This document shows positions 1-64,000 of a stretch of 64,000 nt of DNA, piece by piece. Position 1 is the first letter of the stretch. The number at the start of each line of letters is the position of its first letter. The position numbers were made by a program, and so were the translations under genes. The DNA is from Paenibacillus sp. FSL R5-0517 (GTDB lineage Bacteria; Bacillota; Bacilli; Paenibacillales; Paenibacillaceae), in contig NZ_CP150235.1 of NCBI RefSeq assembly GCF_037974355.1, positions 2,046,001-2,110,000 of the forward strand. The letters are read 5' to 3'. The notes beneath the pieces were generated by a model that was not told the DNA's origin, ran no database searches, and worked only from the letters and a program-made list of their open reading frames with translations.

Positions 1-2
1 CC

Positions 3-356
3 GAATGGGTGCCCGAAGCTTCGACAATCCGCATTACTGCTTATGCCGAAGTAACGCAGGATCTGGAGATACGAGATCAGGAGATGCTGGATCGACTTCT
101 TGACTTTCATATGTGGACAGCGGATTTTGCCGAAGACCGTTTGAAATGGAAACGGAAAGATCCGCTCCATGTATTGATTTTACGTGTGTACCTTTTGAAA
201 GAACCGATGGAAATCCCCGTATTGCCTGAATATAATGGCTGTCGCTCATGGATTTCTATTCCGAATGGTCCGGTGCCGCGCGAAATGACGCCAGTGGTGG
301 ACGTTGCGGATTTTGACGAACAGGTACAGAAGATTAACGAGATGCTCAAATTGTAA
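3..356 (+). CDS. DUF1802 family protein, C-terminal part (5' end outside window)
   Basis: The reading frame is open to the left edge, so this is the 3' part of a gene that starts outside the window; the GTG at 9 is inside the frame and has no ribosome binding site. The visible 117 residues are rich in Trp, Leu and charged residues, with a stretch resembling the C-terminal half of the DUF1802 family of uncharacterised cytoplasmic Firmicute proteins (pattern FHxWTxxFAExRLKWK, then LHVLxLRVY and GCxSW). No function is known for the family. An intrinsic terminator follows at once, so this is the last gene of its unit. The family call is from memory of its sequence pattern. Confidence 0.6.
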   Translation, partial: EWVPEASTIRITAYAEVTQDLEIRDQEMLDRLLDFHMWTADFAEDRLKWKRKDPLHVLILRVYLLKEPMEIPVLPEYNGCRSWISIPNGPVPREMTPVVDVADFDEQVQKINEMLKL

Positions 357-370
357 TATTATTAATGAAG

Positions 371-403
371 GGGCTTGTCCATAATATGGATAAGTCCTTT
401 TTT
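371..403 (+). terminator. Intrinsic terminator after the DUF1802 gene
   Basis: A 10-bp stem (371-380 with 388-397, two G-T wobbles), a 7-nt loop and a run of six T residues. It lies 15 bases after the stop codon and separates this gene from the suf promoter. Confidence 0.85.
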
Positions 404-565
404 GGATTAGTGTGCAGCAGATATGATAAAAGCTTGATTTTCTGTGATTTTTCTCACTGTCCATCTCGGCAGAAGATGTTTTCTCATTTGATTCAATCTG
501 GTATTTATTATAGAATCAGAAAGAATAATGTTTCCTTCAAGGAATATACACTCTTAGGAAATAGC

Positions 566-594
566 TTGATTATCATTGAGAATCAGTTTAGAAT
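566..594 (+). promoter_or_regulatory. Candidate sigma-A promoter of the suf operon
   Basis: TTGATT (566-571), a 17-bp spacer and TAGAAT (589-594) fit a sigma-A promoter (4/6 and 5/6 matches). Transcription would start near 601 and give a leader of about 125 nt before sufC. The surrounding 357-726 interval is AT-rich and holds no convincing gene. Confidence 0.6.
567..585. promoter_or_regulatory. Imperfect 9-1-9 dyad, candidate operator of the suf promoter
   Basis: TGATTATCA, one base, then TGAGAATCA forms an inverted repeat with 8 of 9 positions symmetric. It fills the space from the -35 box towards the -10 box, a typical repressor position. The half-sites resemble parts of Fur-type boxes but the register differs from the 7-1-7 Fur/PerR consensus, so the regulator cannot be named. 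Confidence 0.4.
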
Positions 595-726
595 TATTCT
601 AAAGTGTTCTTGCTTTGAAGATTCGAGTACAAGAGAAATTCAGGGGAAGCCCTGTTCAGATATAATAGGCGCTTTTTCGTTTTCGACAGCAAACATCAAT
701 TTAATCAATGGAGGGAAACAATACAC

Positions 727-1509
727 ATGGCTACGAATTTCGTCATTGAAGGTCTGAAAGCGACGATCGAAGGTAAGGAAATCCTGAAAGGCATCAACCT
801 GGAAATGAAAGGTGGAGAAATCCACGCAATCATGGGTCCGAACGGAACAGGTAAATCAACTTTGGCTTCTGCATTGATGGGCCATCCGAAATATGAAGTA
901 ACTGACGGTACAATTACACTTGATGGTGAAGATGTATTGGATATGGCAGTAGATGAGCGTGCACGTGCAGGTCTCTTCCTGGCTATGCAATATCCAAGTG
1001 AGATTGCTGGTGTTACTAACTCCGACTTCTTGCGTAGTGCAATTAACGCACGTCGTGGCGAAGGTAACGAGATCTCCCTGATCAAGTTCATTCGTCAAAT
1101 GGAAGGTAAAATGAAAGAACTCGACATGAACCCTGAGTTCGCTCACCGTTACCTGAATGAAGGTTTCTCCGGTGGTGAGAAAAAACGTAACGAGATTCTG
1201 CAGATGATGCTGCTTGATCCGAAAATCGTAGTACTTGATGAAATTGACTCCGGTCTGGACATCGATGCTCTGAAAATCGTGGCAAACGGCGTAAATGCAA
1301 TGAAGAGCGAAGATCGTGGTTTCTTGATCATCACGCACTATCAACGCCTGCTTAACTACATTACTCCTGACTATGTACACGTTATGATGCAAGGTCGTAT
1401 CGTGAAATCCGGCGGACCTGAACTGGCACACCGTCTGGAAGCTGAAGGATATGACTGGGTTAAGGAAGAGCTGGGAATTACAGACGAAACTGTAGGTCAA
1501 GAAGCGTAA
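727..1509 (+). CDS. sufC: SufC, ABC-type ATPase of Fe-S cluster assembly
   Basis: Cytoplasmic ATPase of the SufBCD scaffold complex, which assembles [4Fe-4S] clusters before handover to apo-proteins. The 260-residue length is normal. Walker A (GPNGTGKST) lies at residues 37-45, the signature is the Suf-type SGGEKKRNE near residue 145, and the Walker B segment VVLDEIDSGLD follows. GGAGGG about 12 nt upstream supports the ATG at 727. It is first of five genes sufC-D-S-U-B, with 25 bp to sufD, and is probably driven by the promoter at 566-594. This is the main Fe-S system of Firmicutes and is essential in B. subtilis. Confidence 0.97.
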   Translation: MATNFVIEGLKATIEGKEILKGINLEMKGGEIHAIMGPNGTGKSTLASALMGHPKYEVTDGTITLDGEDVLDMAVDERARAGLFLAMQYPSEIAGVTNSDFLRSAINARRGEGNEISLIKFIRQMEGKMKELDMNPEFAHRYLNEGFSGGEKKRNEILQMMLLDPKIVVLDEIDSGLDIDALKIVANGVNAMKSEDRGFLIITHYQRLLNYITPDYVHVMMQGRIVKSGGPELAHRLEAEGYDWVKEELGITDETVGQEA

Positions 1510-1534
1510 AGACAAAACGGAGGAGGATTAATTA

Positions 1535-4477
<2,943 letters not shown>

Positions 4478-4497
4478 CGATAGGGAGGTAGAGCAAG

Positions 4498-5895
4498 ATG
4501 GCTAAAAAAGCACCAGAAATGGAAGAGTATAAATATGGTTTCCGCGACGAGCACAAATCCATCTTTCAAACCGGTAAAGGTCTGACTGCAGAAGTAGTTA
4601 CCGAGATTTCCCGGATTAAGAACGAACCGGAATGGATGTTGGAATTCCGTCTGAAATCCTTGAAGCAATTCGAAAAGATGCCGATGCCGAAATGGGGCGG
4701 AGATCTCGACGGATTGGATTTCAACGATATTCAGTACTACGTTCGTGCTTCTGAAAAACAAGGTAAAACATGGGAAGAGGTCCCTTCTGAAATCAAGGAA
4801 ACCTTTGATAAATTGGGTATCCCTGAAGCAGAGCAAAAATTCCTTGCAGGGGTATCGGCTCAGTATGAATCTGAGGTTGTATATCACAACATGCAAAAGG
4901 AATTGGAAGATCAAGGGGTAATCTTCATGGATACGGATACGGCTCTCAGAGAGCATCCGGAAATCCTGCGTGAATATTTTGCAACAGTTATTCCGCCAGC
5001 AGATAACAAATTTGCTGCATTGAACAGTGCGGTATGGTCTGGAGGAAGCTTCATCTACGTGCCTAAAGGCGTTAAATGTGAAGTGCCTCTGCAAGCCTAC
5101 TTCCGGATTAACTCCGAAAATATGGGACAATTCGAGCGTACACTTATCATTGCGGACGAAGACAGCTTTGTTCACTATGTAGAGGGCTGTACAGCTCCGA
5201 TCTACAGCACAAACTCACTGCACAGTGCGGTCGTTGAGATCATCTGTAAGAAAAATGCTCGTGTTCGTTACACAACAATTCAAAACTGGGCACCAAACAT
5301 CTACAACCTCGTTACGAAACGTGCGGTTGCAGAAGAAAATGCAACGATGGAATGGGTCGATGGTAACATCGGTTCCAAACTGACGATGAAATATCCTGCG
5401 GTTGTACTGAAAGGTCGTGGAGCTAAAGGTTCCGTACTCTCTATCGCTGTAGCTGGTAAAAACCAGCATCAGGATGCAGGTGCGAAAATGATCCACTTGG
5501 CTCCGGATACAACATCTACGATCGTATCCAAATCCATCAGTAAACATGGTGGTAAAGTAACGTACCGTGGTTTGGCTTCCTTTGGACGTCAAGCTGAGGG
5601 CGCGAAATCCAACATCAAGTGTGATACACTTATTCTCGATAATGAGTCCACATCAGATACAATTCCTTACAATGAAATCATGAATGATAACATCATGCTG
5701 GAGCATGAAGCTACGGTATCCAAAGTGTCCGAGGATCAGCTCTTCTACCTGATGAGCCGCGGTCTGACGGATGCAGAAGCTACACAAATGATCATCATGG
5801 GCTTCATTGAGCCATTCACGAAGGAATTGCCAATGGAATACGCCGTTGAGATGAATAGATTGATCAAATTCGAAATGGAAGGCTCTATTGGTTGA
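4498..5895 (+). CDS. sufB: SufB, Fe-S cluster assembly scaffold subunit
   Basis: SufB carries the cluster-assembly site of the SufBC2D complex. The 465-residue length and the sequence [13 protein letters not shown], the [15 protein letters not shown] region and the C-terminal [11 protein letters not shown] segment are typical. The start codon sits 9 nt after GGGAGGT. It closes the suf operon; a strong terminator follows at 5973-6008, and an insertion sequence lies just beyond it without disturbing the operon. Confidence 0.97.
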
Positions 5896-5972
5896 TCCCA
5901 TTCAAAAAGGATTATTCAGCAGATCGGGACGTTCGCGTCCTGAAACCGACCTAACTTAAATCATGTAATACT

Positions 5973-6008
5973 AAAAAAGATCGAGGTGAATTCCTCGGTC
6001 TTTTTTTT
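5973..6008. terminator. Terminator of the suf operon
   Basis: An A-run, the stem GATCGAGG/CCTCGGTC (8 bp, one G-T), a 6-nt loop and eight T residues. The A-run before and T-run after make it potentially bidirectional. Confidence 0.93.
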
Positions 6009-6053
6009 ATACTGTTCTGTTCATTTATTGTACATATTAATGATCAGATTCTA

Positions 6054-6069
6054 GGGCGTGTCTTCAAAC
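6054..6069 (+). repeat. Left terminal inverted repeat of the IS
   Basis: GGGCGTGTCTTCAAAC, exact inverse of 6869-6884. The flanking TA at 6052-6053 is the likely target duplication. Confidence 0.92.
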
Positions 6070-6501
6070 TCAAGCAAGCCACACCATAATGGATGCCAAG
6101 GCCAAAAAAGACTTAAATGTACACGCTAATTTATCATAACGAGTCGCTAAACGACGATAATTCTTTACTTTATTAAAGAAGCATTCCACCAAATGGCGCT
6201 CTTTGTAGACATCCCGATCATATTTTAGGGTCATTCGGCGATTTTTCTTTCCGGGAATCACCGGTATGGCCTGTTGTTTCTTTAAAAAGGCCCGAATGGC
6301 ATTTGTATCATACGCTCGGTCGGCCAGGACTTGCTTCCGGGTCAGTTTCATGCTTTTAAGGATTTCGAAACCTTGGACGGAGTCATGCGCTTCGCCTCCG
6401 GTCAAGTCGAAGCGAAGTGGATTTCCTAACGCGTCAACTACCGCATGAATTTTCGTACTTAATCCACCTCGGGAACGTCCGATCGCTTGCTTGCTTTGCC
6501 C
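6070..6501 (-). CDS. IS5-family transposase, second frame (C-terminal part)
   Basis: This frame carries the second catalytic Asp (VLADRAYD) and the catalytic Glu (RHLVECFFNKVKNYRRLATRYDK) of the DDE domain. It also has the RSRGGLSTKIHAVVD stretch that normally follows directly on the first frame's product. It has no good start of its own at the junction; the ATG at 6405 is too far in, since conserved residues lie upstream. A -1 ribosomal frameshift in the first frame would produce a transposase of about 254 residues. The interval given is the part of this frame that would be read after the shift. Confidence 0.85.
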   Translation of the reverse strand, partial: GQSKQAIGRSRGGLSTKIHAVVDALGNPLRFDLTGGEAHDSVQGFEILKSMKLTRKQVLADRAYDTNAIRAFLKKQQAIPVIPGKKNRRMTLKYDRDVYKERHLVECFFNKVKNYRRLATRYDKLACTFKSFLALASIMVWLA

Positions 6502-6833
6502 CCTTTTGCGCCTGATCCATGCTGGTGAACTCGCACAATCGTGGCGTCAATCATCACACTTTCCTCATCAGAATCTAGGGATACATGCTTTAATACTTCA
6601 TCCCAAATGCCCGCTTTCTGCCAGCGTCGAAAGCGGGTGTAAACGGATTTCCAATTGGGAAAGTGGTCCGGTAAATCACGCCAAGGGGCACCTGAACGAG
6701 CTACCCATAGCATCGCATTTAACATAATTCGATTGTCCACTGCGGGACGTCCTCCTTGTGGTTTTCGTTCAGGTGGAAACAAATCTTGAATTAGCCGCCA
6801 TTGTCTCTCGCGAATTTCGTATCGTGTAATCAT
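6459..6833 (-). CDS. IS5-family transposase, first frame (N-terminal part)
   Basis: A 124-residue product with the N-terminal region of IS5/IS427-type transposases: the LFPPERKPQGGRPAVDNR segment, APWRDLP and the first catalytic Asp in MIDATIVRVHQH. The last residues after GGKASK are out of register with the family, showing that the natural protein continues in the -1 frame. The slip site is probably A_AAA_GGG at 6507-6501 on the minus strand. The short product made without slippage may act as a regulator, as proposed for other two-frame insertion sequences; that is inference. Confidence 0.9.
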   Translation of the reverse strand: MITRYEIRERQWRLIQDLFPPERKPQGGRPAVDNRIMLNAMLWVARSGAPWRDLPDHFPNWKSVYTRFRRWQKAGIWDEVLKHVSLDSDEESVMIDATIVRVHQHGSGAKGGKASKRSDVPEVD

Positions 6834-6868
6834 TTAATATAATTAACCCATCTATTACCATTTAATCG

Positions 6869-6884
6869 GTTTGAAGACACGCCC
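6869..6884 (-). repeat. Right terminal inverted repeat of the IS
   Basis: Exact 16-bp inverse of 6054-6069, followed by TA at 6885-6886. Confidence 0.92.
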
Positions 6885-6921
6885 TAGTATAGAACGAAAT
6901 ATAAGGGAAAAGAATTTGACT

Positions 6922-6969
6922 AAAAAAGCATACTGCTATGCTTAACCCTAGTCTGAGCAGTGCTTTTTT
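6922..6969. terminator. Terminator-like hairpin after the IS
   Basis: An arm AAAAAAGC, 2-nt bulge, ACTGCT pairs across an 18-nt loop with AGCAGTGCTTTTTT. It isolates the M23 peptidase gene from upstream transcription. It may be the remains of a pre-insertion downstream element. Confidence 0.65.
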
Positions 6970-7043
6970 GTAATAAAATAAGATCAATAGCACAAGCCAT
7001 TTCATAGATTTAAGCATTAAATGATAGAAAAGGATGTGAGTGT

Positions 7044-7754
7044 ATGAGCGTTAACCCTTTCGAGGGATATCGGATTACAAGTTCATTCGGCTATCGCATT
7101 CATCCCATTCATGGTGGACAAACATTTCACCGCGGAATTGATCTCGTAACAGAGCCGTGGAATGGCCCTGTCTATGCCTTTATGGAAGGCAGGGTACGTT
7201 TTGCTTCCGAAGGAGTTACAGGCTCCGGATTCGGCGGTTATGGGCTTACAGTTGCCCTTCAAGATCATCGAGGCTACTTGCATTGTTATGGTCACCTTTC
7301 TCGCATTGCCGTAACAGTTGGACAGTTGGTGAAACGAGGCCAGCTGATCGGTAATCAGGGAAGCACGGGTCAGAGTACTGGTCCGCATGTACATTATGAG
7401 ATTCGTAAAACAAGTGCACCTTCTTACGGGTATACAGCCAGTGAAGATGGTGTGACGGAACCCGCTGCATATCTGGCGGCCGAATACGGAACTGCGACTC
7501 AGGAACAGGAGGCTCCGCCGATGACCGCTGAGCAGAAGAGAATATTTGAAGACATGCAGAAGACGCTGGAGATTCAAGGGGAATGGATTCAGCAACAAAA
7601 GCAACTTTCCAATATGGATTGTCCCACATGGGCGCAACAAGCTTATGATTATTATCGTCCGTTTATTATGAACGACAAAGGCAGTTATGAATTTTGGAGA
7701 TTACTTGTTATCATGCACCGTAAGGAAAAAGGCGTCCAGGTTCATTCGGATTAG
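7044..7754 (+). CDS. M23 family (LytM/Gly-Gly-type) metallopeptidase
   Basis: A zinc metallopeptidase of the M23/LytM class, which cut peptide cross-bridges in peptidoglycan. The core spans residues about 10-130: HRGIDL supplies the His and Asp ligands and HVHYEI supplies the HxH motif. There is no signal peptide or membrane segment, which is unusual for a wall hydrolase. It could act inside the mother cell, be released by lysis, or be phage-derived. The C-terminal 80 residues are helical and Gln/Glu/Trp-rich and match no domain I know. The ATG follows AGGATGTGAG. It stands alone between two terminators. Confidence 0.82.
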   Translation: MSVNPFEGYRITSSFGYRIHPIHGGQTFHRGIDLVTEPWNGPVYAFMEGRVRFASEGVTGSGFGGYGLTVALQDHRGYLHCYGHLSRIAVTVGQLVKRGQLIGNQGSTGQSTGPHVHYEIRKTSAPSYGYTASEDGVTEPAAYLAAEYGTATQEQEAPPMTAEQKRIFEDMQKTLEIQGEWIQQQKQLSNMDCPTWAQQAYDYYRPFIMNDKGSYEFWRLLVIMHRKEKGVQVHSD

Positions 7755-7920
7755 AATATATAGATCATTCGGAACGACAGGATTTATTTTTATGAATAGT
7801 TCGAATCCTCGGGGCAGAACCAGGCAGACAACCAATTGTGGAATGTTGCCACTTCGCCCGGTTCATTAGGTCGATAAACGTCATATGTTAGGGTATACCT
7901 GATGAAGAGGAGGCAATCAC

Positions 7921-8061
7921 ATGAGCGAAGTAGGATATGGCTGTGGAGGCAACGTAGGCGGAGTAGGTGGCGTTGGTGGATACAATATGTTCACTAACAC
8001 GGGTGCAATCCTGGTACTGTTCATTCTGTTGGTTATCATCACAAAAGCATTCTGCGTGTAA
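7921..8061 (+). CDS. YjcZ-family mini membrane protein (46 aa)
   Basis: The 46-residue product has a Gly/Val-rich N-terminus containing GYGCGG and GGVGGVGGY, then one hydrophobic segment (AILVLFILLVIIT) and a short tail AFCV. This is the pattern of the tiny Bacillus/Paenibacillus YjcZ-type sporulation-associated membrane proteins. AGAGGAGG at 7906-7913 is an excellent ribosome binding site. It is followed by a terminator, so it is a monocistronic small gene. Family function is unknown; localisation to spore membranes or coat has been suggested for relatives. Confidence 0.85.
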   Translation: MSEVGYGCGGNVGGVGGVGGYNMFTNTGAILVLFILLVIITKAFCV

Positions 8062-8087
8062 TCCAATATGATCGAATAGAAATACAC

Positions 8088-8115
8088 AAAGGGAAGCCGA
8101 TTAAGGCTTCCCTTT
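8088..8115. terminator. Hairpin between convergent genes
   Basis: A perfect 11-bp stem (AAAGGGAAGCC with GGCTTCCCTTT) and a 6-nt loop. The T-run is short (3). It probably ends both the 46-residue gene and, from the other side, the HD-GYP gene. Confidence 0.6.
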
Positions 8116-8197
8116 GGTCATAATCAACTTATTAAGTTTGCTATGCCTATCTAAGCTACTTTTTGGTTCTTCGTATGCATGTTTGTACAATGAACAG

Positions 8198-9247
8198 TTA
8201 CTGTACATAGATCTCAACGATAGCAATATCTCTTTCTTTCGCTAAATCAATAAAGGCAGTAGAGGTCTGAACGAGTGGGCGGAAGTAATCTGCAGGATTA
8301 TTCATCACAATTAGTCCCGTCTGACCCGTGGAGAGCAGAACCCGTTTACCGATAAAATTAGGCAACATGTGCTTGATCAGTTCCTGCGTGGCTTCACCAT
8401 TTAACTGACCGAAACTGAGACTGTACAGTTCACACAGAACAGAGATTAGTTCCTGTTTGGTTTGATACACCCGATTGGTCGTCATGGCGCTGTAAACGTC
8501 CGCTACAGCCGTTATACGGGAATATGGGTGGATCTCGTCCCCTCGCAGTCCATGGGGATAACCACTTCCATCCTCGCGCTCATGATGCTGAAGAGCAACC
8601 GTTGCCAGAATTTCATCCTGCGTGGATTCTTTAATGATATCGTACCCATAGAATGTGTGTTTCTTCATTTCGTCAAATTCTTCCGTGGTCAATTTACCAG
8701 GTTTATGTAACATTTCAGAAGGAATCTTGGACTTGCCAATATCATGAAGATATCCTGCTTTGGCTACCGTTAGACATTCCTCGGGGTTATAACCCATCCA
8801 GCCGGCGATATAAAAAGCGAGCATTCCGACTTGCAATGAATGGTTATACGTATAATCGCTATCCCCGTCCAGCATAAGCAACAAGGAGACAACATCTTTC
8901 TGTTTTTCCAACTGTCCCGTTAGGGTAATCAAAATCTCATCGACTTGTGTCTCATCAATAAAACCCTTCTCCATCGCTTGTTGAAATAGAGACTCAGTAC
9001 CTTTGATCGTATCGTTAAACAGATTAGTTAACAGACGGGTTTGATCGGAAGGTAAGGTTTGTGCATCAGAGTGTAGGTCGGATGTGGTATGTTCTACATC
9101 TGCGTAATCGATTCCATGTTGCAGCAGCTTGGACAGGTCATCTTCACTGAGGGTGGAACCTTTCATCAGGATGTGGAGACCCGAACTGTTGTATACATCA
9201 TTTTTTAACAGGTCGCCAGGTTTGAGATCAGTAACATGCACTCTCAC
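8198..9247 (-). CDS. HD-GYP domain protein (probable c-di-GMP phosphodiesterase)
   Basis: 349 residues. An N-terminal segment (about residues 1-60: LKPGDLL..V....G..I..KG) is shared with the gene at 11740. The HD-GYP domain follows, with HDIGK (HD pair) and HHEREDGSGYP (GYP signature), all metal-binding residues apparently intact. HD-GYP enzymes hydrolyse cyclic di-GMP to pGpG or GMP. I use GTG 9247, which has AGGTGG 7 nt upstream and matches the start of the paralogue; the longer frame up to 9418 would overlap the neighbouring moa gene. A TATAAT-like hexamer lies about 40 nt upstream on the minus strand. Confidence 0.88.
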   Translation of the reverse strand: MRVHVTDLKPGDLLKNDVYNSSGLHILMKGSTLSEDDLSKLLQHGIDYADVEHTTSDLHSDAQTLPSDQTRLLTNLFNDTIKGTESLFQQAMEKGFIDETQVDEILITLTGQLEKQKDVVSLLLMLDGDSDYTYNHSLQVGMLAFYIAGWMGYNPEECLTVAKAGYLHDIGKSKIPSEMLHKPGKLTTEEFDEMKKHTFYGYDIIKESTQDEILATVALQHHEREDGSGYPHGLRGDEIHPYSRITAVADVYSAMTTNRVYQTKQELISVLCELYSLSFGQLNGEATQELIKHMLPNFIGKRVLLSTGQTGLIVMNNPADYFRPLVQTSTAFIDLAKERDIAIVEIYVQ

Positions 9248-9372
9248 GTATAAACCACCTTTTCCTCGACTAATATCGACATATATCATTATAATAACAA
9301 GAAAAAAATGGGTTGACAACGACTTATTTACTATTAACCCACTCTGTCTAAAAAGGTGTAAAGGCTCATTGT

Positions 9373-10116
9373 TTAGTTCTCCATGGGGTTCCATGGTCCT
9401 AATTGATGACCCTTCCATTCCGATCCATCTTCCCAGATTTCCTTTTTCCAGATCGGAACGGTCTGTTTGAGTCTCTCTATGGCGTAGCGGCTTGCATCAT
9501 AGCAATCGTTGCGATGAGGTGAGGATACGGCAATGACTACACTAATCTCTGCCACATCCACTTTGCCAATGCGGTGACTGATTGCACACAACACACCAGG
9601 CCATCGATCGGAGATTTCCACACCAATAGCCGCCATCTGAGAAAGGGCCATTGGCACATAGGCCTCATACTCCAGATGGACGGTGCGCTGTTCACCAGTC
9701 ATTTCACGAGTCGTACCTACAAAAGTAAGAGCTGCCCCGTGATTCGGGGTAATCACTAGCGCCGTTGTTGCTTCTACAGACAAGGTGGACTCTGTAATCA
9801 GGAATAAGCCATCTTCCGTCCGATGCTCAGGAAAAGTAGATTGATGCTCATTGGATATATCCGTACCATCGCCTCCCGAGACTGGAGGTATTAAGGCAAG
9901 TTCGTCTTCTGATCTAATTATAGTATCGGCAGGAGCGTACTGTTGGTTAACGGCCAAAAAGGATGACCTTATCTGAGAAGCTGCCTCAGGGTAAGCCAGA
10001 CTCAGTTTTTCTTTTATCTCGGCAGCGGTTGGAATGCCTTCAATATATTCAAACTCCAGAAGGGATGTATTTAAGCGTTCAGCAATGCCTGCAAATAGTT
10101 GAATTGTCAATTTCAT
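9373..10116 (-). CDS. MoaD-MoaE fusion, molybdopterin synthase (MoaX-like)
   Basis: Both subunits of molybdopterin synthase in one chain of 247 residues. Residues 1-82 are MoaD (ubiquitin fold, ending ALIPPVSGG). Residues about 100-247 are MoaE, with the MxxHRxGxV-like segment (AISHRIGKV) and the KKEIWEDG region near the active site. The enzyme adds two sulfurs to precursor Z (cPMP). In the fusion the MoaD Gly-Gly (81-82) is internal and followed by DG, so a cut after G82 would be needed to expose a thiocarboxylate, as reported for mycobacterial MoaX. Start at ATG 10116 after AGAGGTGG. No other moa gene is in the window. Confidence 0.9.
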   Translation of the reverse strand: MKLTIQLFAGIAERLNTSLLEFEYIEGIPTAAEIKEKLSLAYPEAASQIRSSFLAVNQQYAPADTIIRSEDELALIPPVSGGDGTDISNEHQSTFPEHRTEDGLFLITESTLSVEATTALVITPNHGAALTFVGTTREMTGEQRTVHLEYEAYVPMALSQMAAIGVEISDRWPGVLCAISHRIGKVDVAEISVVIAVSSPHRNDCYDASRYAIERLKQTVPIWKKEIWEDGSEWKGHQLGPWNPMEN

Positions 10117-10236
10117 GGATATGGTCCACCTCTTTTTGGTCTTTAAACCCTTTAAATATATCATAACGACGTGGAAAATGTTATGCTTATCCATTAGAAG
10201 AATGAACGTTTATTCAAGAGCAGGGGAGGCGGTGTG

Positions 10237-11667
10237 ATGAGCACCAGGGAGAAGCAAACGTTAACGATTCTACACACCAATGACATTCATAGCCACTTTG
10301 GCTCCATGAGCACCATCGCCGCTATGATCAATGAGGAACGGGACCAAGGTGGCAACCTTCTTGTATTGGATATCGGTGATCATATGGACCGGATGGCCGT
10401 TGAAACAGAGGGAACACTGGGTACGGCTAATGTTGATGTTATTAACCTGACGGGCTACGATGCCATTACAATCGGTAACAACGAAGGACTCACGTTTACG
10501 CCAGATCAGCTCGCGCAGTCCTACGCTGGCCTTCTGTGTCCTGTGGTATGCGGTAATGTTGTGGAGCAAGACACTGGCCTTCCGCCAGTCTGGATGAAGC
10601 CTTCTCTGATTGTGGAGAAAGGTCCATTTCGCATTGGTCTGCTGGGGGCAACTGCGCCTTTCACCACGTTTTACGAACTTCTTGGGTGGGATGTTCTGGA
10701 CCCTCTGGAGTCACTAAGTGCTCAAGTAGAATCGTTACGTGATGAAGTGGATGTGGTGGTTATTCTTTCACATCTGGGACTTTCCACAGATCGGAGACTG
10801 GCGGAGCAGATCACTGGAATTGATGTTATTCTCGGTGGACATACCCATCATGTTCTAGAAGAACCATTAGTCATAGGCCAGACCGTGCTGGGCGCAGCTG
10901 GGAAATTTGGACAATGGCTTGGGAAAGTGGTTCTGGAACGAACAAGCGGGGGAGAACCTCTTCAACTGGTAAGTAGCGGTTGTATGGCTGCCAAGAGTAT
11001 ATTACTGGATGATCAGGTCGCGCTGGCAATCGCTACGGATCGTGCGGAAGCCGAAAGGGCACTTAATCAGACGGCAGTGATAACAGACCGGGTACTGCCC
11101 ATCGCGTATGACCGGGAATCGCCGCTAGCAACATTGCTTGCACAAGCTGTTCGTCATTTCACGGGGGCACAGCTATCGTTGGTGAATGCAGGTCAGCTTC
11201 TCGGAGATCTTCCACAAGGTAATATTACAAAAGGAATGTTGCATTCCCTATGTCCATCTCCTATAAATGCTTGTACAATATGCTTGAGTGGAAGTCATAT
11301 TCGTGAAGCACTTGAACAGTCCTTGCTGGACGAATTTTCAGGTAAGCCTATTGTCGGCTTTGGTTTTCGTGGTCAAATTCTAGGTACGTTATGTATGGAT
11401 GGAATGGAAGTTCAATACAATCCGCATGCGCCTGCCTATGAGAAGATCCAGACCATATCCATTAATGGGGAGCCTATGGACGAACAGTGTGAGTATATCG
11501 TTGGAACACTGGACATGTTTACGTTCAATGTCGGGTATCCTCCTCTGGCTCATGGAACCCGTACGCTCTATCATCTTCCCGAATTCATACGCGATCTGCT
11601 GGAAACGGAAATTAAACGACCAGGGGCTCTGGACGACAGCCTGCGAGCCCGTTGGCATCAAAGCTAA
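10237..11667 (+). CDS. YunD-like bifunctional metallophosphatase/5'-nucleotidase
   Basis: Calcineurin-like metallophosphoesterase followed by a 5'-nucleotidase C-terminal domain, 476 residues. Metal-binding motifs are visible: TNDIHSH (residues about 14-20), DIGDHMD, GNNE and GGHTHH. The second domain runs from about residue 280. There is no signal peptide, unlike the exported UshA class, so it is likely cytoplasmic like Bacillus YunD. Substrates are probably nucleotides or nucleotide sugars but cannot be fixed from sequence. ATG 10237 is 7 nt after GGAGG; GTG 10234 is only 4 nt from it. It is divergent from the moa fusion and 72 bp upstream of an HD-GYP gene. Confidence 0.87.
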   Translation: MSTREKQTLTILHTNDIHSHFGSMSTIAAMINEERDQGGNLLVLDIGDHMDRMAVETEGTLGTANVDVINLTGYDAITIGNNEGLTFTPDQLAQSYAGLLCPVVCGNVVEQDTGLPPVWMKPSLIVEKGPFRIGLLGATAPFTTFYELLGWDVLDPLESLSAQVESLRDEVDVVVILSHLGLSTDRRLAEQITGIDVILGGHTHHVLEEPLVIGQTVLGAAGKFGQWLGKVVLERTSGGEPLQLVSSGCMAAKSILLDDQVALAIATDRAEAERALNQTAVITDRVLPIAYDRESPLATLLAQAVRHFTGAQLSLVNAGQLLGDLPQGNITKGMLHSLCPSPINACTICLSGSHIREALEQSLLDEFSGKPIVGFGFRGQILGTLCMDGMEVQYNPHAPAYEKIQTISINGEPMDEQCEYIVGTLDMFTFNVGYPPLAHGTRTLYHLPEFIRDLLETEIKRPGALDDSLRARWHQS

Positions 11668-11739
11668 ATTAAAGGACTTGCCTTCTGCTGAAGCGGCGGC
11701 TAGTGGTAATTACATCTACGGAGCGGGAGAGGATAGGCT

Positions 11740-12861
11740 GTGCGTTTAGTACATATAAACCTATTGCAGCCTGGCATGAAGCTGGGGAAACGAATTTATA
11801 GTGAAGAAGGCCTGGTATTACTTAGTGAGGATGTAGAGCTAACCAGTCGATTGATTGGGCGGCTCAAAGATCTCGGGGTTGGTTATGTGTATATCAAAGA
11901 TGCTGCGACTGAGGATATCATCGTTCCTGATATGTTGCAGGAAGAGACCAAGAGGAAGGCATTGGTAGAGATCAAGCAGCAATTTCAGAGTATGTCAGGA
12001 CTAAAAACCAAAAATCAGATTCCTCATTTCGGTAAAGCGCTTAGTGGTGTGATGAATGCCATTCTGGAAGACATCGGCAGTCAGAAGGAAGCCATGATTA
12101 TGCTGATGGACATGAATTCCAGTGATTTTGACCTGTATAACCATTCTCTGAATGTATGTGTGTACACGTTGGTTCTTGGTGTCGCTTCGGGTTACACACG
12201 CCAGCAATTAATGGAGATTGGTCTGGGCGCCTTGTTGCATGATATCGGCAAGACACAGATTGCACCTGAGATCCTGCACAAACCCTCCAGATTGAGTGAC
12301 GAGGAATTTAAAATCATTCAGCAGCACACTACATATGGACACCGTATTCTCAAAGATGAACCAGGCATACCGCTTCTATCTGCGCATTGTGCATTGCAGC
12401 ACCATGAACGAATTGATGGTAGCGGATATCCATTTGGGTTGAAAGACAAAGAAATTCACGAATATGCCAAGTGGATTGCGCTTGCTGATTCCTATGATGC
12501 CATGACGACGAATCGGGTGTACAAGCAAGCCTTATTGCCGCATCAGGCTGTCGAGGTTTTGTACACTGGTTCAGGGACCCTGTACGAACAACGGATGCTG
12601 GAGAAGTTCAGGGATTGTGTAGCCATATACCCAGTAGGTCTTTCAGTTAAGCTCAGTACGGGAGAGGTTGGGGTAGTTGCATCCATTCATTCACGTGTTC
12701 CCCAACGTCCGCTGATCCGTGTTCTAAAAGATGCGGACGGCCAGACTTTATCTTCGCCTTACGAAATTAACCTGCTGACAGCTCTGTCTGTGATGATCAC
12801 AGGTGTAGAGGGTGTGGAGGATATACCATCTGCGGCCCAAAGTGAACAGGTGCAAAGCTGA
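11740..12861 (+). CDS. HD-GYP domain protein, second paralogue
   Basis: 373 residues, same architecture as the product of 8198-9247: an N-terminal LxPGMKLGKRIY segment, a linker, then HD-GYP with HDIGK and HHERIDGSGYP intact. It likely hydrolyses c-di-GMP. The 12-residue HD/GYP signatures are nearly identical to those of the neighbour, while N-terminal and C-terminal parts diverge, suggesting an old duplication with different inputs. GTG 11740 is preceded by GGAGAGG at 7 nt. It is probably co-transcribed with the metallophosphoesterase gene and ends at a terminator. Confidence 0.88.
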   Translation: MRLVHINLLQPGMKLGKRIYSEEGLVLLSEDVELTSRLIGRLKDLGVGYVYIKDAATEDIIVPDMLQEETKRKALVEIKQQFQSMSGLKTKNQIPHFGKALSGVMNAILEDIGSQKEAMIMLMDMNSSDFDLYNHSLNVCVYTLVLGVASGYTRQQLMEIGLGALLHDIGKTQIAPEILHKPSRLSDEEFKIIQQHTTYGHRILKDEPGIPLLSAHCALQHHERIDGSGYPFGLKDKEIHEYAKWIALADSYDAMTTNRVYKQALLPHQAVEVLYTGSGTLYEQRMLEKFRDCVAIYPVGLSVKLSTGEVGVVASIHSRVPQRPLIRVLKDADGQTLSSPYEINLLTALSVMITGVEGVEDIPSAAQSEQVQS

Positions 12862-12881
12862 ACAACTAGAAAGATGATTAG

Positions 12882-12943
12882 CGCTCATGTCGTAATATCG
12901 GGGCCGTTTCGTGATTCGGTCCAGAGTTGCCTGAGCGTTTTTT
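12882..12943 (+). terminator. Terminator after the second HD-GYP gene
   Basis: Outer stem CGCTCA/TGAGCG encloses an inner hairpin GGGCCG/CGGTCC, followed by six T residues. Confidence 0.75.
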
Positions 12944-12989
12944 GTCATGTAATGGACAGGGTCTACGTATGCCGGAGCATTCAAAATTG

Positions 12990-12998
12990 TGCTATGAT
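12990..12998 (+). promoter_or_regulatory. Extended -10 promoter candidate for yfkAB-like gene
   Basis: TGCTATGAT (TGn plus a 5/6 -10 hexamer) about 90 nt before the start codon. No good -35 box is present, as is common for extended -10 promoters. Confidence 0.4.
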
Positions 12999-13081
12999 AA
13001 AAGATAACTCCAAAAAGAGAAACACAAGGTATGATGTAAATAAAACTTTTTAGGTTAATAAAAGGAATAAGGTGAAGAACA

Positions 13082-14218
13082 ATGACCATGCTAAACTCAG
13101 GATCGGTACAACCGATGCCTTTATCGCCGACCAATGATCCGTGGGATCCGATCGGCTCTCTGCGTACATATGGACGCCATGTGCTGACCAGTGTAGAAAT
13201 GACTGTGACACATTTGTGTAATATGAGGTGTGAGCATTGTGCTGTGGGAGATATGCTTACGATGCGCGAAGCACCGGCTCTACCGCTTCCTCTGATGCTG
13301 AAACGATTGGATGAAGTGGAGCATCTGCAGACGATTAGTCTGACGGGTGGCGAGCCAAGCTTTAGCCAGAAAACAGTGGATGAAATGATCATCCCACTGC
13401 TCAAATATGCCAAGGAACGTGGAATTCGTTCCCAGATTAATTCGAATTTGACATTGGATATCAGTCGGTATGAGCAGCTTTTACCGTATCTGGACGTTAT
13501 GCATATCTCATTCAACTATCTGAATGCTGACGATTTCCATCAAGTCGGATTTGCAAATAGTGGCAGACCTGTAAAACGTGAAGTAGCGGTGAAGATGTAT
13601 GAGAAAATGATTGAGAATTCCCGCAAACTGAGTGAAGCAGGCATGTTTATCTCTGCGGAGTCAATGATCAACTTCCGTACGCATGACAAGCTGGATGGTA
13701 TTCATCAATTGATTCGTGAGATGGGCTGTGTTCGCCATGAAGTGCATCCGATGTATAACTCGAACTTTGCTTCGTCGCTGCCCGTGTTATCACTGGATCA
13801 TATGAGAGCGGCGATTCATCGTTTGCTTGATGTGCGTGACAAGGATATGTGGATGCTCTTCGGGACATTGCCATTCTTCGCATGCAGTGCAGCTGAGCAG
13901 GATCGGGAATTGATTAACCGACTGTACAGCGAGCCAAATGTGACGGTACGTAACGATCCGGACGGACGCAACCGTGTGAACGTCAACATGTTTACAGGCA
14001 ATGTGTATGTGACGGATTTTGCGGATATCCCGGCGTTTGGCAACATTCGTGATCGTAAGCTGGATGAGGTGTTCCATGAGTGGTCAGCGGAACATCCGCT
14101 CAATCAGACGGTTAACTGCCATTGTGATATCGCATCCTGTTGCGGGCCAAACCTGCTCGTAGCGGATATGTATTACAAAGGTGTGGATTTCAAATCCAGA
14201 AAGGCCATCACACGTTGA
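13082..14218 (+). CDS. yfkAB: Radical SAM protein of the YfkAB family
   Basis: 378-residue radical SAM enzyme. The [4Fe-4S]/SAM motif CxxxCxxC is seen as CNMRCEHC near residue 47, followed by the GGEP segment. A C-terminal CxCxxxxC (CHCDIASC) near residue 352, followed by one more Cys, matches the signature that defines the YfkAB subfamily and probably binds an auxiliary cluster. In B. subtilis the equivalent appears as yfkA/yfkB; here it is a single frame. The substrate is unknown. The start has a weak AAGGTG site. It is followed by a transporter gene 46 bp downstream and probably co-transcribed. Confidence 0.9.
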   Translation: MTMLNSGSVQPMPLSPTNDPWDPIGSLRTYGRHVLTSVEMTVTHLCNMRCEHCAVGDMLTMREAPALPLPLMLKRLDEVEHLQTISLTGGEPSFSQKTVDEMIIPLLKYAKERGIRSQINSNLTLDISRYEQLLPYLDVMHISFNYLNADDFHQVGFANSGRPVKREVAVKMYEKMIENSRKLSEAGMFISAESMINFRTHDKLDGIHQLIREMGCVRHEVHPMYNSNFASSLPVLSLDHMRAAIHRLLDVRDKDMWMLFGTLPFFACSAAEQDRELINRLYSEPNVTVRNDPDGRNRVNVNMFTGNVYVTDFADIPAFGNIRDRKLDEVFHEWSAEHPLNQTVNCHCDIASCCGPNLLVADMYYKGVDFKSRKAITR

Positions 14219-14264
14219 TATTCCAGGTGTATTCCTGAAATAGATAGAAAAGGGGAGTTTCAAC

Positions 14265-15620
14265 TTGGATATTCATACCGAGTTTCATCTTGGGCAGCTA
14301 GTATTTAATCTGGTCTGTGTCTTTTTGCTCGTATTTTTGAATGGCGTATTTGTTGCAGCAGAATTTTCGCTTGTGAAAGTAAGGCAGACACGCTTAACTC
14401 AATTACAGAGTGAAGGAAACCGTATGGCTGGTTACGCATTGAAGGTGAATAGTAAACTGGATTCCTATCTATCGGCGACTCAGTTCGGGATTACGCTGAC
14501 ATCGCTCGGACTTGGGTGGCTGGGAGAACCGGCCATTTCGGAATTGCTCGTTGAGCCACTCATGTTTAAACTTGGTGTAGGAGATGCAGGACTTATTTCG
14601 ACCGTGTCGGTCATTATTGGTTTTTGTATCATTACATTTCTGCATATTGTTCTGGGTGAGCTCGCCCCTAAATCACTTGCGATTCAAAAAACAGACGGTG
14701 TGGCATTGTTCTTATCTGCACCTTTGCTGTTGTTCTACAAAATTTTCTTTCCGTTCATCTGGGTACTGAATGTATCGGCCAATGCATTGCTGCGTCTGGC
14801 AGGTATCGAACCTGCCAGTGAAGGAGAAGCTCACTCAGAAGATGAGCTTCGTATACTGATGAAGCAGAGTGCCAAAAGTGGGGTCATTGATAAGGATGAG
14901 ATCAAACTGATGGATAACATCTTTGACTTCTCCGATATGCTGGCACGTGAAGTCATGCTGCCTCGTACGGATATGGATTGTTTGTATACCCACATGTCTT
15001 TGGAGGAAAATCTGGAGATTATTAATGCAACCAAACATTCCCGGTATCCTGTGGCAGTAGAAGACAAGGATGAGATTATAGGGTTTATCCATATCACAGA
15101 CCTGCTGCTGGCTGACCCGGAGCAGCAACGTGATCTGGCTTCGCTTGTCCGTCCCATCTTGAACGTTCCCGAATCCATGGAGATTAGCCAGGTATTGCGG
15201 ATGATGCAGAAGAAACATTCTCAGATGACCCTGGTCGTGGATGAGTATGGGGGCACAGCTGGATTGCTGACTGCGGAAGAGATTCTGGAAGAGATCGTTG
15301 GAGACTTGTATGACGAGTTTGAGGATGAGCGTCCGCATATGGAACGCACCGGCGATTCATTTTCCATTGATGGTCGATCGCTTATTGAAGAAGTTCATAA
15401 GTGGACTGGGGCCATCATTGAGGATGAGGAAGTAGATACGATTGGTGGATGGCTGTTTAAAGAGCTTGGAGGCAGTCCGGCCAAGGGGAAAATGCAGGAG
15501 CTTAATGGGTACGTTTTTGAAGTGGAAGAAGCCACTCGCTTACGAATCACCCGGGTTCGAGTGTATAAGCAATCTGTCCCACAAGACATGAATACGGAAG
15601 AAGATCAGTCAACACACTAA
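14265..15620 (+). CDS. CNNM/CorC-type membrane protein (DUF21-CBS-CorC_HlyC, UPF0053)
   Basis: 451 residues in the order DUF21/CNNM membrane domain (about 1-200, several hydrophobic segments), a pair of CBS domains (about 215-340) and a CorC_HlyC transporter-associated domain (about 350-435). Family members are called hemolysin-like but act in Mg2+ or other divalent-cation efflux, with CBS domains sensing nucleotides. TTG 14265 is 7 nt after AGGGGAG and no better start exists. Terminator at 15625-15668. The precise ion cannot be read from the sequence. Confidence 0.9.
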   Translation: MDIHTEFHLGQLVFNLVCVFLLVFLNGVFVAAEFSLVKVRQTRLTQLQSEGNRMAGYALKVNSKLDSYLSATQFGITLTSLGLGWLGEPAISELLVEPLMFKLGVGDAGLISTVSVIIGFCIITFLHIVLGELAPKSLAIQKTDGVALFLSAPLLLFYKIFFPFIWVLNVSANALLRLAGIEPASEGEAHSEDELRILMKQSAKSGVIDKDEIKLMDNIFDFSDMLAREVMLPRTDMDCLYTHMSLEENLEIINATKHSRYPVAVEDKDEIIGFIHITDLLLADPEQQRDLASLVRPILNVPESMEISQVLRMMQKKHSQMTLVVDEYGGTAGLLTAEEILEEIVGDLYDEFEDERPHMERTGDSFSIDGRSLIEEVHKWTGAIIEDEEVDTIGGWLFKELGGSPAKGKMQELNGYVFEVEEATRLRITRVRVYKQSVPQDMNTEEDQSTH

Positions 15621-15624
15621 ATTG

Positions 15625-15668
15625 ACCTCTGAAGGAACGCCTTATGGTGGACTTTCAGAGGTTTTTTT
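15625..15668 (+). terminator. Terminator after the CNNM gene
   Basis: ACCTCTGAA pairs with TTCAGAGGT, followed by seven T residues. Confidence 0.88.
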
Positions 15669-15787
15669 GATGTGTCAGTTAAAAGGGGATTAACTTGCAG
15701 ACCTGAAACATATGGATATAGAGACGGAAGCAATTGTTTTAAAGGTACGTTGAGTGCATATAAACATGCAGAAAGGAGAGTTATTCT

Positions 15788-16027
15788 GTGAAAGATCCAC
15801 AGCTTCGAGCCTATGTCCCATTTGTGGGACCGTTTGATCCTTGTCCACCCGTAAAGATTCGAACGTATCTGGTTCCTCCGCAATTATTCATTCCATTTCA
15901 ACCTATGGGCTGGCCTCAGTACAGCCCGGCAGAAGCCTTAAGAATCGGAACGTTGTGGCCTGCATTATACAGCCCTTATACACCAGCGAGATCGAAAGGG
16001 AGGAAGGTGGAGTCGGATGGAGCCTGA
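15788..16027 (+). CDS. cotJA: CotJA, spore coat associated protein
   Basis: 79 residues, Pro/Tyr-rich (PFVGPFDPCPP, FIPFQPMGWPQY), typical of CotJA, a small coat protein whose operon is expressed in the mother cell under sigma E in B. subtilis. The GTG start follows AAAGGAGAG. It overlaps cotJB by 11 nt, giving the standard cotJA-JB-JC order. A sequence CATATAAA just upstream resembles a sigma-E -10 but has no matching -35, so I do not annotate a promoter. Confidence 0.9.
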   Translation: MKDPQLRAYVPFVGPFDPCPPVKIRTYLVPPQLFIPFQPMGWPQYSPAEALRIGTLWPALYSPYTPARSKGRKVESDGA

Positions 16028-16292
16028 AGTACCCAAAGCCTGTGATGCAAGGTACTACGAGCTGTTAGAGGAGCTCCAGGCACTGGACTTTGTATTAGTT
16101 GAGCTGAATCTGTATCTGGACATCCATCCGGGTGATTTTCAGAGTATTGAACAGTACAACAAATTCAGTCAGGAGCGCATGAGAGTTGCACATGAATTTC
16201 AACAATTGTATGGACCGCTGATGAACTTTGGTCATGCATTCTCCAAATATCCTTGGGAGTGGTCTCAGACACCGTGGCCATGGCAGGTGTGA
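16017..16292 (+). CDS. cotJB: CotJB, spore coat protein
   Basis: 91 residues with the CotJB pattern: a helical N-terminus (YYELLEELQALDFVLVELNLYLD), HPGD, and the aromatic end YPWEWSQTPWPW. It is a component of the inner coat layer that goes with the CotJC catalase. The ATG lies within the end of cotJA and follows a GGAGG-type site. Confidence 0.92.
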   Translation: MEPEVPKACDARYYELLEELQALDFVLVELNLYLDIHPGDFQSIEQYNKFSQERMRVAHEFQQLYGPLMNFGHAFSKYPWEWSQTPWPWQV

Positions 16293-16386
16293 AATAATCC
16301 CCTCGGGTTTCCGTGCAAATTTGTAAAGCCGGGGACTCGGGGAACATGCCAGCAATTTCGATTTTATTCAAAAAGGAGGGCTCTGC

Positions 16387-16956
16387 ATGTGGGTGTATGA
16401 GAAAAAATTGCAGTATCCTGTTCGGGTTAGTAAATGTGATCCTCATATGGCAAAATTGCTGGCTGAACAATATGGAGGAGCGGACGGTGAGCTGGCAGCA
16501 GCTCTGCGGTACTTGAACCAGCGGTATACCATTCCGGACAAAATAATCGGGCTGCTGAACGACATAGGCACAGAGGAATTTGCTCACCTTGAGATGATTG
16601 CCACCATGATTTACAAGTTAACAAAGGACGCGTCAGTGGAGCAACTGGAAGAAGCGGGACTTGCACCTAATTATGCTCAGCGTGATTCTGCTTTATTTTA
16701 CACGAATTCCTCAGGTGTACCTTTTACTGCAGCATACATTGCTTCGAAGGGAGATCCGATCGCGGATTTGTATGAGGATATTGCAGCAGAAGAGAAAGCC
16801 CGGGCTACATATCAATGGTTAATCGATCTGACCGATGACGTGGATCTGCAGGATAGTCTGAAGTTTCTTCGGGAACGGGAAATCGTGCATTCGTTAAGGT
16901 TCCGGGAAGCCGTGGAGATTTTGAAAGACGATCGGGACACAAAGAAAATTTTCTGA
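16387..16956 (+). CDS. cotJC: CotJC, manganese catalase-like spore coat protein
   Basis: 189-residue ferritin-like four-helix protein of the manganese catalase family. Candidate di-metal ligands lie in TEEFAHLE, IAAEEKAR and REREIVHS. In spores it sits in the coat and is thought to remove peroxide. AAAAAGGAGGG precedes the start. The 94-nt gap from cotJB contains an imperfect G/C-rich hairpin that could lower or separate expression. It closes the cotJ operon, with a terminator at 16983-17006. Confidence 0.93.
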   Translation: MWVYEKKLQYPVRVSKCDPHMAKLLAEQYGGADGELAAALRYLNQRYTIPDKIIGLLNDIGTEEFAHLEMIATMIYKLTKDASVEQLEEAGLAPNYAQRDSALFYTNSSGVPFTAAYIASKGDPIADLYEDIAAEEKARATYQWLIDLTDDVDLQDSLKFLREREIVHSLRFREAVEILKDDRDTKKIF

Positions 16957-16982
16957 ATATTTAATATCGAGGCAGAAGTCTG

Positions 16983-17006
16983 GCAGTCCAGTAGGGCTGC
17001 TTTTTT
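16983..17006 (+). terminator. Terminator of the cotJ operon
   Basis: GCAGTCC/GGGCTGC (one G-T pair) with a short loop and six T residues. Confidence 0.8.
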
Positions 17007-17150
17007 GTATGAAAAGATAATAAAATTAAATAAATCATTTTTAAAATTAAATTACATATAATTATATAATTTACAAATATTGTTGTAAAATACACTCGCA
17101 TATTATACAATGAAATTGAAGTTGAAAATTCTATTAAGGAGATGATCATT

Positions 17151-17459
17151 TTGAGACTTAGTAAAGTTCTTATGTTGACTGCATGTTCCTTTATTTTGAC
17201 CACTTCCATTTCAAGTGGAGGCGTGTCTGCGGCAAATGTTCAACCGATTACCAGTACAAGTGTATCAGACGTAGTATCTCCTATGCTTGAAAGTAAAACT
17301 TTTTCTGTAGTGCATTATTATCCTGTAGGTTTTGGAGTACCAAAATATCTTACGGACTATAAAACGCCAGACGGTTATGTAGGCACCTTGGTGTTGGTTA
17401 GTTATCATACGGTGGATGGAATTGTTGCTGCAAGATTCGAAGGGACCGTTTACAGATAA
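17151..17459 (+). CDS. Small secreted protein, unknown family
   Basis: 102 residues. A signal peptide is clear: MRLSK, then a hydrophobic core, ending GGVSA before ANVQ. The mature part of about 75 residues has no Cys and looks beta-rich (SVVHYYPVGFGVP..YVGTLVLVSYH). I do not recognise a family. TTG 17151 is chosen because AAGGAG lies 9 nt before it; the in-frame ATG 17142 directly abuts that site. The upstream region is very AT-rich. It is convergent with another secreted protein, sharing a hairpin between them. Confidence 0.65.
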   Translation: MRLSKVLMLTACSFILTTSISSGGVSAANVQPITSTSVSDVVSPMLESKTFSVVHYYPVGFGVPKYLTDYKTPDGYVGTLVLVSYHTVDGIVAARFEGTVYR

Positions 17460-17522
17460 TCAGAAATGGTAGATTAAACTTCGTTTTAAGATTCCTATAA
17501 CAACGCTTTTGTAAAAATTTCA

Positions 17523-17567
17523 AAAGTAGCAGTTCTCAAGATTGAATAATCTTGGAACTGCTACTTT
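17523..17567. terminator. Long hairpin between convergent secreted-protein genes
   Basis: A 20-bp stem with a single bulged T and a 4-nt loop. T-runs flank it weakly; it likely stops transcription from both sides. Confidence 0.75.
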
Positions 17568-17599
17568 CATTTAGAGCATCTTTTTCAGTTTAATAGATA

Positions 17600-18658
17600 C
17601 TACAGTTGTATGCTGACGGTTTCTTCACCAGGGCTTACATAATTGACACTTACTTTATCGGATGGCACAGAGTGATATCCTCCGGTTTGTCCACTGCCCC
17701 AACTGCTATATATCAGATTGCTACCAGAATAGTAGCCTACAGTGATATCATGCCAGCGCACATTTTTAATCGATGAACCTGTGTTCATGTTCTCGGGTTT
17801 TTGACCGATAGTGGTCATTCGTTTTACTCTCATCCCTATACCGCTTTTATCCCAGCCACTTACCCCGCTTCTTACAATCGTTGTTGTCAATTGTTCGCCA
17901 GTCGTTGTGATTCCTGATACTGCCAACGTACATTCATTGGGATTGGTCACATAAAATTTCATATAAATGTCCTGATTTGAACGATAGCGAGTAGTACTGG
18001 GAACCATCGCTCCATTTGCTAGCGTCGTGGGGGACCAATTATCAAAGGCTGTGCTGTATTGTAAACCGGCATCGATCCCATTTCCGTTAGATCCCCAACC
18101 TCCCAGATATACATAAGGAACATCCGTTGAAACATTTCCTTTTACGTATGGGGCACCTGGGATGGTAACATAAGTACTTAACCAGTTGTATCCATTATTT
18201 GAGAAAACTCTTCGATAAGGACCGGAACCTCCGCTTGAATTAGGTACTTCGGCAGCGGGCGAAATTTGGGTATCATCTTTAATAGCAGATGCTGAAAAAT
18301 CCGTGGATACTCCGGGACCAACAAGTTCTTTTCCGGATGCACTTTGATAGACATTGTTCTCAACCAGATCATATACTTCTGTCGTTTCTTTGAGTTCCAT
18401 CTTGTTAGAGTAAATAGCACCATCTTCTGCGACATAGATGACATTTTCTCGATCTTCTTCGTCGAGCCGGGCCATCACGTCAGCAATCACTTCTCGCTCA
18501 TTTCCTGTGATTGATGAATCGATGTTGACTTCGATCCTTTTTATAAGCTCGTTGTTCATGGTGATCGTGTCCATATTACCATCTGCGAATACAAGATTGA
18601 ATGGAGTTAATAACAAAGCTAAGGATAATAATGAAGTTAGCGATTTTCTTATCTTCAA
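17600..18658 (-). CDS. Secreted protein of about 350 aa, function unknown
   Basis: 352 residues with a signal peptide (MKIRKSL, a Leu-rich core, ending VFA before DGN). The middle is acidic and helical, with a segment LDEEDRENVIYVAEDG. The C-terminal 200 residues are Gly/Ser/Thr/Tyr-rich and beta-like (PYVYLGGWGSNGNGIDAGLQYS, then DNWSP). The last pattern reminds me of the YrpD family of Bacillus secreted proteins, but that is a weak memory-based match. TTG 18658 is 8 nt after GAGGGAG; TTG at 18664 is too close to it. No catalytic motif is visible. Confidence 0.65.
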   Translation of the reverse strand: MKIRKSLTSLLSLALLLTPFNLVFADGNMDTITMNNELIKRIEVNIDSSITGNEREVIADVMARLDEEDRENVIYVAEDGAIYSNKMELKETTEVYDLVENNVYQSASGKELVGPGVSTDFSASAIKDDTQISPAAEVPNSSGGSGPYRRVFSNNGYNWLSTYVTIPGAPYVKGNVSTDVPYVYLGGWGSNGNGIDAGLQYSTAFDNWSPTTLANGAMVPSTTRYRSNQDIYMKFYVTNPNECTLAVSGITTTGEQLTTTIVRSGVSGWDKSGIGMRVKRMTTIGQKPENMNTGSSIKNVRWHDITVGYYSGSNLIYSSWGSGQTGGYHSVPSDKVSVNYVSPGEETVSIQL

Positions 18659-18901
18659 ACTCAAAACTCCCTCTCTCAAATGGAATGTGTGTAGAATAAT
18701 TACCAATGAATTTTGACTACGTTTAATGCAGCAACTCAGGATAATGGTAGATATAGATCGTGCTTGAACATAAACATCTCCTTTTATGGATTTTAATTAC
18801 TTCTATATGATAGTTTTTATGTAATAATATGTAAGTGACTATTTTCACAGTAAAAGGTAATAAATCTCAAATGAACGTTATAGGTAAGAAAATGGAGAAA
18901 C

Positions 18902-18940
18902 AAAAAAACCATCTCTAGTAGTGGTACCAGAGATGGTTTT
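18902..18940 (-). terminator. Terminator of the KAS III-like unit
   Basis: AAAACCATCTCT pairs with AGAGATGGTTTT; on the minus strand a run of seven T follows. It sits 22 nt after the stop codon of the gene at 18962. Confidence 0.88.
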
Positions 18941-18961
18941 ATTAAATTTTGAAGTGTATAC

Positions 18962-19954
18962 CTAGTATTCAACCACCATGGCAACATTTTGCCACCCGGC
19001 TCCAACGGTCCAGAACAACACTTTGTCACCACGCTGAATCTGCCCGGTTGTAACCGCTCGATGCAATGCAATGAACGGACTGCTGGTTGATGTATATCCG
19101 AACTCATCTCCGATATAGACAGCAATATCATCACCGATGCCAACGTTCTCGGATACTGCCCGAATGTTGCTAATGGATAGCTGGGAGAAGCAGGCGGCTC
19201 TGATCTCGTCTGGTCCAATCTCGTTGCGTGCCAGCAAGGTACGAATGGACTCTGAAGCGGCATCCACACAGATGGAATCATCAAAAGGGATAAATTTCAC
19301 ATGAAAGGCACCCGCATCTACACCTGTTTTGCCCAGCTTCGCCAAGCCCTCTGCAGGAAAAAGAGAATTGCCATACACACAGGTATCCGTCTGATAGATG
19401 GAATCAATGAAACCGACAGCATGTTCATCCCGCTCTATAATTACCGCCGCTGCTGCATCACCGAAATTGGCAAAGTACACGGGATCATCGGGACTGGCGT
19501 GAGGAGCTACGTAATCCGAGCCAATGATTAAAGCCCGGCGAATCCGAGGATTGCCCAGCATCTGCCGGCTAACCTGTTCGAAAGCAGCAGTCATGCCTGC
19601 ACAGTTCGCGTTACTGTCGATACAGATCGTGTGAGAAGCTCCGTTAATCAGGCGATGAATCATCAGGGAATTCGTAGGAAAGATGTATTCTGGCGTTTGG
19701 CTTGCATAAGCAATCAGATCAATATCTGCACCGGTGAGTCCGGTTTTTTCCAGTAGATTACTGGCTGCCTCGAAGGCCATGCTTAGCGAATTTTCGTCAT
19801 CGTTGTCAATTTTATAACGTGTATCACGACCAAGTGCCTTTAACAATCCACGAATATCTACACCTCTTGCATCAAAATGTTCAATATAAAAATCATTGTG
19901 CACCTTGGTTGTTGGGTGATAGATATCGATATCTACAATACGAATTCCGGCCAT
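18962..19954 (-). CDS. KAS III-like (thiolase-fold) protein with degenerate active site
   Basis: 330 residues with the FabH/KAS III thiolase fold. The nucleophile is present (C118 in SNANCAGMTAAF). Two other catalytic residues appear lost: the His of the usual HQAN motif aligns with S260 (SISNIR) and the Asn of GNTS aligns with Y287 (GYTS). An ordinary decarboxylating condensation is therefore unlikely. Relatives with altered triads act as acyltransferases or non-decarboxylating synthases in secondary metabolism. ATG 19954 (second of two close ATGs) has the better spacing to AGGAG. It is second in a two-gene unit with the STAS-like gene. Confidence 0.8.
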   Translation of the reverse strand: MAGIRIVDIDIYHPTTKVHNDFYIEHFDARGVDIRGLLKALGRDTRYKIDNDDENSLSMAFEAASNLLEKTGLTGADIDLIAYASQTPEYIFPTNSLMIHRLINGASHTICIDSNANCAGMTAAFEQVSRQMLGNPRIRRALIIGSDYVAPHASPDDPVYFANFGDAAAAVIIERDEHAVGFIDSIYQTDTCVYGNSLFPAEGLAKLGKTGVDAGAFHVKFIPFDDSICVDAASESIRTLLARNEIGPDEIRAACFSQLSISNIRAVSENVGIGDDIAVYIGDEFGYTSTSSPFIALHRAVTTGQIQRGDKVLFWTVGAGWQNVAMVVEY

Positions 19955-20008
19955 CTTCATTCTCCTCTTGAGCGGAAGGGTGAACTCACAGCTTGTCCGC
20001 CTGGTTTA

Positions 20009-20359
20009 TTAAGTGGTAACGGTAGATATGATTTCGAGATTGTCCAGGCCAACAGACCGACCAAGTCGGGACAATTGCATTTTTAGAATCGCGTTGTTCT
20101 CGAGGGTCAACACGACTTTTTTATATCCATCTTTTTTGAACATTTGAAGGCAGCCTTCCAAAAGAGGAACAATCTCCGGAGCAGTAACATTCAACTTTTT
20201 GCAATCGATGTTCAGGTCGAACTCCTTGGTGTTAATAGGAGCGATCGTATCCTGATAGGCCGAGATGGAACGCAAACCGTCTTCTTGAGAGAAAGAACCC
20301 TCCAGTTCAATGTTTAACACCTTGTTCGGAACGTCAGTCTTAAGAATGAAATTTCCCAT
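20009..20359 (-). CDS. STAS-like small protein
   Basis: 116 residues with alternating beta/alpha pattern resembling SpoIIAA/STAS domains: an N-terminal strand LNIELEGSFSQEDG, a helix, FDLNIDCKKLNVTAPEIV and KKVVLTLENNAILKMQLSRLGRS. A Ser phosphorylation site as in anti-anti-sigma factors is not evident. AGGAGAG lies 9 nt before the ATG. The gene directly precedes the KAS III-like gene (54 bp) and has its own promoter. It may be a regulatory or scaffold partner of that enzyme; this is inference. Confidence 0.6.
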   Translation of the reverse strand: MGNFILKTDVPNKVLNIELEGSFSQEDGLRSISAYQDTIAPINTKEFDLNIDCKKLNVTAPEIVPLLEGCLQMFKKDGYKKVVLTLENNAILKMQLSRLGRSVGLDNLEIISTVTT

Positions 20360-20476
20360 GCTTGATCTCTCTCCTTTAAATGAGTTAAGGCTATCCTGCT
20401 AATGGATATACAGCTCCAATTGGACCCTGCTGAAAGCTTCTAAGATGAGAGCTGATTTGAAGGATAATTTAACCAT

Positions 20477-20506
20477 ATTATAAAGGTAGGAATGTAAAAA
20501 GATCAA
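20477..20506 (-). promoter_or_regulatory. Sigma-A promoter for STAS-like/KAS III-like unit
   Basis: On the minus strand TTGATC (20506-20501), an 18-bp spacer and a perfect TATAAT (20482-20477). The transcript would carry a leader of about 110 nt. Confidence 0.65.
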
Positions 20507-20546
20507 TAAAAAAGTCGAATCATGTATAAAAATGTAGAAAAGTGAA

Positions 20547-20915
20547 TTACTGTATTTCGTCCAAGGTAGCAAGCAAAATATTAAATGCGCTAATAATGCG
20601 CGGGGCCCCCACACATGGTGCCAGATGTAGCAATATTCCCTTGATCTGATCCACCGTCACTCCCACACTAAGAGCCATTGTGTAGTGTACTCCCAATTGT
20701 TCATACTGCCCTTGGGTAATCAATGAAGAGATAATAGCAACTTCCTTCCATTGATCCGTAATCGTGGTGCGCTGAAAAATATCTCCGTATGCCGTCCCCA
20801 TAATAAATTCAGATAACTCGGGAAAATGTTCTTTGATAGGGGCAAGGGCTTTTGCACCGTACTCCCCAGAAAGTTTAGCAAAACGGTCGAGTCCCTGAGC
20901 TACATGTTCACTCAT
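20547..20915 (-). CDS. Carboxymuconolactone decarboxylase-like (AhpD fold) protein
   Basis: 122 residues with the CMD/AhpD helical fold: EVAIISSLITQGQYEQLGVHYTMAL, then GVTVDQIKGILLHLAPCVGAPRIISAFNIL. The CxxC of peroxidase-type AhpD proteins is missing, so it is closer to the lactone decarboxylase branch. It starts 12 nt after the ThDP enzyme's stop and is surely co-transcribed with it. Substrate unknown. Confidence 0.8.
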   Translation of the reverse strand: MSEHVAQGLDRFAKLSGEYGAKALAPIKEHFPELSEFIMGTAYGDIFQRTTITDQWKEVAIISSLITQGQYEQLGVHYTMALSVGVTVDQIKGILLHLAPCVGAPRIISAFNILLATLDEIQ

Positions 20916-20927
20916 GATATGCTCCTC

Positions 20928-22559
20928 CTAATTCAAAGTTACGGTGCGGTGAGCCGTGGGTGGAATTTCATCCCGATCGGTCAAAAGTTCTATAACAGAT
21001 ACCCGATTCAACGTCTGGGCTGTGTTTAATGCAGATGAGAACTCAGCAAGGGTCTCTGCTCGAAACGCAACCGCACCTAGAGATTCGGCAAATTTGGCTG
21101 CATCCATAGGAACTTCATATACTGTGCCATCAATTCTGCCCGTTGTTTTTTCCATTCCTTTGAGTGCCATGTCCAGTTGTTTGTTATTAACAACAATGAA
21201 AATGACATTCAGATTGTTGCATACCGCGGTATTGATCTCTGTCCCCAGCATCATGAAACATCCATCTCCGGTGATACATACGATAGTCTCTTCAGGGGAG
21301 GCGGCCTTTGCGCCTATCGCCATACCAATGGCGTTACCCATGCATGCAAAGTATGCGTCAAACACAAAGCTGCCTGGTTTCTTGACTTTATATCGCTGGA
21401 CCGCATGAAATCCATGGCTGCCATCATCGACAAACAGTGTATGATCGTACGGCAGCAGATCGCTCATCCCGTCCAGCACAGAAGCCAGAGACAGTTGGGG
21501 GAGATCTGGTAAAGGGATAGTGTAATCCATGGGTGGCGTAGTTCTCACAGGAGTAGGGAGGTCTTCTAGTGTACCCAGTAAATATTGCAGATTGTCCTTC
21601 AAATCACCGGTGATATGTAAGGTTTGAGCGCTCAGAATCTTGCCTACAAATGTAGGATCAGCGTCAAATTGTATGAGGTGTGCCGGGTGGTTATCAGGCT
21701 TCAGATTGCAGATGGTCATGTCACTCAGACGTGAACCAAGTACGATATAAAGGTCACTTTGGTTCAGCATGTCGTCTGCATGTGGGAAACCACCGACACC
21801 ACAAGGTCCATGGTACAGGGGATGGTCCCACGCAATCGCTCCTTTTCCACCAGGAGTAGTAATAACGGGAATGTTGAACGATTCTGCCAGATGAAGCAAT
21901 TCATCATGGGCTCTGGCGCGACTTACACCTTTACCAGCAATAATTAAGGGACGGTCAGATTGTTGAATGAGAGGAAGAATACGATTCAGATTAGATACAC
22001 TAAGCAGAGGTTCCGGTTCGGGAATGACAATCCGGCATTGAGGTAATAGCTCGGTCTGTACGTCAAAAGGAAGGCAGAGATGAACAGGGCCTTTATTAGG
22101 GCCGAGTGCAATGGAAAGGGCATGATTCAGCAGTGTGCCGAAGTGATCACCACGCTCAACCAGTTTGCTGAAAAGTGTGGCAGGTTTGAACATCTCGGCC
22201 AGATCAGCTAAATAGGAAGAGGAGTCCTGACACTGGGGTAGCCCCAGTTCCTGAATGGATTGATGACCCGTAATAAACAGTACGGGCAAATTGTTGGCCT
22301 TTGCATGGGCTGCAGCAGTAATCAGATTGGTTCCGCCTGGACCGGATGTGGCAAAGGCAACCCCGAGTTTACCCGTCTGTAATGCATAACCGGATGCGGC
22401 AAAACCTGAGCTGGATTCATGACGGCCTGGAATGAATTCTAATCCGTAATCCACCATCTTCAGGACAGCAGGACAGATGGACTTACCAATAATACCAAAG
22501 ACATGAGTAACGCCTAGATTACGCAGAGTTTCTGCCAAATAGTCCGCAACTGTTCTCAC
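20928..22559 (-). CDS. Thiamine-diphosphate-dependent enzyme, acetolactate synthase-like
   Basis: 543 residues with all three ThDP-enzyme domains. The catalytic Glu is in PGRHESSSGFAASGYA, GPGGTN follows, and the ThDP/Mg motif GDGCFMMLGTEIN...NN is in the C-terminal domain. Similar proteins include acetolactate synthases, benzoylformate decarboxylases and 2-hydroxyacyl-CoA lyases. GIIGKS replaces the usual GxPG turn near the N-terminus, which argues against a standard biosynthetic AHAS. I use GTG 22559, 8 nt after GAGG, rather than GTG 22568, which overlaps the binding site. First gene of an operon with the CMD-like gene. Confidence 0.85.
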   Translation of the reverse strand: MRTVADYLAETLRNLGVTHVFGIIGKSICPAVLKMVDYGLEFIPGRHESSSGFAASGYALQTGKLGVAFATSGPGGTNLITAAAHAKANNLPVLFITGHQSIQELGLPQCQDSSSYLADLAEMFKPATLFSKLVERGDHFGTLLNHALSIALGPNKGPVHLCLPFDVQTELLPQCRIVIPEPEPLLSVSNLNRILPLIQQSDRPLIIAGKGVSRARAHDELLHLAESFNIPVITTPGGKGAIAWDHPLYHGPCGVGGFPHADDMLNQSDLYIVLGSRLSDMTICNLKPDNHPAHLIQFDADPTFVGKILSAQTLHITGDLKDNLQYLLGTLEDLPTPVRTTPPMDYTIPLPDLPQLSLASVLDGMSDLLPYDHTLFVDDGSHGFHAVQRYKVKKPGSFVFDAYFACMGNAIGMAIGAKAASPEETIVCITGDGCFMMLGTEINTAVCNNLNVIFIVVNNKQLDMALKGMEKTTGRIDGTVYEVPMDAAKFAESLGAVAFRAETLAEFSSALNTAQTLNRVSVIELLTDRDEIPPTAHRTVTLN

Positions 22560-22672
22560 GCGGGACACCTCGCTTCATGAAATAGGTTAATAGAACCATA
22601 CGCATATTCCATTTGTTGAATGCAAGTCAATGTCTAAGGTTGTAAGAGGAAATATTCATTGTTATTAGGAAG

Positions 22673-22700
22673 AGTATCTTTTTTTGTGGTTTTTTGTCAA
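22673..22700 (-). promoter_or_regulatory. Sigma-A promoter candidate for ThDP enzyme operon
   Basis: Perfect TTGACA (minus strand, 22700-22695), a 16-bp A-rich spacer, and GATACT (4/6). Confidence 0.5.
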
Positions 22701-22938
22701 CTTGTTTTTATGAGTCTAAATTCCTGATTCTTAAGTTGGTAACGCTTTAAGTGTTGCTGGATAAAGTAAAATTAACTGGTTATATATCCCTGCAAGGAAT
22801 TACCCAATCTATGTTTAGTTACAAATAATGTAAAAAGATGACTAACCATGATGAATTTCAGGCACAACCAGCGACTTGTAAGCTAGCGTTTTATTTCTTT
22901 TTCGTATCAACGCATCGCATTCGCAATTCTTTGCTTTC

Positions 22939-22947
22939 TGCTATACT
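22939..22947 (+). promoter_or_regulatory. Extended -10 promoter candidate for Gfo/Idh gene
   Basis: TGCTATACT, 24 nt before the start codon, leaving just enough room for the GGAGGGG binding site. Confidence 0.5.
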
Positions 22948-22971
22948 GGAAAGGAATTTGGAGGGGATAAA

Positions 22972-23940
22972 ATGGCAGTCATCAAGATGGCTCTGATTGG
23001 TCTGGGTAAAATGGGATTACATATGGTTCATCTAATCGAGAATACGAAGATGGATACCACGATTGAAATTGTTGCGGTATGTGATGCGAATGAGGAAGGT
23101 CTGGCGTCTTTTGCAGCTTCTCATCCCGAGGTTCGAACGTATACGGATTACAAGCAATTGATAAATGAACATCAGATTGACCTGTTGTATATTGCAGTTC
23201 CACCGAAATTTCATTATCCGGTTGTCATGGAAGCACTGGAGCGAAAAATTCATGTGTTCTGTGAGAAACCGCTTGCCAATAGTGTGGAAGAAGCCAAAGT
23301 GATGTTAGATGCAGCGGAGCAGGCGGGCGTTATTCATGCCATCCATTTCTCAATGCCGCATGAACCTTCCGTGCTGAAGTTGCAAGAGATGATCGAGCAG
23401 CGTACGGTAGGGGCGATTCGCAAAATAGATCTCATTCTGCAATTCCCGCAGTGGCCACGATCATGGCAACAGAATGCATGGATTACGAGCCGGGAACAGG
23501 GTGGATTTATTCTTGAAGTGGGGATTCACTGGATTCATATGATTCAAAAGGTGTTCGGAGCCATCCGGGTAGTGAGTACTCAGGTTCAATATCCTGAGAA
23601 TGGAGAATGTGAACTTGAAGTGCAGGCTGCACTGGAACTGGAAGACGGGACTCGAATTCAGCTAAACGGCATGTCTCAATTTGCGGGAGAAGAACGAGTA
23701 TCCATGGTGGTGTATGGTACGAAGGGCACGATTGCCTTGGAAAATTGGGAAGATTTGAAGACGGGCATGGTGGGCCAGCCACTTTCTCCAGTGGAAGTGC
23801 TGGAATCCGCGAGTGAATTGCCTGTACTTAAACATGTCATTGCCCGTATACAAGGACAACCAGCCAAGATATATGATTTTAACGATGGGTATCAGGCGCA
23901 GTTGGTACTTGAGGCGTTACGGAACACGGAAATAACGTGA
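22972..23940 (+). CDS. Gfo/Idh/MocA family NAD(P)-dependent oxidoreductase
   Basis: 322 residues. Rossmann nucleotide-binding start IGLGKMG (residues 9-15), the family CEKPLA motif near residue 100 and a C-terminal substrate domain with GGFILEVGIHWIHM, where the His pair is typical of the catalytic region. Such enzymes oxidise sugars, inositols or related alcohols, but the substrate cannot be told from sequence. GGAGGGG is the ribosome binding site. It is divergent from the ThDP operon; whether it belongs to the same pathway is unknown. Confidence 0.88.
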   Translation: MAVIKMALIGLGKMGLHMVHLIENTKMDTTIEIVAVCDANEEGLASFAASHPEVRTYTDYKQLINEHQIDLLYIAVPPKFHYPVVMEALERKIHVFCEKPLANSVEEAKVMLDAAEQAGVIHAIHFSMPHEPSVLKLQEMIEQRTVGAIRKIDLILQFPQWPRSWQQNAWITSREQGGFILEVGIHWIHMIQKVFGAIRVVSTQVQYPENGECELEVQAALELEDGTRIQLNGMSQFAGEERVSMVVYGTKGTIALENWEDLKTGMVGQPLSPVEVLESASELPVLKHVIARIQGQPAKIYDFNDGYQAQLVLEALRNTEIT

Positions 23941-24033
23941 CAAAATTTAATATTATTTGGAATTAAGTCTAATTCAAATGTTTAATTTTTCTTCGTTTGT
24001 GGTAATCGAGATATACTACAAATGAGGTATATT

Positions 24034-24848
24034 ATGGTAAAAGGTAAAAAACTAATAATATCTTTATGTTTATTTTTATGTGCCCCACTCAGATTTTTGC
24101 AGATCAAGACAATCGGAGTGAAAAGGAAAAACATATTGTGCAAAGTTACGGGATTTCAACTGAATTTGCTAGTGATTTAACTGACAATGATTTAGAAAAA
24201 CTTCTGGCAAAGGAACCAAGAATGAAATCTAATAAAGACGAATATTTTAAACTAGTACACCTATTTAAATGAAATAGCTAAAGAAATGCAAAATAAAATT
24301 TCAATACAGAGTGTTGGGGACAGTAAAACTACAACAACATCGTGGCTAAGACTTGAAACAAATATGACTTATTACAATACTAATGGTCAGGTTTCGGTTA
24401 GATTCCAATGGCTTAAAAATGCTTATTACAATAAAGAGGATATTTTGGCCATTGGCCTTAGTAACAATGTAGCACCTCTAAATAATACAGCTAGTTTCGT
24501 TCATAAAACCGATACTTATAATCCACTGAATATGGATTGGCGTGAGTATACAGAGAATAATGCAACATTACGTTACCATCCTGGCGGCGTCACTGCTCAG
24601 TTTAATTTGTTTTCACCTGCAATGAATTACAGGGATGAAAGAGGGTATCTTAGTTTTACTGTAAAACCTAGGGAAAGTGGTAAATGGACCTTAAACTCAT
24701 TTTATAATACTTTAGGATACTATAGGCACCAAGAGAAAGTTTTCTCAGTTTCGCCTAGTGTCTCTATTCCAATAGGAGGTCTTTGTCTTTAAATCAACAA
24801 GATAAGTTTTCAGAAGTGGATAGTTTCGCTCAACTACAATATAAATAA
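24034..24848 (+). pseudogene. Broken gene for a secreted protein (three frameshifts)
   Basis: Protein-like sequence runs through three frames. Segment 1 (from ATG 24034) encodes a signal peptide. One base missing in the C4 run at 24083-24086 moves into segment 2, which supplies the cleavage site (QIFADQ) and about 55 helical residues ending DEYFKLV. One extra base between about 24253 and 24262 leads into segment 3 (to about 24775), a Tyr/Asn-rich beta-like domain. One base missing in the GG at about 24777-24780 leads to the final FAQLQYK and stop. Repaired, it gives about 270 residues. Low GC compared with neighbours. Family unknown. Confidence 0.7.
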
Positions 24849-24872
24849 TATACTTTCAAGGGAGTGAAGCAG

Positions 24873-25328
24873 ATGGGGGCAAAAAAATGGCCTTTCTATA
24901 TCATCATCCTACTCATTCTCTCAAATTTGGCTGTAACCTATATGCTCTGGAATTCGAACACTCAGTATGATCGACTTCAGGACAAAATGAATCAATCTTT
25001 CACAACGTATGCGGAGAATATTCAGGATCAATTGCGAAAAAATGCTGAACGGGGTTTGGAGGAGGAGATCTACCAGTATCAAGCGGCAGCTTCCAAATTA
25101 AATGCAGTAGCTACAGGAACAACTTATTACCATGAGCAGCCATTAATAAGTAATGTTTCTATGAATCTTGAACGATTTTTTAGAGATTACCCACGCTACC
25201 AACATAAGTTGACTGTGTCAGAGGTAGAAACTTTACAGGCGTTGTTGGCGGAGTGGATTACGAAGCCGGCAGATACAGGCACGAATAACAAGCTTAATGA
25301 TTTTCTTGTTCTGCAAAATAAAAAATAA
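24873..25328 (+). CDS. Membrane-anchored protein of unknown function
   Basis: 151 residues: a short basic N-terminus, one hydrophobic segment (residues about 8-26, FYIIILLILSNLAVTYML) and an extracytoplasmic helical domain with coiled-coil character (YDRLQDKMNQSF..YAENIQDQLRKNAERGLEEEIYQYQ). No recognised motif. ATG 24873 is 8 nt after AAGGGAG; GTG 24864 overlaps that site. It lies immediately after the broken secreted-protein gene, and may once have been its partner. Confidence 0.65.
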   Translation: MGAKKWPFYIIILLILSNLAVTYMLWNSNTQYDRLQDKMNQSFTTYAENIQDQLRKNAERGLEEEIYQYQAAASKLNAVATGTTYYHEQPLISNVSMNLERFFRDYPRYQHKLTVSEVETLQALLAEWITKPADTGTNNKLNDFLVLQNKK

Positions 25329-25347
25329 CCAGTAGTCTCGTACAAAT

Positions 25348-25387
25348 ACACCCTTAGAGTTGAGTAACGTTCACTCTGAGGGTGTTT
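25348..25387 (+). terminator. Terminator after the membrane-anchored protein
   Basis: A 13-bp stem ACACCCTTAGAGT/ACTCTGAGGGTGT with one G-T pair, then TTT. Confidence 0.7.
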
Positions 25388-25410
25388 CTATGAACATCTG
25401 AGATAGAATG

Positions 25411-25448
25411 GAAAAGATGATTTCTGTAAATACAGAAATCATCTTTTC
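25411..25448. terminator. Perfect hairpin at the 3' end of the MCP gene
   Basis: A 17-bp perfect stem with a 4-nt loop, 26 nt after the stop of the minus-strand chemoreceptor gene. Confidence 0.7.
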
Positions 25449-25474
25449 TTTCGACTTAACCTTACTAGAAAAGC

Positions 25475-27193
25475 TTACGCAAGCTTGAATCGCTTAACCA
25501 GCTGATCAAGTGCATCAGACATTTCATTCAACTGCTTGGACGTGTCAGACATCTCCTGCAGAGAAGCAAGTTGTTCCTCCGTCATTGCAGATACTTCTTC
25601 CGTGGCTGAAGCCGTGTCTTCCACAACGGCCGATACTTCATTAATGGACTTCATCACGTCCTCACTTCCGGAAGTTAACTCCTCGACAACTGCAGATACC
25701 TCCAGAACTTCACCACTGAGGTTGTGAATATGCTGAGTAATGGTTGAAAAGGCATTACCTGCATCCTCAATGGTTCGCAACCCTTCATTCACATGTAGAG
25801 TACTCTCATCAACGACCTGAGCCGTACTTTGAACACCTGCTACCACGGTTTCCAATATACTTGTAATCTCTTTCGCGGATGTTGCACTTTGATCTGCAAG
25901 ATTACGGATTTCCGAGGCAACGACAGCGAAGCCACGTCCATTCTCCCCAGCACGGGCTGCTTCAATTCCGGCGTTAAGTGCAAGCAGATTCGTTTGTCTC
26001 GCAATACCCGACATGGAGTCTGCAATGTTGATCACCTGATCAGACATCATCGAAATTTCATTAATGGCTTCCTGTACAGAGAGGAAGGATTGTTCAATGG
26101 AACTCATTTTGCCTACTGCATTATCAATGCGCTGTTGCCCATCCATGGCAATGGATTCGGTACGCACAGCACGTTCTGCAACGTCACTTGCCGAGGAGGC
26201 GACACGATTAAGCCCGGTGAGGGATTGCTGCATCGCGGCTACCATGGTTTGCGTAAGAGCAACCTGTTCATCAGCCCCTTCCGCGACACGTTCCATCGCA
26301 GTGGCAACCTCTTTTCCAGCAAGATGGCTATCGGCAACCCCTTTATCCAATCGATCCGAAGCTGTACTCAGAATCATGGCATTACTCTGAACATCCAACA
26401 TCATTTGCTGCAAACCAGCGAGCATTGTATTAGCTGCCTCTGCAAGTTCACGAGTTTCGTCTTTCATTGGCGTAGCGATTCTCAGTGTGAGGTCACCATT
26501 GGAAGAACCGATGTCATTCAATGCCTGCTTCACGGTACGGATGTTCTTAACAATGGCGCGTGAGAGGACCAATGCAGTGATGAACGAGATGATGGCCACA
26601 ACGACAAGTGCCCCATATAGTTCCAAGTTCAGGAGTGCATTTTTTTGCTTCAGCGCTTCTGTACGGTTTTCGGTTAACGTATGTTCATTGGTTCGAAACG
26701 TATCGAGGGCAGTCCGAATCTGGTCCATGTCTCTTTTACCTGGATCATCTGCGAAGAAATCTCGAATGGCTTGCGTATTATTGGCTTGGCGAAGGGCAAT
26801 CACGGGTTCTCCAGCGACTTGGACCCAGTTCTCCATATTGGTATGTATGTCTTCCAAAAGTGCAAGTTGATCCGGATTGTCCGAAATCAAAGCAGCAAGT
26901 TCGTCTCGGAGTGTAATGAGCTGCTCTTTTCCTCGGAGGTAGGGATCGAGGTAAGTGTCCTGACCGGTGATGATGTAACCACGTTGGCCTGTTTCCATAT
27001 CCACCATGTTTCTTTCGAGCTCATAGGTTAGCGCGTGTACTCTCATATCGTGATCGACCAGAAAATCCAGTTCCCGTTGAAGCTGACTTGTGCTGTTCTG
27101 AATCAGCAGGATGCAACCAGCCAGTACAGCAAGCACGAGTAAATATCCTAATCCAATCTTATAAAAAATCTTGAAGGTCTTACGCTTTTTCAT
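25475..27193 (-). CDS. Methyl-accepting chemotaxis protein with CHASE3-type sensor
   Basis: 572-residue transmembrane chemoreceptor. TM1 at about residues 12-31, a helical extracellular domain with the CHASE3 hallmark [13 protein letters not shown] (about 62-74), TM2 at about 195-215, HAMP, then a long signalling coiled coil with the tip [28 protein letters not shown]. It couples an unknown ligand to CheA. No chemotaxis or flagellar gene is nearby, and I found no convincing sigma-D promoter. It probably forms a single-gene unit. Confidence 0.93.
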
Positions 27194-27260
27194 GTTTGTT
27201 ATTCCTCTCTATGGGGTATATGTAGTTGTCGAAAAAACTGGAAATGTGATGATTATGGGT

Positions 27261-27281
27261 CTTTAGATTAGGTGTCTAAAG
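27261..27281. repeat. Small dyad between the MCP and HAD genes
   Basis: CTTTAGA, 7 nt, TCTAAAG: a perfect 7-bp inverted repeat in the divergent region. It could be an operator; nothing else in 27194-27487 was recognised. Confidence 0.3.
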
Positions 27282-27487
27282 CACTATTTTTTAGTATTAT
27301 ACGTAAAGAAAGTTCTTTTGTATATAGTTTGTTTAACTACAATATAAGGTTTGGTTATTTGTGTATAAGGTTTGAGGGTGACGATGTTTTACAATCGTTG
27401 GTTTACACGTGCAAACGTTATGTTTATCATGGGAAGGGAACGATTCCAATTACATATACATATCCCAATCCGAAAGGAACATTGGAC

Positions 27488-28174
27488 ATGACTAAAGAGA
27501 AGGTATTGCTCAAACCGGAAGCGATGATTTTTGACATGGATGGTACGCTATTCCAGACGGAGACCCTGTTGTTGCCGGCTTACCAGCAACTATTTGATAC
27601 ATTGCGTGCCGAAGGGCATTTTGAAGGAGAAACTCCACCCGAGGAACGCATGCTGGGAAGCTTGGGCATGTTGCTCGAAGATATATGGAAAGTGGTTATG
27701 CCTGATGCATCGGAAGCGGCACATCGCCGTGCAGACGAACTGCTGCTCCAACTGGAAATTGAGGGGCTTGATCAAGGAAGTTCCCAATTGTATCCGGGTG
27801 TAAAAGAAACGCTGCAAGCACTGAAACAACAAGGTGTGCGTCTTTTTGTCGCAAGTAATGGGCTAGAGGACTATGTGAAGGGTGTGGCATTTGCACACGA
27901 GATTATGCCTTTTTTTGAAGGGGTATATAGTGCTGGCCAGTACAAGACTCCCTCCAAAATTAATCTGGTGCAGATCCTGCTTGAGAAACATCGTATTCAG
28001 GACGCCTGGATGGTAGGGGATCGTTCTTCTGATGTGGAGGCTGGTAAAATGAACGGTCAGGCGGTCATCGGTTGTGCCTACGCCGGTTTCGGCCGTGATG
28101 AGGAGCTTGCGGGCTCAGATGTTCTCATCTCTGATTTTACAGAATTGTTGCGCCTGTATGATGAAGCAGAATAA
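27488..28174 (+). CDS. HAD-superfamily hydrolase
   Basis: 228 residues. Motif I is FDMDGTLF (residues about 14-21), motif II lies in LFVASNG, a Lys is in YKTPSK and motif IV is MVGDRSSDVEAG. This is the phosphoglycolate-phosphatase/beta-phosphoglucomutase-like subclass with a helical cap. Substrate not predictable. I start at ATG 27488, 8 nt after AAAGGA. The frame is open further upstream to 27272, but that part has AT-rich non-protein-like composition and no ribosome binding site. Confidence 0.87.
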   Translation: MTKEKVLLKPEAMIFDMDGTLFQTETLLLPAYQQLFDTLRAEGHFEGETPPEERMLGSLGMLLEDIWKVVMPDASEAAHRRADELLLQLEIEGLDQGSSQLYPGVKETLQALKQQGVRLFVASNGLEDYVKGVAFAHEIMPFFEGVYSAGQYKTPSKINLVQILLEKHRIQDAWMVGDRSSDVEAGKMNGQAVIGCAYAGFGRDEELAGSDVLISDFTELLRLYDEAE

Positions 28175-28209
28175 GCTAATCCTCAATTGAAAATGTCAGT
28201 CATCATATG

Positions 28210-28257
28210 AGAGCGCCCAACCCGAGCTGAATTACGGGTTGGGCGCTCTTGTATTTT
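28210..28257. terminator. Bidirectional terminator between HAD and YheC/D genes
   Basis: A perfect 15-bp GC-rich stem (28210-28224 with 28235-28249), then TGTATTTTT. The genes on both sides converge on it. Confidence 0.9.
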
Positions 28258-28266
28258 TGCTACGGA

Positions 28267-29445
28267 TCATCTCTTTTTGCGTGCTTTCTTCAATGCAGAT
28301 GGTCTGTTGCTTGCAAGCCGGGTGGTTCTTATCGGTTTGGCTGGGCGACTGGGCTGATTGCGATACACCCACAAGGCGTACTCCAGCGGTTGAGTGATGG
28401 CTTTATAATAGATATCCCGCTCACCGATACGAGCGAATACTTCACGTGCCGGTTTGGGATTCACTTCAAGCAAGTAGATGCGTCCACTCCTGTCGATCGC
28501 CAAATCCAATGCCAACTCACAGAGGTCCCCATACGTATCTTCCAGAAATGAAGCAACTTCAATGCCAAACTTCTCTGCAGTTGTGTTAATCTCTGCTCGG
28601 AGGTCGTCATCATCGATCCATTGCTTCATGAGTCGGTTCATCGCGATTGCCTGACCGCCGCCATGCAGATTGGAGGTTACACTTTTTTCTGCACCCATGC
28701 GTCCGGCACATCCTGTAAGCTCCCATTGCCCTTCACCGTTCTTCTGAACGAGCATGCGGTAATCATGCACACGTCCATTCGGAAGCTGAAGCTGAATGCC
28801 TTTTTGTACAAGATACTTGTCTTTCATATTCCAGTGCTGGAGCAACGAGCCTAATCGTGATAAATGAACTTTACGTGGAGTGATGATACGACGTTTCTGA
28901 TCCCGCCCCTGAACAAGCACTGTATTGGCCTCGCTACTACCGCGTTCAATGCGCAGAATACCACGTCCGCCTGTTCCATTAATAGGTTTGAGGTAGACCA
29001 GAGAAGAGACTTTGAGCATCCGATTTACATCGGACATATCCTGAAATAGAGCGGTTTCCGGCAGGTGCTCTCGAAAGTTGGACTTTTGCAACAGGGTCTG
29101 GTGGATGGTCCATTTATTGCGTAGAGGTCTGTTGAGAAAGAGCAGATGGCCATACTTTTCGCGAAAAGCAAGCAGTTGCTGAAACCTGCGGTTACGCTGT
29201 ATCCGGCATCGATCGAAGATCAGGTCCGGGAATGATCGCCATTCCCTGGACCAGCCTTTTCCCTCATGATAAACCATGGCTTCAATTTGTTTGCCGCCAG
29301 GGTGCACGTCGGCTGGTGTGAACACATAGATATCGAGTCCCCGCTTGCGCCCTTCAAGAATCATTCTGCGATAGATGCTTCGTTCTTCAAGAGCGCGATG
29401 TTCATTTAAGTACAACGTCATAATGCCCAGAACAGGTGAGGACAC
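28267..29445 (-). CDS. YheC/YheD-family ATP-grasp protein 5 (last of array)
   Basis: 392 residues. It lacks the N-terminal beta domain of the long paralogues and starts near GIMTLYLNE. The ATP-grasp body has YLKPINGTGGRGI (glycine-rich nucleotide loop), the KGIQLQL...DYRMLVQKN segment and the Mg-binding end ELALDLAIDRSGRIYLLEVNPKP. The C-terminus is strongly basic (KPIRTTRLASNRPSALKKARKKR over the last 25 residues), suited to binding an acidic polymer. GTG 29445 is 9 nt after AAGG; TTG 29451 is too close. In B. subtilis YheC/YheD are spore-coat associated. The ligated substrates are unknown. Confidence 0.85.
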   Translation of the reverse strand: MSSPVLGIMTLYLNEHRALEERSIYRRMILEGRKRGLDIYVFTPADVHPGGKQIEAMVYHEGKGWSREWRSFPDLIFDRCRIQRNRRFQQLLAFREKYGHLLFLNRPLRNKWTIHQTLLQKSNFREHLPETALFQDMSDVNRMLKVSSLVYLKPINGTGGRGILRIERGSSEANTVLVQGRDQKRRIITPRKVHLSRLGSLLQHWNMKDKYLVQKGIQLQLPNGRVHDYRMLVQKNGEGQWELTGCAGRMGAEKSVTSNLHGGGQAIAMNRLMKQWIDDDDLRAEINTTAEKFGIEVASFLEDTYGDLCELALDLAIDRSGRIYLLEVNPKPAREVFARIGERDIYYKAITQPLEYALWVYRNQPSRPAKPIRTTRLASNRPSALKKARKKR

Positions 29446-29480
29446 AAGCAATCACCTTCTTTTTGCAGTATTCCTGTCGA

Positions 29481-30587
29481 TCATCGTGTGGACTGACGGG
29501 CAAGATAAGCGCTGTAGTGAAATATACGTTCCAATGACCTCCGTCTGATCTGTGGTTCATCGAACTTCATGGGTTTGGCATTGGCTTCAAAGAACCAGAG
29601 TTCCCCCAGGTCATCAATGCCCAGATCCATGGACATTTCTCCGAGTGTGTAACCCGATCCCCGTTCTACCTGCCTTGCGATCATTAATGAAGTGGATTTC
29701 ACACGTTTCATCAGGGTTGTTGTCAGTTCTTCCCCAAAAAGCTCGGTCAGCAGCTTCTCAGGGTCTTCTACGGTCCCGCCGCGTGGCACATGCGTTGTAA
29801 TACTGCGGGAGCCAGCAAGTCTCGCACCTACACCGGTCACACTCCACTGCCCCTTGCTGTTCTTTTGTACCAGAACACGCAGATCGAAGGGGCGTTTACG
29901 AGAGGAGGCCAGTTCTATGCCTTGTTGCATGATATAAGGCGTATGTCCGGTTTCTTTGCGAATCCGTGCCCACAACTTGGCGAGTGTAGCTGCTTTATAG
30001 GTCATGCTTTTACGTGTGGTTTGTATTTTGAGTCGATAGGGAAGCCGTTCTTTTTCCTGAAATTTAAGCATCATGATCCCTTTGCCCGCTTTACCGCTCT
30101 CAGGCTTAAGGTATAGATAGGGATAGCTCCGCAGAACGGCACCCAGAGAAGAAGCACTTCGCATCCGACGGGTATAAGGGATAAGTTGCTGAGTTGATTT
30201 AGACTTCTTAAGCCATTCGAACAGATCCCATTTGTTGAAAAAGAACGGGTTATACAGTTCGATTCCTGATTGCATGCATTCGTCAATTTTGCGCTGAACG
30301 GAAGGTTTTCCTTCGTCTTCCCGGTTGGGAATACGATTGTACAGAACATGGGGAAGGGGGAAGGGTTGTGACACCCACTTTCCGCTTCCCTTGTTGTACG
30401 TATATCCTTTCACGGTGGGACCACCCACGTTCAGATCCCGCACAGTCACAATGTACACCACGTATCCCATGCTCTCGCCTGTCTGCAGGATATCCTGAAA
30501 ATTTTGATGGTTCCCCCTGAACATACGCTGATTATCATGCATGGTCAAAACAGCAATGACAGGTTTGAAATCATCATGAAGGCTCAT
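29481..30587 (-). CDS. YheC/YheD-family ATP-grasp protein 4
   Basis: 368 residues, short form without the N-terminal beta domain. Core motifs: YLKPESGKAGKGIMML, IELASSRKRPFDLRVLVQKN, and the acidic metal-binding end MSMDLGIDDLGELWFFEANAKP. ATG 30587 overlaps the stop of the preceding gene by one base (TGATG) behind GGAAG, so the two are translationally coupled; the longer frame to 30728 runs inside that gene and is rejected. Probably a carboxylate-amine/thiol ligase by fold; no substrate evidence. Confidence 0.86.
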   Translation of the reverse strand: MSLHDDFKPVIAVLTMHDNQRMFRGNHQNFQDILQTGESMGYVVYIVTVRDLNVGGPTVKGYTYNKGSGKWVSQPFPLPHVLYNRIPNREDEGKPSVQRKIDECMQSGIELYNPFFFNKWDLFEWLKKSKSTQQLIPYTRRMRSASSLGAVLRSYPYLYLKPESGKAGKGIMMLKFQEKERLPYRLKIQTTRKSMTYKAATLAKLWARIRKETGHTPYIMQQGIELASSRKRPFDLRVLVQKNSKGQWSVTGVGARLAGSRSITTHVPRGGTVEDPEKLLTELFGEELTTTLMKRVKSTSLMIARQVERGSGYTLGEMSMDLGIDDLGELWFFEANAKPMKFDEPQIRRRSLERIFHYSAYLARQSTR

Positions 30588-31960
30588 CAAATTTCTTCCT
30601 TCTTCCGGAACTTGCTCAAATACAGGCAGTGTTCCAGAATGTGCTCCACCGATGATTTTCCCTCCACTCGGAGTGAAGGGTGACGGAAAATGGAGCGCCC
30701 GGGTTTGGCGTTCGCTTCGAACATCCATACATGTTCCTCCTGATCAATGCCCAGATCAAAGCCAATCTCACCAATCAGATGCTGGTGCTGGGTTTCAATC
30801 GCCTGGGCCAGTGTAATAGCGACGGATTTGGCATGCTGAAGAACTTCTCCCGCACGATCGCCGAAGTTGCGACTGAGCGCCTGCTCAGGAGTCATTAGGG
30901 AGCCGCCATTCTTGATGTGTGTTGTAACACTGCCACGTCCTGCCTTTTTGGCTCCAATCCCGACAACGACCCATTGATTGTTACCGTTTTTGTGCATGTG
31001 AAAACGGAAATCAATTGGACATTCATCAATCTCAATTAGACGTATTCCCTGCTGAACAACATATCCGCGAAGCTGTTTACCATGTCTTCCCTGAAGCATG
31101 CGCATCAGGCTGTTGAAGGACCCAAACCGAAGGAGTGCATTACCGCCTTTTTTGCGATAACGAGCGAAGTAACCACGTTTGGGCGAATAAGTCAGGCGAT
31201 AGATCCCGTTCCCCAGACTTCCCGCGGTGGGCTTATAATAGACGAACTGATGGCGTTCCAACATTTCCTTCATCTGTTCAACGGACGGATTCGTAATGGA
31301 TTCGGGAATATAACGACCTGCCACCGGTTCATTCTCGAGCAATGTATAGATATCCGACTTGTTGAAAAAGCTCCAGTTGAAGAACGGGATTTTCCGACGA
31401 ACAAATCGTTCCCGCAGTTGGTTAATGGCAGGTGAAAAATCGGAACGACGGCTTGGTAACCGATTGTAGACAACATCGGGCAGAGGTACCGTTTTACGGG
31501 TAAAGCTTCCGTTTTCATTCAGAAAAAAACCGGATACCGTCTCATTCTGCCAATTGATATCCCGGGGAGTAAAGGCATAAATATAGGATTTTCGGCTGCC
31601 TTCACGGAGTAATTGTTTGATGAAACCCGTACGGGAACCGAATGGATTAGTGCTCGTCGCAGGCCCATCAGAGAGTACGCCGATCAGCGGACCTAACTGA
31701 ACCTCATCATTTTGCAAATTCCGGAGATAAATACTGCCCCGTTTGGGAACGTTCATCATATTACGGATACCTGAAGCGAGATACAGATGTTTACCTGCTT
31801 TTTTGATTGGTTTAATCGTTGCAGGTACCCGGTCACGCCCGAAGCGAAGGTTCACCGTTTTTTTGCCGGACAGATTGAGGCTCTTCATTAAAGCGTTGGA
31901 TACATAAACCACTTTATCCGGTTGCTTGGTGAAATGCAGATTGCAAAAGGTCAAACTCAT
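30587..31960 (-). CDS. YheC/YheD-family ATP-grasp protein 3 (long form)
   Basis: 457 residues. About 90 N-terminal residues form an extra beta-rich domain (KTVNLRFGRDRVPATIKPI, then LGPLIGVLSDG), followed by the ATP-grasp core: YYKPTAGSLGNGIYRL, GIRLIEIDECPIDFRFHMHKN and IGFDLGIDQEEHVWMFEANAKP. The domain order equals that of the 33244 paralogue. The pair long-short is repeated in the array, pointing to block duplication. It is 60 nt downstream of the preceding member and coupled to the next. Confidence 0.87.
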   Translation of the reverse strand: MSLTFCNLHFTKQPDKVVYVSNALMKSLNLSGKKTVNLRFGRDRVPATIKPIKKAGKHLYLASGIRNMMNVPKRGSIYLRNLQNDEVQLGPLIGVLSDGPATSTNPFGSRTGFIKQLLREGSRKSYIYAFTPRDINWQNETVSGFFLNENGSFTRKTVPLPDVVYNRLPSRRSDFSPAINQLRERFVRRKIPFFNWSFFNKSDIYTLLENEPVAGRYIPESITNPSVEQMKEMLERHQFVYYKPTAGSLGNGIYRLTYSPKRGYFARYRKKGGNALLRFGSFNSLMRMLQGRHGKQLRGYVVQQGIRLIEIDECPIDFRFHMHKNGNNQWVVVGIGAKKAGRGSVTTHIKNGGSLMTPEQALSRNFGDRAGEVLQHAKSVAITLAQAIETQHQHLIGEIGFDLGIDQEEHVWMFEANAKPGRSIFRHPSLRVEGKSSVEHILEHCLYLSKFRKKEEI

Positions 31961-32020
31961 GATTTATCCTCCTATCCTGAAAAGATCCTTGGGCTCCATG
32001 GCAAGCAGGCACTGCGGGCC

Positions 32021-33211
32021 TCAGCCGCCGTGAATCGGGATGGGTTTCAGGCCAGCTTTGCTGGATGTATTCGACAATTTCATTGGACGAATGACGTCCG
32101 TGAGAACATGTTGTTGCAACAGATAACGGGCATAGGCAAGCGGCCGGGTATAAGTCAGGATATGCATGCGTCGGTCGCCCGCGTCTGCGAATGAGGTGCG
32201 GCCTGGTTTGGAGTTGACTTCAATTAGCCAGAGTTGGCCCTCTGCATCTGCTCCGAAATCAAGCCCCAATTCGGCTAACCTGCCGAAACGGCTCTCCAGC
32301 AGGGTGGGGATTAGCGTAGCAGTCTGCCGGATGTTCTTTAGCAGAGTTTCTGTACGGGTCGTTCCATATCGCTGGAGCAGATATGCATGGGCCGGATAGG
32401 CTCTGCCCCCACCGTGAAGATTGGATGTGAGTGAACCTTCGGGTCCTTCTCGTACCATACATCCGGTAAGCGTCCAGCGACCGTGCCCATTCTTTTGCAT
32501 TAGTGCCCGTATGTCGAATGCTCTTCCTTGATGGCTAAGCTCCAGATAGGGCTGCACGATCATCTTGCGCTCAGCCTGTTGTAATGCCAGCCAGGAAGAT
32601 ACAGCCTGAGTATGGTTGAATGTAAGGAAAAAGGGTTCATTGTGTTCGTTACGCCCCTCCGCGATCCATGTGGATGGAGTTAATCCCCGAGACAGGCGAA
32701 AGGTATTTTTGCCATGAGTCCCGGATATCGGTTTGAAGAATAATCCTTTGGGCCAACGGTCCAGCCACGATTCCCAAGGAATATGCGATCCGATCCGGGT
32801 GGTGGGGGCAAGTTGTGACCGCAACTCAGAATTTCGGGACAACAGACGATGTACCTCCCATTTTCCTGGAAGAGAAGCCGACCAATAACGATGTTGACCT
32901 GAGTCCTTCGTTCGTATCTGTTCCTTAAGCTTCTGTCTGACGTTCCTTGGGAGAGGGCGAAGGCAACGATCCATAATAAGATCAACCGCAGGGACAGGTA
33001 CCGAATTCCACTTCCCTTGATGATAGACATATCCCCATTGAAGAGGGAGATGGGCTGCATCAACCGATATTGGAATCACAATAATCTGAAGGGCGTATCG
33101 CACACTCCCCAAGCTGAGACGACGGCAGAAAAATTCATCCGTGAAGGGAGGTGAGCCTTCAGTTGCACGCACCAGAATGGCCATTGTTTTGATCTCAGAT
33201 GATGGAAACAT
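32021..33211 (-). CDS. YheC/YheD-family ATP-grasp protein 2
   Basis: 396 residues, short form. The start region is MAILVRATEG. Core motifs: FFKPISGTHGKNTFRL, the QPYLELSHQGRAFDIRALMQKN-like segment and LGLDFGADAEGQLWLIEVNSKP. In the nucleotide loop THGKNT replaces the GxGG(R/K)G pattern, a local difference from the paralogues. ATG 33211 is 9 nt after AAGGAGAGG. It is 32 nt downstream of paralogue 1. Confidence 0.85.
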   Translation of the reverse strand: MFPSSEIKTMAILVRATEGSPPFTDEFFCRRLSLGSVRYALQIIVIPISVDAAHLPLQWGYVYHQGKWNSVPVPAVDLIMDRCLRPLPRNVRQKLKEQIRTKDSGQHRYWSASLPGKWEVHRLLSRNSELRSQLAPTTRIGSHIPWESWLDRWPKGLFFKPISGTHGKNTFRLSRGLTPSTWIAEGRNEHNEPFFLTFNHTQAVSSWLALQQAERKMIVQPYLELSHQGRAFDIRALMQKNGHGRWTLTGCMVREGPEGSLTSNLHGGGRAYPAHAYLLQRYGTTRTETLLKNIRQTATLIPTLLESRFGRLAELGLDFGADAEGQLWLIEVNSKPGRTSFADAGDRRMHILTYTRPLAYARYLLQQHVLTDVIRPMKLSNTSSKAGLKPIPIHGG

Positions 33212-33243
33212 TTCGCTGCACCTCTCCTTTGTAGAATGACTTT

Positions 33244-34611
33244 TCAAAAACCCGCCAGATACGTGGAATATTCGAGCATGGCTTTGACGGATGGGCGGAT
33301 CTTGCTCTCACTCAGTGGTGTATTATCATTCTTGGATGGTTTGGAGTTGACTTCGAGCAGCCATACGCGTCCAGTGGTATCAAGGGCCAGATCAATACCG
33401 AGTTCACCAAAATGAGCAGGGATGGCACTCTCAATCCCTTTGGCGATATCCAGTGCTGCGGTGTGCAATCCTGCATATGCGGAAGCTTTGGCCGATCCGG
33501 ACAACTGCGTTTTGGCAACCGCCTCTTTGACGGTGCTGAGGCTTCCACCTCTTGCCAGATTGGATACATAGTGACTCCCGCCCGCAATTCGTGCAACGAT
33601 GGAGGTTACACTCCATTTACCTGTACGGTTCTTTTGCACGAGCGCGCGGAAATCCACGGGCCTGCCACTGTTATCAATGAGAGTCAGCCCTTGTTGGATC
33701 TGATAACGCGTTGTTTTCATTTTCCCAGCCATACTGGCATACAGTTTATCCAGAGAAGCATACGTTTGTTTCCGGGTACCCCCAACGCCAGTCGCCAGAG
33801 TCAGGAAACTTCCGTCCGTCTGACGTGAGACCCGAATGATGCCTTTGCCCAAAGAACCGCGTACGGGCTTCAGAAATACAACCGGATGCCGGTTGCACAT
33901 CGTCTTGAGCATGGTGGATGTTTTGAGCAAATGGGACTCGGGAAGAACTCGTTTAAGCGTTGAAATGGACTTGAGTGCGTCAAATACTTCATTTTTGTCC
34001 AGAAACTTTTCATTGAAGGTTTGCGTTCCGTAGAGCGATTTTACTTCTTTCATAAAATGCTGTACGCTAGGTTTGTTCTCAAGCTTGCGGGACGTTAGCC
34101 GGTTATTGACGACGTCTGCTACAGGCAGAACAGTCTTTTTCCAGCCGTCATCATACACCCAGCCTTTCATATAACCCGTTACCGCTCCAATATCCTCCGG
34201 TGTGAAAAAGGATACATAGGCGCCTTGCTTACGGCAGGCGTTCACCAGTTCTTGACAGAACATCGTGATGGAGCCAAAGGGCCGATCGGGCTGATCGGGA
34301 TAATCCTGGCTAACCAGTACACTGATGTAGGGCCCAAGGCGAAGGGTACGGCTGGCTGAACGATAGGATACCCTCAGGACCGAACGTGGAACGAGACCGG
34401 TCTTGCTGGCAACTGTCTGATTGATGCGCAGTCCATCATACCTTGGAACCGGAATGACAGTGACTTCGCGACGGAAAGAGCCAAATTGCAGCTGAAGCGG
34501 CCTTCCTGAAGGGATTTTAAGCGCCTTGAGCACCCCTTCGCCCAGCATGATGACGTCGTCCTGCAGGATGCCCGAGCCGGTAACCTGAATCGTTACTTTT
34601 TTAGTGGACAT
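33244..34611 (-). CDS. YheC/YheD-family ATP-grasp protein 1 (long form, first of array)
   Basis: 455 residues. The N-terminal beta domain (about 1-110: VTIQVTGSGILQDDVIMLGEG, LRLGPYISVLVSQD) is followed by the ATP-grasp core: FLKPVRGSLGKGIIRV, GLTLIDNSGRPVDFRALVQKN and LGIDLALDTTGRVWLLEVNSKP. ATG 34611 is 7 nt after AAGGAG; the frame further upstream has no signal. It heads an apparent five-gene operon on the minus strand, divergent from the yheA homologue, so yheA and the yheC/yheD family are neighbours as in B. subtilis. Confidence 0.88.
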   Translation of the reverse strand: MSTKKVTIQVTGSGILQDDVIMLGEGVLKALKIPSGRPLQLQFGSFRREVTVIPVPRYDGLRINQTVASKTGLVPRSVLRVSYRSASRTLRLGPYISVLVSQDYPDQPDRPFGSITMFCQELVNACRKQGAYVSFFTPEDIGAVTGYMKGWVYDDGWKKTVLPVADVVNNRLTSRKLENKPSVQHFMKEVKSLYGTQTFNEKFLDKNEVFDALKSISTLKRVLPESHLLKTSTMLKTMCNRHPVVFLKPVRGSLGKGIIRVSRQTDGSFLTLATGVGGTRKQTYASLDKLYASMAGKMKTTRYQIQQGLTLIDNSGRPVDFRALVQKNRTGKWSVTSIVARIAGGSHYVSNLARGGSLSTVKEAVAKTQLSGSAKASAYAGLHTAALDIAKGIESAIPAHFGELGIDLALDTTGRVWLLEVNSKPSKNDNTPLSESKIRPSVKAMLEYSTYLAGF

Positions 34612-34848
34612 CACGGATCTCCTTCCGGGCGGCAACTTGATGTCTGATCTCGAAGTTGAACGGCATCTGAACATGGCATGTGCTTCATCATATGAGGACA
34701 TATAACCCTTGGTGATTGACCCATATGGATTAAATGCATTTGATTTCGAGGCAGGATATCGACGGCCTGTTTCAGACCGCCTTTGTTTGACCGCGGAGAA
34801 AAGCGTGTATTAACACGGAAGAACAAACCAATCTGAGGAGGAATAATA

Positions 34849-35196
34849 GTGAACATTTATGACAAAGCCAATGATTTGGCCAAAGCACTGAGAGAAAGCA
34901 GCGAGGTGGAAGAGATTACTTCCGCGATGAAGCTGATTGAAGCTGATCCGGATGCAAAAGCAATGCTGGATAATTTTCGTGATCAACAAATGGAATTGCA
35001 ACAACGTATGATGAGCGGGGATATGCCAGCTCCGGATGAGATGGAGAAAATGGAGAAACTGTTTGAAGTACTGAGTCTGAATCTGAACATCCGTCGTTTG
35101 TTTGATGCGGAGCGTCGTCTCAGTGTCATTATTGAAGACGTGAACAAAATTATTGCAGACAGCCTGGGTCATCTGTACGGTGGCGCTGAAGCGTAA
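34849..35196 (+). CDS. yheA: YheA (UPF0342) protein, YlbF/YmcA-like
   Basis: 115-residue all-helical cytoplasmic protein of the YlbF/YmcA/YheA group (MNIYDKANDLAKALRESSEVEEI, then FRDQQMELQQRMMSGDMP). YlbF and YmcA relatives form complexes that affect RNase Y and sporulation; YheA itself is uncharacterised. GTG 34849 follows GAGGAGG. Its position next to YheC/YheD-family genes mirrors B. subtilis and supports the assignment. The divergent interval 34612-34848 holds no gene. Confidence 0.88.
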   Translation: MNIYDKANDLAKALRESSEVEEITSAMKLIEADPDAKAMLDNFRDQQMELQQRMMSGDMPAPDEMEKMEKLFEVLSLNLNIRRLFDAERRLSVIIEDVNKIIADSLGHLYGGAEA

Positions 35197-35343
35197 AAAG
35201 GTAGTTCAAAAAGTCCACTTTTGATTACGAAGGATGAACACGTACCTAAAGGTTGTCTTGTTTTTTTACCTGAACCTTTCATATTAGCCCCTTACCGTTC
35301 ATAGACTAGAATATAGAGTCGATCACGAACGAAGGAGCTGTGA

Positions 35344-35631
35344 ATGGTGAAGAGGTTGAAAAAAGCAAAACATGTAATCTATCTGCTTATCGCGTTGTCG
35401 ATGCTGGTCATTGCACTGCCGCGGATTTCCTTTGCTGGAGGAATGGACTGGGTTAATATTTTTGGCATCGTATGGGTGCTATTCTCCTTATTAATCGTTG
35501 GTGCACACCTACATTTTATTCTCGGTGTAGATGAAGAGAAGAAACGTGCACTGGAAGCCGTTCGCCGGGCGAAGCTGCGGCAGTGGGAGATGAAACTGCT
35601 GGACAAGCAGGAGCGGAGCGAGTCTGTATAA
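35344..35631 (+). CDS. Small two-TM membrane protein, unknown
   Basis: 95 residues. TM segments at about 11-29 and 38-60, then a basic, amphipathic C-terminal tail (EEKKRALEAVRRAKLRQWEMKLLDKQ) likely in the cytoplasm. AAGGAG is 6 nt before the ATG. A good terminator follows. No family recognised. Confidence 0.75.
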   Translation: MVKRLKKAKHVIYLLIALSMLVIALPRISFAGGMDWVNIFGIVWVLFSLLIVGAHLHFILGVDEEKKRALEAVRRAKLRQWEMKLLDKQERSESV

Positions 35632-35656
35632 GGTACAGTAGTAGATACAACATGAG

Positions 35657-35695
35657 AGACCGGAATCCCTTGACTCAAGGGGTCCGGTCTTTTTT
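35657..35695 (+). terminator. Terminator after the two-TM protein
   Basis: AGACCGGA and CCCTTG pair with CAAGGG and TCCGGTCT around a small internal loop, followed by five or more T. Confidence 0.88.
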
Positions 35696-35793
35696 GCTAC
35701 ATACAGGATTAGAGGATAATTAAGCGATTAAACTCAGAGGGGGAACCTTGCCTATGAGAATGAGATGGGAGTGGGGTTATTTTCCTGAAGGCG

Positions 35794-35802
35794 TGTTATA
35801 AT
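35794..35802 (+). promoter_or_regulatory. Extended -10 promoter candidate for ytoI
   Basis: TGTTATAAT (TGn plus perfect TATAAT), about 42 nt before the start codon; the -35 region is poor. Confidence 0.5.
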
Positions 35803-35843
35803 AGGTACAGAATAGTACAGATGCATCTTCGGGGGTGGTACAG

Positions 35844-37178
35844 TTGGACGGACAGGAAGAGAACGTCACGAAGCATGAACAGTTACTTCAACATATTGAA
35901 CAACTGAAGGTTGGCAGCAAAATATCAGTGCGTGGACTTGCACGGGAACTCGGTGTAAGTGAAGGGACAGCCTACCGTGCCGTAAAAGAGGCAGAGAACT
36001 TCGGACTGGTCGTGACCAAGGAACGAATTGGAACCGTTCGGATTGAGAAGAGACCTCGGGGCATGTCGGAACAGTTGACCTTTGCTGATGTTGTGACCAT
36101 TGTAGAGGGCCATGTGCTGGGTGGTAACGAAGGTCTAGCCAAACCGCTGCACAAGTATGTGATAGGTGCGATGAAAGAACAGGCGATGGCGCGTTATATT
36201 GATGCTGGGAGTCTGTTAATTGTGGGTAACCGTGAGGATGCTCACTCGCTTGCCCTTGAACAGGGAGCAGGCGTGTTGATTACGGGTGGGTTTGGAACCA
36301 GCCGTGAAGTAAGAATTATGGCTGACGAGCTTGGGCTACCGATTATTTCATCCCGACATGATACATTCACGGTGGCTTCCATGATTAACCGTGCGATCTT
36401 TGACCGGCTGATTAAGAAAAAAATCATGCTTGTTGAGGATATCATTGGTCAGAAACCTCGCTTGCAGGTATTGAAAGTCACGAGCTCAGCCGCAGATTTT
36501 CATATGCTGGTCTCGGAGACGGGTGAACATCGTTTTCCAGTCGTGGATGAATGGAACCGGGTCATTGGCATTGTCAGTCTTAAGGATGTCAGTGAGCTGA
36601 CCGCGGATCAAAGTATTGAGAAATGTGTCGTTCGCCGCCCGATTACGGCGTCGCTGCAAACCTCTCTTGCTTCCGCTGCGCAAATTATGACCTGGGAGGG
36701 CATCGATTTTCTGCCAATCGTGGATCGCAACCGCAAACTGATTGCATCCGTCACACGCAAGGAAGTGCTTCAGGCCATGCGGGATGCACAGAAGCAGCCA
36801 CAACTGGGAGAGACGTTTGATCATCTGATCTGGAACGGGTTTGCCGAGGAACGCGGTGATCAGAATGAACTGTTATTTCACGGATTCATCATTCCTCAGA
36901 TGGCAACCGATCTGGGTACGATCTCCGAAGGCGTTCTGTTGAATGTGATGACACAGGCTGGCCGGCGGGCAGCGTGGGATGTTACAGGGAACGACCATGT
37001 GGTGGATAATGTCACGACTTATTTTGTTCGACCGGTACAGATTGAGGATCAGATTCTGGTTCGACCTGTAATTCTGGAAACCAGTCGTCGAACGTGCAAA
37101 ATGGACATTGTGGTTACACGTGAAGGCAGTGTGGTATGCAAAGCTGTAATGACATTGCAGTCCATTGACCACGCCTAG
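35844..37178 (+). CDS. ytoI: YtoI-like regulator: HTH, DRTGG, CBS pair, hotdog domain
   Basis: 444 residues with an unusual chain of domains. N-terminal helix-turn-helix (SVRGLARELGVSEGTAYRAVKEAENFGLV), a DRTGG domain (about 75-190), two CBS domains (about 195-310; VSLKDVSEL and SVTRKEVLQAM) and a C-terminal MaoC/thioesterase-like hotdog domain (about 325-440). It is likely a transcription factor sensing a nucleotide and possibly an acyl-CoA. TTG 35844 is about 6 nt after GGGGGTGG; GTG 35835 lies inside that site. In B. subtilis ytoI also precedes ytpI near dnaE. Target genes unknown. Confidence 0.88.
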   Translation: MDGQEENVTKHEQLLQHIEQLKVGSKISVRGLARELGVSEGTAYRAVKEAENFGLVVTKERIGTVRIEKRPRGMSEQLTFADVVTIVEGHVLGGNEGLAKPLHKYVIGAMKEQAMARYIDAGSLLIVGNREDAHSLALEQGAGVLITGGFGTSREVRIMADELGLPIISSRHDTFTVASMINRAIFDRLIKKKIMLVEDIIGQKPRLQVLKVTSSAADFHMLVSETGEHRFPVVDEWNRVIGIVSLKDVSELTADQSIEKCVVRRPITASLQTSLASAAQIMTWEGIDFLPIVDRNRKLIASVTRKEVLQAMRDAQKQPQLGETFDHLIWNGFAEERGDQNELLFHGFIIPQMATDLGTISEGVLLNVMTQAGRRAAWDVTGNDHVVDNVTTYFVRPVQIEDQILVRPVILETSRRTCKMDIVVTREGSVVCKAVMTLQSIDHA

Positions 37179-37206
37179 CACGTTGTATTGCCTCAGGTAT
37201 AGACAA

Positions 37207-37294
37207 AGAGAGTACTCCCTCATGGAGAAGCTTTGCCGGGTTGCGTTGTAGCGCATTCTGGCTTCGCTTAATGAAGGGAAGTACTCTCTTTTTT
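37207..37294 (+). terminator. Terminator after ytoI
   Basis: A long stem beginning AGAGAGTACT and ending AGTACTCTCT with further pairing inside, then six T residues. Confidence 0.8.
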
Positions 37295-37322
37295 GCAGAC
37301 ACAATCATAGCACTTCAACAAA

Positions 37323-37664
37323 TCATGCAGATTGTCCGGAAGTTGTACCTGATCCGTTACTGGACCGTTGTTGAATCCGCGCATAATAACTGCGGTTACG
37401 TATTCCGGCAAATACATTATACGCACCCATAATTAGAAATAGCGCTTCCACAACCACAGATAAGGTGGAACCCGTGAAGACAAACATCAGGATCAGCGCA
37501 AGAACAACAAGCATACCACCCATCCAGATATTCATCCACGAACGGTACAGACCAGCGCTGGTAGCATACGAGCTTCTGTGTGAACGAATGCTGTTCAACG
37601 CTGCCAAAACCATGGCAACAGTAAAGATAGCGATTAGTACATATTTGAGTACATCAATGAACAC
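37323..37664 (-). CDS. ytpI: YtpI-family membrane protein
   Basis: 113 residues with three hydrophobic segments (about 5-22, 45-65, 70-88) and a Ser/Gly/Gln-rich tail, as in YtpI of B. subtilis, function unknown. GTG 37664 is 10 nt after AAGGAG; upstream parts of the frame overlap ytrI and lack a start signal. Last gene of the minus-strand unit ytrH-ytrI-ytpI. The nrnA (ytqI) gene present here in B. subtilis is missing. Confidence 0.8.
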   Translation of the reverse strand: MFIDVLKYVLIAIFTVAMVLAALNSIRSHRSSYATSAGLYRSWMNIWMGGMLVVLALILMFVFTGSTLSVVVEALFLIMGAYNVFAGIRNRSYYARIQQRSSNGSGTTSGQSA

Positions 37665-37746
37665 AAAGACGCAGCTCCTTTTCTGGAAAGCATTTACTGC
37701 CCTTATTGTACCATGGAGAGATGCAGACAAGGGCAGTTTTTTGCTG

Positions 37747-38235
37747 TTACGCAGGAACATGCATGCGAATCTGTACCCAAACTTGCAGTACGCCTTCCAT
37801 AACCAGCATCGTTTTGACCTGAACGGTGTATTCCTTTTCCCTGACGGAGTACACTTTCTGATTCAGCATGATTCGCGTCATTTTGCTATACTCGTCGATG
37901 TTGAATACATCTCTTCCGCGGAGCACCTCAAGTTCGTCTCCGAGCTTCTGTAACATCACTTTCAGAGAAGCCTCGTCTGGCCCCTTATCGGACTCTTCTG
38001 CACGGACCTTGATTTCCTTGATCACGGTTTGGCGTTTACTGTATTTTTTCAGCGTTTTGATATCCTCCTCATTCTGATGCAGCTGAAGCTGCAGCTCCTG
38101 ATTGTTCAGCCACAACGCATTGTAACTCAGGTGAAATACCCCATTGTAGACGACGCATCCAGCGATCATTCCCAGAACAAATACAGCAGTCATTCGCATC
38201 AGCGGGCGGTAACGGGAGAATGGCGGAACTCTCAT
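37747..38235 (-). CDS. ytrI: YtrI, sporulation membrane protein
   Basis: 162 residues: one N-terminal TM segment (about 13-32), a coiled-coil region (LQLQLHQNEEDIKTLKKYSK) and a C-terminal domain of about 90 residues. It matches YtrI, a sigma-E dependent protein needed for efficient sporulation in B. subtilis. It lies 21 nt after ytrH, in the same order as in Bacillus. Confidence 0.87.
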   Translation of the reverse strand: MRVPPFSRYRPLMRMTAVFVLGMIAGCVVYNGVFHLSYNALWLNNQELQLQLHQNEEDIKTLKKYSKRQTVIKEIKVRAEESDKGPDEASLKVMLQKLGDELEVLRGRDVFNIDEYSKMTRIMLNQKVYSVREKEYTVQVKTMLVMEGVLQVWVQIRMHVPA

Positions 38236-38256
38236 GAACGCTGTTCCTGTCTCATA

Positions 38257-38586
38257 TTAGCTCCGGCCTCCGCCGCACACCCACTTTACCAGTTCTGTTC
38301 CCATATGTGCGCCCATAAAAGCAGAGATCAGATACAGAATTTGTTTGACCGCTGGAGACAGGTTACCATCCAGGAAATTGCTCTCGATGACACGCATGGG
38401 ATCAATGGTGCCACCCACAGCAGCTGCGAGTGCCCATATCTTTATTTTCCCGGAAATATCGAGCATCGTCTGTGTTGGAGGCTGGAGAGAAATCACCGCT
38501 CCAATACCTCCGATCATCGCGCCACCCAGCACGATTCCAAACGCAATAAAGAAATCAAGAATGGCTTTGGACAAAAATGTGCTCAC
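38257..38586 (-). CDS. ytrH: YtrH, sporulation membrane protein
   Basis: 109 residues with hydrophobic segments (about 8-34, 45-60, 85-100) and the Gly-rich GGAMIGGIGAVISLQPP. Typical YtrH, made in the mother cell during sporulation. GTG 38586 is chosen because AAAGGGG lies just upstream; the ATG 38616 start would place that site inside the coding region. A sigma-E promoter lies 76 bp upstream of the start. Confidence 0.9.
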   Translation of the reverse strand: MSTFLSKAILDFFIAFGIVLGGAMIGGIGAVISLQPPTQTMLDISGKIKIWALAAAVGGTIDPMRVIESNFLDGNLSPAVKQILYLISAFMGAHMGTELVKWVCGGGRS

Positions 38587-38661
38587 TGGCAACACCCCTT
38601 TCAGACCTAGCAGCACACCTCCTGTCTTCGGTCTGTCACAGGGGGAGCGGCTTGTACTTCT

Positions 38662-38692
38662 ATTGTATGGGCGTGCCCCCGAACGTTATGAT
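38662..38692 (-). promoter_or_regulatory. Sigma-E promoter of ytrHI
   Basis: A perfect -10 CATACAAT (minus strand, 38669-38662), 15-bp spacer and -35 ATCATAAC (5/8 of the GTCATATT consensus). This agrees with the known sigma-E control of ytrHI in B. subtilis. Confidence 0.75.
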
Positions 38693-38852
38693 AAAATAGA
38701 ATAATAAAGTCTCCTTTTAAGAGGTAGTCACGATTTTTTAAGGTGATTCCATTTTTTTATTTATTTAATTCATATATAAGAGAAAGATAGAGCGGCAAAC
38801 GGATCAGAAGATCCGATGCTGTGACTATCTGCGGCGAAAGGAAGAAAAAAAC

Positions 38853-41800
38853 ATGAGTTCTTTTGTGCATTTGCACGTTCACAGCGAATACAGTTTGCTG
38901 GACGGCGCTGCGCGTATTCCGGATCTCGTGAATAAGGCTGCAGATCTCGGAATGACAACACTGGCGCTAACCGACCATGGCGTAATGTATGGTGCAATTC
39001 CTTTTTATAAAGCATGTATTGAACGGGGGATCAAGCCGATTATCGGTTGCGAGGCATACATGACAGCTGGGTCCCGCAAAGAGCGGGGAAGCCGTAAGGA
39101 TCAGCCGATTCATCATTTGATTTTGCTGGTCAAAAACATGACGGGATACCGTAATCTCATGAAATTGTGCTCGATTGGACATCTCGAAGGTTTTCATTAC
39201 AAACCACGTATCGATATGGAAAGTCTGGCTGCCCATCATGAGGGAATTATCTGTCTTAGCGCGTGTCTGGGGGGCGAGGTTCCTCAGCACTTATTGCATG
39301 GACGAGAGGAAGAAGCGCGGCGTGCGGCGTTGCGTTATAAAAATATTTTTGGTGAAGACTTCTATCTGGAGCTTCAGGATCATGGGCTTTCCGAGCAAAA
39401 AAGGGTGAATCCCCAGTTGATCAAACTGGCGGCTGAACTTGAGATTCCGCTTGTAGCGACGAATGATGCCCACTATCTTTCGGAAGAAGATGCGGAGCTT
39501 CAGGATGTACTGATCTGTATCGGAACGGGCAAGACCGTGGATGATGAGAATCGGCTCCGCATTGGAACGAATCAGCTCTATCTGAAAAGTGAAGAAGAGA
39601 TGGCTCGTTTGTTTCCTCATGTACCGGAAGCTCTGGCGAATACCGTCCGCATTGCGGAATCCTGTGAGTTGAAGTTGGAGTTCGGAAAATCGATTTTGCC
39701 TGAATACAGACCACTTCCCGATGGACTCAGTCCTTCGGCATATCTGCGTCAATTGTGCGAAGAAGGCATGGAGGAGCGTTACGCGCAGTCCACACGCTGG
39801 ACAGACGAGGAGCTTCGATCCGAACTTGAACAACGGCTGGCCTATGAACTTGGTGTGATCGACAGTATGGGGTTCTCGGATTATTTTTTGATTGTCTGGG
39901 ACTTTATCGCCTATGCGCATAAACAAGGCATTGTTACTGGCCCAGGCCGGGGCTCCTCGGCAGGAAGTCTGGTAGCCTACACGTTGCACATCACGGATGT
40001 TGATCCGATGAAATACAACCTGCTCTTCGAACGTTTTTTGAATCCCGAGCGGATCTCCATGCCGGATATTGATATTGACTTCAGCGATGAACGGCGGGAT
40101 GAGGTTATTGATTATGTCGCGCATAAATATGGCAAAGCCCATGTCGCCCAGATTATTACCTTTGGAACGATGGCTGCCCGTGCTGCTGTACGTGATGTGG
40201 GACGAGCACTGAATGTGCCTTATGGCGAAGTAGACAAGGCTGCGAAGTTGATTCCGGCGCAACTCGGCATTAACATCGAGCGGGCCATGGAAGCGACACC
40301 TGAGCTGAAGGCGCTGTATGAAACCAAGCCGAAAACCCGTGAACTGCTGGATATGGCGATGAAGGTCGAAGGTATGCCACGTCATGCTTCCACGCATGCA
40401 GCGGGGGTGGTCATCTCCCGTGATCCGCTGACCGATGCGGTGCCGCTTCAGGAGGGCAGTGAAGGGACCGCGTTGACCCAGTATTCCATGGAAAACCTGG
40501 AGTCAATTGGGTTGCTTAAGATGGACTTTCTCGGTCTGCGTACCCTCTCAATCATTGAGCGGTGTGTACGCTGGATTGGGGAACATGGAGAAATTCCGGA
40601 CTTCCGTCTTATTCCCGATGATGATGCTTTGACCTACGAGATGCTCGGCCGTGGTGACACGATGGGCATATTCCAACTGGAATCTGCCGGTGTACGCCGT
40701 GTGCTGAAAGATTTGAAGCCAAGTAGTTTTGAAGATGTGATCTCGGTACTTGCCTTGTATCGTCCGGGTCCGATGGAGTTCATATCCAAATACATTCAGG
40801 GTAAGCATGGACAGATCGAAGTGGATTACCCGCACGTGGATCTGGAGCCTATTCTGAAAGATACGTACGGCATCATCGTGTATCAGGAGCAGATCATGCA
40901 GATTGCCTCCCGGATGGCGGGTTTCTCGCTGGGTGAAGCAGATTTGCTTCGCAGAGCGGTCTCCAAGAAGAAACGGGAAGTGCTGGATCTGGAGCGTGGT
41001 CACTTTGTACAAGGCAGTCTGAAGCAAGGGTATAGCGAAGAAGAAGCTGACCTTGTTTATGACATGATCGTTAAGTTTGCCAACTATGGCTTCCCGCGTG
41101 CTCACGCCGCAGCTTATGGTGTGCTTGCATTCCAGACGGCTTATCTAAAGGCGCATTATCCTGTGCATTTTATGGCATCCATGCTGACAGCCGTGATGGG
41201 CAGTCATCGGAAAGTGGCAGAGTACGTGGTGGAATGTCGGCGTATGGATATGGAGGTGCTTCCGCCGGATGTGAATGAGAGCGGTATTTTGTTTACGCCT
41301 GTATTTATACCATCCGGTAGCGCAGGCACCGGGGATCAGAGCATTGTATCGCAGCAGACTGCGGGAGCCGATGCAGAGAGTGACACCGGAAGCGTGGCCG
41401 AAGAACATACCACGAACGGTAACGGAAGTTCCTTCAGAGAAGAACATGTTCGTGAGCATGAGGAGCATTCGGGACAAGCTGAATATGGTGAAGCACCTTT
41501 GCCGGATGATCCGGGTCCTGGCTCCGAAGAGGACAGTGGTGGATATGAGTGGCAGGCATCGACAGCCATGCCTGAAGCAACCGACAACCAGAAGGAACCG
41601 GAATTGGTGAAGGCTACCTCAAAGGGTGCAATTCGCTTCGGTCTGGCTGCTGTGAAAAATGTCGGTACCCAAGCCATGGAAAGCATTATGATCGTAAGGC
41701 AGGAGAGACCGTTCGACAGTCTGCTCGATTTTTGTCGTCGTGTGGATCTGCGTGTATGTAACAAACGTGTGATTGAATCGCTGATCCAGGCCGGAGCTTT

Positions 41801-42872
41801 TGACACATTACCCGGACACCGGGCCCAATTGCTGGCGATGCTGGATGAGACCGTTGAAGCCGCGTTGAAATGGCGCAAAGAACGTGAGGATCTGCAGATT
41901 CAATTGTTCGACTTTGTGGAGACGCCAAACTGGGAGATTGAATACCCGGAAATTCCTCCTTATTCCTCTGGGCAGCAACTGGAGCTAGAGCGTGAGTTGT
42001 TAGGCTTGTATCTCTCCGGGCATCCGCTGGATGACTATGAAGATGTGCTTGAATCGAGTGGGGCTGACCGGATCATGGAGCTGACCGAGGCGGCAGACGA
42101 CACAATGGCCGTCGCCGCGGGTATGGTTGTGTCTGTGAAGTCAATTACGACGAAACAGGGCAAGGCCATGGCGTTCATGGAGCTGGAAGACCAGATCGAA
42201 CGCTGCGAAGTGGTTCTCTTTCCCGAGGTATGGCGGCGTAGCCAGCAGCATGTCGGGAAAGGTGAACTGCTCGTCGTGCGTGCCAAAGTGCAGCAGCAGG
42301 ACGAAGGGTTCAAGCTGCTGGCTGAGGAAGTGGTGCCGTTGTCACAGGCGGCACTGGAGCAGCAGCTGCGTAGCCGTGACCGGCGCGGCAAGCCCGGCAG
42401 CGGCAGCTCTTCGCGCTCGGCGCCGTCGGCTTCGCCGCGGCGGCCAGCGGGCGCAGGAGCCGAAGCGCAGCGCAGCAGCGCAGGCGGGGATGCTTCCGCT
42501 GCTCGTAGCAGCGGGAGCCAAGGCTCGGCAGCGACGCGCAGCGATGCGGCGGGTATGGGCGCAGCCACGGCTGCGGCTTCCCGGCCTGGCGGTGCCGCTG
42601 AAGCGTCCGGCAGCCAGGCGCAGAGCCGCGAACCGCGGGCGGTGGAGCAGCGGGTGTTCGTGAAGATTGGCCCGCATGCGGAGAAGCCTGATCTTCTGGC
42701 ACGTCTGAAGCAGCTGCTTCAGGAGCACCCTGGACCTGTTGCGACGGTGCTCTTCTATGAGCAGCAACAGAAGCTGCTTGCACTGAGTAATGCCTACCGA
42801 ATTAAACCATCACCAGCCCTGTTCTCCGACATGGAGAAGATGCTGGGTGAAGGGACGGTCAAAATTAAATAA
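38853..42872 (+). CDS. dnaE: DNA polymerase III subunit alpha (DnaE type)
   Basis: 1339 residues; Firmicute DnaE is usually near 1110. PHP domain at the N-terminus (HLHVHSEYSLLDG), palm with the catalytic PDIDIDF at 404-410 (D405/D407), helix-hairpin-helix and OB-fold regions after. It lacks the exonuclease of PolC and normally extends RNA primers on the lagging strand. The extra length comes from two insertions: an acidic Glu/Gly/Ser-rich stretch at about 817-921 and an Ala/Gly/Ser/Arg linker at about 1167-1266, the latter from very GC-rich DNA. Both sit outside the catalytic core. ATG 38853 follows AAAGGAAG. Confidence 0.97.
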   Translation: MSSFVHLHVHSEYSLLDGAARIPDLVNKAADLGMTTLALTDHGVMYGAIPFYKACIERGIKPIIGCEAYMTAGSRKERGSRKDQPIHHLILLVKNMTGYRNLMKLCSIGHLEGFHYKPRIDMESLAAHHEGIICLSACLGGEVPQHLLHGREEEARRAALRYKNIFGEDFYLELQDHGLSEQKRVNPQLIKLAAELEIPLVATNDAHYLSEEDAELQDVLICIGTGKTVDDENRLRIGTNQLYLKSEEEMARLFPHVPEALANTVRIAESCELKLEFGKSILPEYRPLPDGLSPSAYLRQLCEEGMEERYAQSTRWTDEELRSELEQRLAYELGVIDSMGFSDYFLIVWDFIAYAHKQGIVTGPGRGSSAGSLVAYTLHITDVDPMKYNLLFERFLNPERISMPDIDIDFSDERRDEVIDYVAHKYGKAHVAQIITFGTMAARAAVRDVGRALNVPYGEVDKAAKLIPAQLGINIERAMEATPELKALYETKPKTRELLDMAMKVEGMPRHASTHAAGVVISRDPLTDAVPLQEGSEGTALTQYSMENLESIGLLKMDFLGLRTLSIIERCVRWIGEHGEIPDFRLIPDDDALTYEMLGRGDTMGIFQLESAGVRRVLKDLKPSSFEDVISVLALYRPGPMEFISKYIQGKHGQIEVDYPHVDLEPILKDTYGIIVYQEQIMQIASRMAGFSLGEADLLRRAVSKKKREVLDLERGHFVQGSLKQGYSEEEADLVYDMIVKFANYGFPRAHAAAYGVLAFQTAYLKAHYPVHFMASMLTAVMGSHRKVAEYVVECRRMDMEVLPPDVNESGILFTPVFIPSGSAGTGDQSIVSQQTAGADAESDTGSVAEEHTTNGNGSSFREEHVREHEEHSGQAEYGEAPLPDDPGPGSEEDSGGYEWQASTAMPEATDNQKEPELVKATSKGAIRFGLAAVKNVGTQAMESIMIVRQERPFDSLLDFCRRVDLRVCNKRVIESLIQAGAFDTLPGHRAQLLAMLDETVEAALKWRKEREDLQIQLFDFVETPNWEIEYPEIPPYSSGQQLELERELLGLYLSGHPLDDYEDVLESSGADRIMELTEAADDTMAVAAGMVVSVKSITTKQGKAMAFMELEDQIERCEVVLFPEVWRRSQQHVGKGELLVVRAKVQQQDEGFKLLAEEVVPLSQAALEQQLRSRDRRGKPGSGSSSRSAPSASPRRPAGAGAEAQRSSAGGDASAARSSGSQGSAATRSDAAGMGAATAAASRPGGAAEASGSQAQSREPRAVEQRVFVKIGPHAEKPDLLARLKQLLQEHPGPVATVLFYEQQQKLLALSNAYRIKPSPALFSDMEKMLGEGTVKIK

Positions 42873-42913
42873 GCGGTTATCTCGTTAGTGATCGTTTTTA
42901 TTCCAACAATATG

Positions 42914-42948
42914 AAACCTGTTTAGCTAAATGCTGAACAGGTTTTTTT
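42914..42948 (+). terminator. Terminator of dnaE
   Basis: AAACCTGTT/AACAGGTTT with a 13-nt loop and seven T residues in total. Confidence 0.85.
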
Positions 42949-43078
42949 GTGATCGTTGTATCGCGGTCCTGATTTCACCATCCGCACATTTTATGAACAT
43001 TTTAACAGGTTACTGCATACACTTGAGAACACCGAAGGACCGAGTGGTCCTCGGGGTATTGATGCGGGAGGTCGAGAT

Positions 43079-43570
43079 ATGTCATATGAAATCGTAGAAG
43101 CCATGCTGGCCCGGCGCGGGGTACAGATTGATGCAATCGCCGCAATTGTATACCGTCTGCAAAAAGGGTACCACCCCGAACTGACCTTGGACGACTGTGT
43201 TACCAGCGTGAAATCCGTTCTGCAGAAACGAGAGGTGCAATATACACTTTATACAGGTATTGCTCTCGACGAACTTGCGGAGAAGCGACTCTTGCCCCAA
43301 CCGTTACAAGCTATTATGGAAGCGGATGAATCCCTGTATGGAGTGGACGAGACTCTGGCCCTCGGCATTACTCATGTGTATGGTATGATTGGTTTAACCA
43401 GCTTTGGTTATCTGGATAAAGAAAAAATAGGTGTCATTCATGATTTGAATGAACATGCAACAGCCATTCATGTCTTTTTGGATGACCTGGTTGCAGGGGT
43501 GGCCGCTGCAGCTTCTGCCCGGATTGCACACAAAAATATTAAAGCCAAAAAATACCCCTCAGACCTTTAA
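43079..43570 (+). CDS. Phosphatidylglycerophosphatase A-like protein (YutG type)
   Basis: 163 residues of the PgpA/YutG family, which removes phosphate from phosphatidylglycerol phosphate or related lipids. Visible motifs: YHPELTLDDC, the HVYGMIGLTSFGYLDKEKIGVI core and a C-terminal FLDDLVAGV with conserved acidic residues. It has few hydrophobic segments, like the soluble Bacillus forms. ATG 43079 is 7 nt after GGGAGG; the frame upstream overlaps the terminator region of dnaE. Single gene. Confidence 0.85.
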   Translation: MSYEIVEAMLARRGVQIDAIAAIVYRLQKGYHPELTLDDCVTSVKSVLQKREVQYTLYTGIALDELAEKRLLPQPLQAIMEADESLYGVDETLALGITHVYGMIGLTSFGYLDKEKIGVIHDLNEHATAIHVFLDDLVAGVAAAASARIAHKNIKAKKYPSDL

Positions 43571-43854
43571 CCCCCTGTATTTCCATGCCTGCATGCCGTG
43601 ATCAATCTTATGACTCATATGAAGGTCTCCAAGGGCGGCTGACGCTGCCCTGATACGTTTAGGGCTGCTTATGGAAGAAGTATCAATAAGAAGATTTCGT
43701 CAACCATATGAGTTATTTGTGGGGGACTAATGTCCCTCATGATCCCAAATTCTCCCCCAAGGTCCCGAACCCTTTCTTGCAGAAAAAAAGTGAGGTATGT
43801 TATCATTAGTCCAATATACGGGCTCTGAACATTAGCTTAGGGGGCGGACAAGGC

Positions 43855-44043
43855 ATGTGGACGGTGATTTACATTGCGCCGACAGCAAAGGTTGCGGACA
43901 AGATTAAGACCAGGCTTTCGGAAGAAGGTTTTCTGGTACAGACCCGTCCCATCAGTTTATCCAAGCAGCAATTTGAGATTCGCGTCCCTTCTGGGGAATT
44001 GGAAGAGGTCCAGGAAGTGTTGAATTCCATTCTGCATTCCTGA
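43855..44043 (+). CDS. Small conserved-looking protein (62 aa), DUF2007-like
   Basis: MWTVIYIAPTAKVADKI start, then FLVQTRPI and FEIRVPSGELEEVQEVL: a beta-alpha-beta-beta-alpha pattern like the ferredoxin-like DUF2007/signal-transducing folds. GGGGGCGG is upstream. The upstream interval 43571-43854 has no gene that I can support. The family is uncertain, but codon pattern and position before accD suggest a real gene. Confidence 0.65.
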   Translation: MWTVIYIAPTAKVADKIKTRLSEEGFLVQTRPISLSKQQFEIRVPSGELEEVQEVLNSILHS

Positions 44044-44449
44044 TTCGTTCGACATCGACGTGCCTTGGCAGAGGAAGAAGTACCATCGGTACATAAGGGA
44101 CTAACCGCGTAAGCGGAGAGAGGAATCGACTTGCATGTATTGTATGCTGCTGTCCTTCCTTCTTTTTTTGTTAGGACTAGGACCGACCTGGTTGCTCCCG
44201 GAGACCCTACCTAGATAGATTCAAAACATCGGCGCAACAATCTTTCGGTTATTGCAGGTAATATCAATCGTGCTGACAGAAGCCGCTGATCCTTGCCCTG
44301 TACCGGCGGATTTTTTTGTTGTGAATGCTGGACAAGGCCCATGGCAGCGTGTGGGTCGTAAGCGGTTTACCGTAGCACGCGGATGAAGCTGTCACAAGCA
44401 GCGCACTGCAGGTTGCGGCCATCAAATCAACGGCTGGAGAGGTGTAGTT
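44044..44449 (+). other. Structured 406-bp leader region before accD
   Basis: No gene. Short perfect hairpins are visible: GTACC-atc-GGTAC (44081-44093) and CCGC-GTAA-GCGG (44106-44117). A T7 run follows a hairpin-poor stretch near 44151, and another T7 run at 44312 follows a GC-rich CCGGCGG. The layout could be a regulated leader with internal termination. No known riboswitch or T-box motif, and no FapR operator, was recognised. Confidence 0.35.
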
Positions 44450-45343
44450 GTGTTCAAAGATATATTCCAGAAGAAACGGAAGTACGCTACCATACCTTCC
44501 GAGCGTGCACTTCCCGGCGAAGGCCAGGAAGTCCTAGAACGCCCAAAACGTGAAATACCTGAAGGGCTTATGAACAAGTGCAGCAAATGCGGCACCATTC
44601 AATATAGCAAGGAATTGGAGAAAAATCTGAAAGTATGTCCTGCCTGTGGTTACCATATGCGTCTTAACGCTATGGAGCGCATTGCTATGGTACTTGATGA
44701 TCAAGGGTTTGTTGAGTTTGACGCTGATATGATATCAGTTGATCCGCTTGGCTTTCCTGGATATAGCAACAAATTGGAACAACAACGTCTGAAATCGGGC
44801 CTAAAGGAAGCGGTAATTACAGGGGAAGGTACCATTGAGGGCCTGCCTGTAGTTGTGGCTGTCATGAGCTTTGATTTCTTCACAGGCAGCATGGGTTCGG
44901 TTGTAGGGGAGAAAATTACCCGTGCCATTGAGCATGCAACAGAAAAGCGCTTGCCAATGATCATTTTCTCCACATCAGGTGGTGCCCGGATGCAGGAGAG
45001 TATTCTCAGCCTCATGCAAATGGCCAAAACAAGCGCAGCTTTATCCCGTTTGGATGAACAGGGTGGGCTGTACATTTCGGTCATCACGGACCCGACGACA
45101 GGTGGAGTCTCGGCAAGTTTTGCGAGTCTGGGCGATATTAATATTGCCGAACCTGGCGCTGTGTTTGGTTTTGCCGGCAGAATCGTTATTGAACAGACCA
45201 TCCGTCAGAAGTTACCTGATGATTTCCAGACGGCTGAATTTAATATGCAGCACGGTCAGCTGGACATGGTTGTGCACCGGAAAGAACTTCGGGCCACTCT
45301 TGGCAAGCTTCTGGATATGCATAGTGAAAAAGGAGGGGTCTAA
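44450..45343 (+). CDS. accD: Acetyl-CoA carboxylase carboxyltransferase subunit beta
   Basis: 297 residues. The N-terminal zinc ribbon ([23 protein letters not shown], four Cys) and the crotonase-fold carboxyltransferase body are complete. With AccA it transfers CO2 from carboxybiotin to acetyl-CoA to form malonyl-CoA, the first step of fatty acid synthesis. GTG start after GGAGAGG. The stop is directly followed by the accA ATG. Confidence 0.97.
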
Positions 45344-46375
45344 ATGGCGGGTGAGTTGCCATATGAAGCGCCTCTGGTTGAGATGCGCAAAAAGATTGAT
45401 GAACTCGTACAGTTTGGACAGGAAAAAGGGATCGACTTCACGGACGAGATTGCCCGCCTGGAAGAACGTTACCATAGACTTGAAGAAGAGATTTACACTG
45501 GCATAACGGCAGCACAGAAAATGCATCTGGCCCGGCACCAGCAACGCCCAACGGCGCTAGATCTGATTCAATTGATATTTACGGACTTCATTGAGCTGCA
45601 CGGTGATCGCATGTTCGGAGACGATCTTGCGGTTGTTGGCGGGCTTGCCAAGTTGAATGGAAAGACAGTAACGGTAATCGGACAACAGCGGGGGAAAGAT
45701 ACGAAGGATAACATCGCCCGCTTTTTCGGCAGCGCTCATCCGGAAGGTTTCCGAAAAGGACTTCGTCTGATGAAACAAGCGAACAAATTTGGCCGTCCTA
45801 TTATTACGTTTATTGATACTAAAGGGGCGTATCCGGGTAATACTGCAGAAGAGAGAGGTCAATCGGAAGCTATTGCTCGCAACCTGATGGAAATGGCGAA
45901 GCTTTCGGTTCCTGTTATAGTTGTGGTCATCGGCGAAGGTGGAAGCGGCGGTGCTCTCGCCATGGCTGTGGGTAATCGTGTGTTGATGCTGGAACATGCA
46001 ATCTATTCTGCGATCTCTCCGAACGGGGCTGCTTCGATTCTCTGGAAGGATGCATCCAAGGCAGATCAAGCGGCTGAAGCGATGAAAATAACAGCCAAGG
46101 ACCTTCTGGAGATGGAAGTTATTGAAGAGATCGTGCCTGAGCCACGCGGCGGTGCTCATCGGGATTATGAAGCGTCTGCTGCTTTCATCAGTGAAGCTTT
46201 GATCCGTCATCTCGACGAGATGAAGGGTTGGAGCGGGGATCAGCTGAAACAGGATCGGTATGAGAAATTCCGTAAAATTGGATCGGTCACGTTTGAACCT
46301 CAAGCATCCATTGAAGCTCCTCAAGAGCTTGTAGAAGTAGATGCTGCGAGTAATTTGTCGGGAAATGTTGAATAG
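45344..46375 (+). CDS. accA: Acetyl-CoA carboxylase carboxyltransferase subunit alpha
   Basis: 343 residues, about 20 longer than most AccA because of a Glu/Ala-rich C-terminal tail. The carboxyltransferase core includes [24 protein letters not shown] and [10 protein letters not shown]. The start codon follows the accD stop with no gap, ensuring equimolar subunits. In B. subtilis pfkA follows accA; here the next gene is pyk, with pfkA absent from this site. Confidence 0.97.
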
Positions 46376-46480
46376 TGTGACGAATTTCCTATACAAATGA
46401 GCAAAAGTATAGTAAATTTAATAGTTGGAAAAAGAAAAATAGATAAAGAGTAATACCTTTAAAATCGGAGGAAACCCAAA

Positions 46481-47908
46481 ATGCGTAAAACGAAAATTGT
46501 ATGTACCATTGGTCCATCCAGTGAATCTCTGGAGAACACCAAAAAATTGATTATGGCCGGTATGAATGTGGCCCGTCTGAACTTCTCCCACGGTGATTTC
46601 GATGAGCACGGCGGACGGATCATTGCGATTCGCCAAGCATGCGAAGAGTTGAACAAAACAGTAGCGATCCTGCTGGACACCAAAGGACCGGAAATTCGGA
46701 CAGGTAAACTCGAAGTAGAACCGATCGAATTGGTTCAAGACGAGTACATCACTTTGACAACAGAAGAAATTCTTGGAACCAAAGAACGTCTTTCCATTAC
46801 GTATACAGATCTTCCGAATGATGTTGAACCGGGATCTACAATTCTGATCGACGACGGTCTGATCGGACTGACTGTGGTGGAAGTGCAAGGCACCGAGATC
46901 AAATGCCGTATCGTTAACGGCGGATCGATCAAAAGCAAAAAAGGTGTTAACGTTCCGGGCGTTGCCATTTCTCTGCCGGGTATCACCGAAAAAGACGCTA
47001 ACGATATCGTATTTGGTATTGAGCAAGGTGTTGATTTTATCGCGGCTTCTTTTGTACGTAAAGCGAGTGACGTACTTGAGATTCGTGAATTGCTTGAAAA
47101 ACACAATGCTGGACATATCCAAATCATCTCCAAAATTGAAAACCAACAAGGTGTCGATAACCTCGATGAGATCCTTGAAGTATCTGACGGCCTGATGGTT
47201 GCTCGTGGAGACCTGGGTGTTGAGATTCCTGCGGAAGAAGTACCATTGGTACAAAAACGCATGATCGAAAAATGTAATGTTGCAGGTAAACCGGTAATCA
47301 CAGCTACACAAATGTTGGATTCCATGCAGCGTAACCCACGTCCAACACGTGCTGAAGCGAGTGACGTGGCGAATGCGATCTTCGATGGCACGGACGCAAT
47401 CATGTTGTCCGGTGAGACAGCTGCGGGTAAATACCCGGTTGAATCCGTTCTGACCATGTCCCGTATTGCTGAAAAAGCAGAATCTGCTCTGCCTTACCAA
47501 GAGCTGTATCTGAAGCAACGTGTTGCTCAACAAACAACTGTTACGGAAGCAATCAGCCAATCAGTTGCCCTTTCAGCTCAAGATTTGAACGCAAAAGCGA
47601 TCATCACTTCAACTGAATCAGGACACACTGCACGCATGATTTCCAAGTATCGTCCAGAATCTCCAATCATCGCTGTAACTACGGAAGACAGAACTTCCCG
47701 TCGTTTGGCTCTGGCTTGGGGTGTAACTCCTGTCAAAGGAAGACTGGTTGATTCCACGGATGCTTTGTTCGAAAACGCAATTGAAGGCGGCGTAAAATCC
47801 GGACTGGTTAAAGAAGGAGACCTGGTTGTGATTACAGCAGGTGTACCTTTGGGTCGTTCCGGTTCTACCAACCTGATTAAAGTAAGCCAAATTCCAAACA
47901 ACGCTTAA
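46481..47908 (+). CDS. pyk: Pyruvate kinase
   Basis: 475 residues. N-terminal [11 protein letters not shown], active-site [12 protein letters not shown] and the K+/Mg-binding region NFSHG are present. It converts PEP and ADP to pyruvate and ATP. B. subtilis pyruvate kinase has about 585 residues with an extra C-terminal PEP-utiliser-like domain; this protein ends after the normal C domain and lacks it. GGAGG is 7-8 nt before the ATG, and a terminator follows. Confidence 0.97.
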
Positions 47909-47939
47909 TAGCGTATTGGATGGAGAAGCAACAGGAAAG

Positions 47940-47974
47940 AAGCAATGGGGCGTTATTGTCCCGTTGCTTTTTTT
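47940..47974 (+). terminator. Terminator of pyk
   Basis: AAGCAATGGGG-type arm pairs with CCCGTTGCTT with a few mismatches; seven T residues follow. Confidence 0.8.
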
Positions 47975-48039
47975 CCATCTTATTGACACTTTGCAGTGAG
48001 GTAACACGTATGAATGTTAGAACGAAGGAGGCCGATCAC

Positions 48040-48546
48040 ATGCGAGAACAGATCAATGGTAGCTGGTATGCGGCACGTCTTCGTGTACGCTATCAAGAAA
48101 GTGACCAGATGGGCGTGGTCTACCACGCGAACTATTTAAATTGGTTTGAAATCGGTCGAACTGAGATGATTCGCCAAATGGGGTATACATATCGTAAAAT
48201 GGAGGAACAGGGGTTACTGCTTCCCGTAACCGGACTGGATGTGAAGTATCACAAGCCTGCCCGATATGATGATGAGATTATCATTTTCACCCGTATTGCT
48301 GCATTTAGTGGTCTGCGACTGAACTATGAGTACGACATAAGACGCATGTCTGAAGAACCTGATGAGCATATGGCGATTGGAGAACGGGTATGGTCAGCTG
48401 ATGAATCACTCCCCGGAGAACGGCTGGTTACAGGTTCTACCCAGCATGTGTGGGTAAATGGAGACTGGAAGCCAGTTCGGCTGGATAAGGCAGCCTCTGA
48501 GCTATACAGCGCGCTTGAAAAGGTGTGGCTTTCGGGAAAGGGGTAA
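48040..48546 (+). CDS. Acyl-CoA thioesterase, hotdog fold (YbgC/4HBT type)
   Basis: 168 residues. The signature YQESDQMGVVYHANYLNWFEIGR (conserved Asp, Gly-Val-Val and Tyr-x-x-x-x-E) is that of 4-hydroxybenzoyl-CoA thioesterase relatives. It cleaves acyl-CoA thioesters; the chain preference is unknown. ATG 48040 is 8 nt after AAGGAGG, which rules out the longer frame starting at 47920. It lies 7 nt upstream of fxsA and is co-transcribed with it. Confidence 0.9.
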   Translation: MREQINGSWYAARLRVRYQESDQMGVVYHANYLNWFEIGRTEMIRQMGYTYRKMEEQGLLLPVTGLDVKYHKPARYDDEIIIFTRIAAFSGLRLNYEYDIRRMSEEPDEHMAIGERVWSADESLPGERLVTGSTQHVWVNGDWKPVRLDKAASELYSALEKVWLSGKG

Positions 48547-48553
48547 TACGTCA

Positions 48554-48952
48554 ATGCGAAAATGGATGTGGGCTTTACTCTTAATCATTCCGGTGATTGA
48601 ATTATTTGGTTTTATTCTGATGAGTGACTGGATCGGAGCCGGAAAGACATTGCTTCTCATGATTCTCACGTCCTTGATTGGTATAGCAATGTTGCAGTTT
48701 GAAGGGCGAAAAGTACTTGTAGACGCCAAATCCGAGATGGAGCGTGGCAAGGTACCTGGAAGAAAAATGGTCGATGGACTTTTTATTTTTGTCGGTGGTT
48801 TCTTGCTCTTGATTCCAGGTTTTGTAACGGATCTGATCGGGTTTACACTGATATTTCCATTAACACGTCCGGTTTATCGTCTGTTCTTCCTGGGATGGCT
48901 GGAGAAAAAAATGAAAAGTGGCAAAATTACGTTTTATCGTCGTCCGAAATGA
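48554..48952 (+). CDS. fxsA: FxsA-family membrane protein
   Basis: 132 residues with four hydrophobic segments (about 4-22, 27-45, 75-95, 100-118) and the family pattern VIELFGFILMSDWIGAGKTL and VDGLFIFVGGFLLLIPGFVTDLIG. In E. coli FxsA modulates exclusion of phage T7; the role in Firmicutes is unknown. AAGGGG is 10 nt upstream. Position pyk-...-fxsA-ytvI matches Bacillus. Confidence 0.93.
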   Translation: MRKWMWALLLIIPVIELFGFILMSDWIGAGKTLLLMILTSLIGIAMLQFEGRKVLVDAKSEMERGKVPGRKMVDGLFIFVGGFLLLIPGFVTDLIGFTLIFPLTRPVYRLFFLGWLEKKMKSGKITFYRRPK

Positions 48953-48976
48953 AACACCAGTTGTTTTGCATAATGG

Positions 48977-49023
48977 AAAAGGCTCCGCTCAGCAGATGAT
49001 TTCTGTTGAACGAAGCCTTTTTC
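48977..49023. terminator. Bidirectional terminator between fxsA and ytvI
   Basis: AAAAGGCT pairs with AGCCTTTTT, with an inner TCAGCAGA/TTCTGTTGA hairpin; convergent genes on both sides. Confidence 0.82.
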
Positions 49024-49054
49024 TATTTTCCCTGCGTGCTTATAAGATGATGTC

Positions 49055-50173
49055 TCATCGGACACGTCCGTTGATGATATACGTTCGGAGGTCACGCAAT
49101 ACGTTAGCCCGATTAAACGCATCGAGGATGACCAAGCTGACCGGACCGATAATCAAGCCAAGTACACCGAACAGTTTCAAACCCACGAACATGCCAACCA
49201 GCGTGGCGAGTGGGTCGAGCCCTACACTACTTGCAAGTACCTTCGGTTCAATAATCTGACGGGCGATTAGTAAGATCAGATAGATAACACTAATACCTAT
49301 GCCCAGATACAGATCCCCGTTCATAAACAGGTATGCTGCCCAAGGTACCATGACCAGACCCACACCCAAGTAAGGTAGCAGATCCACCAGACCAATAAAG
49401 AGAGCGATAGTGAAGGCTGACTTTACTTGCAATATAAGCAGTCCAATCATGACGAATAGTGCTGTAATCGAGATCATGATCAATTGTGCTCTCACGTACC
49501 CAAACAAGGCCTTTTTCAGGTCAGTCCATATATCTGATATTGGCTTGCGAATGGAGGAGGGTACCCAGCCCGATACGGTGATGCTATGCCGAGTCCAACT
49601 TTTGCTGATGAAGAATGTAGACAGCAGAACAACAATTAATACCGCCCCCATATTAGGTAGGGAAGTCAGGAGGCTCAGAACCATATTGAAAAATCCGGTG
49701 ACCAGATCGGTCACGGCTGTACCTACCGTTTCGGTCGTTTTGCTGATATTGCTGTTGATGGTTTCCTGGTAGTTGGGATTCTCCTTGTAAAATTCATTGA
49801 TCTGCCCAATCAAACTCTGAATGGTGTCATTCTGGGTCCAGCGCACAAATGTGTCCTTGATTTCATCCACATGAAGATCAAAGCTTGTCGTAAGTGAAAT
49901 GACTTCTTTTACCATGCGGGTAATCGCCGCTGATAGCACCACCGCAATGGCACCAAAATAAACGATCAATGAAAGAGTCACAGCCAGCCAGCGGGGGAAC
50001 CGTGCTCGATGCTGAAGCAGTTTCACTAATGGATTCATGGCATAGGCGATGATCCAGGCAATCGCAAAAGGATACAGAAGCGGGAACAGCAAGTATATGG
50101 CAACAGCGATCAGAATGGTCGCAATGATAACCCATAAGCCGCGGAGCAGACGTTTCAGTATAATTTTATCCAA
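49055..50173 (-). CDS. ytvI: YtvI, sporulation membrane protein (AI-2E transporter family)
   Basis: 372 residues with about eight TM segments and the family motif PYLGVGLVMVPWA; the C-terminal LDPLATLVGMFVGLKLFG segment is typical. The fold belongs to the AI-2E/PerM exporters. In B. subtilis ytvI is made under sigma E. The TTG start is 9 nt after AAGGAG. A sequence CATACATA, like a sigma-E -10, lies about 35 nt upstream of the start on the minus strand, but its -35 is poor. Confidence 0.9.
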   Translation of the reverse strand: MDKIILKRLLRGLWVIIATILIAVAIYLLFPLLYPFAIAWIIAYAMNPLVKLLQHRARFPRWLAVTLSLIVYFGAIAVVLSAAITRMVKEVISLTTSFDLHVDEIKDTFVRWTQNDTIQSLIGQINEFYKENPNYQETINSNISKTTETVGTAVTDLVTGFFNMVLSLLTSLPNMGAVLIVVLLSTFFISKSWTRHSITVSGWVPSSIRKPISDIWTDLKKALFGYVRAQLIMISITALFVMIGLLILQVKSAFTIALFIGLVDLLPYLGVGLVMVPWAAYLFMNGDLYLGIGISVIYLILLIARQIIEPKVLASSVGLDPLATLVGMFVGLKLFGVLGLIIGPVSLVILDAFNRANVLRDLRTYIINGRVR

Positions 50174-50704
50174 GCATCAACTCTCCTTATTTCAATTAAG
50201 CCGACCTATGTATGATCTATAAAACAGTATTAAGAATAGATGGCTATTTTAATTAATATAGAGCATTTACCACGTTTTGAAACGCCGGAAGGTTACCAGA
50301 GCTTGTTCAAGAGCTAACATTTTGAGCAAGCTCCACTGGGATTCTTTCTTTTGCCTAGAGTATGCCTTAGTATTACAGAATATAGCAATATAAAGTTCTT
50401 CATACGACAGAATTGTTTAAAAAACATTAAATGTCAACCTTGTTTTTGTAAAGGCTTTCAAAAATGCTTTATCAGTCCGATAAAGAAGTTTGATGTGCGA
50501 ATGAACTCTCATCATGTTCACATAAACGACAAAATCCAGTATGATGTTATAAGTAAATACCGATTGACAGATAGGAAAACCGCATTTTGAAATATTTGTT
50601 AATTTTAAAATGAAAATGTTTACAAAAAGAGGATAGGTGCACTTTGGCACTTATATGCACTCTGGAATGGTTCCTGATTTCGCTTATTAAAGGAGAGATG
50701 TAAT
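50174..50704. other. Intergenic region ytvI-citZ (531 bp)
   Basis: AT-rich, no gene supported. A 79-codon frame at 50351-50590 has poor amino-acid composition and no ribosome binding site. It contains a hairpin at 50299-50333 (GAGCTTGTTC/GAGCAAGCTC, 9/10 pairs) without a T-run and a cre-like site at 50611-50624. Confidence 0.55.
50611..50624 (+). promoter_or_regulatory. cre-like site (CcpA) upstream of citZ
   Basis: TGAAAATGTTTACA matches the catabolite-responsive element TGWAANCGNTNWCA except for T in place of the central C. CcpA represses citZ in B. subtilis, so the location, 80 bp before citZ, fits. Confidence 0.45.
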
Positions 50705-51817
50705 ATGACAGCTACCAAAGGTCTGGAAGGCATCGTTGCAACAACCTCTTCGATCAGTTCTATTGTAGACGGTGTGCTCACATACCGTGGTTACGATATC
50801 GACGATTTGGCTGAACATGCCAGCTTTGAAGAAGTTGCCTATTTGTTGTGGTTTGGTAAATTGCCAACAACGGATGAACTGAAATCCCTTCGTAAAAGCC
50901 TGAGCGATTACGCGCCGATTCCGAGCGAGTTGATTGCACAAATCCAATTGTATCCGAAAAACGTCAGTACCATGGCAGCACTTCGTTCCGCTGTCTCTGC
51001 ACTTGCACTGTACGACGAGCAAGCTGATGAGATGACAACAGAAGCGAATGAGAACAAAGCGGTTAAGTTGCAAGCACAGTTGCCAACGATTGTGGCAGCC
51101 ATCGCCCGTATCCGTCAGGGCAAAGAACCTGTGGCTCCAAAAGAAGGCGCTTCCATCGCAGAGAACTTTTTATATATGATGACTGGTGAAGAACCATCCG
51201 AGACCGCAGTGAAAGCATTGGACCAAGCCCTTGTCCTGCATGCGGATCACGAGTTGAATGCTTCGACATTTGCAGCTCGTGTAACGGTTGCTACGCTGTC
51301 GGATATCTATTCCGGTGTAACTTCCGCCATTGGCGCACTGAAGGGACCACTGCATGGTGGTGCTAACGAAGCCGTTATGAAAATGTTGAATGAGATCGGT
51401 ACGCCTGATCGTCTTGAAGCGGCAATTCAGGAAAAATTGAATAATCGTGAAAAGATCATGGGCTTTGGACATCGGGTGTACAAAAACGGTGATCCACGTG
51501 CCAAGCATCTACAGAAGATGTCCAGAGAACTTGGCGAGATGAACAATGATACGCGCCTTTATGATATGTCAGTGAAGATCGAGGAACTGGTTACAGGACA
51601 AAAAGGACTGAAGCCTAACGTAGACTTCTATTCTGCTTCTGTATATACCCAACTGGAGATCGAACAGGAATTGTTCACTCCGATCTTTGCCATCAGCCGG
51701 GTGTCTGGATGGACTGCGCATATTTTGGAACAGCTTGCGGACAATCGCATCATTCGTCCACGTGCGGAGTACACTGGCCCTACAGAACAGAAATACGTTT
51801 CTATTGAACTTCGCTAA
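50705..51817 (+). CDS. citZ: Citrate synthase
   Basis: 370 residues, normal for type II-short Firmicute citrate synthase. Catalytic residues are in the expected motifs: His in GPLHGGANE, His in MGFGHRVYK and Asp in NVDFYSAS; LHADHELNAS also matches. It condenses acetyl-CoA with oxaloacetate at the entry to the TCA cycle. AAAGGAGAG precedes the ATG. First gene of the citZ-icd-mdh cluster, each gene separated by short gaps. Confidence 0.97.
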   Translation: MTATKGLEGIVATTSSISSIVDGVLTYRGYDIDDLAEHASFEEVAYLLWFGKLPTTDELKSLRKSLSDYAPIPSELIAQIQLYPKNVSTMAALRSAVSALALYDEQADEMTTEANENKAVKLQAQLPTIVAAIARIRQGKEPVAPKEGASIAENFLYMMTGEEPSETAVKALDQALVLHADHELNASTFAARVTVATLSDIYSGVTSAIGALKGPLHGGANEAVMKMLNEIGTPDRLEAAIQEKLNNREKIMGFGHRVYKNGDPRAKHLQKMSRELGEMNNDTRLYDMSVKIEELVTGQKGLKPNVDFYSASVYTQLEIEQELFTPIFAISRVSGWTAHILEQLADNRIIRPRAEYTGPTEQKYVSIELR

Positions 51818-51964
51818 TAGCCACAAAAACAGTATAATAATATGGACGAGGTGAAGGGTTGGAAAGTAGAGGCGTTACTAGCTTAAGCTCTCAGGACCCT
51901 TCTCTCCACAAGACTAGTGGTATGATGAATACTGCATATATGAAACCTAGGAGGAATTTTAACT
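51818..51964 (+). promoter_or_regulatory. icd leader with TATAAT and hairpin
   Basis: A perfect TATAAT at 51833-51838 without a good -35 suggests a weak internal promoter. Downstream, GAAGGGT and ACCCTTC pair around an inner AGAG/CTCT stem (about 51852-51908). It may give icd some independent expression; no T-run follows the hairpin. Confidence 0.35.
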
Positions 51965-53257
51965 ATGAAATTAGAAAAATTTGCTCACCCAACTGAAGGC
52001 GAAAAAATTCAAATTGATAACGGTACACTTCAAGTACCTAGCAACCCAATCATTCCATTTATCGAAGGTGACGGTACAGGCCGTGATATCTGGAAAGCTT
52101 CCAAACGTGTATTGGATGCAGCTGTTGAAAAAGCCTATGATGGCAACAAAAAAATCGCATGGTATGAAGTGTTTGCTGGACAAAAAGCATTCGATACATA
52201 CGGTGAGTGGTTGCCGAATGATACATTGGAAGCCATTCGTGAGTATATCGTAGCGATCAAAGGACCATTGACTACACCAATCGGTGGCGGTATCCGTTCC
52301 CTGAACGTAGCCCTGCGTCAAGAGCTTGACCTCTACACTTGCTTGCGTCCTGTTCGTTATTTCGACGGTGTACCTTCTCCGGTTAAACGTCCTGAGCTGG
52401 TAGACATGGTTATTTTCCGTGAGAATACGGAAGATATCTATGCAGGAATCGAGTATGCTGAAGGTTCTGAAGAAGTGAAAAAAGTGATCCAGTTCCTGCA
52501 ACAGGAGATGGGTGCTAACAAAATTCGTTTCCCTGAAACTTCCGGTATTGGTATCAAGCCAGTTTCTTCCGAAGGTTCAAAACGTTTGGTGCGTGCAGCA
52601 ATTCAATACGCAATTGATCATAACCGTAAGAGTGTTACCTTGGTACACAAAGGTAATATCATGAAATTTACCGAAGGTGCCTTCAAAAACTGGGGATACG
52701 AAGTGGCTGAAGAAGAGTTCGCTGACAAAGTATTCACTTGGGCACAATATGACATCATCAAAGATAACGAAGGTACAGATGCAGCGAATGCAGCACAAAA
52801 AGCCGCTGAAGATGCTGGTAAAATCATCGTAAAAGATGCGATTGCCGATATCGCTCTGCAACAAGTACTGACTCGTCCAGGCGAATTCGATGTGATCGCA
52901 ACCTTGAACCTGAACGGTGACTATCTGTCCGATGCACTTGCAGCGCAAGTTGGCGGAATTGGTATCGCTCCTGGAGCGAACATCAACTACGTGACAGGAC
53001 ATGCTATCTTCGAAGCAACTCACGGTACTGCACCTAAATACGCGGACAAAGATGTCGTGAACCCTGGTTCCGTTATTCTGTCCGGAGTAATGTTGCTTGA
53101 GCACTTGGGATGGCAAGAAGCAGCTAACCTGATCTACAAAGGTATGGAAACATCCATTAACAATAAAACAGTAACGTATGACTTTGCACGTCTGATGGAT
53201 GGCGCTACTGAAGTGAAATGTTCTGAATTCGCGGATCAAATCATTAAAAACCTGTAA
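51965..53257 (+). CDS. icd: Isocitrate dehydrogenase, NADP-dependent
   Basis: 430 residues with the prokaryotic NADP-IDH features: [24 protein letters not shown], the substrate-loop [13 protein letters not shown] and the late NLNGDYLSD metal site. It decarboxylates isocitrate to 2-oxoglutarate. AGGAGG precedes the ATG. It is 15 bp upstream of mdh and certainly co-transcribed with it. Confidence 0.97.
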
Positions 53258-53272
53258 GGGGAGATGTGAATC

Positions 53273-54214
53273 TTGACTATTCAGCGCAAAAAAATCACAG
53301 TAGTCGGCGCCGGTTTTACCGGTGCCACGACCGCATTAATGCTTGCCCAAAAAGAACTCGGGGATGTTGTGCTGGTTGATATTCCTCAGCTGGAGAACCC
53401 GACGAAGGGGAAAGCACTCGATATGATGGAGGCAAGTCCTGTTCAAGGATTTGACAGTCATATCGTCGGTACTTCCAACTACGAAGATACTGCAGGTTCT
53501 GAGATTGTAATCATCACCGCTGGTATCGCCCGTAAACCGGGTATGAGCCGTGACGATCTGGTCAATACGAATGCGGGTATTGTGAAGTCCGTTTGTGAAA
53601 ATGTGAAAAAATATTGCCCTGATTCCATCGTCATTATTCTAAGTAACCCGGTAGATGCGATGACTTATGCAGCTTATCAGACCCTTGGTTTTCCTAAAAA
53701 CCGTGTTATTGGTCAGTCAGGTGTTCTGGATACAGCACGTTATTGTACCTTCATTGCGCAAGAGCTGAACGTATCTGTTGAAGATGTTCGTGGATTCGTT
53801 CTTGGTGGTCACGGAGACGATATGGTGCCTCTCGTTCGTTATTCGAGCGTGGGAGGCATTCCAATCGATACCCTGATTCCGGCTGACCGGATCGAATCCA
53901 TCGTGCAGCGCACCCGTGTTGGCGGTGGTGAGATTGTGAATCTGCTTGGTAACGGCAGTGCGTATTACGCACCGGCGGCTTCACTTGTTCAGATGACCGA
54001 AGCGATTTTGAAGGACAAGAAACGTATCATTCCAGTCATCGCTTATCTTGAAGGTGAATATGGCTATCATGATCTGTTCCTCGGTGTACCAACCATTCTG
54101 GGTGGTAACGGCATTGAGAAAATATTCGAGCTTGACCTGACAACGGAAGAAAAAGCAGGCTTGGATAAATCTGCTGATTCGGTTCGTAACGTCATTTCAG
54201 TAGTAAACCTGTAA
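53273..54214 (+). CDS. mdh: Malate dehydrogenase
   Basis: 313 residues of the LDH-like malate dehydrogenase family. Rossmann motif GAGFTGAT (residues about 12-19), catalytic Asp/His pair in [17 protein letters not shown] and [11 protein letters not shown], substrate Arg in [11 protein letters not shown]. It oxidises malate with NAD. The TTG start is 6-7 nt after GGGGAG; no ATG with a binding site exists. Ends at a strong terminator. Confidence 0.96.
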
Positions 54215-54240
54215 GTTTGAGAACTTTTTGAACAGAAGCT

Positions 54241-54276
54241 AAAAGAAAACCTCCGGTAACCCGGAGGTTTTCTTTT
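54241..54276 (+). terminator. Terminator of citZ-icd-mdh
   Basis: A perfect 16-bp stem with loop TAAC, ending in a T-rich tract. Confidence 0.95.
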
Positions 54277-54348
54277 CTTTGGATAAGATCCCCAGTATAA
54301 TGGGATGTGATGTATAGCACACCGAAAATGTTGAGGAGGATGAAAATT

Positions 54349-54774
54349 TTGACAATGATTATGTATCTGCTCCATATTATTGGAGCACTGGCGATGGGAT
54401 TTTATTTGATTCTGCCATTTGTGGTCGGTAAAATCCGTACTTTGAATGCTGCAGCACAAGAGGGAGCATTTGCATCGCTACGTTCTTTGAACAAAGTCGC
54501 GCAGTATGGACTTGTAATCCAACTTCTAACAGGCGGTTACCTGATGACAAAAGGTGAGTATTCTCATGTCTGGATGGCTGTTGTTGTTGTCCTTCTCTTG
54601 GCCATTGCCGCTATTGGAGGAATTATGGGCAAACCGCTACGACTCGCTGCAGAAGGTGTGAAAAACAAGCGTGATGTAGGTCCTGAGCAAAGCAAGATCC
54701 GTATGTTCAGTACACTTCTGGCTGTATTCTTGCTTATCATGGTGTATCTGATGGTGAATAATCAGGTCATCTAA
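54349..54774 (+). CDS. Small four-TM membrane protein, unknown
   Basis: 141 residues with four hydrophobic segments (about 3-22, 48-60, 68-90, 115-135) and short loops. It has the look of the DUF2269/CopD-like small membrane proteins, but I cannot place it firmly. TTG 54349 is 8 nt after GAGGAGGA; an in-frame ATG at 54340 overlaps that site, and ATG 54355 is also possible. Confidence 0.7.
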   Translation: MTMIMYLLHIIGALAMGFYLILPFVVGKIRTLNAAAQEGAFASLRSLNKVAQYGLVIQLLTGGYLMTKGEYSHVWMAVVVVLLLAIAAIGGIMGKPLRLAAEGVKNKRDVGPEQSKIRMFSTLLAVFLLIMVYLMVNNQVI

Positions 54775-54831
54775 GTGCGTAGCGGACGGTTAATCCATCC
54801 TACAACGATGTATTAGTCTCCATTGCTTAAG

Positions 54832-54843
54832 CGTTTGCAAACG
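54832..54843. promoter_or_regulatory. Perfect 12-bp palindrome CGTTTGCAAACG
   Basis: Typical core of LacI-family operators. It lies between the 3' ends of two convergent genes, where an operator would not be expected. Confidence 0.35.
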
Positions 54844-54887
54844 TAATTAGGACAAGCTGAATGGGATGTAAGATAGCGTTACGGGAA

Positions 54888-54934
54888 ACAAATGAAAAAT
54901 AGACAGCCACATCGGCTGTCTATTTTTCATTTGT
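54888..54934. terminator. Perfect 21-bp bidirectional terminator hairpin
   Basis: Stem 54888-54908 with 54914-54934, 5-nt loop. T-rich on both strands. It separates the four-TM protein gene from the diguanylate cyclase gene. Confidence 0.85.
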
Positions 54935-55040
54935 TATTACCAAGTTGAATCAGCATTCCTTGTTTTATTTGAGTTGGTACTACAGCAGTCTTTACCATAC
55001 ATATCATCGTCCATGCTCCATCAGGTAAGGTCTACATGGG

Positions 55041-56600
55041 TTAGGTTGCACTCATAGCATATGCACACACAGCATTTCGACCATTCCGCTTGGACTCATA
55101 CAGCGCAGTATCAGCATCACGTAACAAGGATTCCAGCGAATCAATGCCTCCATTGTATTGGGAGATACCAAAGCTTGAGGTCAGCGTAATAGGATTTCCC
55201 TTAACATCTAGGGGGGAATTCAACAAGGCAACTCTCAGTTGCTCTGCAAGTTCTTTGGCTTCTTGAAGAGAGGTATCCGGAAGGGAGATAACGAATTCTT
55301 CTCCTCCATAACGGGCGAACAACATCTCAGGGCTCAAATATCGATTACATACAGAGACTACATGGATAATGGCCTGATCACCTACATCATGTCCATAGGT
55401 ATCATTGATGCGTTTAAAATAATCGATATCAAATAATATAAATGAAACAGGCTGCTGATTAAGACGAGCCTCGCTTAACATCTCCCGTCCTTTATGCAAA
55501 AAATGAGTGCGATTATAGATTTTGGTCAGACCATCGAAATAAGCCAGTTGTTTTAGCTGTTCTTGCAAGAAACGTTGTTCTGTTATATCAATGAGCATAA
55601 TGAGGCTACCCACGATCTGTGCATCCTTGTTATACACATAAGATGTTCTGACTTGATAACAGACGGTTTCACCTGCTAACTGCCAGTACAGATCCGTTTG
55701 CAATCCTTCCTTCTCGTATTGAACGGGAAAAGTCTCACCGGCAAGAGTAAGCCATATCTCATCCAAGGGTTGTCCAATCATGGTGAGGTTAAGCTCTGGC
55801 AACATGTCACGAAGTGATCGATTATAATCTACCAGACGATTGGAACTATCCAGTACAATAACTCCTTCGCGCATGCTCTCGAAAATACTGTCTTTAGCAA
55901 TCGGCACGATGGTCAGGAGACGAGAGGATAGAATGGCCCAGATATACATCGCAGATGTAATACACATGAGAACCGGCACGGGGTCCATCCCACCAGGTGT
56001 CAAGCCAAGCAAATACAGAAAAGCTGCGACCATAGGAATAATCTGTGAAGTAATCAGTGTAAGTAATTGTCGACGGTACATCTTCTTGGTGTGTTTCCAT
56101 TGACCGATCAGAATGAGGCAGGCACACAACAGACATGAGAACGTGAATGCGCCGTGTACAACATACCATTGACCTACTGCGATATCCATCAGAGGTACGG
56201 GACTATCTTCTCTCAGCCATACTTTCTTATAAAAAAGATGATGAAAATCATTGGTTGCTACCATACATAGTGTAATGGAAGGGATTACAAACAATGCGGC
56301 AGTGGCCTTTTTGGATAACGTTTTTCCTGTATATTTTATCATCAACATGAGGCCAAGAGATGCGGAGAAGGGCATGCCTATATACTCCACGGTGGTCCAA
56401 AACTTCATCTGCTCGAGCGTGTTGCTGGCCAGCTCAATTGCATATCCAAACGTGTATATGGAGAGTGCTGCTGTGTAGAGGATGAATATTTTGGAGCTGG
56501 GGATCTCGGATCTTCTGAAATAGGTATATAAACACAAAAAGACATTCAGCACGGCTGAAGTGGCTACGAGTGTTATATATGAATTAATATGCGATTCCAT
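55041..56600 (-). CDS. Membrane diguanylate cyclase: 7TM, PAS, GGDEF
   Basis: 519 residues. The N-terminal 220 residues have seven hydrophobic segments resembling the histidine-kinase-type 7TM sensor region. A PAS domain follows (about 230-345), then GGDEF with GGEEF at 432-436, so it should make c-di-GMP. No RxxD inhibitory site is present at the usual position five residues before GGEEF, suggesting no product inhibition by that route. It is the only GGDEF gene in the window, alongside two HD-GYP genes. Single-gene unit on the minus strand. Confidence 0.9.
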   Translation of the reverse strand: MESHINSYITLVATSAVLNVFLCLYTYFRRSEIPSSKIFILYTAALSIYTFGYAIELASNTLEQMKFWTTVEYIGMPFSASLGLMLMIKYTGKTLSKKATAALFVIPSITLCMVATNDFHHLFYKKVWLREDSPVPLMDIAVGQWYVVHGAFTFSCLLCACLILIGQWKHTKKMYRRQLLTLITSQIIPMVAAFLYLLGLTPGGMDPVPVLMCITSAMYIWAILSSRLLTIVPIAKDSIFESMREGVIVLDSSNRLVDYNRSLRDMLPELNLTMIGQPLDEIWLTLAGETFPVQYEKEGLQTDLYWQLAGETVCYQVRTSYVYNKDAQIVGSLIMLIDITEQRFLQEQLKQLAYFDGLTKIYNRTHFLHKGREMLSEARLNQQPVSFILFDIDYFKRINDTYGHDVGDQAIIHVVSVCNRYLSPEMLFARYGGEEFVISLPDTSLQEAKELAEQLRVALLNSPLDVKGNPITLTSSFGISQYNGGIDSLESLLRDADTALYESKRNGRNAVCAYAMSAT

Positions 56601-57006
56601 TGTCAGGTCTCCATGTTAGATTAGGATGATTAAACCAGTAAAAATGATAGCTAAAGCATATCTGTATACTGTACATTGTACCTCAGCCCAAGCAGCATAG
56701 GAATACACTTTGTATCATGAAACAGTCTAATTTCGAATAAATTTCGAATTCTGGCAATACAGGTTTTGAAGCAAATCGATTGTTTGATATCCAAAGAGCG
56801 TGGTAAATAACGAATAGAAGGTAGGATGCTGATAGAGACAGCACGCCGAGCCTTGAGTGCTTTTCATCACAGAAGAATAATCTGGACTGTTCATGCCATC
56901 CTACAGAATGAGACTTTTTCAGAGAACGAAAGACAAGGAAGGTTACAGCTAAAGTCCGTGTCTTCTGTAATCCAAACATGTTCACATTTTGAGAGGAGAA
57001 TGTTAG
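56601..57006. other. Divergent intergenic region (406 bp)
   Basis: No gene supported. Promoters of the GGDEF and SDR genes must lie here, but none stands out. A short perfect palindrome GTACATTGTAC is at 56671-56681. A GAGAGGAG ribosome binding site for the SDR gene is at its right end. Confidence 0.5.
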
Positions 57007-57876
57007 ATGTCAACCACACCACAAAACGAAAAAACAATGCCAGCACAGCATCAGGATCAACGACCTGGAATCGAGTCGGAGATGCATCCTAGACCCGAAT
57101 TTGAAAAGCCTGAATACAAGGCAGCAGGTAAACTGACGGGAAAGGTAGCGCTCATTACAGGGGGTGACAGTGGGATCGGACGGGCTGTAGCTGTTACATA
57201 CGCCAAGGAAGGCGCAGATGTCGCCATTGTATATCTGAGCGAGCACGAAGATGCCAAGGAAACGAAGCGCCAAGTGGAACAAGAAGGACGCAAGTGTATC
57301 TTGATAGCTGGAGATATTGGTGATGATGCCTTTGCGAAGAAGTCGGTTCAGCAGACGGTGGATGAATTGGGTAAACTGGACATTGTCGTGAATAACGCTG
57401 CGGAACAGCACCCACAGCAGAATCTGGAGGATATTACACCAGAGCAACTGGAGCGAACATTCCGTACCAATATCTTCGGCATGTTCTATGTGACGCAGGC
57501 AGCTCTGCCACATCTGAAGAAAGGCAGTACGATTATTAACACCACATCCATCACAGCTTATCGCGGTAGCCCGACCTTGCTTGATTATTCATCTACCAAA
57601 GGAGCAATCACTTCGTTCACTCGTTCTCTGTCGATGAATGTGATTGAGAAGGGAATTCGTGTTAATGCCGTTGCACCAGGGCCGATCTGGACACCGCTCA
57701 TTCCATCCACCTTTGACGAGAAAAAAGTAAGTGAGTTTGGCGCAACCCAGCCGATGAAACGTCCAGGGCAACCGGATGAACTGGCTCCCGCATATGTGTA
57801 TCTGGCTTCGGATGATTCATCGTATGTGAGTGGACAGGTAATGCATGTAAATGGCGGTGAAGTGGTAAACGGGTAA
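57007..57876 (+). CDS. SDR-family oxidoreductase, general-stress type
   Basis: 289 residues. About 40 N-terminal residues rich in Gln/Pro/Glu precede the Rossmann fold, an arrangement found in the YhdF/YdaD (GSP39) group. NAD(P) motif TGGDSGIG (near 52-59), NNAAEQHP, catalytic Ser with YSSTK (Tyr and Lys), and the C-terminal SYVSGQVMHVNGG are all intact. Bacillus relatives are induced by general stress under sigma B; I find no sigma-B promoter here. The substrate is unknown. Confidence 0.92.
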   Translation: MSTTPQNEKTMPAQHQDQRPGIESEMHPRPEFEKPEYKAAGKLTGKVALITGGDSGIGRAVAVTYAKEGADVAIVYLSEHEDAKETKRQVEQEGRKCILIAGDIGDDAFAKKSVQQTVDELGKLDIVVNNAAEQHPQQNLEDITPEQLERTFRTNIFGMFYVTQAALPHLKKGSTIINTTSITAYRGSPTLLDYSSTKGAITSFTRSLSMNVIEKGIRVNAVAPGPIWTPLIPSTFDEKKVSEFGATQPMKRPGQPDELAPAYVYLASDDSSYVSGQVMHVNGGEVVNG

Positions 57877-57920
57877 TGCTTTAAGTTGATTCGGAATCCG
57901 TATAGGATTGATTATATAGA

Positions 57921-57963
57921 GAGACGTAGCGCATTCGGCATAGCTGAGCGGTGCGTCTTTTTG
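57921..57963 (+). terminator. Terminator after the SDR gene
   Basis: AGACG...CGTCT stem with partial inner GC pairing and five T residues. Confidence 0.6.
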
Positions 57964-58129
57964 ATATCAGGGAATTGTGCAAGTCTAAGATGCGGTTTAG
58001 CAGCTGTTTACAAAAGTCTGCATCTGCGTTGATACATATATGATATGGTACGAATAGCTTGGCTGACTGGAAGTTCCCTAATCTGTGATATGATAGATCG
58101 AGCAAATTATACTTGGAGGGACAAGTCAT

Positions 58130-58477
58130 ATGAAAATGAGCAAACAGAATGCAGCGCATTATATATGGGGTGCACAGTGCGATGGCTGGCACCTTGTTCA
58201 AAACGATAAATTGAGCATCATTCATGAGCGAATGCCTGCAGGAACGACTGAAACACGACATGTTCATTCGGTAAGCCGTCAGTTTTTTTTCATCCTTAGT
58301 GGTGAAGCATATATGGAACTAAACGGAGAAATGTTCGTGCTAGAAACCCATGAAGGAATAGAGATTGCACCCGGAATGCCGCATCAGATGATGAATCGCA
58401 GCAACGAAGAAGTGGAGTTTCTCGTTATTTCCAATCCCGGCACCCGTGGTGACCGAATTGAACTGGATTCAATATAG
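58130..58477 (+). CDS. Cupin-domain protein
   Basis: 115-residue single-domain cupin. Motif 1 is seen as TETRHVHSVSRQFFFILSGE and motif 2 as PGMPHQMMNRS, with metal-binding His residues and Gln/Glu partly kept. Small cupins of this kind bind a metal and an unknown small ligand. GGAGG-type site before the ATG. It lies 43 bp upstream of the PhoR-like kinase gene and may be co-transcribed with it. A degenerate PhoP-box-like series lies upstream at 58007-58049. Confidence 0.85.
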   Translation: MKMSKQNAAHYIWGAQCDGWHLVQNDKLSIIHERMPAGTTETRHVHSVSRQFFFILSGEAYMELNGEMFVLETHEGIEIAPGMPHQMMNRSNEEVEFLVISNPGTRGDRIELDSI

Positions 58478-58520
58478 AGCCAATTATTAGATGTTAATCT
58501 GATCATAAAGGAAGAGATAG

Positions 58521-60341
58521 ATGAGACCGTTCCGAATTCGCCTTGCCATCATTATGATGGTGCTGATCGGTGTATCCGTCATTGTAGCTGGATATACAAT
58601 GGGCAGAGTGTTTAAAACTACGCACATAACCGCATTGGAGCAAACCATGGTGCGGGAGATTAATTTGCTCAAAGCCACGTTTCCCTTCCATGATGCAAGT
58701 GATCCAACCTCGGAAGCCACACGAAAGTACTATTCAGATCGGGCGCTGGAACTGGATCGCCTCACGGATTCCCGGGTGACCTTCATCAATAAAGACGGCA
58801 CCGTCATTGGAGATTCCGAGAGTAATCCGGCAGCGATGGATAATCACTTGAACCGGGAAGAAATTCTGGGTGCGGTTGGGGATGGATACGGGCAGTCCAT
58901 ACGGTACAGTGAAACACTGGGACAGGACATGCTGTATGTAGCACTACCTGTCAATTCGGATCAAAGTGACATGATTGAAATGCCCAGCGGCAAATTTGAT
59001 GGCTACATCCGTCTTTCAATGAGTCTGCATGCGGTTGATCAGGGTCTTCAGCGTGGTTGGATGATTATGTTTGCTGCACTAGGACTGCTGTTCTTAATTG
59101 TCGCATTTGTCAGTTATAGGGTTGCACGCGGACTAACCTCCCCGATTGAGCATATTACAAAAGTGGCTCATCGAATCACCAAGCTGGAATACGATGCGAG
59201 AGTTGATGTAACGCGTAGAGATGAGATCGGACAGTTGGGGCTTGCGATCAACGGAATGGCAGACAGCTTGCAGTCCCAGCTGAAGACGATTCGTGACAAT
59301 GAAGCCTTGCTACAGAGCGTCCTCGCGAACATGACCGGAGGCATTGTCATGATCGATGCAGGGCAATCCATTGCATTGGTTAATCGGGAAGCAGAGCGTA
59401 TGCTCGGTATTCAGGCAGGAAAAGTTACGGGTAAGCCTTATACTGAATTGAAAAGACACTACGAATTAACACGTACCATTGAAGAGAGTGTTGCACTGAA
59501 AGATCGGATGCATGAAGAAGTGAGTGTGTTCAACCCGGAGGAAAAACTGATCCGGATTGATGGCGTACCGATGTCGGAAGATGATGGTAGTTATCGAGGC
59601 ATGTTGTTCCTGTTGCAGGACGTGACGGCGATTCGCCGATTGGAGTCGATGCGCAGTGAGTTTGTTGCGAATGTCTCACATGAGCTTAAGACACCTGTTG
59701 CTGCGGTCAAGGGCTTTGCCGAAACGTTGCTCAGTGGCGGGGTACAGGATAAGGAGACGGAGCGTTCATTCCTGAAAATCATCTATGATGAAGGAGATCG
59801 ACTTAACCGATTGATTGGGGATATTCTGGAATTATCCAAAATCGAATCCAAACGCGCGCCTTTGCAATGTTCACCTGTTCATGTACACTCTTTCTTCGAA
59901 ATGGTGCTGGGCACCCTGTCCAAGGTGGCGGAGAAAAAGCAGATTCGTCTGGAAATGCATGTTCCGGAGGAACTGTACATTGAAGCGGATGAGGACAAGA
60001 TGAAGCAGATCTTCATCAATCTGTTATCCAACGGAATCAACTATACCCCGGATGGCGGACGAGTGAAGTTACAGGTGACAATGGATAACGACGATGAAGT
60101 GGTCTTTGCGGTGTCGGATACTGGCATTGGCATACCGAAAAAAGATCTGCCGCGGATCTTCGAACGATTCTATCGCGTTGATAAAGGCAGATCCCGTAAT
60201 TCAGGGGGCACGGGCCTTGGACTTTCCATCGTGAAACATCTGGTGGAATTGCATCATGGCAAATTGTCTGTTGAGAGTGAGCTGGGCATGGGGACAACGT
60301 TCCGTGTGATCCTTCCATTCATTCAGGATGAAGAGATCTAG
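58521..60341 (+). CDS. phoR: PhoR-like sensor histidine kinase
   Basis: 606 residues: TM1 (about 7-27), extracytoplasmic sensor domain (about 28-185), TM2 (about 187-205), HAMP, PAS (about 265-370), then HisKA with the phospho-acceptor H387 in VSHELKTP and an HATPase with INLLSNGINYTP, VSDTGIGIP, FERFYRVD and GGTGLGLSIVKHL. This is the PhoR/WalK architecture. Placement before a PhoP-like regulator, PhoP boxes, pstB and phoU points to PhoR. Unlike B. subtilis phoP-phoR, the kinase gene comes first. AAGGAAGAG precedes the ATG. Confidence 0.85.
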   Translation: MRPFRIRLAIIMMVLIGVSVIVAGYTMGRVFKTTHITALEQTMVREINLLKATFPFHDASDPTSEATRKYYSDRALELDRLTDSRVTFINKDGTVIGDSESNPAAMDNHLNREEILGAVGDGYGQSIRYSETLGQDMLYVALPVNSDQSDMIEMPSGKFDGYIRLSMSLHAVDQGLQRGWMIMFAALGLLFLIVAFVSYRVARGLTSPIEHITKVAHRITKLEYDARVDVTRRDEIGQLGLAINGMADSLQSQLKTIRDNEALLQSVLANMTGGIVMIDAGQSIALVNREAERMLGIQAGKVTGKPYTELKRHYELTRTIEESVALKDRMHEEVSVFNPEEKLIRIDGVPMSEDDGSYRGMLFLLQDVTAIRRLESMRSEFVANVSHELKTPVAAVKGFAETLLSGGVQDKETERSFLKIIYDEGDRLNRLIGDILELSKIESKRAPLQCSPVHVHSFFEMVLGTLSKVAEKKQIRLEMHVPEELYIEADEDKMKQIFINLLSNGINYTPDGGRVKLQVTMDNDDEVVFAVSDTGIGIPKKDLPRIFERFYRVDKGRSRNSGGTGLGLSIVKHLVELHHGKLSVESELGMGTTFRVILPFIQDEEI

Positions 60342-60376
60342 ACATGAAGTAGGAAAATGTAAAAAGGTTGTTTTGT

Positions 60377-60408
60377 TTTACACCGCGTTAACAATTTAGT
60401 GCTATGAT
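60377..60408 (+). promoter_or_regulatory. PhoP box and promoter of phoP
   Basis: TTTACA (60377-60382), 5 bp, TTAACA (60388-60393), 9 bp, then -10 TATGAT (60403-60408). The 11-bp repeat period and lack of a -35 box are typical of PhoP-activated promoters in Bacillus. It suggests positive autoregulation of phoP from inside the phoR-phoP gap. Confidence 0.7.
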
Positions 60409-60457
60409 AGAAAAAGTGTTGTGGCAACAGACAACCTATGAAGAGAGAAGGGGTATC

Positions 60458-61186
60458 ATGGCACAGCGTTTGCTAGTTATTGAGGATGAACCTACATTAT
60501 CGAGATTACTCACGTATAACCTGACACAGGAAGGTTATGACGTTACGGCAGAGGATCACGGATCTGCAGGATATGATCGGGCCTTGTCTCAGGAATTTGA
60601 TCTCATTTTACTTGATCTGATGCTTCCGGGCATGAATGGTCTGGACATTCTGAATAAGTTAAGAATACAGGGTGTCAGTACACCTGTTATCATTCTGACC
60701 GCCAAGAACGGTGAAGCCGAGGTAGTACAGGGACTGAAATCGGGTGCCGATGATTATATTACCAAACCATTTGGTGTATCTGAGTTATTAGCCCGAGTGG
60801 ATGCCGTATTAAGACGTTATTCCAATGGTGAAGACTTACCACAGCCTGATGACAAGGATGGTTCACGAATTATTCTGGGAGAGCTTGAGATTTATCCTCT
60901 GAAATATGAAGTGACACTGGGTGGACAATCCATCAGTCTGCGTCCGAAAGAATTCGAAGTTCTCTTATATTTGGCCAAAAAGCCGGGTGTGGTACTGACA
61001 AGGGATGATCTGATGAACGCGGTGTGGGGCTTCGATTATATCGGAGGTCAACGAACAGTGGACGTACACGTCAGCTCATTACGCAAAAAGCTGGAGCTGG
61101 ACCCAGAATCGGTTCACATTGATTCCATTCGTGGTGTAGGTTATAAATTGGTTGTGAAAAGAAAAACTCCCCATCATTCAAGTTAG
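60458..61186 (+). CDS. phoP: PhoP-like response regulator (OmpR family)
   Basis: 242 residues. Receiver domain with phospho-acceptor D53 in LLDLMLPG and the Lys in DDYITKPF; the C-terminal winged helix has the OmpR/PhoB pattern (LRPKEFEVLLYLAKKPG, then RTVDVHVSSLRKKL). It would bind the TT(T/A)ACA repeats found upstream of itself and of downstream genes. ATG 60458 is preceded by AGAAGGGG, and residues before it are not conserved. Its terminator overlaps the last codons. Confidence 0.9.
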   Translation: MAQRLLVIEDEPTLSRLLTYNLTQEGYDVTAEDHGSAGYDRALSQEFDLILLDLMLPGMNGLDILNKLRIQGVSTPVIILTAKNGEAEVVQGLKSGADDYITKPFGVSELLARVDAVLRRYSNGEDLPQPDDKDGSRIILGELEIYPLKYEVTLGGQSISLRPKEFEVLLYLAKKPGVVLTRDDLMNAVWGFDYIGGQRTVDVHVSSLRKKLELDPESVHIDSIRGVGYKLVVKRKTPHHSS

Positions 61187-61209
61187 CAATGATCGGGGAG
61201 TTTTATTTT
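61163..61209 (+). terminator. Terminator overlapping the end of phoP
   Basis: AAAACTCCCCATCATT (61163-61178) pairs with AATGAT and GGGGAGTTTT (61188-61204, one bulged C). The left arm lies inside the coding sequence and the stop codon is in the loop. The T-rich tail runs into the first repeat of the next PhoP box. Confidence 0.85.
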
Positions 61210-61260
61210 ACATTCGTTTAACATAAAGGAGGATGTTCCTTTACGTAGAGGGAGTAGCAT
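61207..61260 (+). promoter_or_regulatory. PhoP box and promoter of the CBS chemoreceptor gene
   Basis: TTTACA (61207), TTAACA (61218), a weak GAGGAT (61229) and TTTACG (61240), each 11 bp apart, then 9 bp and TAGCAT (61255-61260). The arrangement matches that before pstB position for position. Confidence 0.7.
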
Positions 61261-61338
61261 GGACTTATCTGGGTGATACTTTATACCTACATAATCTATC
61301 TCAAGACGGAGCTAATACGTAAAGGAGATTGCGCATTT

Positions 61339-62520
61339 ATGCCCATGTTGCTCGAAGTGAAACCTGACCAGCCTCATGTTGTTTTACATAACGAAGAATT
61401 AACGACGCCTGAACAACAGTATCATGAAGTAACGGTGGTTGCTGAAGAACCTGTAATCCATCTGCAAGACTATTACCGCCAGGTTCCTGTCGCCGGAGTC
61501 CACACGACCTGTGGAGAAGCAGCGACGATGATGAATCAGGGTCAGGAGCACCCTTGCATTGTATTATGTGATGAGCAGATGAAACCTACTGGATTGTTAA
61601 TGAGAGAGACGTTATATCGGATGTTAAACGGCCGTTTTGCCGCAGATCTATTCTACCGTAAGCCGGTCATACAAGTCGTGAACACATCACCGGTTATTGC
61701 AGATATTCATATGGAAGCGACCACAATTATCGATATCGCACTTGGACGGAATGAACAACATTTCTACGATTGTCTACTCGTTACGGATCAGGATCGACTG
61801 CTCGGTGTGCTGACGATGCGTGATGTGATGTCGCTCTCCCGCAGATTGCAACAAGCGTCTTCCGAAGAACGTGTTCGTACGGTATCGGAGAGCAGGCAGG
61901 AGATAACGAGAATTAATGAAGCAGTTACCAAGCTGGTGCATGCAGCGAATCAGACCGTTCATGAGGCCCGGGAGATCATGGCATTGTCCAAGCGGGGCGA
62001 AGAGAGTTTGAAGCATGTCGATGCTTCCTATAACCAGGTACATCAGCACATGGAGAGTCAAGGACAACATGCGGATCACATGCTGAATTCGATCAAAACA
62101 GGCTCAGGCATGGCACATTCCATTCGATCCCTGGCGGATCAGAGTGGGCTCCTTGCCCTGAATGCTTCCATCGAAGCAGCACATGCCGGTGAATATGGAC
62201 GAGGTTTTCAGATTGTTGCAGGCGAGATTCGAACGTTGGCGAAACAGACCCGTGAAGTTGCAGGCAACATGTCTTCATTGCTGGAGAATATTGGTGGACT
62301 GACCCTTCAGACCGTAGAACTGGTTAAGGCAAGCGGAGCGGAGATTGATGACAGTTCGGTACATGTCACTGCAGGGGGAGCCACGTTCCGGCAACTGAAC
62401 AGTGCGGTGAAAGATCTGTCCCGTATAGCAGAGGAAATTGCCGTGGAAGGCGGAAAAGCTGGAGAAGTCGCAGAGCATATTCGTACAAAGCTGGATGAGA
62501 TGGTTTTGAATAATGAGTAA
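61339..62520 (+). CDS. Soluble CBS-pair methyl-accepting chemotaxis protein
   Basis: 393 residues, no TM segment or HAMP. N-terminal segment, a CBS pair (about 42-175, with LLVTDQDRLLGVLTMRDVMSLSRR at the end), then an MCP signalling domain (about 180-390) with a conserved tip LLALNASIEAAHAGEYGRGFQIVAGEIRTLAKQ. CBS pairs usually bind adenine nucleotides, so it may report energy or nucleotide state to CheA. A PhoP-box promoter lies just upstream. ATG 61339 follows AAGGAG at 11 nt; the longer frame to 61273 starts in the leader. Its place between phoP and pstB is unexplained. Confidence 0.85.
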   Translation: MPMLLEVKPDQPHVVLHNEELTTPEQQYHEVTVVAEEPVIHLQDYYRQVPVAGVHTTCGEAATMMNQGQEHPCIVLCDEQMKPTGLLMRETLYRMLNGRFAADLFYRKPVIQVVNTSPVIADIHMEATTIIDIALGRNEQHFYDCLLVTDQDRLLGVLTMRDVMSLSRRLQQASSEERVRTVSESRQEITRINEAVTKLVHAANQTVHEAREIMALSKRGEESLKHVDASYNQVHQHMESQGQHADHMLNSIKTGSGMAHSIRSLADQSGLLALNASIEAAHAGEYGRGFQIVAGEIRTLAKQTREVAGNMSSLLENIGGLTLQTVELVKASGAEIDDSSVHVTAGGATFRQLNSAVKDLSRIAEEIAVEGGKAGEVAEHIRTKLDEMVLNNE

Positions 62521-62604
62521 AATATAAGGCAATCCATAAGGCTAAGGCAGACATCAGGAATCAGATTGATCCATTACGCAGATCATGAAGGTTAAGGATG
62601 TCTT

Positions 62605-62658
62605 TTTACATTCCGTTAACATGAAAGTGATACGGTTTTTACAATGAGAGGGTAGGAT
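62605..62658 (+). promoter_or_regulatory. PhoP box and promoter of pstB-phoU
   Basis: TTTACA (62605), TTAACA (62616), weak GTGATA (62627) and TTTACA (62638), 11 bp apart, then 9 bp and TAGGAT (62653-62658). This is the strongest of the three sites. Confidence 0.78.
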
Positions 62659-62754
62659 ATTAAAGATGGCCGAGCAGCGATGAACGATTACCAGCATCGG
62701 TCTCAACGTAAAGGGAGTTTTCGTGTCCCTGCAGCGAAGGAGAAGTGAACATCC

Positions 62755-63510
62755 ATGAAGGACCTCATTCACATTGATAAACTTAATTTATACTATGATA
62801 CGCATCACGCGCTTAAAAATATATCGATGGATCTGCCGGAAAAAACGGTTACTGCGTTCATCGGGCCGTCAGGTTGTGGTAAATCGACATTGCTTCGCAC
62901 ATTGAACCGGATGAATGACATGATTCCGGGTGTTCGTGTGGAAGGACAGGTTATGTTGAATGGCTCCGATATCTACAGTAATGAGATTGAAGTGGAGACA
63001 CTGCGCAAACGGGTCGGCATGGTGTTTCAACAACCGAATCCGTTCCCCAAATCCATCTATGATAACGTCGCTTATGGACCACGCTTGCATGGGGTAACCC
63101 AGAAGGCTGAACTGGATCAGTTGGTGGAACAGAGTCTTGTCCATGCGGCACTGTGGGATGAAGTGAAGGATGTATTGAAAAAGTCGGCACTGAGTCTGTC
63201 TGGCGGACAACAGCAGCGTCTCTGTATTGCACGGGCGCTGGCTGTACAGCCTGACGTTCTGCTGATGGATGAAGCAACGTCGGCACTCGACCCGATCTCC
63301 ACGTTGAAAATTGAGGAGCTGGTGAAGGAATTGCATCACAAGTACACCATCGTTATGGTTACCCACAATATGCACCAGGCGGCACGGGTATCTGGACGCA
63401 CGGTATTTTTCCTGAATGGTGAAGTGGTGGAGGCAGCTGATACGGAGACGTTATTCTCCACACCGCAAGATTCCCGAACCGAGGATTATATCTCTGGAAG
63501 GTTCGGTTAA
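62755..63510 (+). CDS. pstB: PstB, phosphate ABC transporter ATP-binding protein
   Basis: 251 residues. Walker [10 protein letters not shown] at 37-45, Q-loop region [19 protein letters not shown] typical of PstB, signature [15 protein letters not shown], Walker [14 protein letters not shown]. It powers high-affinity phosphate uptake with PstS, PstC and PstA, none of which are in the window. It follows its own PhoP-box promoter and is followed after 63 bp by phoU. The missing membrane and binding subunits must be encoded elsewhere. Confidence 0.96.
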
Positions 63511-63573
63511 GCGAGCTGAGTTGGAATGATCCCGGCATAACCGGAGACGATGGATAAGGAGGACATGAAATCT

Positions 63574-64000
63574 ATGATTCGCAGAAAAGAATTTGATCAG
63601 GAGCTTGAAGAGCTGCGTACCTTGCTCAAGCAAATGGGTGAACATGTAGGAGCAGCACTGGATGGGGCTATTGAGAGTTTACAAACGATGAACGCGGAGA
63701 AAGCTCAGGTCATCATCAAGAATGATGCGAATCTGAATGCCCTTGAAGACAAAATTATGGAGCTTGGCTCCAAACTGATCATTACACAACAGCCGGTGGC
63801 GAAGGATCTCAGACGTATTATCGTGGCTTTCAAAATCTCCAGTGATCTGGAGCGTATGGGAGATCTTGCTCTCGACGTGGCGAAGGTGACACTCCGGATG
63901 GATGGACAGAAGCTGATTAAACCTCTGGTGGATATCCCGCAAATGGCAGAAATCGTGAAATCCATGATTGATGAATCGATCGAATCTTTCCTGAAAGAAA
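63574..64000 (+). CDS. phoU: PhoU, phosphate signalling protein (3' end outside window)
   Basis: The frame is open to the window end, so only about 142 residues are seen. The sequence shows the PhoU repeats: REFD-like start, the ALDGAIESLQ helix, VIIKNDANLNALEDKI, and the metal-site segment DLRRIIVAFKISSDLERMGDLALDVA. PhoU links Pst transport to PhoR activity. AAGGAGG lies 11 nt before ATG 63574; an in-frame ATG at 63565 is only 2 nt from that site. It is co-transcribed with pstB. Confidence 0.95.
   Translation, partial: MIRRKEFDQELEELRTLLKQMGEHVGAALDGAIESLQTMNAEKAQVIIKNDANLNALEDKIMELGSKLIITQQPVAKDLRRIIVAFKISSDLERMGDLALDVAKVTLRMDGQKLIKPLVDIPQMAEIVKSMIDESIESFLKE

Follow-up and report, generated by a model that had tools for sequence, protein, structure and literature searches.

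A soluble CBS-domain chemoreceptor gene with a PhoP-box promoter between phoP and pstB in Paenibacillus

Chemoreceptors linked to phosphate are already known. Pseudomonas aeruginosa CtpL and CtpH are phosphate chemoreceptors, CtpL working through PstS, and low phosphate raises the pst transporter genes and ctp genes by 3 to 27-fold (PMC4926252). CtpH reads phosphate by its own domain and CtpL reads periplasmic PstS, whereas the Paenibacillus receptor described below has a cytoplasmic CBS pair and, unlike either of them, sits in the pho-pst locus itself. In Campylobacter jejuni, tlp2 shares one transcript with phoX and its mutant is reduced in phosphate taxis, PhosR control of tlp2 being left open in that study (PMC6250842). 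This lineage is unrelated to Paenibacillus, and the link between a chemoreceptor and phosphate genes is common to both. Tlp2 is presumably a receptor type other than CBS-MCP. Among soluble receptors, Bacillus subtilis HemAT is described as soluble and without HAMP (PMC7542364). HemAT, YfmS and Thermotoga 3g67 all carry the MCP hairpin, as does the Paenibacillus receptor; the input domain differs, being globin-like in HemAT and a CBS pair here. To our knowledge neither a PhoP promoter nor pst linkage belongs to any of these three.

A phosphate study of Paenibacillus sonchi found several receptor genes raised with insoluble phosphate, and from the part of it cited here none of these could be linked to the receptor locus (PMC7793946). 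A literature search limited to open-licence PMC papers gave no account of a CBS-type receptor lying in a pho locus. The initial annotation, which knew of no described Pho-regulon chemoreceptor of this architecture, hinted too broadly at a lack of precedent, since CtpL/CtpH and Tlp2 are phosphate-linked, though as receptors of another kind.

In the window, i.e. the whole stretch of DNA analysed (64,000 nucleotides of Paenibacillus sp. FSL R5-0517), the gene order on the + strand is phoR-type kinase, phoP, receptor, pstB and phoU. The kinase gene (58521..60341) is of the PnpS family (NCBIfam PnpS, 531 bits against a cut-off of 400; HAMP, PAS, HisKA and HATPase domains). The phoP gene (60458..61186; Response_reg, Trans_reg_C) encodes an OmpR/PhoB-type regulator, which reaches the cut-off of none of the 25 NCBIfam models shown out of 105. 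It ends in an intrinsic terminator (61163..61204, + strand; stem of -20.4 kcal/mol with a z of -6.1 and a T-rich run behind it). The receptor gene (61339..62520) is followed by pstB, the phosphate ABC transporter ATPase gene (62755..63510; ABC_tran in Pfam), a name that we assign from recognised sequence likeness and the place before phoU in 25/25 loci, and by phoU, cut by the window end (63568..64000; two PhoU stretches in Pfam). Reading frames and domain matches thus bear out a receptor placed between phoP and pstB. A PhoP-box-like direct repeat, TTTACA-N5-TTAACA, also precedes phoP (60377..60393, +). It was found at matching distance in 24 of 25 orthologue loci, and in the remaining one (L020) the place lies outside the range covered. 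We also observed that the kinase gene precedes phoP in Paenibacillaceae loci where both were found, and that phoP comes first in the outgroup locus L227. In B. subtilis, phoP comes first and the kinase gene follows.

The receptor gene begins at ATG 61339, with AAAGGAG at 61321-61327, and stops at 62518-62520 after 393 codons. The frame could also open further upstream, at GTG 61273. The start at 61339 is nevertheless the likely one from the aligned sequences, because residues M1, P2, L4 and E6 are invariant in 26/26 close orthologues and the DNA 5′ of the ATG has small gaps between species. The span first assigned, 61207..62520, shares its end with the gene; its first base is that of the PhoP box, and the gene begins at 61339. 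Pfam reported above cut-off one CBS stretch (residues 112-166) and MCPsignal (247-388; 87.9 bits against 34.6), and its scan reported no HAMP domain. No membrane helix was found in the receptor, the best 19-residue hydropathy being 1.09 compared with 2.55 in the neighbouring kinase. The whole-receptor model, built with 26 sequences, has mean pLDDT 80.5 and pTM 0.44 and shows a low-confidence 36-residue tail, two CBS repeats, a helix (160-282) running directly out of the second repeat, and a return helix (284-390). Pfam, predicted fold and hydropathy together confirmed the proposed cytoplasmic MCP with a CBS pair and without transmembrane segment. A second MCP signalling domain lies elsewhere in the window (25625-26176, − strand, in a 577-residue frame).

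The promoter of the receptor (61207..61245, +) lies directly after the phoP terminator. It consists of repeats at 61207, 61218 and 61240, namely TTTACA, N5, TTAACA, and then TTTACG 33 bases from the first repeat. That of pstB (62605..62642, +) repeats this 0/11/33 layout, its three elements being TTTACA, TTAACA and TTTACA. In both, a TAG[CG]AT hexamer seen by eye stands at offset 48 (TAGCAT at 61255..61260, +, for the receptor and TAGGAT at 62653-62658 for pstB) and could be the -10 element. PHO boxes are two 11-nucleotide direct repeats, according to a review on the Pho regulon (PMC4415409), and the receptor promoter has a PhoP box of such 11-nt direct repeats.

The window has four matches to the dimer TTHAYA-N5-TTHAYA where 0.31 would be expected, and one of them lies inside phoP on the opposite strand. 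With up to one mismatch allowed, the three-repeat 0/11/33 pattern gave two exact matches against 0.00 expected. Over the genome (6,917,362 bases), it gave the same two exact sites, receptor and pstB, and a third that departs from the pattern at one position; the reversed control gave 0. As the pattern was composed after both sites had been seen, its rarity shows a layout common to two promoters and is not proof of PhoP binding. The one-mismatch site (G000:C1:267346-267383, L256) is upstream of a membrane protein that resembles KdpA by eye.

We then scored each upstream region by its best TTWACA-N5-TTWACA dimer (maximum 12). Scores of at least 11 were obtained for 25 of the 26 close orthologues, window included (the remaining one scored 10), which are related and do not count as 26 independent observations, and for 12/14 distant orthologues within Paenibacillus. 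Dinucleotide-matched random sequences reached this score in 0.8% and 0.9% of cases for the close and distant sets respectively. Among upstream regions of other receptor genes of the source genome, none of 18 did so (these promoter controls used the 18 of 30 own-genome receptor loci whose upstream DNA was long enough). The best box was located 130-132 bases 5′ of the start in 26/26 close loci. In other genera, only 5/19 loci scored at least 11 (0.5% expected). These promoter counts were made without L147, whose frame is broken and which was also kept off the alignments, and without L172, which is not at a pho locus. Accordingly, the full PhoP-box promoter ascribed to the gene was upheld by the repeats and their conservation in the genus. 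Judged from sequence, PhoP control through the box is well supported within Paenibacillus; control by such a box outside the genus is unproven, and there the place after phoP or before the pst genes may provide it.

A sigma-D promoter was considered and rejected: scored on the sigma-D promoter consensus, the receptor reached 8, the commonest random score, and 4/18 other receptor genes scored 10-11. In the distant orthologues L141-L145, ACCGATAT is similar to a sigma-D -10, for which no good -35 could be located.

The contig scan kept the best 80 of 275 loci, of which 25 (L001-L025), all titled Paenibacillus, were orthologous over most of their length with 60-94% identity; the order phoR, phoP, receptor, pstB, phoU was found in 25/25. 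By its CBS part, the gene was detected in 71 of 75 Paenibacillus genomes, once with a broken frame, and a phoP orthologue in 75/75 (E<=1e-80). In all 71 carriers the CBS part shares the strand of phoP and begins 137-458 bases downstream of it. Fifteen of the 23 distant members among these carriers were fetched (L141-L155; 32-41% identity), and each has phoP before and pstB after the receptor. In G013 (L147), CBS part and MCP part read as separate pieces.

We also computed dN for five regions of the gene against ten orthologues. The tip of the signalling hairpin was lowest (0.017-0.085) against 9/10 of them, the exception being L001, for which the C-arm value of 0.016 lies below the tip value of 0.017. 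The CBS pair gave 0.018-0.231 and the N-terminal tail 0.105-1.003, with whole-gene dS from 0.42 up to saturated. By these sequence comparisons the receptor is under strong purifying selection. Could it be a passenger, that is, a fast-evolving gene beside phoP by history, with a box copied from the promoter of pstB and without any specific role in phosphate? Its protein identity is as low as 60% in loci whose PhoP and PstB stay at 96% or above, it is absent in 4/75 Paenibacillus genomes (one with a 68-residue remnant) and broken in G013, and no box is detectable in 14/19 other-genera loci. The purifying selection, the position kept in 71/71 genomes and the constant distance from box to start in 26/26 close loci make this explanation very improbable.

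Linkage was followed in 20 loci from six other genera, picked among the best-scoring places listed, a choice that leans to close relatives and passes over g2, g9, g13, g14, g15 and others. The pst genes (pstB) are downstream of the receptor in 19/20, and phoP is upstream within the fetched stretch in 18/20, ending at most 0.85 kb from the match in 14, with gaps of 2.0-4.2 kb in the remaining four. In L173, L178, L179, L180, L181 and L184 the receptor is separated from pstB by frames like pstS, pstC and pstA. L233 and L234 also have phoP, receptor and pstB. No pho gene was found around the receptor of L172 (G146, another genus). In the tree, L172 groups with a Paenibacillus subgroup, a possible transfer or relocation. 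Thus the gene is beside pst genes well beyond the window, in contrast to the "only here" case that the initial annotation named as counting against its proposal: the receptor is directly downstream of phoP in every Paenibacillus carrier and beside pst genes in nearly all of the other-genera loci.

Across the family, 354/394 genomes match the CBS profile, a number that overstates receptor presence, weaker matches including possible CBS-GGDEF proteins. By eye, a GGDDF-like motif was seen in L222, L224, L225, L229, L230, L232 and L156-L159. Fifteen of the 40 family genomes without a match were examined, and all (15/15) have phoP then pstB with the receptor missing. The 68-residue remnant mentioned above is that of G008 (L242), among the genomes without the gene.

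In the class, 84 of 299 genomes drawn match the profile. Frames of 711-801 residues, which we take to be of EAL/GGDEF type, account for 38 of 62 listed matches outside the family. Four CBS-MCP proteins outside Paenibacillaceae were present among the fetched loci. Two of them, L216 and L228, are not near pho genes. The other two belong to family f18: the L227 receptor adjoins phoP-phoR and that of L235 comes after pstB-phoU, so that both matching f18 genomes carry it beside pho or pst genes. In the gene tree (32 rows), f18 receptors sit on a long branch (3.34) with weak forks, a topology compatible with both an ancient and an independent linkage. In L235, the pst-linked CBS receptor is directly followed by a 759-residue frame (6101-8377), probably EAL/GGDEF. 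Proteins of about 135 residues with only a similar CBS pair were also observed (L217 and L221, and L218-L220 by CBS match). By eye, their neighbours resemble genes for type IV pili or secretion, and ftsE/ftsX.

The CBS pair spans residues 45-168 (61471..61842, +). Its second repeat is reported by Pfam and its first, which Pfam does not report, rests on the predicted fold. The CBS ribose-contact motif is G-h-h-[ST]-x-x-D. It is intact in the second repeat (GVLTMRD), where T159 is invariant in 18/18 sequences and nearly so in 28, and degenerate in the first (GLLMRE), which has no T/S. The CBS-only model (pLDDT 76.7) has Staphylococcus OpuCA as closest fold match; AcuB with AMP, ADP or ATP, MgtE with ATP, CbpB and DarB are also among the matches. 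The CBS-pair fold is common to the receptor and these proteins, in which, as far as we know, it is not joined to an MCP hairpin. The ligand class is likely an adenine nucleotide, from the modelled fold and one intact motif, and fold matching would not separate AMP/ATP from c-di-AMP. A true chemoreceptor whose CBS ligand is not a mononucleotide, most likely c-di-AMP, would link motility to the state of osmolytes or second messengers instead of to energy. OpuCA as top match, and CbpB and DarB also among the matches, three proteins that we take to bind c-di-AMP, speak in its favour, as do related CBS pairs in frames with GGDEF-like motifs (by eye). Against this, AcuB with AMP/ADP/ATP and MgtE with ATP match too and the fold cannot decide the ligand; we regard this version as unlikely.

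The two-helix MCP signalling hairpin (residues 169-390, 61843..62508, +) is built in the model by helices 160-282 and 284-390. Foldseek matches it to chemoreceptors that include 3g67, a soluble receptor of Thermotoga, and 9a72, a model of YfmS with CheW. Its tip, the expected CheA/CheW contact (residues 256-308, 62104..62262, +), is the low-dN region described above. The pattern used to find tips picked out none in 7 of the 30 receptor loci of the source genome, and L106, L108 and L109 were omitted. From the 20 other receptors kept, 30 consensus positions were taken; these receptors retain 26-30 of them and the CBS receptor 22/30. One of its 8 differences is His for Arg at a position that we equate with Tsr R388, as likewise in the same-genome receptors L093 and L108. 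From tip to C-terminus the receptor has 115 residues, compared with 141-172 in 20/23 other same-genome receptors and 89-94 in three. Moreover, the strict methylation motif, in the form that we assumed for the search, was found in 0/8 members of the receptor family tried versus 21/23 other own-genome receptors. From its sequence, the receptor is probably not methylated and may work like a soluble receptor.

The source genome contains two CheA dimer-domain matches, three CheW-type matches in short frames plus two in CheA-size frames, and 34 matches above the MCP cut-off. The CheA dimer domain was found in 392/394 family genomes. Among the 71 Paenibacillus carriers, 44 have one CheA and 27 two. 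Dependence on the second CheA cluster of the source genome was therefore ruled out, and a second chemosensory system is not needed. Nor was loss of the receptor seen to track loss of chemotaxis, since 14 of 15 examined genomes without it keep CheA, G039 being without both; gene loss therefore does not favour the motor as target. G368, the second family genome in which CheA was not found, matches the CBS profile and is only 63% complete.

We propose, with a probability of about 0.6, that PhoP induces the gene and that its product is a cytoplasmic receptor, working without methylation, through which an internal adenine-nucleotide signal reaches the CheA array in phosphate starvation. The PhoP-induced part is supported by the pstB-like promoter layout, box retention, the adjacent phoP terminator, the position in 71/71 carriers and the lack of a sigma-D promoter. 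The chemoreceptor part is supported by selection on tip and CBS pair, by likeness in fold to soluble chemoreceptors and to CBS pairs that bind nucleotides, and by the near-universal CheA of the family. Against it stand the degenerate first CBS motif, the tip differences, CheA in most receptor-less genomes, the box in a minority of other-genera loci, and L172 away from pho genes. Architecture, synteny, promoter and selection are the elements of this proposal that the sequence supports.

The same PhoP-induced protein could instead have a local action on PhoR, PhoU or PstB of the Pho machinery rather than on the flagellar motor, its CBS pair reporting nucleotide state to uptake. The linkage to phoP/pst across the family and in two outgroup-family genomes would fit, and so would CheA kept in 14/15 examined genomes lacking the receptor and a tip less canonical than in the other receptors of the source genome. 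The most conserved part is, however, the tip expected at CheA/CheW, the hairpin matches known soluble receptors, and no MCP hairpin is known to us to act on PhoR or PhoU. Local action is thus distinctly unlikely.

According to the receptor-to-CheA proposal, phosphorylated PhoP would bind the box at 61207-61245 when phosphate is scarce and turn on the receptor together with pstB-phoU. The CBS pair would then bind an intracellular adenine nucleotide (AMP/ADP/ATP or c-di-AMP), as fold and one intact motif suggest, and in the model the ligand state could pass straight into the continuous helix that forms the MCP hairpin. With no membrane anchor, HAMP or methylation motif, the receptor would insert its tip into the CheW/CheA layer and shift CheA activity without adaptation. 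Only in starvation would the swimming bias follow the cell's internal state of phosphate or energy. PhoP binding, nucleotide ligand and CheA output are the steps that we infer. More tentatively, and falling somewhat short of probable, the locus may represent a conserved Gram-positive starvation taxis, in which a receptor built into the phoPR-pst locus in much of the family, with a distant form in another Bacilli family, reads the nucleotide pool inward and not external phosphate. If true, the Pho response would be tied to motility by an internal signal in many soil and root bacteria. That signal would set the receptor apart from the known Pseudomonas phosphate receptors, and it would be switched in by nutrient stress rather than by the motility regulon. 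The gene would also offer a one-gene test of cells navigating by their own nucleotide state.

Finally, pstS and pstC/pstA-like frames of the source genome are located 1.6 Mb from pstB-phoU (G000:C1:504530-505402, L257), and a PhoP-box-like TTAACA-N5-TTTACA site is present about 125 bases before this distant pstS.
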